From Planctomycetota bacterium (lineage in GTDB: Bacteria; Planctomycetota; Phycisphaerae; UBA1845): a stretch of 34,587 nt of DNA. Below are positions 1 through 34,587 of the stretch, one piece after another; position 1 is the stretch's first letter, and the number at the start of each line of letters is the position of its first letter. The stretch lies in assembly GCA_030616775.1 (NCBI GenBank), contig JAUWWQ010000048.1, positions 1 through 34,587 of the forward strand, in the 5' to 3' direction. Made by a program: the position numbers and the translations under genes. Below the pieces are notes generated by a model, which was given only the letters and a program-made list of their open reading frames with translations, was not told the origin of the DNA and did no database searches.

Positions 1-247
1 GCATAAGATTGCAAAGTCCATATCCATCAAGGGTCCGGGCTGTAAATCCGGCAGGCGTGCGGTCAAGGCGGTCGAACTTACCTCGGGAGGTCTGTCGTGT
101 GTCACGGACTGGTGACTGGGTGAATCGTGAGGTTCGCCGATCGCACGGCAGAAGTCAGCAGAGGGCCTACTAATCTATTATTGTGACCAGGTCTCGTCCT
201 GGAGCAAGACGAAGGGTGTCGTACACAACCATGGTCAGGCGTGGCCT
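1..247. other. Left-edge region without a supportable gene
   Basis: Short open frames reach in from the left edge, for example a plus-strand frame from base 2 that stops near base 114, so the 3' end of a truncated gene is possible. None has a recognisable family signature. I looked for a tRNA or other structured RNA and found no convincing cloverleaf. The last ~80 bases are probably the leader of the downstream formyltransferase gene. Confidence 0.4.
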
Positions 248-1066
248 ATGAGACTCGGGATTCTGACGAGTACTGAGACGCGGCACTGCTATTTCGCTAA
301 TCGACTGCGAGCTGAGCTACCGGTGGTCGCGATCGCGTATGAACAGACTGGATACACACCGGTCGCGATAAGCACGGCTGATCTAACGCCGGAAGAAGTG
401 CGGATCGTTGCGCACCATTTCGAGGAGCGTACCCGACAGGAGGAGATCTTCTTCGGGGCACACAGCGATTTCGTGGTCGGCAGTGATTCCTGCGCGGTTC
501 GCCGCCTTGAGCCGGGTGAGCTGAACGCCGAGTCCACGCTGCCGTTTCTCGAATCTGTAAGTGTGGACACCGTGGCAGTCTTCGGCACCAATCTGATCAA
601 ACCTCCGCTGCTTGGCCGCTGGCCGGGGCGTATGATCAATATGCACCTGGGCCTGGCCCCGTATTACCGCGGAACGGCCACCAATTTCTATCCGCTTCTT
701 AACGAGGAGCCGGAATACGTCGGAGCGACCATCCACTTGCTCGATAGTGGGATCGACAGCGGGCCGATTCTGGGGCACGCCCGGCCGAGAATCGTGGCCG
801 ACGATATGCCCCACACCATCGGCTGCAAGGCCATCATCGCGGGCACCGAAAAGATGATCGCCGTAATTCGCGACCTGGACCGCGGACCCCTTACGCCCGT
901 CCCCCAATGGGAAGTGCCAGACGCGCGGCTCTACCTGCGCAAAGACTACCACCCCCGCCAGGTCGTCGAGCTATACCGAAAGCTCGAAGCCGGCATGATT
1001 CCGCGCTACGTCGAGCGTGCCGCCAAGGCCCCGCACCAGTTACGGTTAGTGCCAAAGACGATGTGA
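248..1066 (+). CDS. Formyltransferase-fold enzyme (methionyl-tRNA formyltransferase-like)
   Basis: This is a 272-residue protein with the N10-formyltetrahydrofolate-dependent formyltransferase fold. Its diagnostic block is near residues 128-178: INMHLGLAPYYRG, a variant of the family's N-x-H-xSLLP-x-YRG active-site motif, followed by GATIHLLDSGIDSGPIL, the usual ExxTG/DxGPIL region. The catalytic Asn-His is therefore kept as N-M-H. It lacks the C-terminal tRNA-binding domain of standard Fmt (about 310 residues). It is more likely a sugar-nucleotide, amino-acid or secondary-metabolite formyltransferase than housekeeping Fmt, but the substrate cannot be told from sequence. The gene stands alone, with the next genes on the opposite strand. 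The ATG at 248 is the first start that keeps the N-terminal Rossmann strand (MRLGILTS). No strong ribosome binding site is visible. Confidence 0.82.
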   Translation: MRLGILTSTETRHCYFANRLRAELPVVAIAYEQTGYTPVAISTADLTPEEVRIVAHHFEERTRQEEIFFGAHSDFVVGSDSCAVRRLEPGELNAESTLPFLESVSVDTVAVFGTNLIKPPLLGRWPGRMINMHLGLAPYYRGTATNFYPLLNEEPEYVGATIHLLDSGIDSGPILGHARPRIVADDMPHTIGCKAIIAGTEKMIAVIRDLDRGPLTPVPQWEVPDARLYLRKDYHPRQVVELYRKLEAGMIPRYVERAAKAPHQLRLVPKTM

Positions 1067-1156
1067 TAGTGTAGCGCTGTGTATGTGTGCCCGATCGTAT
1101 CGCTCCTGCGATCTGTCGCCCCCCCGGGGCTGGGGCCTTTGTGTGGCGCCCCTATC

Positions 1157-1202
1157 CCACGGGCTCGCGCCCGTGGCTACATGCCTTCGCCCCTATCGGG
1201 GC
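1157..1202. repeat. Intergenic palindromic elements
   Basis: There is a perfect 8-bp hairpin, CCACGGGC-TCGC-GCCCGTGG (1157-1176), followed by a 5-bp hairpin GCCCC-TATC-GGGGC (1189-1202). On the minus strand the first is preceded by AG and followed by a G, giving the AGCC-palindrome-GG layout of the other palindromic elements in this window. They lie where the DUF3800 remnant breaks off (1206), so they mark a recombination or insertion boundary. Confidence 0.6.
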
Positions 1203-1205
1203 TAG

Positions 1206-1343
1206 CCGGCTTCGATGTCATTGCCTTGTCGCTTCCTCGACGATCTTGATCTCGTCGTCGGTCAGGCCGTAGAACTCGTAGACGAGCTGATCGATCTGCC
1301 GATCCGTCGCGTCGATCTGCCGCCCAATGGCCGTCTTGTCCGT
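1206..1343 (-). pseudogene. Copy A: detached restriction-enzyme 3' tail plus DUF3800 start
   Basis: Read on the minus strand, this encodes the last ~40 residues of an Eco57I-like restriction enzyme (TDKTAIGRQIDATDRQ, then IDQLVYEFYGLTDDEIKIVE). It ends in a TGA that overlaps an ATG, then five codons (MTSKP) identical to the start of the intact DUF3800 gene, and then loses homology. No rest of the restriction gene lies upstream. By my alignment it matches copy B (2561-2698) at 134 of 138 bases and is clearly more diverged from the live gene's tail (about 3287-3411). It is a remnant of a second restriction enzyme-DUF3800 unit, not a gene. Confidence 0.85.
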
Positions 1344-1427
1344 GAGCGTCTCCCGGGGGCTCCTGCATGATGTGCGCGCCTCGCCTGCCACACGTCCTTT
1401 CGTCCGTGACCGGGCTCCCAGGCGATA

Positions 1428-1631
1428 CTATTTCGATGAGATCTGGGGTTTGGGAGGCTCGACGGCCGTGCCCCCCTTCGGCGGTTGGAGGTCCTGCGCG
1501 TTTAGCGGTGTCGGATTCTGGGCTGTATATCCCCTTTGTTCCCCGGACTCCACGTTACTCTCGCGCCCAGGAGCCGTGTGACCGGCTTCTTGGCCGGGCG
1601 AGGGAGGAACGGAATCAGACCTCTCAGTCAT
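1428..1631 (-). CDS. Possible small hypothetical protein, 67 aa
   Basis: I do not recognise this frame. It starts at an ATG preceded by a good GAGGTGG ribosome binding site and encodes a hydrophilic, Pro/Gly/Ser/Glu-rich peptide (MTERSDSVPPSPGQEAG...) with no membrane segment and no Cys. The composition resembles a disordered N-terminal extension, so it may be a truncated gene whose remainder was lost when copy A was joined to it. It lies between the DUF3800 gene and copy A in the same orientation, so it could be read as the last part of that transcript. An artefact of G+C-rich sequence cannot be excluded. Confidence 0.3.
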   Translation of the reverse strand: MTERSDSVPPSPGQEAGHTAPGRESNVESGEQRGYTAQNPTPLNAQDLQPPKGGTAVEPPKPQISSK

Positions 1632-1732
1632 GGGCCACCTCAATTGAGCCGTTTTTGCCTTGCTCCCGTCCGGATCATGGCGTATACTATGGGTGCCCGA
1701 CAGCAGGTGAACGTTGGCTCCATGCCATGTGT

Positions 1733-1752
1733 TCCGGTGCTCCAGCACCGGA
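1733..1752. terminator. Perfect hairpin just past the DUF3800 stop
   Basis: TCCGGTGC-TCCA-GCACCGGA is an exact palindrome with an 8-bp stem and a 4-base loop. It begins two bases after the DUF3800 stop codon on the minus strand. No U-tract follows in that direction, so it may be a Rho-assisted or RNA-stabilising hairpin rather than a classic intrinsic terminator. Confidence 0.5.
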
Positions 1753-1754
1753 GC

Positions 1755-2576
1755 CTAGCCTGCTGGGGGCTTTATTTTTTCCAGCGTCAACGGGTTCGAG
1801 TCGCTGTACCACTCCCCATACTCTTTGCTCGTGGTGTCATCCAGATCCATGATTAAACGATAGGCGGGACGAAGGACGTTGAAGAAGCGGTCCTCGCCGC
1901 GCTCATACATGCGCTGCAACGCCCAAAGATAATAGTCGGCGACCTGGAGGCCGCCGTAGCAGGCCGGCTGGCCCGACCGAATCTCGGTCGGCTTGTCGGA
2001 GGCGATACCGTACTTGACCTCAAAGTTCACCTTAGCCTTTCTAATCGCCAGCGCCATGGCCTCACGTCGAACCCACTTGGCGTGCTTGGCAAAGACGATC
2101 ACGTTTCGGTCCGCTTTGTGGAGAATGTTCCGAAACAGCCGCGTCACGAGGTTTTCGTACAGGCTACGGAGAGGCAGCTTACGTCCAGATGACTGACGCA
2201 GCGCATCTGCCTCGAGCACGAGTTGAGCTTTGTGTCGGATCCCGACGAACACTTTCGCCTTGCATGACCTCATCCGCGCGATGACATCTCGCCGGACTTC
2301 GGGCGCATCCTTGCACGCATGAAAGCACAGTGCTGTCTTGGCTGCCTCGGGCTGCATCGAGGGCACACCCTTGAAATACGGATCGGCGAGCAGCTCCGCC
2401 CGAAGTTCTCCCAGTACCGCGTGGGCGAGGTCGGGATTTGGAAGTTGGACGACCCCAACCATAAAGACTGTGGATACACCTTGTTGTCCGACGATGACGC
2501 GTCCATGCTTGTCAAACAAGGTGAGGTCTCCGGCTTCATCCACGAAATAGTAATTGATCTCCGGCTTCGATGTCAT
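1755..2576 (-). CDS. DUF3800 domain protein
   Basis: A 273-residue protein with the DUF3800 signature. An acidic first strand YYFVDEAGDLTLF lies near residues 9-21, and a C-terminal block GGLQVADYYLWALQRMYERG corresponds to the family's conserved QxAD helix. The spaced acidic residues suggest a metal-dependent, RNase H-like hydrolase; the family is functionally uncharacterised but often sits in defence islands. The ATG overlaps the TGA of the upstream restriction-enzyme tail fragment (ATGA), so the gene was originally translationally coupled to a restriction enzyme. That enzyme is now reduced to copy B. Only this DUF3800 copy is intact; five codons of a second one survive at 1206. Confidence 0.82.
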   Translation of the reverse strand: MTSKPEINYYFVDEAGDLTLFDKHGRVIVGQQGVSTVFMVGVVQLPNPDLAHAVLGELRAELLADPYFKGVPSMQPEAAKTALCFHACKDAPEVRRDVIARMRSCKAKVFVGIRHKAQLVLEADALRQSSGRKLPLRSLYENLVTRLFRNILHKADRNVIVFAKHAKWVRREAMALAIRKAKVNFEVKYGIASDKPTEIRSGQPACYGGLQVADYYLWALQRMYERGEDRFFNVLRPAYRLIMDLDDTTSKEYGEWYSDSNPLTLEKIKPPAG

Positions 2577-2705
2577 TGCCTTGTCGCTTCTTCGACGATC
2601 TTGATCTCGTCGTCAGTCAGGCCGTAGAGTTCGTAGACGAGCTGATCGATCTGCCGATCCGTCGCGTCGATCTGCCGCCCAATGGCCGTCTTGTCCGTCG
2701 GAGTC
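2561..2705 (-). pseudogene. Copy B: detached restriction-enzyme 3' tail before DUF3800
   Basis: The minus strand encodes QTPTDKTAIGRQ, IDATDRQIDQLVYELYGLTD, then DEIKIVEEATRQ and a stop. This is the same C-terminal tail as the intact enzyme ending at 3279, but with no catalytic part. Homology to the live enzyme begins at the TPTDKT linker and runs to the stop. Upstream of it comes the DUF2283 gene, whose stop overlaps an ATG opening an 8-codon frame. The tail fragment therefore separates two accessory modules and probably marks where one module replaced, or was inserted beside, a former restriction gene. Confidence 0.87.
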
Positions 2706-2755
2706 TGGACCCTCGTGTCTTTGGTCCTCGCCTTACGGAGGTCGCTTCCGTTCGA

Positions 2756-2986
2756 TCATGAGCGACGACTTGCGTGCAGGATCGTCAGTCCGACGATCTC
2801 ATCACCCTCGTAACGGACTATTATGTCGTCGTCCGTGAGTTCGCTGTCGTCGGCGTGGGCAGGTCGCTTGAAGTTGATGTACAGGACGTCCGCCTCCGCG
2901 TCGTAGGAGGACCACAAACATTGGTGCGGAGAGGCCAGCACGGCCGTGACGATTGGAAGAAACTGAGCTAACTCTTGCGGGGCCAT
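2756..2986 (-). CDS. DUF2283 family protein, probable antitoxin
   Basis: A 76-residue protein with the DUF2283 core: YDAEADVLYINFKRPAHADD, then a SELTDDDIIVRYEGDEIVGL strand pair and ILHASRR. The family is a small beta-rich fold found next to small toxin-like nucleases. Here it overlaps the 3' end of the upstream PBECR-like gene by 19 bases, which is typical of a co-translated toxin-antitoxin pair with the toxin first. The antitoxin role is inferred from family and position. It lies downstream of the restriction enzyme on the same strand. Confidence 0.78.
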   Translation of the reverse strand: MAPQELAQFLPIVTAVLASPHQCLWSSYDAEADVLYINFKRPAHADDSELTDDDIIVRYEGDEIVGLTILHASRRS

Positions 2987-3282
2987 ACCTGTTCCCTTCG
3001 CTCCAGACTTGCCAAACGCGTGGTAACGAACGCGGTAATGACAAAGCCGTCGTCTTGTGACACCTCACGATATACTACCACAAGCACCCGCCGCTGGTCC
3101 AGCGGGCGCACGGCCAATAACTCCGCGGCACTCCCCGCCAGGACCCCTTCAGGGGCGGCAATGGCCTCGAGGACATCGTCGCGAAGGCCGGCCAACTCGC
3201 AGTGCTCCTCAACAATGTGCGCCCAGCGTTCGTCGGTCAAACGAATCGGGACTCCGCGGCAAGATTGTACGGTCCTGGTCAT
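2968..3282 (-). CDS. PBECR/RelE-like putative nuclease toxin
   Basis: A 104-residue protein: an N-terminal beta strand, then RLTDERWAHIVEEHCEL, VLEAIAAPEGVLAGSAAELL, and LVVVYREVSQDDGFVITAFV. This layout (ERW-x-HI-x3-H, P-x-x-V-x-x-G, VVYRE...DGFVITAF) fits the PBECR/RelE-like small nuclease families that pair with DUF2283. The two His of HIVEEH and the Arg/Glu of VYRE are candidate catalytic residues. The ATG overlaps the TGA of the restriction enzyme (ATGA), so it is coupled to that gene. Toxicity is not shown; the alternative is an uncharacterised regulator of the enzyme. Confidence 0.68.
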   Translation of the reverse strand: MTRTVQSCRGVPIRLTDERWAHIVEEHCELAGLRDDVLEAIAAPEGVLAGSAAELLAVRPLDQRRVLVVVYREVSQDDGFVITAFVTTRLASLERREQVWPRKS

Positions 3283-6200
3283 CGTTGCGTTGCCTCCTCC
3301 ACGATGCGGATTTCGTCGTCGGTCAGGGCGTAGAGCTCGTATACAAGCTGGTCGATCTGCCGATCTGTGACCTCGATCTGCCGCCCAATGGCCGTCTTGT
3401 CCGTCGGCGTCCGGGCTGCATCAAGCTCCTTGTGAAGCGACAACATGCGCTCCACAAGCTCAACCATCCGATCGTGCCGGGACTTGTCCCCGCGGTCATT
3501 AAAGTTCACTCGACGAATGGGAAGCTGCTCGACATACTGAGTAAAGTAGCGGAAGTAGTCGCCTCGTAGCGTCGTGCTGACCCTCTTCAGGAAAAAATCG
3601 AGCGTCTTACTGTTAAGCAAACCAAGAATGTACTTCGGAGATTCGCCGGTGCTCGCTTTGAGCGTGATCCCGTAGCCACTGGTAAACGCATATACACCCG
3701 ACCCATCAAGGGCAAAGGATGCTCGATTAGCTATGTCTGGGACGAGAATCTTGCTTGACTCCATTATGTCAATGTTCTTCGGGTAGACGTATCCGTACCA
3801 GTTCGGACCCCGCATTCGCCCACGTTCGCGCGACTCCAAGAAACTCCTGTTTTGGCGTAGATAAGCGTATGTGTGTGGAAATTGCGCTTGGTACTCCTCT
3901 TCGGGAGTCAACCGGACCCGCTGCCCGGAGACTTCATAAGGAATAATCACTACTAAACCTGACGGCATGATTCGGAACGGTTTAATCTCGCGCCCCTTCA
4001 AGAAGAGCTTGACTGCCAAGCGCTCAAGTTCGACCGTCCGTTCGAGGCATACCGATCGTGCGGTTACAATGTCGGTTGATTCCGACACTACTTCCAGTAC
4101 GTAAACATCGTTCGCGCTCGTGCGTATTCCCTGCGCGATGCGCTCCGCTACATCCTCCAACCTCGTCGCTATCGTGCGCATTCTGGCGAAGAGTTCCGAT
4201 CCCCGACCGACATTGAAGTTCCACTCGCTCGACGTGACTTGTGCGGACCGGATCGTACCCGTGTCTGCATGGAAATCCGTGCGCCATCTCGTCAAGTCCG
4301 TTACTCGGGCAACTTGGAAGTCATCCGTTGTTTTCTTGTCCAAGAACATAAGACATGTGTACGTTGTGGCGCCGACGAAGACCTGTTGGTCGGTGAAGTG
4401 AACCACGTGGTAGATGTGGCTTCCTTGTGCGATCGACTTCCGCAGGGGCTGGCCGTACTTCGCGTTGAAGAACTTGTGTGGGAGGATCAATCCGAGTCGC
4501 CCGGTCCCATTGAGCAGTTGTAACCCACGTTCGACGAACAATACGTAAATGTCGAAGTTCCCCTTACGGGCCGCTTTGTAGCGGTGTTTGTAGTACTCAA
4601 CCTCCTGTGAATACCACTCTCTTAGGGCTTGCACGCGGATATACGGTGGATTTCCGATAACGGCGTCGAAGCCGCCGGCTTTGACGGCCTCGGGGAACTC
4701 GGCCTCCCAGTCGAAGGCGTTTATCCGGTAACGCTCCTCCTCGTCGAGCAGTGAGAGCTGCTGGTTGTCGTAAAAGTCCGGGCCGATCAGGCTGTTGCCG
4801 CACTTGATGTTGCTGCCCAGGTCGGGCAGGGCCCGCTCGTGGAAGAGGCGGAGCTGGTTCTCCAGTGTTTGCTGGTTCTCGCCTTCGAGCACCTTGAGCA
4901 GCAGTGACAGCTTAGTGACCTCGACGGCCTGGGGGTCGATGTCCACGCCGTAGATGTTGTTGAGCAGAATCCGCTTGCGCTCGGCCACCGTGAGCCGCCA
5001 GGTGGCGCCACGCAGATATGGTGCGCCCTGATCAGATCCGCGACCGTGAGGGAGCGGTTTGCCAATAGCGCCACCGGACTGCGGAACCGCTCCATCACTG
5101 TCGCGGTACTGACTGGAACTGCCCACCTGGTAGATCGGGGGGTTCTTCTTGCGGGCCCACTTCTCGGAGTCGTTCTCGGTATACCACTTGAGGTGCCAAT
5201 CGAGCAGGTATTGATAGGCCCCGAGCAGAAACGACCCGCTGCCACAGGCCGGGTCCAGAATGCGTAGGGTTTTGTCCGCTCCCTTACGGTCGCGGCTCTG
5301 ATCTTGGGCACGGGTCGGATGACGGGCGCCGGTGCCTTTGCGCTGTTCGAGCATGGGGCCGACATCGGCTGGGGTCTTGCTCTCCAGCAGCTTGCCCACG
5401 GTGTGTTTGACGATGTAGTCCACGATGTAGGACGGCGTGTAGTAGACGCCGCCCGCTTTCTTGACCTCGGGTTTTTCTTCGATGACTGCCCGGTGCCCTT
5501 CGGTCAATCGGATGACCTTGCCGAGAAACTGCTCGTAGACATGCCCGAGAATCTCAGCCGGCAGAACGGAGAATTCGTAGGGGCACTCCGGGTAATACAG
5601 CCGTTTGATGATGTCCTTCAGGACTCTGTCGTCGATCACAAGGTCAGGGGTCAGCTCGTCGGGCTCTTCCGCCCGCCCCTTTTCAGGCTGAAAGTGGAAC
5701 AACCCGGAGTTGTAACGCTCGTCGGCCCGGTAAAACAGCTCCACAAGGCGGCGGTAGATGTTGGGGCCGTTGGGCAGGACCCGTAGCTGCTCGTAGGTCT
5801 CGACACCCCGATCCTCGCACATCCGCAGAAAGATGATCCGGTCGATCGTCCTGGTGACTGCAAAGTTCAGATCGCGCACGGACAGACCGCGATTGCGAAG
5901 GGCGATGTTGCGGGCCAGCAGCTCCCGCCACTCTTCGATCTCCTTCAAGAATTCGGCGTCGACCTCGGCCGTGCCGCGCTTGCGGCGGGTGGACTCGGCA
6001 TACTTGTCGAACGAGCCTTTGAGGATGGACTCTTTCTCGAAGATCGCGGCGATCTGGCCCCACCGCTCCGGGTACTGGTCATACGTCACGTACATGACCC
6101 GGGCTGTTGACGGTCTGTCGGTCAGCTTCGGTTTGATCCGGCAATCGTAGACCGCCAGCTCCTCGAAATCGGTCACTATCGACAAGGGCAGCTTGTTGCT

Positions 6201-6566
6201 CCAGGCGTAGCGGCGGAGCTGGTAGGCTGGGCCGGGTTCGTCCTTGACCCCTACCACCGGTTTCTTAGCCTCGACGAAGAACTTGCGCACCCCGCCGATT
6301 CGGAAGCAGTAGTCCGGGGCCTTGGTGGATCCACCGACCTTGATGGCGTCCTCGTGAATGACGTCCTTGTAGGCCTCTGCGTGGCCAGCCTTGTTGGCCA
6401 CATCCCAACCCAGGGCGGTGAAGAAGGGATCGATGAACTCACGGCGCACCTGGGTTTCCTTGTAGGCCTGTTGTTTATAGGCGTCCGCGTGCTCGTGGAA
6501 CCGCTCGACGAGCTTCAGAACAGCAGGCGGACAGGGCGCTCGTTCATTTGTTGCAGATGCGGACAT
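3279..6566 (-). CDS. Single-chain Eco57I-like restriction enzyme and adenine methylase (Type IIG)
   Basis: About 1095 residues combine nuclease, methyltransferase and target recognition. The N-terminus carries a PD-(D/E)XK-like region (DVIHEDAIKVGGSTKAPDYC, then VRKFFVEAKKP near residues 85-105). The methylase has motif I DPACGSGSFLLGAYQYLL near 440 and motif IV GNPPYIRV near 638, typical of N6-adenine enzymes. The C-terminal third resembles TaqI-like specificity domains and ends in the conserved tail ALTDDEIRIVEE. I chose the ATG at 6566, not the upstream GTG at 6596, because a -35/-10 pair lies just before it. Two stretches around residues 410-435 and 480-515 look inserted in frame and contain palindromic elements (PLPHGRGSD). 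The stop overlaps the toxin start. Confidence 0.88.
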   Translation of the reverse strand: MSASATNERAPCPPAVLKLVERFHEHADAYKQQAYKETQVRREFIDPFFTALGWDVANKAGHAEAYKDVIHEDAIKVGGSTKAPDYCFRIGGVRKFFVEAKKPVVGVKDEPGPAYQLRRYAWSNKLPLSIVTDFEELAVYDCRIKPKLTDRPSTARVMYVTYDQYPERWGQIAAIFEKESILKGSFDKYAESTRRKRGTAEVDAEFLKEIEEWRELLARNIALRNRGLSVRDLNFAVTRTIDRIIFLRMCEDRGVETYEQLRVLPNGPNIYRRLVELFYRADERYNSGLFHFQPEKGRAEEPDELTPDLVIDDRVLKDIIKRLYYPECPYEFSVLPAEILGHVYEQFLGKVIRLTEGHRAVIEEKPEVKKAGGVYYTPSYIVDYIVKHTVGKLLESKTPADVGPMLEQRKGTGARHPTRAQDQSRDRKGADKTLRILDPACGSGSFLLGAYQYLLDWHLKWYTENDSEKWARKKNPPIYQVGSSSQYRDSDGAVPQSGGAIGKPLPHGRGSDQGAPYLRGATWRLTVAERKRILLNNIYGVDIDPQAVEVTKLSLLLKVLEGENQQTLENQLRLFHERALPDLGSNIKCGNSLIGPDFYDNQQLSLLDEEERYRINAFDWEAEFPEAVKAGGFDAVIGNPPYIRVQALREWYSQEVEYYKHRYKAARKGNFDIYVLFVERGLQLLNGTGRLGLILPHKFFNAKYGQPLRKSIAQGSHIYHVVHFTDQQVFVGATTYTCLMFLDKKTTDDFQVARVTDLTRWRTDFHADTGTIRSAQVTSSEWNFNVGRGSELFARMRTIATRLEDVAERIAQGIRTSANDVYVLEVVSESTDIVTARSVCLERTVELERLAVKLFLKGREIKPFRIMPSGLVVIIPYEVSGQRVRLTPEEEYQAQFPHTYAYLRQNRSFLESRERGRMRGPNWYGYVYPKNIDIMESSKILVPDIANRASFALDGSGVYAFTSGYGITLKASTGESPKYILGLLNSKTLDFFLKRVSTTLRGDYFRYFTQYVEQLPIRRVNFNDRGDKSRHDRMVELVERMLSLHKELDAARTPTDKTAIGRQIEVTDRQIDQLVYELYALTDDEIRIVEEATQR
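5030..5112. repeat. In-frame inverted palindromic element in the restriction gene
   Basis: Two inverted copies of the core CGCTCCCTCACGGTCGCGG lie head to head: about 5038-5059 (reverse) and 5088-5107 (forward, two to three mismatches). They form a stem of about 20 bp around a 25-base loop. The reading frame of the restriction gene continues through them. The reverse copy encodes KPLPHGRGSD, a peptide I recall as recurrent in unrelated planctomycete proteins. It lies between KKNPPIYQ and WRLTVAERKRILLNNIYGVD, which related enzymes have close together. Confidence 0.7.
5274..5302. repeat. Second in-frame copy of the same palindromic element
   Basis: CGCTCCCTTACGGTCGCGG followed by CTCTGATC matches the reverse copy at about 5038-5059 but in the opposite orientation. 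In the restriction gene it encodes QDQSRDRKGAD just before motif I (LRILDPACGSG), inside a ~25-residue Arg/Gln-rich stretch that looks inserted. Confidence 0.68.
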
Positions 6567-6573
6567 GTACGTA

Positions 6574-6603
6574 AAGATACGGTAGGAGGACGCCACTCGT
6601 CAA
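6574..6603 (-). promoter_or_regulatory. Promoter of the restriction gene, leaderless type
   Basis: On the minus strand, TTGACG (6603-6598), an 18-base spacer and TATCTT (6579-6574) are followed after 7 bases by the ATG at 6566. Transcription would start at or next to the A of the ATG, so the mRNA probably has no leader. No ribosome binding site is present. Confidence 0.55.
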
Positions 6604-6742
6604 CATGTAACAGGGTGTGTTCGTGACCCTGCCGGATGCGTGCGGGCCGATAAAGAGATTTTTCTTGACCGCGCTTAGAGGGATGGGTATACGTGCATCC
6701 AGTCCGAGGTTGCTCGGGCGGCTTTGACAAGTGAATAGCTCG

Positions 6743-6992
6743 CGGTTGCCGGTGTCCGCTTGGGCGGACGTAAAAGGGAAGGTGGTGCAAATCCACCGTG
6801 GACCCGCCGCTGTAATCGGGGACGAACGCCACTTTATGGCCATTCGCAGATTGGCTGCGTTGGGCATGACCGCGCGGGCTAAAGCCCGCAGCCCGGTTGG
6901 GTTTTGAGTCGTGCCGCACAACGCAGCGGACTGTGGAGAAGGCGTGGTTAGTAGGATGATCCGTAAGCCAGAAAACCTGCCGGTGATCGTCG
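6743..6992 (+). ncRNA. Cobalamin riboswitch (AdoCbl-type, class I-like)
   Basis: All the conserved blocks are present in order: AAAAGGGAA (6772-6780), GGTGCAAATCC (6784-6794), GACCCGCCGCTGTAA (6801-6815), GCCACT (6828-6833), GGAGAAGGCG (6935-6944), GGATGATCC (6954-6962) and the B12 box AGCCAGAAAACCTGCC (6966-6981). The variable arm between GCCACT and GGAGAAGGCG is unusually long, about 100 bases. It has a 9-bp stem, GCTGCGTTG (6854-6862) with CAACGCAGC (6919-6927), extended by GGCATGAC with GTCGTGCC, and capped by a palindromic element. An intrinsic terminator follows at 7108 and a three-gene operon at 7207. Cobalamin binding is expected to favour termination. Confidence 0.93.
6871..6897. repeat. 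Palindromic element inside the riboswitch arm
   Basis: CGCGCGGGCTAAAGCCCGCAGCCCGG has a 7-bp GCGGGCT/AGCCCGC stem (6874-6889) and the asymmetric flanks of the elements at 14325, 20172 and 29099. It caps the long variable arm of the cobalamin riboswitch, so it was tolerated without disturbing the conserved core. Confidence 0.75.
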
Positions 6993-7107
6993 CTTGTTGA
7001 TGTGGTGCCTTCGGTGATGGGGTGCCTCGATCAGCGGCTGTCGTCGGCGTGCAGGACCGCACATGTGGCGGTGCTGACAAAGTGTTGCCCGACTGCTATG
7101 ACGCCTG

Positions 7108-7147
7108 ATCCCGGTTCTCCCCAGCATCGGAGCACCGGGATTTTTTT
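7108..7147 (+). terminator. Riboswitch-controlled intrinsic terminator
   Basis: ATCCCGGT (7108-7115) pairs perfectly with ACCGGGAT (7134-7141), with an inner CTCC/GGAG stem, and runs into TTTTTTT (7141-7147). It lies between the B12 aptamer and the first start codon at 7207. This is the expected layout of a transcription-terminating expression platform. The 115 bases between aptamer and terminator probably hold the anti-terminator. Confidence 0.88.
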
Positions 7148-7206
7148 GTGTCTACCGGTCGCGAGGTGACGTGGTTTTGCCCCGGCCGGTAAAAGGAGCG
7201 TCTCAC

Positions 7207-8043
7207 ATGGCCGGAAAACTATTACGGAAACAGCGCGTTTTACAATGTCACACTTATGTCATCGTCGGTCTTTGCCTGATTAGTGGTATTACCCCGACGT
7301 CAGCCTCCGTCGTGGTCGACCTCGAGGATCTCTCACTGGAGCCCAATTCGTTCTACAACGGTTCGGACGGTGCCGGCGGTTTCACCAGCCGCGGGGCGTT
7401 TTTCAACAACACCTTCACCGACTTCGGCGGAGGCTTCGTCGTATGGTCCGGCTGGTCATACTCCAACATGACCGACACCACGACGCCGGGTTTTGGGAAC
7501 CAGTACAGCGCCATTGCCGGCGGCGGAGCTGACGGGTCAGGCAACTACGCTGTTGCGTTTGCAACGGCCCCGGGCGATGCGACCATCACGCTGCCCACCG
7601 CAATGTATGCCCAGTCGGTCTACGTGATCAACACCACCTATGCCTACTTTTCGATGCTCGATGGCGACGCGTTTGGCAAGCGGTTCGGTGGCCCGACCGG
7701 CGACTATCCGGACTATTTTCTCCTCACAATCTCGGGTGTCGATCCGATCGGCAATCCGGTCGGATTCGTGGACTTCTACCTGGCCGACTACCGCTTCGAG
7801 ACTAATTCGCAGGATTACATGATCGACAGTTGGACTGAGGTCGATTTGTCGGCTCTGGAGGGTGCCAATGTCTTGTCATTCGAGCTTACGTCTACGGATG
7901 TGGGCCCTTACGGAATGAACACACCGGCTTACTTCGCCATCGACAATCTTCATCTGGTACCTCAGCCGGCAACGCTGGTATTGGTGGCCGTCGGTACTGT
8001 GGCGGTCTGTCGGCGTACTCTGCGTCGTCACCCACGGAGTTAG
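7207..8043 (+). CDS. DUF4465 domain protein with PEP-CTERM-like tail, B12-regulated
   Basis: A 278-residue exported protein. The ATG at 7207 has a good GGAG ribosome binding site 8 bases upstream, which is better than the in-frame GTG at 7171. Residues 1-34 form a signal peptide. The body has the DUF4465 pattern: LEDLSLEPNSFYNGSDGAGG, FTSRGAFFNN, GGFVVWSGWSYSNMTD, and GFGNQYSAIAGGG. The C-terminus VPQPATLVLVAVGTVAV followed by CRRTLRR is a PEP-CTERM-type anchor, with Gln in place of Glu, that would be processed by an exosortase. DUF4465 proteins recur in Bacteroidetes B12-uptake loci, and I believe the cobalamin-binding BtuH proteins belong to this family. With the riboswitch upstream, a cell-surface cobalamin-binding role is the best inference. 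Confidence 0.83.
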   Translation: MAGKLLRKQRVLQCHTYVIVGLCLISGITPTSASVVVDLEDLSLEPNSFYNGSDGAGGFTSRGAFFNNTFTDFGGGFVVWSGWSYSNMTDTTTPGFGNQYSAIAGGGADGSGNYAVAFATAPGDATITLPTAMYAQSVYVINTTYAYFSMLDGDAFGKRFGGPTGDYPDYFLLTISGVDPIGNPVGFVDFYLADYRFETNSQDYMIDSWTEVDLSALEGANVLSFELTSTDVGPYGMNTPAYFAIDNLHLVPQPATLVLVAVGTVAVCRRTLRRHPRS

Positions 8044-8048
8044 AACCG

Positions 8049-9194
8049 GTGCAACAGGCTCGTGCGTTACGAATAGGTGTACTTGTCGTACTCGTTGGTT
8101 TGCGGGGTCAGCTTCCGGCTGAGACGCCCTTCGCCACGAGAGTGATTGACTATTCACCGGCACCGGGGCAATGGGTAAACGATCCTGACTTCAACGATCC
8201 GACGGCTGCGCTGGGGCGACCGCACGCCGGCGGGTTCGCCAGACCGGATCATTCGTCCCTGGTGAGCCTCGGCGGTTTCGGGGGTTCCGTCACCCTGGCC
8301 TTCGATCACACTGTTCTCGATGATCCGCTCAACCGGTTCGGTATGGATGCCATCGTGTTCAGCAATGCGTTCTGGGTCGGCGGAAATCCCAACCGGCACT
8401 GGGCGGAATGTGCCACAATCGAGATCAGTCTGGATATCAATGAGAACGGTCTAGCCGACGATCCGTGGTATCTGATCCCCGGCTCACACATCGCCGATCC
8501 AGTTGCTCAGTTCGCGGTCGTAACATGGGATGACGATGTCGGCGACGCGACATATCCACCCGACTTGGCGGTGTGGATCCCACCGGACTACGCAGGTACA
8601 TGGACCACACAGGCCTATGAGCTGCCCTATGATCTGTTCGGATCACAGGTGGTGGTCGTCAACCCGAGCGGAGACCCGGATCGCGAAGGCATCTTCGGCT
8701 ATGCGGAGTATTCCCCGACCCTTGTGTTGGGCGACCTGGACGGCGACAACGTTTCCGACAATCCGGACATCGCGCCGGAGGATTTCTACACGATTCCCGA
8801 CAACCCACTGACTGTCGGCATCGCACCGGGCTCGGGAGGTGGAGACGCGTTCGACATCGCCTGGGCAACTGATCCAAGCACGGGTGAATCCGCCGACCTT
8901 CCCGGGTTCGACTTCATTCGGCTCACCACAGCCGTGAACGCCGTGGATGCAGGCAGCGAAATGGGCGAGAAGTCGGCTGAGATCGACGCCGTCGCCGACG
9001 CCGCGCCCGATCCGTTCGGGGATTGCGACAGCGACGATGACATCGACCTGGTCGACATAGCCGGTCTGCAAAAGTGCTTTGCCGCGAGCGAGACGGCCGG
9101 CGTGGAGTGTGATCGTTTCGATTGCGAGCCGGACGGGTACGTTGATCTCCAAGACGCCGCCGCCCTGGTCGATCGGCTTACCGGCCCAAGATGA
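8049..9194 (+). CDS. Dockerin-tailed surface protein of B12 loci
   Basis: A 381-residue secreted protein starting at GTG 8049, with GGAG about 10 bases upstream, only 5 bases after the previous stop. Residues 1-26 form a signal peptide. The core has VIDYSPAPGQWVND, VSLGGFGGSVTLAFDHTV, AIVFSNAFWVGGNPNRHWAE and IEISLDINENGLADDPWYLI. This order of motifs is seen in the cell-surface proteins of Bacteroidetes cobalamin loci. Residues ~320-378 (GDCDSDDDIDLVDIAGLQKC..., DCEPDGYVDLQDAAALVDRL) are two EF-hand-like dockerin type I repeats, common in planctomycete exoproteins and absent, as far as I know, from the Bacteroidetes relatives. It probably works with the DUF4465 protein on the outer surface. 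Its biochemical role is unknown. Confidence 0.78.
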   Translation: MQQARALRIGVLVVLVGLRGQLPAETPFATRVIDYSPAPGQWVNDPDFNDPTAALGRPHAGGFARPDHSSLVSLGGFGGSVTLAFDHTVLDDPLNRFGMDAIVFSNAFWVGGNPNRHWAECATIEISLDINENGLADDPWYLIPGSHIADPVAQFAVVTWDDDVGDATYPPDLAVWIPPDYAGTWTTQAYELPYDLFGSQVVVVNPSGDPDREGIFGYAEYSPTLVLGDLDGDNVSDNPDIAPEDFYTIPDNPLTVGIAPGSGGGDAFDIAWATDPSTGESADLPGFDFIRLTTAVNAVDAGSEMGEKSAEIDAVADAAPDPFGDCDSDDDIDLVDIAGLQKCFAASETAGVECDRFDCEPDGYVDLQDAAALVDRLTGPR

Positions 9195-10024
9195 GATGTT
9201 GGAGTATGACGGCAATGTCCGAACAGGCGCTGCCCCAGACAACACTGGAAAATGACGGTCGCCAGGGACGGGCATTCACGCTCGTCGAGCTGCTCGTCGT
9301 ACTGTCAATCCTGATGTTTCTGCTTGCCGTCTTGTTACCCGGATTGGCGCGGACTCGTCAGCAGGCTCGTTCTGCGGTATGCCGGTCCAACATCCGTCAG
9401 ATCGCCCTGGCTGATGACCTTTATGCCCAGGAATCCGGCGGTGTGTATTGCCCCGGTGCGGCCGATTTTAGGGAGAACCTGCGTCGCTGGCACGGACGGC
9501 GCGATTCGGGCAACGAACCGTTCAACTCGGCAGACGGCCCGCTGGTTGCATATCTCGGCCTCGACGGCGCCATCCGGGCTTGTCCCTCCTTTGAACCCGA
9601 GTTCGTCGGTTTCGAGGCGGGCAACGGCGGCTACGGCTACAACAACGCCTATATCGGTGTGCAAACGGTCGGTTGCGATGTGGATGATGTGATCGTCACC
9701 AGTGATCTGGCCGGTGCATATGCCGATCGCGTGAAACGACCCGGCGAAACCGTCATGTTCACCGACGCGGCCTTTGTAGACGGGCATCTCATCGAGTACA
9801 GCTTCGCCGAGCCGCGCTTTCATCCACAGTTCGGCTCACGTGCCGATCCGAGTATCCACTTCCGCCACCACAAAAGTGCCAACGTCTCCTGGTGCGACGG
9901 ACACGTTTCACCCCAAACGCGTACCTTCACGTGGTCGAGCGGTGTCTATGAGGGCGACCCCGATCGCTGTGACATCGGCTGGTTCGGTCAGGCGGACGAC
10001 AATAGCCTCTTTGACCTATGGTGA
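9191..10024 (+). CDS. H-X9-DG pseudopilin (type II secretion-like), in the B12 operon
   Basis: A 277-residue protein whose ATG overlaps the previous stop (ATGA), so translation is coupled. Near residue 28 it has the prepilin cleavage/methylation motif GRAFTLVELLVVLSIL, a hydrophobic helix, then ARTRQQARSAVCRSNIRQIA. The C-terminus carries HHKSANVSWCDGHV, the H-X9-DG motif of planctomycete prepilin-type proteins. It should be cleaved by a prepilin peptidase and assembled by a type II-like machine encoded elsewhere. Its place behind a cobalamin riboswitch is unusual: such pseudopilins are numerous in this phylum but are not an expected part of B12 uptake. A third GxxxxEL-type start at MSEQALPQ (9215) is possible. 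Confidence 0.85.
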   Translation: MRCWSMTAMSEQALPQTTLENDGRQGRAFTLVELLVVLSILMFLLAVLLPGLARTRQQARSAVCRSNIRQIALADDLYAQESGGVYCPGAADFRENLRRWHGRRDSGNEPFNSADGPLVAYLGLDGAIRACPSFEPEFVGFEAGNGGYGYNNAYIGVQTVGCDVDDVIVTSDLAGAYADRVKRPGETVMFTDAAFVDGHLIEYSFAEPRFHPQFGSRADPSIHFRHHKSANVSWCDGHVSPQTRTFTWSSGVYEGDPDRCDIGWFGQADDNSLFDLW

Positions 10025-10128
10025 CACCGCTTGAACCCCGGGCCAAAGGCGCAAACCAGGGCGAAGCGAACCGGCGCCTGCCATCCCAAGCTCGCGGATG
10101 CTCACCAAGGCCGCGGGTCTTCGCAATC

Positions 10129-11046
10129 TCAAGTTCGCCCGGGGGGATCGACTGCCACCTTTGTGTCACCTTGCGACCGCAGGGACTCGGGTCGTCTGGG
10201 GGCAGTTCGCGGTGGCCGCTCCATCAGGAAGGTAAGGCGCTGAGCATCGTCGGGGCTGACGGTTTGCTCGAGGATGTGTTTCGCGTGGCGCAGGTCGGTC
10301 CGCCGGGTCAGATGGGTCAGCAAGATCTGCGATTCGGGCAGGGCGGCCAGAACCTCGGGCAGCTCGTTAACGTGGATATGTCGCCCGGCCCGGGCTCGTG
10401 TCACGTGCTCGCGGTCGAAGAAGGTGCATTCCAGAACCACGACCCGGCTTTGCTGAACGAAATCGAGCTTCAGCCACCGGCCAAGAGCGGTGTCGCCGAT
10501 ATATGTCAACAGCGGCACCTCCAGACGCTCCTCGATCTCGATGCCCTCGCGCTTCAGGGCCACCAGTTGCGGGCCCGACTTGCCGTGGAACTCCGCCTTG
10601 AGCTTGTGACGTACCTCGATCAGCGTAAAGCCCAGCGATTTACCCGGGTGGGCAACGTCAAAGGGACGGATCAGCAGGTCGCGCCGGATGGGCACATCCT
10701 CGAAGGGCATGACGCCGCGGATGTCTCCCGGTGAGGGGTGTCCCTCGATGTCCGCCCAGACGTCCATCAACTTCTGAATCGACGGTGCCAAAGCCCGATG
10801 CACGATGACCCGCCCCGGCGAATTGCCGACGAACGTCCGCTGGGAGAGGTAGTACGCAATCCCGGCGGCGTGGTCCATGTGCCCGTGGGTCAGGCAGAGG
10901 TTATCGATCGAGATAATCTCGCGCGGTGCCCGGCCAACGTCGAAGCAAACGTTATACTCCGGTGCGGCGAGAACCGTTTCCTCACCGGCCAACGAGAAGC
11001 CCAGAAGGCGAATCCCACCCAGCGTTTTGTCCAGCAATCTGGCCAT
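10129..11046 (-). CDS. MBL-fold hydrolase, ribonuclease Z-like
   Basis: A 305-residue metallo-beta-lactamase fold protein with the metal motif LTHGHMDHAAGIAYYLSQR near residues 52-70 (H-x-H-x-D-H). There is a later Asp in YIGDTALG and a His in ILLTHLTRR, the ligand set of RNase Z enzymes. Known RNase Z removes the 3' trailer of tRNA precursors. The sequence is shorter around the exosite than bona fide RNase Z, so a related hydrolase is also possible. It faces the B12 operon convergently, about 105 bases away. No clear ribosome binding site precedes the ATG; TATAAG lies 11 bases upstream but without a matching -35 box. Confidence 0.8.
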   Translation of the reverse strand: MARLLDKTLGGIRLLGFSLAGEETVLAAPEYNVCFDVGRAPREIISIDNLCLTHGHMDHAAGIAYYLSQRTFVGNSPGRVIVHRALAPSIQKLMDVWADIEGHPSPGDIRGVMPFEDVPIRRDLLIRPFDVAHPGKSLGFTLIEVRHKLKAEFHGKSGPQLVALKREGIEIEERLEVPLLTYIGDTALGRWLKLDFVQQSRVVVLECTFFDREHVTRARAGRHIHVNELPEVLAALPESQILLTHLTRRTDLRHAKHILEQTVSPDDAQRLTFLMERPPRTAPRRPESLRSQGDTKVAVDPPGRT

Positions 11047-11207
11047 GATCTGTTGTTCTTATAAGCAGCCGTCCAGCACGCCCGGGGGCAATTACGGCCC
11101 CGGCCGGCTGAATCGCAGCCTTTGGGGCGGCCGAGCTTCGCCCGGGCCGCGTGGTCCCAGCGGGCGGGCCGCTCGACCCGCGAGTCTACCGTGCTAAGGT
11201 AGGCGAT

Positions 11208-11237
11208 TTGACACCCAACATCTAGGGGTGTTAGGCT
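11208..11237 (+). promoter_or_regulatory. Candidate nrdR promoter with operator-like inverted repeat
   Basis: A perfect TTGACA (11208-11213), an 18-base spacer and TAGGCT (11232-11237) form a plausible sigma-70 promoter. The inverted repeat ACACCC-N9-GGGTGT (11211-11231) fills the spacer, a typical position for a repressor or a MerR-like activator. It does not look like the AT-rich NrdR box. About 90 bases separate it from the nrdR start. Confidence 0.4.
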
Positions 11238-11328
11238 TTGTTTTGGCCCAGATGTCGACGCGATGGTCGGCATAGCCGGCGCGACGCTCAAGTAGCAATG
11301 TTCGGTCTAAAAGCGCGGGTACGCCGAG

Positions 11329-11826
11329 ATGCTCTGTCCGGCCTGCAAGGCAAACAATAACAAAGTCATCGATTCGCGCCTCACCGAGGGCGGAATGGCC
11401 ATCCGCCGCCGCAGGGTTTGCCAGTCCTGCGGCCGGCGGTTCACAACCAAGGAGCGGGTCGAGGAGGAGCTGCGCCTAACGGTCATCAAGGCGAGCGCCC
11501 AGCGCGTTCGCTACAACCGCGATAAGATCCTCAGCGGCGTCGAACGGGCCTGCACCAAGTTGGACATCACCGAGGCCGACCTGCAACAACTGGTCGATCA
11601 CGTCGAGGAGGACCTGTTCAACAACCACGATCGCGAGGTCACCACGGAGCAGATCGGGTACTACGTCAGCCGGCAGTTGCGACAGCTACACCCGGTTGCC
11701 TACGTTCGCTTCATGAGCGTCTATCGCAAGTACGGTACGGTCGACGAGTTTATCGAAGAGATCACCGACGTCCGCGAGCGCGTCGCCCATGAGAGCCCGG
11801 CCCAGCAGTCCCTGTTCGACTCCTGA
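11329..11826 (+). CDS. nrdR: Transcriptional repressor NrdR
   Basis: A 165-residue protein with the full NrdR architecture. The N-terminal zinc ribbon has C3-x2-C6 and C31-x2-C34 (MLCPACKANN, VCQSCGRRFTTKERVEE). An ATP-cone domain follows over residues ~46-138 (LTVIKASAQRVRYNRDKILS, VTTEQIGYYVSRQLRQL, AYVRFMSVYRKYGT). NrdR binds boxes upstream of ribonucleotide reductase genes and responds to the ATP/dATP balance. No nrd gene lies in the window, so it acts on distant targets. The length fits the family (150-170 residues). The gene is monocistronic or followed by the lipoprotein gene, which has its own promoter. Confidence 0.96.
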   Translation: MLCPACKANNNKVIDSRLTEGGMAIRRRRVCQSCGRRFTTKERVEEELRLTVIKASAQRVRYNRDKILSGVERACTKLDITEADLQQLVDHVEEDLFNNHDREVTTEQIGYYVSRQLRQLHPVAYVRFMSVYRKYGTVDEFIEEITDVRERVAHESPAQQSLFDS

Positions 11827-11862
11827 CTGGGCGGCATGGCGCCGTGCCGGGGTCTGCTGATC

Positions 11863-11892
11863 TTGACCCTGAACCTACCGACTGCCTATACT
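11863..11892 (+). promoter_or_regulatory. Strong promoter of the lipoprotein-kinase pair, leaderless type
   Basis: TTGACC (11863-11868), an 18-base spacer and TATACT (11887-11892) match the sigma-70 consensus well. The GTG at 11899 follows after 6 bases, so transcription would begin at the start codon. This argues against the upstream in-frame ATG at 11836, which lies before the promoter. Confidence 0.65.
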
Positions 11893-11898
11893 GAGATC

Positions 11899-12804
11899 GT
11901 GGCACAACTAACGAGACATCACACTGTGTGGGGCCGGCTACTGATCTTGCTCGTCGTCGGATCGCTGCTGGGGGGGTGCGGCAGTCTGTTTCCCCGGCTG
12001 GGGCTTAGCGACCCGGCCCACACAACCCGCGAGGATGTCGACGCACTGACAGGCGCCGATACGGCCTCATCAATACTGCGGGAAGGACCTGCTGCTTCGG
12101 GCCGGGTTCGGGTGATCGAGCTGGTGTTCGATGTGGCACGGATTGATCTGCCGATCGACGGCGTACGGCATTCACGGAAGATTTGGAACCATGTCGACGA
12201 GCTGCGCGTCGATTCCGAGCTGGCAACGCGGCTGGGGCGCAATGGGTTGCGGGTCGGCGCCGGCTCACCGGATGCCTGGCCGGCGATTCGGGCGATTCTC
12301 GAGGCGACCGATGCCCAGGTCCGCCGGGATAAGCTGGTGGCCCAGCGAGGTTTACCGCTGAGAATCAAGCTGGCGTCAATCGACGAAGCGGAGTCGATCT
12401 TCAGCTATGGCCGCGACGGGCGCCTGGTGGGCAAAACGTTCCCTGAGGGCGACAAGCTTTTCGACATCGACTACGCGTTTCACCCCCAGCTCGGCGGCTG
12501 TACTGATCTTAGGATCAGCTTCGAGATACGACAGGACCATGGCGTGATGACCTGGGAGAAGCGGAATGGCATCATCCGGCAGGTGCCGGCCTATGACCAG
12601 TACGTGTTCTCCGATCTGAGCGTCCCGCTGACATTGAACATGGGCGAGTTTCTCGTCGTCGGGTTGGGCGATCAGTCGGACAACCGATATCTAATCGGCA
12701 GCCGCTTCCTGACTTTTGAGCGCTCGGGGAAGCGATACGAAACGTTGCTTTGTGTGACGCCGCGGCCCTACCAGACGCGCGGCGTGAAACGTCGGCCGTC
12801 ATGA
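11899..12804 (+). CDS. Lipoprotein of unknown function
   Basis: I chose the GTG at 11899, giving 301 residues, because the promoter ends six bases upstream and because it leaves a normal signal sequence: basic N-terminus, LLILLVVGSLLGGC with a lipobox, and the lipidated Cys at residue 27. The mature part has no domain I recognise. It begins with VRVIELVFDVARIDLPIDGV and has a central LPLRIKLASIDEAESIFSYG and a C-terminal beta-rich region (GEFLVVGLGDQSDN, YLIGSRFLTFE). Comparable lipoproteins occur in planctomycetes as possible envelope sensors. It overlaps the histidine kinase gene by 4 bases (ATGA), so the two are co-translated; a sensory or signal-input role for the kinase is a reasonable guess but not shown. 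Confidence 0.72.
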   Translation: MAQLTRHHTVWGRLLILLVVGSLLGGCGSLFPRLGLSDPAHTTREDVDALTGADTASSILREGPAASGRVRVIELVFDVARIDLPIDGVRHSRKIWNHVDELRVDSELATRLGRNGLRVGAGSPDAWPAIRAILEATDAQVRRDKLVAQRGLPLRIKLASIDEAESIFSYGRDGRLVGKTFPEGDKLFDIDYAFHPQLGGCTDLRISFEIRQDHGVMTWEKRNGIIRQVPAYDQYVFSDLSVPLTLNMGEFLVVGLGDQSDNRYLIGSRFLTFERSGKRYETLLCVTPRPYQTRGVKRRPS

Positions 12805-13901
12805 AGGCCACACCGACGACAGATATGCCCCCGATAGGCACCGATGCCTACTACCGCCAGCTCTGCGAGCACCTCGGTGTGGCGCTGATTGCGACCGATC
12901 TAGACCTGAATATCCGCGTTTGGAATGCCGCCGCCGCTCGTACGTTCGGGGCGGCTGCGGAACGAATGATCGGAACACCCGTCACCCAGATTCTCCCGCA
13001 GGAGCGCCGGGAAACGGTTGAACGGACGCTGCGCCGCGCGATCGAAACCGGTGAGACGATCCAGTTCGAATTCCAACACCGTGATGCCCAGGGCGAGCGG
13101 CGTGAGCTTGCCGGTACGATCGCTCCGGTGGTGTCCGAATCGGGCGTACGGACCGGTGCATCAGTCTGTATTCGGGATATCACCCGTCGCATTTCGCTAC
13201 AGAGCGATCTGAGTGAGAGTCGCAAGATGGTGGCCCTCGGGGAGATGGCCGGTGCCGTTGCCCATCACTTCAACAACATTCTCGGCGGCATGGTCACGAG
13301 TATCGACTATGCCAACGCCAGCGATAACCCTGCGGTCAAGGGCCGCGTACTTGGTCAGGTGGGAAGAGCACTCCAGCGCGCCACCACGCTGGTAAATGGC
13401 CTGCTGGCGTTTGCCGAGGGCGATCGCCGTGCCGATGACCTGAGCGGTCTGGCGGAAGTCGTCAACAAACTTGCAGAAGAGATCGAAGAGACCATAGAAG
13501 GTCGCAACATTGAGTTTACAGTCAATATGCCCGAGCTGCCCGCCGTACCCGTCGCGCGGGTCCAGGTAACCACGATCCTTCGAAACATCACTCAGAACGC
13601 GATAGAGGCCATGCCCGACGGCGGGTCCCTGTGGATCGACATTTCGGTCGACAGCCAGTCGGTGATCATCCTTATCGGGGACACCGGTTGCGGCCTTGAC
13701 GAGACCGCCAAATCGCGCATCTTTGAACCCTTCTGGACTACCAAGGGTCCACTGGCAGCCGGGACCGGTGGGGGCACGGGACTCGGGCTGGCGATCACGC
13801 ACGGCCTTGTGAACATGATCGGCGGCACGATTTCCGTTACTTCCGAGGTCGGCAAGGGCTCGTGTTTTCGGGTCACCCTGCCGCGACCGGACACACCCTG
13901 A
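12801..13901 (+). CDS. PAS-domain sensor histidine kinase, cytoplasmic
   Basis: A 366-residue soluble kinase starting at the ATG that overlaps the previous stop. A PAS domain spans ~17-130 (LGVALIATDLDLNIRVWNAA...) with a PAC-like end (SVCIRDITRR). The phospho-acceptor box is ALGEMAGAVAHHFNNILGGM with His155, the NtrB/hybrid-type AHxFNN class. The ATPase domain has an N box (NITQNAIEAMPDGG), G1 (DTGCGL), F box (IFEPFWTTK) and G2 (GGGTGLGLAI). There is no membrane segment and no receiver domain, and no response regulator gene lies nearby, so its partner is encoded elsewhere. The lipoprotein upstream is its only operon mate. Confidence 0.92.
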   Translation: MKATPTTDMPPIGTDAYYRQLCEHLGVALIATDLDLNIRVWNAAAARTFGAAAERMIGTPVTQILPQERRETVERTLRRAIETGETIQFEFQHRDAQGERRELAGTIAPVVSESGVRTGASVCIRDITRRISLQSDLSESRKMVALGEMAGAVAHHFNNILGGMVTSIDYANASDNPAVKGRVLGQVGRALQRATTLVNGLLAFAEGDRRADDLSGLAEVVNKLAEEIEETIEGRNIEFTVNMPELPAVPVARVQVTTILRNITQNAIEAMPDGGSLWIDISVDSQSVIILIGDTGCGLDETAKSRIFEPFWTTKGPLAAGTGGGTGLGLAITHGLVNMIGGTISVTSEVGKGSCFRVTLPRPDTP

Positions 13902-14135
13902 ACGCCCCAGCCCGCTTCACCATGAAGATTCGGACCGTGTCCTTCAAAGCTCGCCATTTGGTGCGGGTTGCACCCGTGTTCGGCATCGTAGCCGTAACTG
14001 TGCTACGGCAGGCTTCGTTTTTACCTAGCCAGGATATTGCATCGGTTCTGGGTGCTTTTGGCACGGGAATGGCCTCCCGGTCTTGCATGATAGGGCTTTC
14101 GACGAATCCATCATCCAAGGCAAGGAGGCCTGAAC
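13902..14135. other. Gap between kinase gene and transposase remnant
   Basis: No gene is supported in these 234 bases. From about 14050 the sequence GGCACGGGAATGGCCTCCCG and the following bases look like the left end of the IS1380-type remnant that starts at 14136. Confidence 0.45.
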
Positions 14136-14262
14136 GTGACAGAGTGTATCTCAACTAAGCTCAGCTTTTCCAGTCTTAAGCGGCAAGAAATCGTTGCCAA
14201 TTTCGCCGGCGGGCGGCTGACCTCCGACGGTGGGGCGCTGCTTCTGCGGGAGGTCGACCACC
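14136..14262 (+). pseudogene. IS1380-family transposase, 5' remnant
   Basis: A GTG start with a strong AAGGAGG ribosome binding site opens MTECISTKLSFSSLKRQEIV, then ANFAGGRLTSDGGALLLREV. This is the hallmark N-terminus of IS1380-family DDE transposases. Only about 42 codons remain of the usual ~440. After LLLREVD the frame passes directly into an unrelated IS21 helper sequence, so the element was broken by another insertion or a deletion. Confidence 0.85.
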
Positions 14263-14530
14263 GCCAACCTGGTGACTCGATTGGAAGAGGCCCGGAAGCA
14301 CTAGAGCGATTCTCGAAATCATATGCCGAGCCGCGGGCTTCAGCCCGCGCGGAATCGTATAGCGACAGGACGCTCGCCGTCCCTGACGTACGGTATACGA
14401 AAACGGGATCTGCTCTATCAGCTCGATCGGTTCTTGGCCCAGTTGAACAAGGCCGACCTGCTGATCTGCGACGAACTGGGATACCTGTCCTTCAGCAGCA
14501 CCGGGGCCGAGGTGCGACAATCTGTGTTCA
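14262..14530 (+). pseudogene. IS21-family IstB helper ATPase, remnant
   Basis: The plus strand reads TTANLVTRLEEARKH and then a stop. About 100 bases later it continues LYQLDRFLAQLNKADLLICD and ELGYLSFSSTGAE, the Walker B/DELGY region of IstB. The two parts are adjacent in intact IstB proteins, so the interruption is a later insertion that includes a palindromic element. Walker A and the C-terminus are missing, and no istA gene is present. The piece is dead and fused to the IS1380 remnant. Confidence 0.82.
14325..14352. repeat. Palindromic element inside the IstB remnant
   Basis: GAGCCGCGGGCTTCAGCCCG followed by CGCGG has a 9-bp stem around a 2-3 base loop and is the same family as the copies at 20172 and 29099. 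It splits conserved IstB sequence, so here it is visibly an insertion. Confidence 0.75.
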
Positions 14531-14623
14531 TGCCCAATCGCGTGCGATGGCCCGAGTCCGATAGATTGCGTCAAGGAACCTGAGATCTACTCGCGTGGCC
14601 TTGCACAGCGCCGAATTCGACCC

Positions 14624-14651
14624 TTGACTCGGCGGCGCCCGGTCGTACAGT
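14624..14651 (+). promoter_or_regulatory. Candidate promoter of the zinc-ribbon gene
   Basis: TTGACT (14624-14629), a 16-base spacer and TACAGT (14646-14651) lie 66 bases before the chosen start at 14718. An ATG at 14656 just after the -10 box opens a 26-codon frame that overlaps the start of the gene. Confidence 0.45.
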
Positions 14652-14717
14652 GCTAATGGTGAAGGCAGGTGTCGAAGACCTGACCTATGATTGGCCACGC
14701 TGGGCCGTGGATATCCC

Positions 14718-16208
14718 ATGTGGCGGCTTGCGCTAGCATGTCTTGTAATCTTGGCACACGTCTTTGTGTGTGTGCTGGTCGGGCTCTTGCTCTTTCGTCG
14801 GGGCTTGCGGGGCCGATACGTCGGGGAGGAGCCGCGCTGCAGGACGTGTACATACCAGCTAACCGGTAGGCTGGATGCGGAGCGTTGCCCGGAATGCGGA
14901 ACTGAGCTTAGCCCGGACACCATTGTGCGCGGTCTGCGAAAACCCCGGTGGGGGTTTGTGATCGCGGGGCTCCTGGTTGCCCCCACTCTTTGGTGGTCAA
15001 CCAAAGACTCCATGCAGGCCGTCGTTGATGCTGTGGTCTATGCTAAGTGGTACCGGTACTACCCGACAAGGTTGGTCTTGTGTGATGCGCAAGCGGATCA
15101 ACTCGACGCGATTACAGAACTGGAGCGGCGTATTCACACGGGATCGCTGTCCCGAGGTGAGTGTAACCGCATTGCCGAGCTCGCGCTCACAAGGATTGAT
15201 CAGGGAACTGCAGCCAAACATACCCCAGCCTACGTACGGATTCTCGCGCGGCTGAACGATCGTCGTTTGCTCTCTGGGCAGCAGCGCGACCAGCTCTTTT
15301 CGAGCTTAGCCCGGACATCACTTACCGTCCGCCCGGTAGTCCGACAAGGCGATCCTGTCGCGTTGAGACTTGACTATCATTCCTTGCGTTCGGAGATGAG
15401 TGGGTATTGTTTCTGGCACGAGCCAATTCGCGTCCGTGTGGCTGGGCGGGAGGTGTTCACGGCCTCGGGTGAGGATTGGCGGAATCGCAGTGCTGATTGG
15501 CACTGGTATGGCTCCGCCCTCCCCACAACTTTGACCATTCTTGGCGAAAATGCTCTTCCGGTCGGAATGGCATCCGTCGAGTATGCTGAGCAACACGTAT
15601 TCAAGGATTCCTGCGGGACCTATTGGGGTACAGAAGACCCTTCTTGGTTGGGAGAGATCAGCTTGGCCGCAACCATGGAGATTCTCCCGTCGTATGCCAC
15701 TGATCCCGTTTCCTGGGTCGTCGATCCCGATATGGAGAACCGGCTTCGAGAAGCGATGCGTGTGTGCATGGGTGATTTCTGTATTCTGGGAAAGCCAACA
15801 GCCGACCCGCCGGCATCTCCGGGTGATGTGTACCCTGCGTATGTGGAGACCCATCAAGATCATGGAATCCTGCATGTCCGGGTCGGTTTCTCCGAGCCGG
15901 CTCCGGTGCCAGTGGCGTTTGACCTTGTCATACAGGCCGGTGGGCTGGAGCTTCCTACGGAGGCCTTCATCTGGATCTGGACCCGGGCCAGAGAATCCGC
16001 AGAACCCGTGCGACCGGATTTGACCTGGAACCTCGGCGAAGTGGGAGAGAGAGACGTCGAAGTCGAGGTCCAGCCGTTTACCGCAAACGAAGTGTATGTC
16101 ATCCTTCGGGGTAGCCGGGACGTGGCCCGGCGGACAGTCGACTTATATGAAGTCTGTCAGGGCGAGCTTCGCTTCGGTCCGTTTCCGGTGGAACATGCCG
16201 CGCCGTAG
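14718..16208 (+). CDS. Zinc-ribbon membrane protein, planctomycete type
   Basis: A 496-residue protein with one N-terminal membrane helix (residues ~3-26, LALACLVILAHVFVCVLVGL), then a zinc ribbon CRTCTYQLTGRLDAERCPEC near 41-60, a second hydrophobic segment (WGFVIAGLLVAPTLWW), and a ~400-residue mostly beta extracytoplasmic part. The CxxC...CPECG ribbon beside a membrane helix is a frequent planctomycete layout of unknown function. I prefer ATG 14718 to the in-frame TTG at 14691 because it starts directly at the helix; no strong ribosome binding site decides it. It stands alone between transposon remnants and the convergent amrS. Confidence 0.75.
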   Translation: MWRLALACLVILAHVFVCVLVGLLLFRRGLRGRYVGEEPRCRTCTYQLTGRLDAERCPECGTELSPDTIVRGLRKPRWGFVIAGLLVAPTLWWSTKDSMQAVVDAVVYAKWYRYYPTRLVLCDAQADQLDAITELERRIHTGSLSRGECNRIAELALTRIDQGTAAKHTPAYVRILARLNDRRLLSGQQRDQLFSSLARTSLTVRPVVRQGDPVALRLDYHSLRSEMSGYCFWHEPIRVRVAGREVFTASGEDWRNRSADWHWYGSALPTTLTILGENALPVGMASVEYAEQHVFKDSCGTYWGTEDPSWLGEISLAATMEILPSYATDPVSWVVDPDMENRLREAMRVCMGDFCILGKPTADPPASPGDVYPAYVETHQDHGILHVRVGFSEPAPVPVAFDLVIQAGGLELPTEAFIWIWTRARESAEPVRPDLTWNLGEVGERDVEVEVQPFTANEVYVILRGSRDVARRTVDLYEVCQGELRFGPFPVEHAAP

Positions 16209-16281
16209 GGGCGTCGACGTGCCCCTCTCACAGTCACGCGTCCACATAGCGACGGGCAGGTCGATGACCTGTCCTACGACG

Positions 16282-17493
16282 CTACGTGCGTGGTTTGAAA
16301 GCCAGGGCTTGTTCCTGTGACCAGACGCCTGGGATGTTGGTGCCACAGTTCGGGCACTTCCCATCGGTGATGCGGTTGAACCTGACCCGGAAACCCAGAC
16401 GCCGGATCAACTCGTGTTGACAGTTGTGACAGTAGGTGTTCTCGCTGGGATGCATGGCTACGTTGCCCGCGTAGACATAGTGTACGCCGGCATCGAGGGC
16501 AATCTGGCGACATCGTTCGAGTGTCGAGACGGGCGTCCGCGGCAAGTTGGTAACCCGATACGTGGGATGGAAACGGGTGAAGTGCATGGGCACATCGGGT
16601 CCAAGATGCTCAATCACCCATTCACCCATCCGTCTGATCTCGTCAGGTGAGTCGTTCAGCGTGGGGACTATGAGAACTACCAGCTCCAGCCAAATGCCGA
16701 TGTCTTTGAGCACCTCGAGGGTTTTGAGGACCGGCTTCAGTTCGCCGGCGCACGATTCGGCATAGAATCTCTCAGTGAATGCCTTGAAATCAATCTTGAC
16801 GCCGGTGAGGTGCCGGCATAGCCGGCGCAATGGCTCTTCTTGAATGTAGCCGTTGGAGATCATCACACTGCCGATGCCGTGCTCTCTCGCCAGTGCCGCG
16901 GTATCGTGCATGTATTCATAGAAGATCACCGGCTCGGAATAGGTATAGGCAATAGTGGGAGACTGCCGGGCCTTGCAGGCGGCTATCAGTCTTTCAGGAT
17001 CGACAGGGATACTCTCGACCTGCTCCGGGCGGAACTGACTGATCTGCCAGTTCTGGCAGAACTTGCATTCGATGTTGCAGCCGGCTGTGGCTATGGAAAA
17101 CGCCGTAGTCCCCGGCTGGTAGTGGAACAGTGGTTTCTTTTCAATCGGGTCGACGTTGGCCGAGCAAAGGGCCCCGTATACAAGTGTCTGATACTCACCG
17201 ACCTGATTCTCGCGCACACCGCAGTAGCCGCGCTCCACATCGGCGACTTGGCACTCCCGCGGACATAGAACGCACTTGACCCGGTTCTCGTCGAGCTTTT
17301 CCCAGAACATGGCCGGGTGCCGGACCACGCCCTTGAGCCTCGGGCCGGCCAAGTCCAAACCACCCGCGACATCCTGTGGAAAGGCATGCTGAATATCGAT
17401 ATGGCACAGCGCCCCGGCAGCTCCACACGCAACTCCCCATCGCATAAGATCACGGCGAGTCGGTTGGCAGAACAAATTGCTGAGGTCATCCAT
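16282..17493 (-). CDS. amrS: AmmeMemoRadiSam radical SAM enzyme AmrS, with Tat-like signal
   Basis: The chosen ATG (17493) lies one base after the DUF362 stop and gives 403 residues. Near residue 13 is TRRDLMRWG followed by a weakly hydrophobic stretch, a twin-arginine signal. Four Cys (74, 77, 81, 91: CVLCPREC...GYCGVREN) precede the radical SAM triad C139-x3-C143-x2-C146 (AGCNIECKFCQNWQ), so the protein could hold one [4Fe-4S] cluster for SAM plus another metal or cluster. The C-terminal CHNCQHE and KCPNCGTN form a zinc-ribbon-like tail. AmrS goes with AmrA and AmrB in a widespread but still functionally unclear system. A Tat-exported radical SAM enzyme is unusual because SAM and a reductant are normally cytoplasmic. 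Confidence 0.9.
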   Translation of the reverse strand: MDDLSNLFCQPTRRDLMRWGVACGAAGALCHIDIQHAFPQDVAGGLDLAGPRLKGVVRHPAMFWEKLDENRVKCVLCPRECQVADVERGYCGVRENQVGEYQTLVYGALCSANVDPIEKKPLFHYQPGTTAFSIATAGCNIECKFCQNWQISQFRPEQVESIPVDPERLIAACKARQSPTIAYTYSEPVIFYEYMHDTAALAREHGIGSVMISNGYIQEEPLRRLCRHLTGVKIDFKAFTERFYAESCAGELKPVLKTLEVLKDIGIWLELVVLIVPTLNDSPDEIRRMGEWVIEHLGPDVPMHFTRFHPTYRVTNLPRTPVSTLERCRQIALDAGVHYVYAGNVAMHPSENTYCHNCQHELIRRLGFRVRFNRITDGKCPNCGTNIPGVWSQEQALAFKPRT

Positions 17494-17494
17494 C

Positions 17495-18490
17495 TTACAC
17501 CTCGATTCGATCGATCTTGCCCAGATCCGCTTCGCCGAGCCCGCGTGCGGCTGCGGTGGAAATGTGCTTGGCCGGTCGCCCATCATCTGCCAGCGCTTTG
17601 AGCCCTTTCACCTTCCGCTGGGTGTCAAGCAAATCGGCGGCCACGGCATCGGCGGCGACGTAATCCGTGCCGACGATGAGCCCGCCGAAGGACCAGGCGA
17701 AGCCCGGATGGCGCCCCGGCCCAGCGTTGTACTGAGCACGCGTAGCGTCACAGACGGTCAGCCGCCATTTATCGCGAATGTAGCGATGCGACACGACGTC
17801 CACGATATAGGGATCGCAGTTGTGATCGTGATATTTGTTGGGATTGTGGATGGCGCCGTAGAAGTTCTTCATCCCCAATGAGGCACCAGCCAGATTGTGG
17901 TCCTTGAGCACCGGCACCGAAATCAGGACATCGATCTGGCGGGTGGCGATGCGAGAGAAACATGACCCGATCCGACCGCTGCTTTCGATCTGGCGCTCGT
18001 AGCCGCTGCCGACCTGCTCGGCGTCAGTGCCACGGCACTGCACTCCCTGACTGGATTTATTGAGCTTAAAGCCCGCCCGAGCCAGTTCCACGTCGAACCG
18101 GTCCCAGATGATGATCTTCTCGGCCGGTACGCCCGCCTGCTTCAGGCCGTTGACGATCGCGTCCACAACCGCCGGTTGCGTGTAGAGACCGAGCGTATTG
18201 ACTTTGATGCCGACGCGATCGCCCGGATCGAACAGCTGTCGCCACGCGCCGACCGCATCGGGTGCATTGGTAAGCCGCTGCATGGCCGCGTCCAGCAGCT
18301 TGGTTATCAGGTCACGATGCTCGCTCAACCGGCCTTTCGTGAGCGCTTCGTCGCGGGCAACAACCACACGCGACTTCGACTTGGTCGCCTCACCAAACGC
18401 CGCGACCAGGCGGGAAGTCGGAAGCATAGTGCCAGCACCGGCCGCACCGACCTGCGCAAGAAACTGTCGCCGACTATTCTGTCTCGGCAT
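17495..18490 (-). CDS. DUF362 domain protein, Tat-exported
   Basis: A 331-residue protein with a textbook twin-arginine signal at the start (NSRRQFLAQVGAAGAG) and a GGAGG ribosome binding site. The DUF362 core is visible: DRVGIKVNTLGLYTQPAVVD, EKIIIWDRFDVELARAGF, VLISVPVLKDHNLAGASLGM, KNFYGAIHNP and GGLIVGTDYVAADAVAADLL. DUF362 proteins often accompany ferredoxins or radical SAM enzymes and may bind iron-sulfur clusters, but no reaction is established. It sits between amrBA and amrS, one base from amrS, so it is co-transcribed and probably a functional partner of the exported AmmeMemoRadiSam set. Confidence 0.85.
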   Translation of the reverse strand: MPRQNSRRQFLAQVGAAGAGTMLPTSRLVAAFGEATKSKSRVVVARDEALTKGRLSEHRDLITKLLDAAMQRLTNAPDAVGAWRQLFDPGDRVGIKVNTLGLYTQPAVVDAIVNGLKQAGVPAEKIIIWDRFDVELARAGFKLNKSSQGVQCRGTDAEQVGSGYERQIESSGRIGSCFSRIATRQIDVLISVPVLKDHNLAGASLGMKNFYGAIHNPNKYHDHNCDPYIVDVVSHRYIRDKWRLTVCDATRAQYNAGPGRHPGFAWSFGGLIVGTDYVAADAVAADLLDTQRKVKGLKALADDGRPAKHISTAAARGLGEADLGKIDRIEV

Positions 18491-18527
18491 GTTGAACCCT
18501 CCGGGCCATCCTACAGTCTAGCGAGGT

Positions 18528-18552
18528 GAGCCGCAGGTTATAACCGCGTGGG
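18528..18552. repeat. Palindromic element between amrBA and DUF362
   Basis: GAGCCGCAGGTTATAACCGC followed by GTGGG has the asymmetric GAGCC...GCGTGG layout of the family. It lies inside the 109-base operon gap and could shape mRNA stability between the two genes. Confidence 0.6.
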
Positions 18553-18599
18553 TCCACTCCAGGGCGGATGCGTCCTGAAGACCCTGGTACCCCCACCGT

Positions 18600-20102
18600 C
18601 TACTCGTGTTCGCCGAACACCTCAGCCTCAAATGAGTATATCTCGGCTTCGGATCGTTTCCAGGCGTCGGGAGGCAGGCCGGCCTTGCGGCAGGTTTGGG
18701 CAAGAAACTCCTGTCGGGTCCAACCGCGCTCGTAAGCGACCTGCGGAAGCAGCACGCCCCGTCGCGGGCCCACCGCCATCAGCAGACCATGCCGCCCTAT
18801 GATGATCTCATCGGTACTCTGGATCCGCTTCATCGGCGTCAAGTAGCTGATCTCGATGTCGAGTTGGTCCAGCTCGGCGGCTGTCACGGGATTGTTGACG
18901 AAACGGTTATCCAGACAGGCCGACACGGCGTTGCCAATGACGGCGTTGTAGAGCGGCCTGTCGGCGCGCATGTTTCCGATGCAGCCCCGCAAACGCCCGT
19001 GATTCTGCAAGGTGACGAAGCACGCCCCGTCCGCCCGCAACAATGGCGAAAGTGTGCCGGGATCGACCTCGGGCAGCTTCTTGCCGTTCAGGTAGGCCGT
19101 CACGGTTTGCCGCGCAAGTGTCAGCAACCGGTTGCGCTGGGGCATGTCCATCGTTCCTTGCGGAGGTGTAAACACAATCGACTGATAGGTCACGCTGTTG
19201 TTCCACTTGTTGGTCATCCGGCCGGAGGTGTCAAACGCAGTCCGCACGCCCGTCGCCCCACCTCGTAGCGAGAGGGTGCGCAAAAGCAAGGTGACCGGAC
19301 CGCGACCGCAGATCGTGTCCCCTGTCTTGTCTAGATGACCCACAAAGCCGTCGTAGTCGCATTTCAGCAACGGGGCGGCAGCCTGGTCGCCGAGCTCTTG
19401 GAGCCTCTTGGGCAACTCATCGGTAAACGGCGTATAGCCGAATTGCGAGCCGAAGTGGGTGAAATCAGTGCTGGCAACCAATAACGTATCCCGGTCAAGC
19501 AAAGGGCCGATCGACTTGGCCGCCTGTGCATAATCCTCCGTTGACATCCGCCCGACGAGCAATGGAACCAATTGGAAGTCCTTAACGACCCGCTGCAGGA
19601 GTGGCAATTGTAACTCCAGCGAGTGCTCGCCTTGATCGATTCCAGGATTCGATGTGAACAGGGAATTCTTCAAAAGCTGATCACAGACCTCCCGGTCGAT
19701 CGGTACCTCTCCAAGCGGAGTTTTGTAGGCCGTCAGGTCACTGGGCACGTCCACACCGTGATAGCGGGCTGCGTTGCGGTGGCTAAACGCCAGCACGATG
19801 ACACGCTTATAGGTGTGACCCTGCAAACAGCGATAGCCGGCTGCTGCAACCGGTGCGCTGTATCGATAACCTGCGTGCGGCGAGATTAAGGCGATCGGCT
19901 TACCGGAAATACTCGGCGGCGACGCTCTGGCGAGCAGATCGTCGACCTGCTTTGCCAGTGTCGTGGGATTGCCGGGATACCAGCTTCCTGCGCAATGAGC
20001 CGGGCGTACCTTAGTATCGTTTCCCATAGCAGCAACCTGACTGAGTGCCAACGGGATGACGGCAGCAGCCGCCACCGCGCGCATCGAACAAAGGGTGCAC
20101 AT
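18600..20102 (-). CDS. Fused AmrB (MEMO)-AmrA (AMMECR1) protein, exported
   Basis: A 500-residue fusion. Residues 1-26 (MCTLCSMRAVAAAAVIPLAL SQVAAM) form a signal peptide, with a good AGGAG site before the ATG. Residues ~34-300 are a MEMO domain: HCAGSWYPGNPTTL, ISPHAGYRYSAPVAA, VLAFSHRNAARYHG and DFTHFGSQFGY, with the His and Cys/Asp residues of the extradiol-dioxygenase-like site. Residues ~330-495 are an AMMECR1 domain: GACFVTLQNHGRLRGCIGNM and IEISYLTPMKRI. The family's LRGCIG motif is intact. Human homologues are MEMO1 and AMMECR1. It begins the operon that continues with DUF362 and amrS. As with its neighbours, an export signal places it outside the cytoplasm. Confidence 0.9.
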   Translation of the reverse strand: MCTLCSMRAVAAAAVIPLALSQVAAMGNDTKVRPAHCAGSWYPGNPTTLAKQVDDLLARASPPSISGKPIALISPHAGYRYSAPVAAAGYRCLQGHTYKRVIVLAFSHRNAARYHGVDVPSDLTAYKTPLGEVPIDREVCDQLLKNSLFTSNPGIDQGEHSLELQLPLLQRVVKDFQLVPLLVGRMSTEDYAQAAKSIGPLLDRDTLLVASTDFTHFGSQFGYTPFTDELPKRLQELGDQAAAPLLKCDYDGFVGHLDKTGDTICGRGPVTLLLRTLSLRGGATGVRTAFDTSGRMTNKWNNSVTYQSIVFTPPQGTMDMPQRNRLLTLARQTVTAYLNGKKLPEVDPGTLSPLLRADGACFVTLQNHGRLRGCIGNMRADRPLYNAVIGNAVSACLDNRFVNNPVTAAELDQLDIEISYLTPMKRIQSTDEIIIGRHGLLMAVGPRRGVLLPQVAYERGWTRQEFLAQTCRKAGLPPDAWKRSEAEIYSFEAEVFGEHE

Positions 20103-20171
20103 GACTTGCTCCTAACTCTCTGGCCACTCCATGACCCGGCGCAGTTCGCAACCACCTGGGCAATCACATCA

Positions 20172-20200
20172 CCGCGCAGCCTTCAAGCCTGCGGCTCGGC
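20172..20200. repeat. Palindromic element upstream of amrBA
   Basis: CCGCGCAGCCTTCAAGCCTG followed by CGGCTCGG. Its reverse complement reads GAGCCGCAGGCTTGAAGGCT then GCGCGG, the family layout with compensating changes that keep an 8-bp stem with one mismatch. Confidence 0.68.
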
Positions 20201-20271
20201 CATCATACAAGACCGCGCACGGTCATACGTTCAATAGTGTGTCCTGCCTGCCCTGCACTGTCCATAGGGGA

Positions 20272-21420
20272 TCAAGCGCCTTTTCTGGGCGGCTGAGGCC
20301 ACGTGGACCTCAGGAATCGCCCATTTTTGGAGATGACCTTGCCATCCACCTCGATGCGCCCGCCGCGGCGCAGATCACACACCATGTCCCAGTGTAGCGC
20401 ACTTTCGTTCTTAGCTCGGGACTCGGGTAGCGAAGCCCCCAAAGCCATGTGCACGGTCCCGCCGATCTTCTCGTCGAACAGCGTGTTACGCGTGAACTTC
20501 TTGATCGCGTAGTTGGTGCCGATGGCCAGCTCGCCGAGAATTCGTGCCCCCTTGTCCTGGTCCATCATTTGGAACAGAAAGTCCTTGCCTTTTGAAGCGC
20601 TGGCGTCCACGACCTTGCCGGCCTTGAAACGCAGCCGGACATCGGTGACTTCCCGACCCTGGTAAACCGCAGGATAGCTAAAGCGAACCTCGCCTTCGGT
20701 CGCAGATTCGACGGGTCCGGTAAAGACCTCGCCGTCGGGGAAGTTGTACTTCCCATCGCAGTTTATCCAGCGTCGGTTCTTGACGCCGAAGCGGATGTCC
20801 GTACCGCCGGGCACGAAATATCGCACCTCACTGGCCTTGTTCAAGAAATCGACCACTCGCTGCTGGGTGGTGTGAACTTTCTTCCAGGCTGCGATGGGAT
20901 TGGGCAAGTGCAACATTCCGGCTTTGAACACGAAATCCGCATACTCGGCCAGCGACATCTCGGCGTCCTGCGCCGATGCCTGGCAGGGGTATTGCGTTCC
21001 CACCCAGCGGAGCCTGGCCTTGCCCTTCTTTGCGATCCGTTCCAGCGCCGTCTGGAGGAGGGGACGCCGGGCCTTGTTCATCGTGGCCTGCTTTTTCGGA
21101 TCGGCGTTGCTCATGGCCCGGGTGTTACGGTGCGCCCAGGCGCTTATATCAACGTTGACCGTTTTCATTTCCTCCAGATCGAACGGGGAGAGGTAATCGA
21201 GCTGGGCCGGGCTGCCGTATCGAGCCATCAATTCCTGGCACTCCTCGGGCACCAGACGCACTACCGGATGCCCACCGGCGCGAAGCACTTCCTTATAGAC
21301 AGCCAGGGCCAGCGGCTCCGCCACGGCCGGCATCCGCACGCGGACCGTGTCGCCCTTCTTGACCTCGGTTGAGTACCGAACGAGAACCCGCGCAAGCTGA
21401 TCTAACCTGGGATCATACAT
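20272..21420 (-). CDS. M29-family aminopeptidase (AmpS/AmpT type)
   Basis: A 382-residue protein of the thermophilic aminopeptidase family M29: N-terminal MYDPRLDQLARVLVRYSTEV KKGDTV, and a C-terminal half with the metal-binding residues in GEVFTGPVESATEG (Glu), DQDKGARILGELAIG (Glu), GGTVHMALGASLPES (His) and SALHWDMVCDLR (His, Asp). Family members are dinuclear metal exopeptidases acting in the cytoplasm. The ATG has an AAGGTG ribosome binding site. The gene follows the OPT transporter by about 105 bases on the same strand, so peptide import followed by peptide trimming is a plausible joint role. Confidence 0.9.
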   Translation of the reverse strand: MYDPRLDQLARVLVRYSTEVKKGDTVRVRMPAVAEPLALAVYKEVLRAGGHPVVRLVPEECQELMARYGSPAQLDYLSPFDLEEMKTVNVDISAWAHRNTRAMSNADPKKQATMNKARRPLLQTALERIAKKGKARLRWVGTQYPCQASAQDAEMSLAEYADFVFKAGMLHLPNPIAAWKKVHTTQQRVVDFLNKASEVRYFVPGGTDIRFGVKNRRWINCDGKYNFPDGEVFTGPVESATEGEVRFSYPAVYQGREVTDVRLRFKAGKVVDASASKGKDFLFQMMDQDKGARILGELAIGTNYAIKKFTRNTLFDEKIGGTVHMALGASLPESRAKNESALHWDMVCDLRRGGRIEVDGKVISKNGRFLRSTWPQPPRKGA

Positions 21421-21525
21421 AGTGCTTCACCTTTATCTCTTCGCCGCCGTCCCCAGACAACTGCCTATTCATGAGTCGGCCCTGAACCGCTTTCGCCGTC
21501 GGAAATCCTCCAAACGGAAACCGCA

Positions 21526-23454
21526 CTAACCACCGAGCACGAAAAGTTCAAGGGCCATCACTCCCACACCGATCAGAGCCGCACCGGCGATGACACCGGC
21601 ACAAATCGACTCCTGGTTCTGCACAAAGACCTCGTTCATTCGCTGCTTCGGCTTGGGCCACAGCTTGTCAATCACCCAGAACACGAATGACCCGAAGAAC
21701 ATCGCCAGGCAAATCTGGAAGGGGATGACGAACGCGAGTCCGATTCCCACAGCCGAGAGCGGAAACCGCCCCTTGGCCGCCATCCGAATCCCTTCGAGCA
21801 CGATGCCGACGACGGCCCCAATCACTGTGGCCCAAAGCGCCGTAGTCGGCAGTTCGCTGAGGCCTTTGGTCAGAAGCTCCGCAACCGCCTTCCACACCGT
21901 TGCCGCGGGGTAGGGATACTGCTCGCTGATTAAACCGGCCGGGTTGTTCCTGAGAAAGAGCAAATAAAACACGATCACGGAGAAAATGGCCCCGGAAAAG
22001 GCCCCGATGACGTGCCCCATGGCCTGCAATCGCGGTTTCCCACCCAGCATGTAACCGGGTTTGATGTTCTGGATAAGGTTTGAGGCGTTGCCCGCGACTT
22101 CCGCGCTGATGCCGGCCGTCGCGATGTTGGTCGTGATGTTGCCCGGCGCGATGCCTCCGTAGACGAGCTGCGTTATCTTACCCAACGGCCCTGTTGGAGT
22201 GATCGAGGTCAGAGCCGTCGAGTTGACACCGATCAGTGCGAACACGAACACCATGGGGACGGCAATGATCCCCATCCAGATCGCCACGCCGAAAAACCAA
22301 TGGGCGATCCAGACCACGTAAGCCCCTACGATAGGCACGCCGATCACCGAGACCCACAGCGGCAGTTCAATGTGCTTGACGCAATCCACCGCCGCCTTCT
22401 TCTTGCCTCCAAACAGCCCCTTAAAAGCGCTAACGAACATTTGCGGCTTGGCGAAAAAGGCGAATAACGAGGCGGTGGTCATCATGGCCACACCGCACCA
22501 TAACGACCACGTAGTAACCGCACGGAATCCGACATGGACTACCCCCGCTGCGTCGGTGGTGGTGGCGATGTCGCCTATGTGGACCATCCAGGGAGCAAGG
22601 ATGCAATAGTTGATAATCGCCCCGACGAGGAGGGACGCTCCGGTGCGAATGCCCATGAGCCCGCCGGCGCCGATCATGGCAATGTCCAGCTCCGGCCGGA
22701 TGGTCAGCTCCTTTAGCGGCGTCCCGGCGATGTTGGGCATCCACCATTCGAACCTCTCGGCCAGGCGGTAGTACCATTCATCGAGGAACTCCGGTACGGT
22801 CAGGAAGCCGAGTCTGATCTTCTCCATGAGGGAGTGGGATTGCCCGAGTTTCAGCACCCCCGCGATCACGCTGAAGATCACCAGCAGCTTGGCGGGGAGG
22901 ATGGATCCATCCTTATCCCCACTGTGCAGCGTGTCCATGACCACACCGCAGGCCCGGCCCTCGGGGAAAGGCATCTGTTCCTCGTTGATGAAACGCCGTT
23001 TGAGTGGAAACGCGAACAGCACCCCCAACAGCATCAGCCCGATCAGCCACATGATCATCTGCCACCACGGGATCACCCTATCGGTGATGATCATGTAAGC
23101 GGCCATGCTGGCGATCAGCGGCCCGTTCATGTACCCGGCCGAGCAGGCGATCGACTGCAGTATGTTATTTTCCAGAACATTGTAGTTTCGTCCCAGGCCG
23201 ATCTTGCTCAGGACCTTGAACATTACAAACGCCAGGATGACCGCCGTAATGGCCACCCCTAGCGACCAGCCCGCTTTCGCCCCCACGTAGAGATTGGTGA
23301 TCGACAACAACCCACCGAGCAAAAAGCCGGAGATCACCACGCGCACGGTCATCTGCGGGACGTCGCCCTTATAGACGTTCTCCAGCCACCAGCGGTCCTT
23401 TTCGGAGACCGACATGGTGCGAACCTGTTCCTCGGTTAACTGTGTGATGGCCAT
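21526..23454 (-). CDS. OPT-family oligopeptide transporter
   Basis: A 642-residue polytopic protein, about 14-16 helices. Residues 1-30 are soluble; helices begin at VVISGFLLGGLLSITNLYVG with the conserved NLYVGAKAGWS. The block GNASNLIQNIKPGYMLGGKPRLQA is an OPT hallmark, and NNILQSIACSAGYMNG also matches this family. OPT proteins are proton-driven importers of oligopeptides, and some relatives move metal chelates. The start is the ATG at 23454 (AGGTG 10 bases upstream). Downstream lies an M29 aminopeptidase, which favours peptides as substrate. Confidence 0.92.
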   Translation of the reverse strand: MAITQLTEEQVRTMSVSEKDRWWLENVYKGDVPQMTVRVVISGFLLGGLLSITNLYVGAKAGWSLGVAITAVILAFVMFKVLSKIGLGRNYNVLENNILQSIACSAGYMNGPLIASMAAYMIITDRVIPWWQMIMWLIGLMLLGVLFAFPLKRRFINEEQMPFPEGRACGVVMDTLHSGDKDGSILPAKLLVIFSVIAGVLKLGQSHSLMEKIRLGFLTVPEFLDEWYYRLAERFEWWMPNIAGTPLKELTIRPELDIAMIGAGGLMGIRTGASLLVGAIINYCILAPWMVHIGDIATTTDAAGVVHVGFRAVTTWSLWCGVAMMTTASLFAFFAKPQMFVSAFKGLFGGKKKAAVDCVKHIELPLWVSVIGVPIVGAYVVWIAHWFFGVAIWMGIIAVPMVFVFALIGVNSTALTSITPTGPLGKITQLVYGGIAPGNITTNIATAGISAEVAGNASNLIQNIKPGYMLGGKPRLQAMGHVIGAFSGAIFSVIVFYLLFLRNNPAGLISEQYPYPAATVWKAVAELLTKGLSELPTTALWATVIGAVVGIVLEGIRMAAKGRFPLSAVGIGLAFVIPFQICLAMFFGSFVFWVIDKLWPKPKQRMNEVFVQNQESICAGVIAGAALIGVGVMALELFVLGG

Positions 23455-24385
23455 TCGATTGTCACCTACTCGGGTTACCGCCGGTCACTGGACAATTCGA
23501 CATCGCCAGCCCGGTATGAACGGGTCGGTCCACGCCTCTGTGATGTTGACCCGCCCATTTTGCGTCGCGGTAATGTGATCAACACCTCGAGCAAGTCGAC
23601 CGGCGTTTCTAAAGCCTCAATCAGTCGGGTGCGGTTCACCGCCCACAACCAGCCCGACACCGCGCCAATGAGCCGCATGGTGTCCGGTTCTTCGGAAATT
23701 GTCAAAGGCTATTTGCAGGCGACAGTGATGTTGCTCTTGGCATGCGACAGGACGCGGAGTGTTCAAGAACGGAAAGCATCTCCGCACGTCAACCGCGGTT
23801 GTTGTGCACCGTTTCGCTGGAGCATTCTCGTTTTATGTGTAGCGACCGGTCCCCGTGCCGACCGTAGTCTGTCAGCCCCGAGCAACCTCGGCGCAGCGGA
23901 GCAAACCACTACGCGAAAACGGAGATCGGTCTGCCCGGATCGCCCAACAAACAAAAAGGCACAGAAAACGCGCCAAACACACCGACAAACCGGCAAGCTA
24001 CGCCTTGACGATCTGTAGGCATCGATAGGTTTCGTTCCCTCCTTTGACCGTGGCGATGCGAGCGAACATAGGTGCTGACTCCGTGCTTTGGCTGGGCCGG
24101 GTGTATTGTTAGTACCTCCGGACACCCGATTGTGCCATATCGCAGAGATGGCGTCAGTAGAAAATCACAATAGCCCAAGAGAATGTTGTTACTACTTCTG
24201 GCTGTTCCGGCCTCCAAAACCCGCCTCAAAGGCCACAACCGCCGCTTCAATCCGAAACCTACCTCCCAACTGACGAACACGGGCAAGTGCAGGCAACACG
24301 CGCGGGGAGCCCCGTGATGGGTTGGGTGCAAAACGTGACGACCTCAACCTTGTCGCGGGTCGCGTCGCGTCGTACCATCGCGCGA
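23455..24385. other. 930-base region without a clear gene
   Basis: I see no recognisable protein here. A minus-strand frame (23475-23705, 76 aa) is open but lacks a convincing start and family; other frames are shorter or look antisense. Part of it (about 23930-24010) is A-rich compared with its surroundings. The first ~100 bases must hold the OPT promoter, and the last ~40 the truA promoter. No tRNA cloverleaf was evident. Confidence 0.5.
24350..24378 (+). promoter_or_regulatory. truA promoter, leaderless type
   Basis: TTGTCG (24350-24355), a 17-base spacer and TACCAT (24373-24378) precede the ATG at 24386 by only 7 bases. No ribosome binding site is visible. This is the same geometry as at 6566 and 11899. 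Confidence 0.45.
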
Positions 24386-25192
24386 ATGGAACGCACGATC
24401 TACCTGCTTGTCGCCTTTGACGGGACCGACTTTCACGGATGGCAGTTCCAGCCGGAGCTGCGCACGGTCCAGGATGTAATCGAGCAGGCTGTTCGGCGCG
24501 TAGTCAGGCATCAGGTCAGCCTGGTCGGCAGCGGCAGAACCGATGCCGGCGTGCACGCCGCCGGTCATGTCAGCCACTTCGTTACAACCTGCGAACTGGA
24601 ACCCGGCAAGATGAGACACGCCATCGGTGCCCGATTGCCGAAGGATGTGACAATTGTAGCACTTCGCGCAGTCCACCCGCAGTTTGACGCCCGGCGAAGT
24701 GCGATCAGCAAGCTCTATCGCTACCGCATACACAACGCTCCCGGACGGCCTGTCGAGCACAGGCTCCAGCGTTACACTTACCATTACTGGCAACCGCTGG
24801 ACCTGGAGCGCATGCGGGTAGGAGCACGGCACTTTATCGGTGAGAAGGACTTTTCGGCAATGAGCGCGACGGGTAACGTTCGCGAATCGATGGTTCGGAC
24901 GGTCTTGAGATGCGATATCGAACGACACCTCGATGAAATCCGTATTGACGTTGAAGGGACCGGATTTCTTTATAAGCAAGTGCGTAACATGACTGGGACG
25001 CTGACTAACGTCGGGCGGGGGCTCTGGGAACCCGATCGGGTGGCGGAGATACTGGAGAGTCGCCAGCGGGCCAATGCCGGTCCGACGGCGCCGGCTCGGG
25101 GACTGTGCATGCAGTGGGTCCGCTATCCGCCGCACTTGCTTGCCCCGCCGGAGCGAACTGAAGTCGCCGAGCCGGTCAATAACGCCAAGTGA
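24386..25192 (+). CDS. truA: tRNA pseudouridine synthase A
   Basis: A 268-residue TruA. It has MERTIYLLVAFDGTDFHGWQ FQP at the start, the catalytic GRTDAGVHAAGHVSHF (Asp nucleophile near residue 52), LYRYRI, and the C-terminal VEGTGFLYKQVRNMTGTLTN VG. TruA makes pseudouridine 38-40 in the anticodon arm of many tRNAs. I chose the ATG at 24386 because homologous sequence begins there and a promoter lies 7 bases upstream; upstream in-frame codons (from 24287) lack family similarity. The next gene begins 24 bases after the stop. Confidence 0.95.
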   Translation: MERTIYLLVAFDGTDFHGWQFQPELRTVQDVIEQAVRRVVRHQVSLVGSGRTDAGVHAAGHVSHFVTTCELEPGKMRHAIGARLPKDVTIVALRAVHPQFDARRSAISKLYRYRIHNAPGRPVEHRLQRYTYHYWQPLDLERMRVGARHFIGEKDFSAMSATGNVRESMVRTVLRCDIERHLDEIRIDVEGTGFLYKQVRNMTGTLTNVGRGLWEPDRVAEILESRQRANAGPTAPARGLCMQWVRYPPHLLAPPERTEVAEPVNNAK

Positions 25193-25216
25193 CATGAGCG
25201 CGACGTAGAATTGTCC

Positions 25217-26401
25217 ATGCACATCTGCCATGTCATAACCCGATTGATCATCGGCGGCGCCCAGGAAAACACCGTGTTGACGTGCCGCGGTCTGGTTGAG
25301 CGGAGCCACCGGGTGACACTTATTGCCGGACCCGAGATAGGTCCTGAGGGGTCCCTGTGGGATCAGGCTTCCGAGGCCGGTTGTGAGCTGGTCACCGTAA
25401 AGTCGCTTCGTCGCGCGGTTCAGCCGCTGAGCGACTGGCGGGCTCGTCGTGAGCTTCAACATATCTTTGAGCGTGTCCGGCCGGATGTCGTGCACACACA
25501 CAGCAGCAAGGCGGGCATCGTGGGGCGATCGGCTGCGGCACGCGTCGGCGTACCCGTCATCATCCATACCATCCACGGAATGAGCTTCAACCGCACGCAG
25601 GCAAAAGCGGTGCAAGTATTTTATCGCTTCTTGGAACGACAGGCTGCCCGGCATACGAGCGTGTTCGTTAGCGTCGCTGACGCCATGACCGATCAGGCGG
25701 TGGCGGCGGGCCTGGCCCCAGGCGATCGCTTCGTGACCATCCGCTCGGGTATGGAGATCGATCGCTTCGCCCCACGAGCGGACCTGCGCGATCGGTTCCG
25801 CCGGGAATGGGGCGTGGCTGACGATCAAGTCGTCGTAGGCACCATCGCGCGGCTCTTCGAGAATAAAGGATACGAGGATATCATTGCAGCCATGCCCTCG
25901 GCTGTCGCCCGCCAGCCGAAGCTCAAGTTCGTCTGGATCGGCGATGGGGCTCGTCGCGTTCGGTACCAGAGGCAACTCGAGGCCATGGGTTTTAGCGATC
26001 ACGTACACATGGTCGGTCTGATCAGTCCGGACGAGGTAGCGTCACATCTCAACGGTTTTGACATAGTGCTGCATGCGTCGCGGTGGGAGGGTCTGCCGCG
26101 TGCGGTGGTGCAGGGCCTGCTTACCGAGGTCCCGGCGATCAGCTTCGACAACGACGGGGCCCCGGAGGTGGTCATACCCGAGGAGACGGGCATCCTCGTA
26201 CCGTATGGCGATACCCGACTGTTGGCTGACGCGATTGTGACACTTTCCGCTGACGCCGAACTGCGCCGCACTTTGGGCCGACGCGGCCGGACTCGCTGTG
26301 CCACTATGTTTGACTGGCGCATGATGGTCGCGGACCTGGAGGCCCTTTATCAGAAGCTGGCTGATCACCGTTCGCACGAAGCGCCAGGCGAACACCTGTA
26401 A
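25217..26401 (+). CDS. GT4-family glycosyltransferase
   Basis: A 394-residue GT-B enzyme. The N-terminal domain starts MHICHVITRLIIGGAQENTV (donor/acceptor loop GGAQ), followed by PDVVHTHSSKAGIVGR and the HTIHGMSFNR region. The C-terminal domain has VVGTIARLFENKGYEDIIAA, FVWIGDGA, HMVGLISPDEV and ASRWEGLPRAVVQGLLTEVP AI, the E-x7-E nucleotide-sugar motif of GT4. It should transfer a sugar to a surface polysaccharide or lipid. The ATG at 25217 lines up with the family start; a TTG at 25211 is the alternative. It may share the truA transcript. Confidence 0.9.
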   Translation: MHICHVITRLIIGGAQENTVLTCRGLVERSHRVTLIAGPEIGPEGSLWDQASEAGCELVTVKSLRRAVQPLSDWRARRELQHIFERVRPDVVHTHSSKAGIVGRSAAARVGVPVIIHTIHGMSFNRTQAKAVQVFYRFLERQAARHTSVFVSVADAMTDQAVAAGLAPGDRFVTIRSGMEIDRFAPRADLRDRFRREWGVADDQVVVGTIARLFENKGYEDIIAAMPSAVARQPKLKFVWIGDGARRVRYQRQLEAMGFSDHVHMVGLISPDEVASHLNGFDIVLHASRWEGLPRAVVQGLLTEVPAISFDNDGAPEVVIPEETGILVPYGDTRLLADAIVTLSADAELRRTLGRRGRTRCATMFDWRMMVADLEALYQKLADHRSHEAPGEHL

Positions 26402-26522
26402 ATACCTTTCCGCTGCGCGGCTGACAGCTGCCACGATCGGGGCATCGTCGGAGAGTTCAACACGTTTCCGACGTCTCAGTTTGTCCTCGGGTTCGCGCTG
26501 AGGAACACGGGACAGCGCGCTG

Positions 26523-28427
26523 TCACCACATGCTGGCCCAGACATCGGAGGTGTCGGCGAGTGTGATGGTCTCCCCAGCGGGCAATGCGGCCAGGTCGAT
26601 CGGGCGGAAGGTCTGGCCGTCCCATTGCATGAAAAGGACGCCCGGGTCGTCAAGAGGACGGTCCATGTCGAAGCGCACGGCGAGCACGTCGCGGCCGTCC
26701 GGGGTCATCTCGACTAGCGTTACGGTAAGCAGGCCTTTCTCATAAACCCTCCCCGGCTCAGGCGGTTTTGCTGAGCGTAGCAGTCCGGCAAACATGTTGG
26801 TGAGCCAGCCTTTCCTGTCGGTTCGCAGGACAAAGCTGCGCTCGTTGAGGCGCTCCACGCTCACAACGCCGTTCATGGACGAGAGCACGCGCACGTCGAT
26901 CGGCCGACCGACGTGGTGCATGACCAGCGGCGTGAGGTAGAAGGTGTGCACTGGTCCCACCGTGTTGAGCACCACGACATGGTCGAGGTCGCGGCTATCC
27001 ACATGGGGAAACATGGTGGCAGTCTGCCGGTTCGGCTTCTGGAAGGCACGTGCGTACATGAGGGGCGTTGCGGCGGACAAAACGACCCCGGGCACCAGAA
27101 TGCAAACAAGCGCGGCCCAGCCGACAATCCGCGTGATGACTGGCGGCGGAAGTGAACCGAGAGCGACCCTGCGGGCAATGGGGCCTATCTGCACGAGGAG
27201 CAAGGCTAGTAGAATGCTCGATCCGATCACCGGGAAGTACAGGCCCCGCTCGCTGGCGTCCGAGGCCATCTGCGGAAGCAGGGCGAGGATGTAGAGACCC
27301 ATTGCCCACACCACGAGGGCGCTTCTGCGCATCCACCAAAGGCCTGCTACCCAAACGATAAATGCGATTACGCCGGCGACGGCGAGAAGCGTGGTCATCG
27401 CCGGCAAGAACATGGTGACGTAGGGTGGCACGGGCGAGAGCGTGCCGAGCCACATGACCGGCAGGTGCACGACGAGGTGGGTCACGTACCGGACCGGATC
27501 GGCGAAAGGATCGACGTACAGGCCGCTGCTTACGCCACCAAAGCCGAGGAGTTTGTAGGCCGCCAGGTACACGGCGAGGAGGGCGATGGCCGGGGCCCAT
27601 GAGAGCCAGTCACGCAGGAAGCCCACAATACGCGTCGAAAGCGCAGACAAGCTCGCAGTGGTCAGCTCCAGCTCGCGCCCCTGGGGTATGATCAGCGTCA
27701 TAAAAACAATAATCAGTGGAGCGGTGGCGGCGCTTTCCTTCGAGAGCAGTGCCGGCACGAGGGCTGCAAGCGCGGCGGCGAGAGCCCACGGCCTCCTCTT
27801 GTCGAGCCAGGCCGCGTGCGCGATCAGCGCAAGGTTGACGAAGAGCACGCAGATCAGGTCGGTCCCCATGGCGAGCCAGCCGACCCCCATGGTGTGATCC
27901 TCGCAAGAGAGGAAGAAGAGCCCGGCGAGGAGCGCAACGAGAGGGCGGCCGGTGATCCGGCGCACCAGGAGGAACAGAGTACCGCCCACGAGTCCGTGCA
28001 CGACGGTGTACAGCAGGTGGAGTGGGAAGGCATACTCACCGAATATGCGGACCGATCCCTCGAACAGCAGGGAAGGCACGGTTCGCCAGAACCCACCTAC
28101 GTTTCCGCCTCCGCCCTCGTACCACCAGATGCTCGTGAGCGAGGGAACGTCCCACTGAGACCAGAGCCCCTTTAACCGTGAATAAGGCAGGGGTTCCTGC
28201 CCAAGCATGTTGAGAAAGATGTAATCTTCGCCCTGAAACCCACTCGTGAGGTAGGGCCAGTTGAAGGCGAGGGAAACGAGAACGAGCAACACAAGGGCCG
28301 GACCGGTGCGCAGGAGCAAGTGCGGCCGCACCGGCGATCGCGCCTCCACACCGGCTGTGTCCGAGCCTCCCATATCGGCGCATTTTGACCCTACGCACCA
28401 CGGGACGCAACCGACTTTCTGTCGCAT
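26523..28427 (-). CDS. Polytopic membrane protein, GT-C glycosyltransferase-like
   Basis: Up to 634 residues, with about 10-11 hydrophobic helices between residues ~40 and ~480 and a ~150-residue soluble C-terminus. After the first helix comes SGFQGEDYIFLNML, an acidic motif in the first external loop as in GT-C enzymes that use polyprenyl-phosphate sugars. Lys-Glu in LSKESAATAPLIIV and other loops also resemble that class. Which lipid-linked sugar and acceptor is unknown. The start is uncertain: ATG 28427 or the internal ATG at 28373, neither with a good ribosome binding site. It is convergent with the GT4 gene, and both may serve surface glycan synthesis. Confidence 0.68.
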   Translation of the reverse strand: MRQKVGCVPWCVGSKCADMGGSDTAGVEARSPVRPHLLLRTGPALVLLVLVSLAFNWPYLTSGFQGEDYIFLNMLGQEPLPYSRLKGLWSQWDVPSLTSIWWYEGGGGNVGGFWRTVPSLLFEGSVRIFGEYAFPLHLLYTVVHGLVGGTLFLLVRRITGRPLVALLAGLFFLSCEDHTMGVGWLAMGTDLICVLFVNLALIAHAAWLDKRRPWALAAALAALVPALLSKESAATAPLIIVFMTLIIPQGRELELTTASLSALSTRIVGFLRDWLSWAPAIALLAVYLAAYKLLGFGGVSSGLYVDPFADPVRYVTHLVVHLPVMWLGTLSPVPPYVTMFLPAMTTLLAVAGVIAFIVWVAGLWWMRRSALVVWAMGLYILALLPQMASDASERGLYFPVIGSSILLALLLVQIGPIARRVALGSLPPPVITRIVGWAALVCILVPGVVLSAATPLMYARAFQKPNRQTATMFPHVDSRDLDHVVVLNTVGPVHTFYLTPLVMHHVGRPIDVRVLSSMNGVVSVERLNERSFVLRTDRKGWLTNMFAGLLRSAKPPEPGRVYEKGLLTVTLVEMTPDGRDVLAVRFDMDRPLDDPGVLFMQWDGQTFRPIDLAALPAGETITLADTSDVWASMW

Positions 28428-28562
28428 TCATACACCGTTGCCCGAAGGCTCTGTCGGAGCGGTTTTGACAGTGGCGACGACGGCTTTTGTAGCCAACAAC
28501 ACCCGATCTAGGCCGGGGCAGCCGTGACACGCGCCTGGTTGGCACTAGCCGCTTCGGCGCCC

Positions 28563-28568
28563 ATTATA
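28563..28568 (-). promoter_or_regulatory. Consensus -10 box upstream of the GT-C-like gene
   Basis: A perfect TATAAT is found on the minus strand in the cysS to GT-C gap. A matching -35 is weak (CAGTTC at 17 bases), so the call is tentative. Use would give a leader of about 130 bases. Confidence 0.3.
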
Positions 28569-28612
28569 AATGAACGGGTCTCGTCGAACTGCATTGGCCC
28601 GCACAGAGGACG

Positions 28613-30226
28613 CTATTCTTGGCGCCAGACGGTGCCGTCGGGGCGGTCTTCGAGGGTGATATTATGCCCAGCCAGCAGGTCGCGGATCATGTCGGATGAC
28701 TCGAAGTCCTTTTTCTTGCGCAGATGCTGGCGAACTTTGATGAGGACTTCCATGGCCTTTTCGCCGAGGCCGTCACCCGCGACAGCTTTCTTCTTGGGCG
28801 GGTCTATGAACAGCCCGATTAACCGCGCCACAGCGATCAGGTGGACAGTGGCGGTGAGGGCGTCCCGAACCGAAGTTGGGGGGCGGGAGTCCGCGCGGGC
28901 TCCCGATAAATCGGGATTCCATTCCGCACGCGGCTCAGCGCTGTCTAGTTTTTCCTGCTCGATGAAGCGGTTGACCGTACCGGCAAAATCAAAGAGCGCG
29001 GCAATGGCGCCGGCTGTGTTGAAGTCGTCGTCCATGGCCTGCTTGAATCGGGCGAGGAGACCTTCGCAAGCCACGGCGAGGGATTCGGATTGGATCTCCG
29101 CGCGGGCTAAAGCCCGCGGCTCGGTGAGACTCTCTGATTTCATGGCATCGCGGGCTAAAGCCCGCGGTTCGGTGAGCGTGGACGCTTTCTCATACGGCGA
29201 AGTACCGCAGATGCGCTCGACGCGCTCGAAAAGGCGATAGAAGGTGTCAAGACCCTTGCGCTTGCTCTCGATCTCCTCCTCGGAATACTCGATTGGCCGG
29301 CGGTAGTGGGTACTGAGCACGAAGAAGCGGATCAGCTCGCCGGTGTATTCATCGAGTAGGTTGTGCAGCGTCATCTTGGCAAGGGCTGCCTGCATCTCCG
29401 CGCTGGCGTCGGACTTCGAGATCTTCTTGGTGTTGAGGCGTGTCAGCCCGTTGTGCATCCAGACCTTGGCGAAGGGTTTCCCGGTGGCGGCTTCGGACTG
29501 GGCAATCTCGTTTTCGTGGTGAGGAAAGACCAGATCCATCCCTCCGCCGTGGATATCGAAGGTTTCCCCCAGGTACCGCATAGCCATGACGGAGCATTCG
29601 ATATGCCAGCCGGGTCGGCCCTTGCCCCAGGGTGAGTCAAACTTAACCTCGTCGGGTTCATCCGGCTTGCTGGCTTTCCACACTGCAAAGTCGCCGGGAT
29701 TTCGCTTTCCCCCGCTCTGAAGATCGCGCTGACCGGCTTGCTCCTCCGGGCGGCGGTTGGAGAGCTTGCCGTAACCAGGGTGTTTAGCGACGTCAAAGTA
29801 GACATCGCCATTGGATTGGTAAGCAACGCCGTGCTCGATCAAGCGCTCGACGATCGAAATGATGTCACCGATGTGCTCCGAGGCCTTGGGCAAGATGTCA
29901 ATGCTATCGACGTGGAGCTTGGCCATGGCGTCGAGGTAATCCTTCGTGACCCGGTGGGCCAGCTCGGAGGTGGTGGTGTTCTGTCTGGCGGCTTCGTCGA
30001 TGAGCTTGTCGTCCACGTCGGTGATGTTGACGACCCAGGTCACGTCGAAGCCGCTGTAAACCAGATAGCGTTTAATGGCGTCGAAGATAATCGGGCCGAC
30101 GGCGTGGCCGATGTGGCTGGGCTTGTAGACGGTCGGCCCGCACACATAGATCCCGACCTTGCCGGGCGTTAATGGTTGAAAGGGTTCCTTCTCGCGTGTC
30201 AGAGTGTTGTAGACGACCAGGCCCAT
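28613..30226 (-). CDS. cysS: Cysteinyl-tRNA synthetase, with in-frame palindromic insertions
   Basis: A 537-residue CysRS, about 75 longer than E. coli CysS (461). It has zinc/ATP-site motifs VCGPTVYKPSHIGHAVGP (HIGH at 38-41), WVVNITDVDDKLIDEA, RPGWHIECSVMA, GGGMDLVFPHHENEIAQSEA, and KISKS near 268 in place of KMSKS. The ATG at 30226 has GAGGA upstream and starts at conserved sequence. The linker (~345-450) between the catalytic core and the anticodon-side helices contains three palindromic elements read in frame: residues ~351-360, ~367-377 and ~431-446, giving the duplicated peptide LTEPRALAR. The catalytic motifs are intact, so the enzyme is probably functional. It follows ispF with a gap of 92 bases. 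Confidence 0.95.
   Translation of the reverse strand: MGLVVYNTLTREKEPFQPLTPGKVGIYVCGPTVYKPSHIGHAVGPIIFDAIKRYLVYSGFDVTWVVNITDVDDKLIDEAARQNTTTSELAHRVTKDYLDAMAKLHVDSIDILPKASEHIGDIISIVERLIEHGVAYQSNGDVYFDVAKHPGYGKLSNRRPEEQAGQRDLQSGGKRNPGDFAVWKASKPDEPDEVKFDSPWGKGRPGWHIECSVMAMRYLGETFDIHGGGMDLVFPHHENEIAQSEAATGKPFAKVWMHNGLTRLNTKKISKSDASAEMQAALAKMTLHNLLDEYTGELIRFFVLSTHYRRPIEYSEEEIESKRKGLDTFYRLFERVERICGTSPYEKASTLTEPRALARDAMKSESLTEPRALARAEIQSESLAVACEGLLARFKQAMDDDFNTAGAIAALFDFAGTVNRFIEQEKLDSAEPRAEWNPDLSGARADSRPPTSVRDALTATVHLIAVARLIGLFIDPPKKKAVAGDGLGEKAMEVLIKVRQHLRKKKDFESSDMIRDLLAGHNITLEDRPDGTVWRQE
28891..28936. repeat. Palindromic element in cysS, long-stem variant
   Basis: It keeps the family ends (CCGCGCGGGCT at 28891 and GCGGCTCA at 28930) but has an inner hairpin CCCGATAAATCGGG. 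It encodes roughly AEPRAEWNPDLSGARAD in cysS. Confidence 0.6.
29099..29129. repeat. Palindromic element in cysS, copy 2
   Basis: CGCGCGGGCTAAAGCCCGCG followed by GCTCGGTGAG, an 8-bp stem. On the cysS coding strand it encodes LTEPRALARA. Confidence 0.8.
29149..29176. repeat. Palindromic element in cysS, copy 1
   Basis: CGCGGGCTAAAGCCCGCGGT followed by TCGGTGAG, nearly identical to the copy 20 bases away at 29099-29129. It encodes LTEPRALARD. The pair looks like a tandem duplication or a double insertion. Confidence 0.8.
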
Positions 30227-30260
30227 CACTAATGATCCTCGAAAACACAATAGTAGCAGG

Positions 30261-30286
30261 TAAGCCGCAGGTTCTACCCTGCGTGG
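30261..30286. repeat. Palindromic element between ispF and cysS
   Basis: AGCCGCAGGTTCTACCCTGC followed by GTGG has a GCAGGT/ACCCTGC stem and the family's asymmetric ends. It lies in the 92-base gap between the two genes. Confidence 0.6.
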
Positions 30287-30318
30287 CGCCGTGATTCCCT
30301 GCCTTTTGGCACACCCTC

Positions 30319-30807
30319 CTATTCCCTTGGGATCAAGGATGCGATCGCAGTGCAGGCGATCGCATCAGCGTAGCCGAGGGGACCCATCCCTTCGTTGGTC
30401 TTGGCCTTCACACTGACCCGCTGGGGTGAAAGCCCGGTAAGCGATGCGATCGACTCGGCGATCCGCCGCTTGTAGGGCGACATCTTCGGCGCCTCCGCAT
30501 GTATGATTACGTCAAGGTTGCCAGCCTCAAACCCCGTTGCCTGGACCCGCTCCATGGCATCCTTCAACATGGCGCGGCTGTCGGCGTCCTTGTAAGCGGG
30601 GTCGGTGTCGGGGAAGAGATCCCCAATGTCGGGCAGACCGGCTGCACCAAGCAACGCATCAGTTATCGCGTGAAGGACGACGTCCGCATCGCTATGCCCA
30701 AGCAGCCCTTTGGCATGCTCAATCTCGATGCCGCCGACCACCAGACGCCGTCCCTCAACGAGGCGGTGTATGTCGTAGCCGATCCCGACACGGAATGTAT
30801 CGGTCAC
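30319..30807 (-). CDS. ispF: 2-C-methyl-D-erythritol 2,4-cyclodiphosphate synthase
   Basis: A 162-residue IspF, the fifth step of the MEP isoprenoid pathway. The metal-binding motif is GIGYDIHRL (Asp and His ligands), then GLLGHSDADVVLHAITDALL with the second His, and GDLFPDTDP. The C-terminal KAKTNEGMGPLGYADAI is the substrate loop. I chose the GTG at 30807 because GGAGGA lies 8 bases upstream and the length matches the family (~158); longer in-frame starts add 29 unrelated residues. It heads a likely ispF-cysS operon, an arrangement common in bacteria. Confidence 0.95.
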   Translation of the reverse strand: MTDTFRVGIGYDIHRLVEGRRLVVGGIEIEHAKGLLGHSDADVVLHAITDALLGAAGLPDIGDLFPDTDPAYKDADSRAMLKDAMERVQATGFEAGNLDVIIHAEAPKMSPYKRRIAESIASLTGLSPQRVSVKAKTNEGMGPLGYADAIACTAIASLIPRE

Positions 30808-30947
30808 TGACGAAGTCCTCCGTGGGTTGTGGCGAGCACGGTCGGCCATGCTTCGGGAAATCGCTAAGTTACGTGGATTGCGGGTCTGTTTCAAGCCCGG
30901 GTGGCCCGGCCTACCATCCGATAAGCGTCACTGAATAGCTGAACCCC

Positions 30948-30977
30948 TTGCTTTGTACCTTGGTCCGGGCATACAGT
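30948..30977 (+). promoter_or_regulatory. Candidate promoter of the Cys-rich lipoprotein
   Basis: TTGCTT (30948-30953), an 18-base spacer and TACAGT (30972-30977) lie about 87 bases before the ATG at 31064. The -10 box equals the one proposed at 14646. Confidence 0.4.
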
Positions 30978-31063
30978 TCCAGCGGAGTGAGATTCTCACG
31001 ACTCACTCTATGCGCGCAGAGATACTGGGGATTCCGAGGTCGGCAGGCCTTCGAAGGAGGCAT

Positions 31064-33166
31064 ATGATGCAGCTTAAGGCTTTTTGGTGGCGCCCCACGC
31101 GGGCGAGCTTTCTCGTGGTGATCCCAGCACTGCTGGCTCTGGTGGTGGGATGTCCAACCCCTCCGCCGGTAGACGGCCCCGGAAACGCCAACGACAACAC
31201 CAACACGAACGACAACGGCAACGGCGAACCATCGCCCGAGGCACCGGTGAGGATCGAGGTGATCGGCGCGGGAACGGTCGAGCAGGAGCCGGACGGGGTG
31301 CTGGTCACCATAACAGCCGTTCCTGACGAGGGATGGGAGTTCGGCGGCTGGACCGGGGCCGATGTGCCCGATGAGAACCCTCTGACCGTCGATGTTGAAC
31401 AGGTGCCCGCCATCACCGCTACCTTTGTGATCATCCCTACCGAATGCACCGGGGATGCCGAGTGCGACGACGGCTTGTTCTGCAACGGCGTTGAGATCTG
31501 TGATGCTGGGATTTGTGTCGGAGGCACAGCGCCCTGCGCCACCGACCAAGCCTGCGACGAGAGCAACGATACATGTGGTTCGGACCGGGATGGCGACGGT
31601 ATCCTAGACAACCTGGACAACTGCCCGGATGACGCCAATGACGCTCAGGCGGACACGGACGCCGACGGCTTTGGCGACGTGTGTGACAACTGTCCGGCTG
31701 ATGCAAATCCGGATCAGTTGGATTCCGACGAAGACGGCGTCGGCGATGAATGCCAGGGTGATCGAGACGGTGACGATGTACCCGACGAGGATGACAACTG
31801 CGTTTCGGTGAGCAACGCCGACCAGGCCGATACCGACGAGGACGGTCTTGGCGACGCGTGCGACAATTGCCCGGGAGATGCCAACATCGATCAGGCCGAT
31901 GCCGATGGTGACAATATCGGTGACATCTGCGATGTTTGCCCTGCCGACGCCCAAAACGACGCCGATCGGGACGGAGTTTGCGGGGACGTGGACCAATGTC
32001 CGGATACCCCGCTGCACAGCGAGGTGGACGCGAATGGGTGCCCGGTCGACGAACCGCCTCCGCCACCTCCGCCACCCCCGACCTGCGACAATGGGACCAT
32101 CGACGCTGGTGAGGAATGTGATGATGGTGGGGAGTCGGCCACCTGCGACGCTGATTGTACGTTCGTAGAGTGCGGTGATGGGACGCCGAACGTAACAGCC
32201 GGGGAAGAGTGCGATGACGGCAACACCGCAGCCGGCGATGGGTGCGACGAGAACTGCCAGGCCGAGGCCGGGCTGGAAAATGACACCTGCGCGAATCCCA
32301 CGCCGATTGGCGACGGTGAGACAGATTTTAGCAACGTGGGCGCGACGACCGACGGGCCTGAGGAAGGCGGCGTGTGCAGGTTCTTCGAGTACTCTCACAT
32401 CGAGTCGGACATCTGGTACTGCTACGAAGCCACCTGCGCCGGCGAGCTAATCGTGAGCCTGTGCGGGAGCGACTACGACACCAAGATGGCCCTCTACGCA
32501 GGCTGCGACTGTCCAAGCGCAGCGCCCATTGCGTGCAGTGATGACGACTGTGGTTTCGGGTTCGAGTCGCGGATCACGCTCCAGGCTCAGGCCGGGCAGT
32601 CCTATCTGGTCCGAATCGGCGGCTTCGAAGGCGAACAGGGCGGTGGCATCATCAACATCCTGTGCGGGATTGACACGTGCGAACCGGGTGTTGGCGACTG
32701 CTTCGCCGCTCACGAGGATCGCGGCTGCGAGGATCCGGACTGCTGCCGAACGACCTGTGAAGCGGATCCATTCTGCTGCGATGCCGAATGGGACGACTTC
32801 TGTGCGGGCGAGGCTGCCGGTCTTTGCACGGGCAGCTTCCCGGCCTGCGCAGCAGGCGCGGGTAGCTGCGCCTCAGCGAACGGTACGCCGGGATGTGACG
32901 AGGTGGAGTGCTGCAACATGGTGTGCATGGTCGATCCGTTCTGCTGCGTCGATACGTGGGACGGCATATGCACGGAGGAGGCATTCGAGGCTTGCTTCCT
33001 TCCCTGCGGAGGCCAAAGCGGCGGTTGCTTCACTCCCAACAGCTCGCCAGGTTGTAGCGACGTGGATTGCTGCGAGGCGGTGTGCACCCTGGATTCGATG
33101 TGTTGCGCAAAAGACGGAACATGGGACCAACCGTGTGCCGACCTGGCCGCTACTACGTGTCGATGA
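31064..33166 (+). CDS. Large Cys-rich surface lipoprotein with thrombospondin type 3 repeats
   Basis: A 700-residue lipoprotein; AAGGAGG precedes the ATG. Order of parts: signal peptide ending LLALVVGC (lipidated Cys ~30); InlB-like beta repeat ~60-125 (VRIEVIGAGTVEQEPDG...GWEFGGWTG); a Cys-rich segment; calcium-binding thrombospondin type 3 repeats ~170-320 (DRDGDGILDNLDNCPDD and similar); a Pro9 linker; two Myxococcus-type Cys repeats (GEECDDGNTAAGDGC); a ~130-residue beta domain (NDTCANPTPIGDGETDF); then three ~48-residue repeats of the form C-x(5-9)-GC-x4-CC-x3-C-x4-FCC-x4-WD-x2-C. It probably forms a calcium-stabilised, disulfide-rich surface structure. Function unknown. Its neighbour downstream is a paralogue. 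Confidence 0.85.
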   Translation: MMQLKAFWWRPTRASFLVVIPALLALVVGCPTPPPVDGPGNANDNTNTNDNGNGEPSPEAPVRIEVIGAGTVEQEPDGVLVTITAVPDEGWEFGGWTGADVPDENPLTVDVEQVPAITATFVIIPTECTGDAECDDGLFCNGVEICDAGICVGGTAPCATDQACDESNDTCGSDRDGDGILDNLDNCPDDANDAQADTDADGFGDVCDNCPADANPDQLDSDEDGVGDECQGDRDGDDVPDEDDNCVSVSNADQADTDEDGLGDACDNCPGDANIDQADADGDNIGDICDVCPADAQNDADRDGVCGDVDQCPDTPLHSEVDANGCPVDEPPPPPPPPPTCDNGTIDAGEECDDGGESATCDADCTFVECGDGTPNVTAGEECDDGNTAAGDGCDENCQAEAGLENDTCANPTPIGDGETDFSNVGATTDGPEEGGVCRFFEYSHIESDIWYCYEATCAGELIVSLCGSDYDTKMALYAGCDCPSAAPIACSDDDCGFGFESRITLQAQAGQSYLVRIGGFEGEQGGGIINILCGIDTCEPGVGDCFAAHEDRGCEDPDCCRTTCEADPFCCDAEWDDFCAGEAAGLCTGSFPACAAGAGSCASANGTPGCDEVECCNMVCMVDPFCCVDTWDGICTEEAFEACFLPCGGQSGGCFTPNSSPGCSDVDCCEAVCTLDSMCCAKDGTWDQPCADLAATTCR

Positions 33167-33185
33167 CGGCTGGGTCTGATAAACC

Positions 33186-33251
33186 TCCCGCGCACTATGA
33201 GGATCGGCTGCATGGCGGCAGGTCCGTTGCCTGATCGGCTCAGGCGCGGGA
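33186..33251. terminator. Inverted repeat between the two lipoprotein genes
   Basis: TCCCGCGC (33186-33193) and GCGCGGGA (33244-33251) form an 8-bp stem enclosing ~50 bases with a direct repeat ATCGGCT. There is no U-tract. It may terminate or stabilise the first transcript. Confidence 0.3.
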
Positions 33252-33329
33252 TAATGCGTTTCCCGTATTGAGTGGCTTCCAAACGGTGGCGCCAGCCGCC
33301 TATGAACTACGCGACCCGGAGGCATTAGA

Positions 33330-34587
33330 ATGGTGAGCCCGAAGTTACCCCGAGTACTTCGATACGTGTTGATCGGCCTGGTTCCGGCAGCGGCGGCCCT
33401 TGTGATCGGCTGCCCCTTCGGCGACCAGACGGGATCGAATGGCGACCCACCCGGCCCCCAGCCTACGCCCCCGGACGATATCGAACTCGAGGTGATGATT
33501 GAAGGGCAGGGCACGGTCGAACAGGAGGCAGACGGCAGTTATGTAACATTGACCGCCGTACCCGATGCCGCGTGGTACTTCCAGCAGTGGTTCGGGACGA
33601 CAGCGTCAAAGCACAACCCGCTGACTGTTCAAGCAACCGAGGATACGTCGATAGGCGCCCTTTTTCTCGAGAGCGAATCGCAGGTTGACACGGACAGCGA
33701 CGGAGTGACGGATGGTCTCGACCAATGCCCCGATACACCCTCGGGAGCCGAGGTGGATGAAAACGGTTGCGCAGCCAGCCAACAGGACAGCGACGGAGAC
33801 GGCGTTACCGATGACGCCGATCAGTGCCCCGGCACGGCGACCGGCTCGGTTATCGACGGGCAGGGCTGCGCCGCCAACCAGCGGGACAGCGACGGTGACG
33901 GTGTTAAGGATAACGTCGACCGGTGCTCCAACACATCTGCCGGAGCAAACGTGGATGCACTTGGCTGCGCGGAAGGGCAGCGCGACAACGACGGAGACGG
34001 GGTTGCAAATGATCTGGACCAGTGTTCGGATACCGCCTCCGGGACGTCTGTCGACAACGTCGGTTGTCCGCTCTGCGGTAACGGGGTGGTCGACGCCGGC
34101 GAGGAATGCGACAACGGGAGCGACAACTCCGACACGGTGCCGAATGCCTGCCGGACCGACTGCACGTCGCCAAGCTGCGGAGACGACGTGGTTGACACCG
34201 GTGAGGATTGCGATCCACCCGGCACCAGCACGTGTAACAGTGCCTGTCAGTTCATCGGCCCCGCCAATGACGATTGCGACGATCCCATCTCTGTCGGTGA
34301 TGGCAGTGAGTCCTTCAGCAACGAAAGGGCCAGCACCGATGGACCGGATGAAGGCGGCGAATGCGCGGGTCTGGAAGGGGACGTCTGGTTCTGCTACACG
34401 GCTTCGTGCAATGGAACTGCGAAGGTAAGCCTGTGCAACAGTAACTTTGATACAGTCGTGGCCGTGTATGCCGGGTGCGCGTGCCCCACGACGAATCCGG
34501 TTATGTGCGATGACGATGGCTGCGGCACCCAGGGTGGCGGTTCCGAGGTGACTTTCACCGTTTCAGACGATGCATTGTACCTGATCC
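33330..34587 (+). CDS. Paralogous Cys-rich lipoprotein, cut by the right edge
   Basis: An ATG with a CCGGAGG ribosome binding site opens a frame of at least 419 codons that runs off the window. It mirrors its neighbour. A signal peptide ends in AAALVIGC. An InlB-like repeat follows (LEVMIEGQGTVEQEADG...WYFQQWFG). Then come four ~35-residue thrombospondin type 3-like repeats of the pattern DSDGDGVTDDADQCPGT...GC, of the OmpA-linker type. Next are Myxococcus-type Cys repeats (CGNGVVDAGEECDNG) and the start of the same beta domain (ANDDCDDPISVGDGSESFSN). Shared blocks with different repeat numbers point to duplication followed by repeat expansion. Confidence 0.85.
   Translation, partial: MVSPKLPRVLRYVLIGLVPAAAALVIGCPFGDQTGSNGDPPGPQPTPPDDIELEVMIEGQGTVEQEADGSYVTLTAVPDAAWYFQQWFGTTASKHNPLTVQATEDTSIGALFLESESQVDTDSDGVTDGLDQCPDTPSGAEVDENGCAASQQDSDGDGVTDDADQCPGTATGSVIDGQGCAANQRDSDGDGVKDNVDRCSNTSAGANVDALGCAEGQRDNDGDGVANDLDQCSDTASGTSVDNVGCPLCGNGVVDAGEECDNGSDNSDTVPNACRTDCTSPSCGDDVVDTGEDCDPPGTSTCNSACQFIGPANDDCDDPISVGDGSESFSNERASTDGPDEGGECAGLEGDVWFCYTASCNGTAKVSLCNSNFDTVVAVYAGCACPTTNPVMCDDDGCGTQGGGSEVTFTVSDDALYLI

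Follow-up and report, generated by a model that had tools for sequence, protein, structure and literature searches.

Can a pilin take part in the acquisition of vitamin B12? According to textbooks, B12 crosses the outer membrane by way of BtuB and TonB, and planctomycetes carry tens or more pilins of the H-X9-DG/DUF1559 type. The question is raised by a locus in a Planctomycetota bacterium (Phycisphaerae; UBA1845; assembly GCA_030616775.1, contig JAUWWQ010000048.1), where a cobalamin riboswitch precedes three genes, the last of them pilin-like. The window, i.e. the whole stretch of DNA analysed, is 34,587 nt long. The features of the locus are:

6733..6998, + strand: cobalamin riboswitch aptamer (RF00174), full length, by covariance-model match
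approximately 7107-7147, + strand: intrinsic terminator of the expression platform, a GC hairpin followed by U7
7207..8043, + strand: gene 1, DUF4465 (BtuJ-type) B12-binding family protein, ATG start, PF14717
8049..9194, + strand: gene 2, BtuH-like predicted B12-binding protein, GTG start, by phmmer
9191..10024, + strand: gene 3, type IV pilin-like protein, mature part from 9272

A preliminary description had placed a complete cobalamin riboswitch and a terminator ahead of three tightly packed genes, and this was borne out. RF00174 was matched from end to end (model positions 1-189 of 189) with 103.1 bits against a gathering threshold of 31.5 (E 5.6e-25), and with an 81-base insertion in a variable arm; the start, previously given as 6743, was corrected to 6733. 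There is no other copy of RF00174 in the 4.45 Mb genome. The terminator hairpin has a predicted energy of -22.3 kcal/mol (z -3.3); a simple promoter/terminator scan missed the hairpin and found no sigma-70-like site 5' of the operon. The whole leader is 96% identical to that of the closest relative (L014), with the hairpin and U-run unchanged and the riboswitch nearly so. Control of the operon by B12, as had been proposed, is predicted from the family to which the riboswitch belongs.

Gene 1 is of the DUF4465/BtuJ type and is a predicted cobalamin binder. It matches PF14717 with 186.3 bits (cut-off 25; E 8e-55) and, by sequence, 9hmu (9.6e-25) and 9fct (2.9e-23); it has an NTPAYF loop, aligned as MNTPAYF with BtuJ1, and an NTTYAY motif. 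The function of DUF4465 is no longer unknown: it is a B12-binding family (PMC13398666, PMC12751083), and binding was shown in 2026 for eight relatives, including a planctomycete member from Mucisphaera calidilacus (PMC13398666). Like BtuJ1/BtuJ2 and D5EK51, gene 1 is full-length with a conserved NTPAY loop. Unlike them, it lies in a locus without a TonB receptor, and in place of the lipoprotein signal it has a PEP-CTERM-like tail; its N-terminus is signal-like. The PEP-CTERM model (PF07589) scored under its cut-off (18.0 versus 20.7 bits, E 0.003). The tail reads PQP in the window and PEPATLVL at the same place in L014, and the window's own genome encodes an exosortase. As L014 has an indel 5' of the ATG at 7207, the GTG at 7171 is disfavoured as the start of gene 1.

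Gene 2 was matched by phmmer to the BtuH domain of BtuG1 (8blw_B, 1.4e-14) and to BtuH2 (7biz, 2.2e-10), and the profile match spans the BtuH domain (7.6e-27). It thus aligns across the B12-binding domain of two Bacteroides thetaiotaomicron proteins, BtuH2 (7BIZ) and BtuG1 (8BLW, H-domain); there, PKD domains and a lipoprotein signal are present, whereas gene 2 has a weak C-terminal match to a dockerin (Dockerin_1, PF00404; residues 324-377; 17.8 versus a threshold of 22.9 bits, E ~0.004). BtuH-like proteins of two other genomes (G388 and G127) do pass the Dockerin_1 cut-off. We mapped the B12-contact residues of BtuH2 (Gln333, Asn399, Phe401, His476, Tyr510, Trp511 and Trp577; PMC8941943) through the 7biz/8blw alignment, using our own matching of positions. 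Counterparts of Gln333, Asn399 and Phe401 are retained and Trp577 is replaced by Glu; His476, Tyr510 and Trp511 fall in a poorly aligned stretch. The earlier likening of genes 1 and 2 to surface proteins of Bacteroidetes B12 loci is upheld, both belonging to B12-binding families (BtuJ/DUF4465 and BtuH), and so are the planctomycete-type tails; both tail models remain sub-threshold. Genes 2 and 3 seem to be lost from L014, but this was traced to an assembly gap: gene 2 begins and then runs into N.

The start of gene 3 overlaps the stop of gene 2 (ATGA). Its naming as an H-X9-DG pseudopilin stands as regards the motif itself and the prepilin N-terminus (N_methyl, 25.5 bits versus a cut-off of 21.2, E 9.1e-6), but the curated models for H-X9-DG (TIGR04294; 13.3 versus 19 bits) and DUF1559 (PF07596; 16.5 versus 23.3 bits) score below their cut-offs. 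The protein ends in an IGWFG...DNSLFD tail. In an alignment of the gene 3 family (n=15), W73, C104, R198, D209, G210 and G236 are invariant, and every member retains the prepilin cleavage motif, including its glutamate. The predicted structure (pLDDT 94) has an N-terminal helix at residues 4-54. When the head was compared with known structures, all the matches listed were type IV pilins (the best being 6xxd, Z 5.8), with no fold beyond pilins; Foldseek gave no significant match for either of two gene 3 models, the earlier of which was poor (pLDDT 77.9). With the H-X9-DG/DUF1559 prepilin-type proteins of planctomycetes and verrucomicrobia, gene 3 shares the prepilin N-terminus, the H-X9-DG motif and, at low similarity, a putative type IV pilin fold. 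It stands apart from them in belonging to a subfamily of its own that is linked to B12 riboswitches and marked by the motifs RWHG, GGYGYN and, at the C-terminus, GWFGPxDN.

We picked the pilin family by sequence alone and tallied it in 63 genomes. RF00174 is present in 52 of these; in 48 of the 52 it is followed on the same strand, at a distance of 134-2871 bp, by a pilin. Within the window's class, a pilin of the gene 3 kind follows a B12 riboswitch in 36 of 38 sampled riboswitch genomes, with or without DUF4465; of the two exceptions, one is truncated at the end of its contig, and in the other, the single intact one, the riboswitch is followed by a TonB receptor. In four relatives of the class, the top gene 3 homologue genome-wide adjoins DUF4465 (E 1e-44 to 1e-62, full length), the next-best pilins being at ~1e-16. 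BtuH-like and pilin genes are directly adjacent in most operons of the class. The preliminary description had named, as a check, a search for the same trio behind RF00174 elsewhere; such trios proved widespread, and DUF4465, BtuH-like and pilin genes lie together at 20 loci (Planctomycetota, Verrucomicrobiota and one Armatimonadota bacterium).

The company of the pilin varies. It lies between BtuH and BtuF-BtuD-BtuC in one operon (G057), heads BluB-like, CobB/CobQ-type, CobO, CobT and CobS genes of cobamide salvage in another (G257) and, in a divergent form, has a riboswitch of its own (G137). In family f32 the pilin gene comes directly after the riboswitch, and neither a BtuH nor a DUF4465 gene was found in the three loci examined (L122, L128, L134). 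For a related pilin of genus g79, no riboswitch is detectable upstream; a hidden one was sought before this unlinked pilin (G238) and before a second copy in G287, and was not found. Operons behind B12 riboswitches genuinely include the pseudopilin as a conserved component, even where they lack both binding proteins. This recurrent linkage marks the locus as an operon for cobamide acquisition that has a pseudopilin of its own, and it is very probable that the pilin is a true partner in it, as the preliminary description had supposed.

How does such an operon relate to the BtuB route? None of its three genes encodes an ABC transporter or the TonB receptor of a BtuB-type uptake locus. That transporters are absent is correct for this copy of the operon only; in relatives, BtuF-BtuD-BtuC or genes of cobamide salvage follow the pilin. 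The window's own genome has one Plug-domain gene, on another contig, and one FecCD gene, neither of which adjoins the sole riboswitch. Among DUF4465 loci, a TonB receptor was found in 17 and a full-length pilin in 35, with both in none. A Plug-domain match is absent from 8 of 28 DUF4465 genomes, usually with a pilin beside their DUF4465 genes. Since a riboswitch-controlled pilin coexists with a TonB receptor in some genomes (G352), the pilin is no simple replacement for BtuB. Like this operon, the B12 loci of Bacteroides (btuB, btuG, btuH, btuJ, btuCDF) lie behind cobalamin riboswitches and encode surface binding proteins of the DUF4465/BtuJ and BtuH families; there, however, BtuB/BtuG stand where the pseudopilin stands here, and this operon has no transporter.

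Taken as a whole, we put at roughly 60% the proposal of a B12-repressed cobamide-scavenging operon, in which surface binding proteins are made and a pseudopilin filament captures or hands over cobamides. Plentiful cobalamin would bind the riboswitch and transcription would end at the terminator, switching the operon off (control assumed from the family). When B12 is scarce, the DUF4465/BtuJ-type and BtuH-type surface cobamide-binding proteins and the dedicated pseudopilin would be made. The latter may join a type IV pilus/type II secretion-like filament reaching to or through the outer membrane, and the filament may capture or pass on cobamides, a job done elsewhere by BtuB-type TonB receptors; a periplasmic BtuF-type protein and an ABC transporter would then take over. 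Cobamides (~1355 Da) are over the size limit of ordinary porins. In planctomycetes, porins admit molecules of only up to ~600 Da, and dextran binds to pili-like fibres (PMC5394234). These fibres, of Planctopirus/Gemmata, are a precedent for substrate capture (PMC5394234), but with a polysaccharide as the substrate, where we propose a cobamide. A corrinoid-presenting pseudopilus is plausible as a proposal; by itself, a role of the filament in capture or import is less likely than not. The broadest version is doubtful: that a B12-repressed dedicated pseudopilus, with or without surface binding proteins, captures cobamides and moves them over the outer membrane in planctomycetes, verrucomicrobia and relatives, beside or replacing TonB/BtuB.

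Could the pilin instead be a chance neighbour, given the tens of such genes in planctomycetes? The sampled genomes do contain 10 to 111 gene-3-like matches each. Nevertheless, chance would give ~0.1% of pilins a riboswitch on their own strand in the 5 kb upstream, and one was observed for 49 of 54; non-class riboswitches, in genomes without this pilin, have no pilin downstream. The riboswitch-pilin distances and these pilin-free riboswitches rule out chance adjacency of an abundant family, and we give it next to no credence.

A partner need not handle cobamides, though. Type II systems use pseudopilins for export, and gene 3 could be a cargo-specific component of a machine resembling these that brings the BtuJ-like and BtuH-like proteins to the cell surface. 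The adjoining BtuH-like genes and the several secretins encoded in the window's own genome would fit such a role, but the f32 pilins stand first behind their riboswitches with neither cargo gene, and DUF4465 and BtuH proteins occur without a pilin in other phyla; we regard export as rather unlikely. Alternatively, the N-terminus could be only an inner-membrane anchor, with no filament, for a head that handles cobamides in the periplasm or envelope. The head is large (~200 residues), with numerous aromatic and polar positions that do not vary and a high-confidence model, and tens of pilin-like genes per genome are hard to square with equally many filaments. Against this stand the universal cleavage motif with its glutamate and the closest folds, those of filament-forming pilins, making a mere anchor improbable.

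If the filament proposal is true, it would be a pilus-based route for a small-molecule vitamin. Among 5.39 million open papers searched, we found no report tying a pilin to B12 acquisition or to a cobalamin riboswitch, and the operon suggests an undescribed, possibly pilus-based, means of collecting vitamin B12. One subfamily of H-X9-DG/DUF1559 pilins is now linked to one metabolite and a measurable signal, which offers a direct way to ask if the pseudopilins of these bacteria serve nutrient capture. The system had been suggested to be planctomycete-specific; it is not, because the trio also occurs in Verrucomicrobiota and in a Fimbriimonadaceae bacterium. The verrucomicrobial carriers include two genomes labelled Akkermansia muciniphila, so the operon may bear on competition for B12 in the gut.

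The operon lies behind the sole RF00174 match (cobalamin riboswitch model) in the whole genome. The features of the window discussed here are:

3279-6596, minus strand: Eco57I-type restriction-modification methylase gene
6733-6998, plus strand: complete cobalamin riboswitch (RF00174, 103.1 bits)
about 7107-7147: strong hairpin and U-run, 3' of the riboswitch (z -3.3)
7207-8043: gene 1, DUF4465/BtuJ-type protein
8049-9194: gene 2, BtuH-like protein, overlapping gene 3
9191-10024: gene 3, type IV pilin-like protein, overlapping gene 2
11329-11826: nrdR, near the operon
6874-6889, 14333-14348, 29102-29117, 29150-29165: copies of the palindrome GCGGGCTAAAGCCCGC

The operon leader is 96% identical between the window and L014 (CP070827, a Phycisphaerales bin), which is the closest relative and has the hairpin, the U-run and the ribosome-binding site all as in the window. 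Because L014 has an indel just 5' of it, the ATG at 7207 is favoured as the start of gene 1. Chance would give no copies of the palindrome; there are four in the window (one with one mismatch). The aptamer of the riboswitch contains one in its variable insertion, and so does that of L014. The methylase gene holds two PLPHGRGS-type repeats in opposite orientations (5035-5057 and 5276-5298), which look like inserted interspersed repeats.

Gene 1 belongs to DUF4465 (PF14717, E 8e-55), and its PDB matches are DUF4465 structures, led by D5EK51 (9hmu, 1e-24) and BtuJ1 (9fct, 3e-23). In a 2026 paper, eight distantly related members, including one of the planctomycete Mucisphaera calidilacus, were shown to bind B12, and 97% of homologues were reported to carry the tyrosine with which the HI (NTPAY) loop binds B12 (PMC13398666); gene 1 has MNTPAYF as the counterpart of this loop. 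Just 11 of 392 Planctomycetota genomes have DUF4465. The PEP-CTERM anchor ascribed to gene 1 in the preliminary description stands as a likeness of the tail, although the model cut-off was not reached; the L014 tail at this site reads PEPATLVL, and the window's genome encodes a clear exosortase. With phmmer, gene 2 matched the BtuH domain of BtuG1 (8blw) and BtuH2 (7biz), and a profile of gene 2 and its relatives covers the whole BtuH domain. The relatives' proteins diverge more, their profile alone reaching 8blw at just E 0.0012. Taking the BtuH2 contact residues from PMC8941943, and matching the numbering to gene 2 ourselves by the construct limits (residues 103-593) and alignment, we found counterparts of Gln333, Asn399 and Phe401 retained and Trp577 lost. 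The dockerin earlier assigned to gene 2 is a C-terminal match below cut-off, whereas two BtuH-like proteins of related operons score above it.

Gene 3 encodes a prepilin-type protein, with N_methyl exceeding its cut-off. Its predicted structure (pLDDT 94, pTM 0.90, from an alignment of 36 family members) gave no significant Foldseek match; after realignment of the model all matches listed were type IV pilins, the top one being PilA4 of Thermus at a modest Z of 5.8 over 121 residues.

The grouping of DUF4465, BtuH-like protein and pilin first described in the window does recur, at 20 loci in Planctomycetota, Verrucomicrobiota and Fimbriimonadaceae. In four relatives from the window's class (Phycisphaerae) with DUF4465, the best gene 3 homologue genome-wide adjoins DUF4465 and matches at full length (E 1e-44 to 1e-62); the runner-up pilins reach about 1e-16 with partial coverage. 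In Pirellulales, another pilin subfamily lies immediately 5' of DUF4465. At three Pirellulaceae loci (L023, L028, L031) the gene immediately 3' of the pilin encodes a single chain of ~1300-1950 residues, with two or three DUF4465 domains and one BtuH-like domain.

A sequence-only search with the pilin profile gave matches in 76 of 392 Planctomycetota genomes. Riboswitch-pilin distances were tallied in 63 genomes, the majority without DUF4465: RF00174 was present in 52, and in 48 of these a pilin lay 134-2871 bp 3' of it on the same strand. Within the class, 38 of 41 sampled genomes have a cobalamin riboswitch and 36 of the 38 have the pilin 3' of it, often with a BtuH-like gene alongside. The sampled genomes are kin, so the counts of both surveys are not independent events, and the binomial figure for the tallied riboswitch-pilin distances exaggerates significance. 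In one exception (G111) the contig ends 845 bases from the riboswitch, and in the other (G220) a TonB receptor follows it. Riboswitches were also inspected outside the class, in genomes that lack this pilin, and none of them had a pilin 3' of it; the riboswitch-pilin link is therefore not an artefact of the profile. A tree built by a quick method separates at least two distinct pilin subfamilies at B12 loci, mostly apart from generic pilins. Genus g79 (L110, L111, L114-L116, L119-L121) has a pilin closely resembling the B12-linked ones with no cobalamin riboswitch upstream, and in its genomes this riboswitch mostly went undetected anywhere.

The neighbouring genes vary among relatives. The order in G057 is riboswitch, DUF4465, BtuH-like protein, pilin, periplasmic binding protein (PF01497), ABC ATPase and FecCD permease, and at a verrucomicrobial locus (L026) PF01497 and FecCD follow the pilin. 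In G257, the riboswitch precedes the pilin, a 101-residue protein, a nitroreductase-type (BluB-like) protein, a CobB/CobQ-type protein, CobO, CobT and CobS. G137 has two further riboswitches: one, on the opposite strand, lies immediately 5' of a divergent pilin, and the other precedes yet another pilin. The DUF4465 loci of Bacteroidota and others have a TonB receptor as neighbour instead of a pilin, and none of the DUF4465 loci combined a TonB receptor of the DUF4465-linked cluster with a full-length pilin. In G352, the pilin is under one riboswitch and a TonB receptor under a second, nearby one; thus, a riboswitch-controlled pilin and a TonB receptor can coexist. Two genomes labelled Akkermansia muciniphila (L046, L047) carry the DUF4465-BtuH-pilin trio, followed in L046 by a FecCD match and in L047 immediately by a PF01497 gene; an RF00174 search of both genomes gave no match.

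Repression of uptake and salvage genes is the known function of cobalamin riboswitches, and BtuJ and BtuH are cobamide-binding proteins of the cell surface. The riboswitch, the protein families and the conservation of the operon are established here; the pilin would be processed, inserted in a type IV pilus/type II secretion-like filament that passes via one of the secretins encoded in the window's genome, and take part in cobamide capture or passage at the outer membrane. Planctomycete fibres bind dextran and porin passage is described as limited to about 600 Da (PMC5394234), and a dedicated B12 route is therefore expected. In family f32 the pilin occurs, at the loci examined, without a BtuH-like or a DUF4465 gene, which counts against pure export of those proteins and suggests an independent function. 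The pilin may also be a membrane anchor only. Import by a filament, if shown, would make the system categorically new. Neither the riboswitch nor the binding-protein families are new, and among 5.39 million open-access papers searched, none was found to tie a pilin to B12 acquisition or a cobalamin riboswitch.

In two class genomes (G209 and G261; L203 and L204), a second cobalamin riboswitch precedes a 716-residue ORF, which in G209 is an anaerobic (class III) ribonucleotide reductase (NRDD).

Follow-up and report, generated by a model that had tools for sequence, protein, structure and literature searches.

The three palindromic sequences lying within the coding region of cysS, the gene of the cysteine–tRNA ligase (CysRS), very probably belong to the non-autonomous, REP-like type of hairpin that class 3 Y1 (HUH, single-strand) transposases mobilise, and have landed in two linkers of the enzyme, where they are translated as short extra loops. 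The gene is located in a 34,587-nucleotide stretch of DNA of a Planctomycetota bacterium (contig JAUWWQ010000048.1), referred to below as the window. A wider reading, which we favour with moderate confidence, is that Planctomycetes carry translation-transparent transposons: Y1 (HUH) genes bounded by stop-free hairpins and placed in frame in housekeeping enzymes, usually without a nearby start codon, whose products would exist solely as an internal domain of the host enzyme and which would still be moving between enzymes and genomes. The CysRS hairpins would then be the non-autonomous offspring of such units, and three transposase clades would share this lifestyle, two of them in the same loop of PurH. 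We infer the present-day mobility and the translation of both the hairpins and the embedded transposases.

The cysS reading frame matches the NCBIfam model TIGR00435 (cysS) with 460 bits against a cut-off of 340 and Pfam tRNA-synt_1e with 371 bits; the class I catalytic domain covers residues 24–330 and DALR_2 residues 401–434. The ATG of the MGLVVYNT sequence is 7 codons inside the TTG start. The preliminary description of this DNA held that palindromes are read in frame in the linker of the enzyme, and this was borne out: the repeats are of a mobile type, and two linkers are occupied (Table 1). The three palindromes had been taken for copies of one repeat, which is correct for the two A-type hairpins of 27 nt; the third, of 48 nt, is a core variant (type B) with only the ends, GAGCCGCG...CGCGCGG, in common with type A, the TTYA loop being replaced by a 25-nt second palindrome, GGAATGGAATCCCGATTTATCGGGA. 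The segments of CysRS encoded by the hairpins are EPRALARA and EPRAEWNPDLSGARAD. The two A copies are separated by 48 nt from start to start, with a gap of 21 nt, and since both sit in a 48-nt imperfect tandem repeat, one of them may be a tandem copy, so that tandem copying instead of two separate insertions is possible.

Table 1. Position of cysS, of the hairpins and of related repeats and peptides in the window
Feature	Position	Strand	Description
cysS, cysteine--tRNA ligase	28613..30250	(-)	545 aa counted from TTG at 30250
A-type hairpin, degenerate 3' end (CCGAACCGCGGGCTTTAGCCCGCGATG)	29146..29172	(-)	read as TEPRALARD, within TLTEPRALARD
A-type hairpin, exact consensus (CCGAGCCGCGGGCTTTAGCCCGCGCGG)	29098..29124	(-)	read as TEPRALARA, within SLTEPRALARA
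B-type hairpin, A ends and inner palindrome GGAATGGAATCCCGATTTATCGGGA	28891..28938	(-)	read as AEPRAEWNPDLSGARA, within SAEPRAEWNPDLSGARADS
48-nt imperfect tandem repeat, 73% identity	29074..29169	(-)	contains both cysS A hairpins
A-type hairpin, exact consensus	14326..14352	(+)	in ~110-bp dispersed repeat, adjoins IS1380-like transposase fragment
A-type hairpin, two mismatches	6870..6896	(-)	probably intergenic
Peptide QSRDRKGAD	5277..5297	(-)	in frame in R-M type ORF 3279-6596 (-)
Peptide PLPHGRGSD	5034..5057	(-)	in frame in R-M type ORF 3279-6596 (-)

When CysRS sequences from the family and order of the window organism were aligned, the hairpin-encoded residues proved to be missing in most relatives, whose linkers are shorter, as the preliminary description had led us to expect. 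The first linker comprises 39 residues in the window versus ~20–23 in element-free near relatives, and the second site, 10 residues long in almost all relatives, has 27 residues in the window (type B). The gene had been considered single-copy, and as an intact gene it is; the same genome, however, has at G000:C16:3234-3718 a second, broken version of the 3' half of cysS, interrupted by a stop and a frameshift. In this broken copy an A hairpin is found at the site where the intact gene has B, and the site is 20 residues long. The net gain at the second site is 51 nt for B and 30 nt for A, both divisible by three. A similar swap is seen in gatB, with A in the window's genome and B in the same-genus genome G002. 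The search for a near-identical empty cysS site that could fix the insertion ends or a target-site duplication returned none, the cysS of G002 having a run of N. Two other genomes (G029 and G011) have EPRASARA insertions of their own in the same first linker, independent of those in the window, and in three further ones (G015, G030 and G034) the first linker contains other peptides, SRDREGA, PPFQGGI and PLPPRERGR, that look REP-encoded. In the AlphaFold2 model of the window CysRS (33 sequences, overall pLDDT 87) the two inserts have pLDDT values of ~48–69 and are placed between helices.

The 4.45-Mb genome contains the 18-nt core of the A element 64 times and the 25-nt element, GAGCCGCRGGCTTYAGCCYGCGCGG, in 149 copies with at most one mismatch; the reversed controls gave 0 in both cases, which excludes a chance origin of the palindromes. 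The element is present in 33 of the 60 genomes of the relatives set, in up to 250 copies. A sample of 372 kb of the window's genome, taken around exact copies, contains 68 A or B elements, 19 of which are within ORFs of at least 400 aa. The hosts identified by Pfam (the scan left out one, a 523-aa ORF in locus L134) are GatB, UvrA, an HD-domain phosphohydrolase, an M56 peptidase, a TPR protein, a BatA-type protein, a YfbK-type vWA protein and a PMT-type glycosyltransferase, and several inserts fall within Pfam domains, e.g., GatB_Yqey, HD and YfbK_C. The search for the peptide in unrelated proteins, which the preliminary description had proposed as a check, thus found the same peptide, for example in GatB and UvrA. 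The UvrA hosts are an ORF of 679 aa with an element and one of 1778 aa (L135, 8646-13979 (+)) with five A elements, three of them consecutive.

In the long ORFs the A and B copies use all four stop-free frames, which yield EPRA(S/L)ARA, AAGFSPRG, PRGLKPAA and ARA(E/K)ARGS. This use of four frames with unrelated products favours spread at the DNA level over selection for a single peptide. It is quite unlikely that EPRA-type loops are kept by selection in the linkers of CysRS and similar proteins, for instance for solubility or for binding of tRNA or a partner, the DNA palindrome being incidental. The independent EPRASARA insertions in the linker of G029 and G011 do show that the site is reused, but the same DNA is read as EPRASARA, AAGFSPRG, PRGLKPAA or ARAEARGS, and it is the DNA hairpin that is conserved rather than any single one of these peptides. 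Moreover, the CysRS loops are of low confidence in an otherwise confident model, and the hairpin linkers around embedded transposases (see below) are relaxed, with dN/dS of 0.45–0.54.

All three cysS hairpins fold better than shuffled sequences when considered as single strands with DNA parameters (z = -2.6, -4.4 and -2.0). The stem-loops so formed, together with the known role of REPs as RNA stabilisers, would suit a function of the hairpins in the cysS mRNA, such as translation pausing or stability, with the in-frame reading merely tolerated; the hairpins, however, are in the middle of the gene and not at its 3' end, and the cysS genes of most relatives do without them, so we consider a function of this kind very improbable.

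The 5' foot of the A and B elements is CnGA in 61 of the 68 sampled copies (CCGA or CTGA in 60, GTAG in none), C at position -2, which was not imposed by the search, is present in 64, and the 3' end has no fixed tetranucleotide after it. In some relatives the first base of the A-element foot is A. High-copy CnGA-footed hairpins were described by Quentin et al. (2018) as surrounding rare class 3 Y1 transposases of ~178 aa, with HxH and Y----Q motifs, in Planctomycetes, Acidobacteria and Proteobacteria (PMC6006769). Our elements likewise are imperfect-palindrome hairpins with a high genome copy number and a CnGA foot, and in relatives of the window organism inverted A hairpins bracket Y1 transposases of a group that we designate clade 1, with spans of 653, 663 or 666 nt, in PurH in five genomes and in ValS in two. 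The clade-1 profile matches the solved IS200/IS605-type transposases 2f4f, 2xm3 and 2vhg, and the alignment of the embedded transposases shows YV..Q, in agreement with Y----Q. Because of the CnGA foot and the inverted-end placement around Y1 (HUH) transposase genes, we assign the A and B hairpins to the class 3 REP-like elements (PMC6006769), the partner being likened to theirs via the published description. The points of difference are that here the gene lies within the reading frame of housekeeping enzymes, mostly with no ATG of its own, and that the hairpins are in frame in CysRS, GatB and UvrA. The window's own genome gave 8 Y1 transposase hits, none of them flanked by A hairpins; the matching transposase may have been lost, may act in trans or may have been missed by the assembly. 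The number of A copies per genome shows no correspondence with the presence of clade-1 transposases.

REPINs are mainly extragenic. They resemble our elements in their inverted pairs of REPs and in having a Y1 transposase (RAYT) as the partner (Bertels and Rainey 2011, PMC3116915); our literature searches turned up no RAYT embedded within a host ORF. Short intragenic elements wholly within ORFs and in frame, including those of tRNA synthetases and uvrA, with double insertions and dimers, are known from the GTAG/CGTC REPs of Di Nocera et al. (2013), for which the accessible portion of the article reports no embedded transposase (PMC3733652). By their terminal tetranucleotide the A and B elements are neither GTAG nor CGTC REPs, their foot being CnGA. 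The preliminary description also drew a parallel with Rickettsia palindromic elements (RPEs). The likeness of effect stands: in the portions of the RPE literature available to us (Ogata et al. 2000 and later, reviewed in PMC2229807) these are palindromic repeats, known since 2000, that are inserted in frame into the genes for conserved proteins and add peptides to them. The family is another and can be identified, namely the CnGA-foot class 3 hairpins; RPEs are Rickettsia-specific, measure 105–146 bp and have no transposase named for them in those portions, whereas the elements here are of 27 or 48 nt, planctomycete and have a transposase partner, and length and host set them apart from RPEs. 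In-frame intragenic REPs are therefore already known, and the in-frame embedded transposase is apparently unreported: in the open-licence PMC text, the part that was searchable, we found no report of a transposase in frame inside housekeeping enzymes, and the search there on the recurring peptides themselves likewise returned nothing.

The search for clade-1 transposases covered 114 genomes of the order, and the top hits were nearly all in open frames of 424–1561 aa. In total, the relatives contain 39 distinct embedded Y1/RAYT copies of three clades, in frame and with host sequence on either side. The hosts are PurH (7 clade-1 and 14 clade-3 copies), AlaS (12 clade-2 copies), ValS (3 clade-1 copies and 1 of clade 2), LeuS (1 copy) and an MmeI-type R-M enzyme (1 copy); a MutS case (L250) with an ambiguous host start was left out of the count. 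Two of the AlaS copies occupy different sites in one 1686-aa protein (G048, L236 1279-6336 (-)). Pfam Y1_Tnp scores above its cut-off within PurH, LeuS, AlaS and the R-M enzyme, as does NCBIfam REP_Tyr_transpos within the PurH of G001, a member of the window's own genus, and the HxH motif is intact in 38 of the 39 copies. The flanking peptides tend to be of clade-specific families: EPRASARA/ARAEARGS, SRDREGA/PLPHGRGS or GTGFQPV/HRLKTGAT. An ATG within 20 codons upstream is found in 3 of the 39 embedded copies versus 10 of 13 stand-alone ones (Fisher p = 4e-6), a value that is only indicative because the embedded set was in part picked via long frames of PurH, and independence does not hold among related copies. 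Outside the order the clade-2 relatives are mostly stand-alone; embedded copies occur there in the single-contig genomes G404 (in an R-M type methylase) and G481 (in ValS). The structure model of a PurH with its transposase is of moderate quality (pLDDT 71, pTM 0.44) and hints that the flanks of the transposase may be disordered.

The length of the PurH loop is bimodal, 15–29 or 236–545 residues, and within the window's genus the insert is present in the loop of G001 and lacking from those of G000 (the window's genome) and G002. On a PurH tree of 42 tips, many nodes of which are weakly supported, the state of the loop changed at least 15 times versus a mean of 16.8 for shuffled labels; with a number of changes near the shuffled-label level, gains and losses of the insert would be frequent. 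The same loop is used by two different transposase clades. The longest loop, of 545 residues in the PurH of G076 (L227), has tandem peptide arrays of the SAKLRFAPPASPNDS and AELRAGCEAELRATESG types flanking the transposase on both sides. In the two pairs tested, the dN/dS values were 0.13 and 0.20 for the embedded transposase, 0.11 and 0.13 for the C-terminal part of PurH, and 0.54 and 0.45 for the hairpin linkers, respectively, which indicates purifying selection on the embedded transposase and relaxation in the linkers. Although most genomes here are probably metagenome assemblies, it is scarcely credible that assembly or binning misjoined the repeats into cysS and the transposases into enzymes, given that dozens of independent genomes keep the frame across the two junctions, that the element spans are nearly constant, that two clades share the PurH site and that embedded transposases are found in the single-contig, 96–100% complete genomes G042, G046, G404 and G481.

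The mechanism that we propose for these hairpins is as follows. The class 3 transposase would recognise the hairpin and its foot in single-stranded DNA and insert hairpins, or the whole bounded gene, elsewhere. Units that keep the frame and are stop-free in four of the six frames may be tolerated in linkers, other insertions being purged, so that survival would be limited to insertions that land in frame in conserved genes, in loops that tolerate them. The reading frame of the host would then supply translation and guard against frameshifts and stops in the insert. The autonomous unit has this property on a larger scale: it comprises ~650–670 nt, with a left hairpin, a transposase mostly lacking an ATG of its own and a right hairpin, and is inserted in frame in housekeeping enzymes, host ribosomes probably making the transposase as an internal domain. 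The CysRS elements would represent the short, non-autonomous form of these in-frame elements.

As a rule, selfish DNA either stays out of genes or disrupts them. The transposase and hairpins described here appear to coexist with catalytic enzymes by virtue of being translatable, so that their loss through a frameshift or a stop would damage the host. The situation resembles that of inteins with homing endonucleases, which are selfish enzyme domains in frame in conserved host enzymes at recurrent sites, without evidence of splicing in our case: the flanks are hairpin-encoded linkers, self-removal is not indicated, and no intein/Hint domain was detected by Pfam (E <= 1e-5) in the seven embedded-transposase hosts scanned, by which an intein identity was rejected. 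In-frame elements may give bacteria a way of acquiring new loops and domains in their proteins, and they would explain the peptide motifs EPRASARA, SRDREGA, PLPHGRGS and GTGFQPV that recur in these genomes. How a housekeeping enzyme works with a nuclease-like domain of 170 residues in the middle of its chain becomes testable. There is also a warning here for annotation, as length filters would drop such fusion-like proteins as errors; unexpectedly long proteins were indeed dropped by Quentin et al. (2018) as gene fusions or annotation errors (PMC6006769).

The window contains further elements of these kinds (Table 1). In relatives, peptides of the same families as the two in the R-M type ORF are found on the flanks of clade-2 transposases in AlaS and ValS. 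At 14136-14564 an N-terminal fragment of an IS1380-like transposase runs into a ~110-bp dispersed repeat with the A hairpin in its middle, and this repeat has two further copies in the genome, at ~12650 and ~15090 of L130. The search for an empty site for this A copy returned the filled window locus only, and the copy gives no exact insertion end because the shared flanks are the dispersed repeat itself. Finally, a 146-nt repeat is present in three copies, at 1206-1351, 2561-2706 and 3267-3412; the last copy forms the 3' terminus of the R-M type ORF, and the other two resemble stray copies of it.
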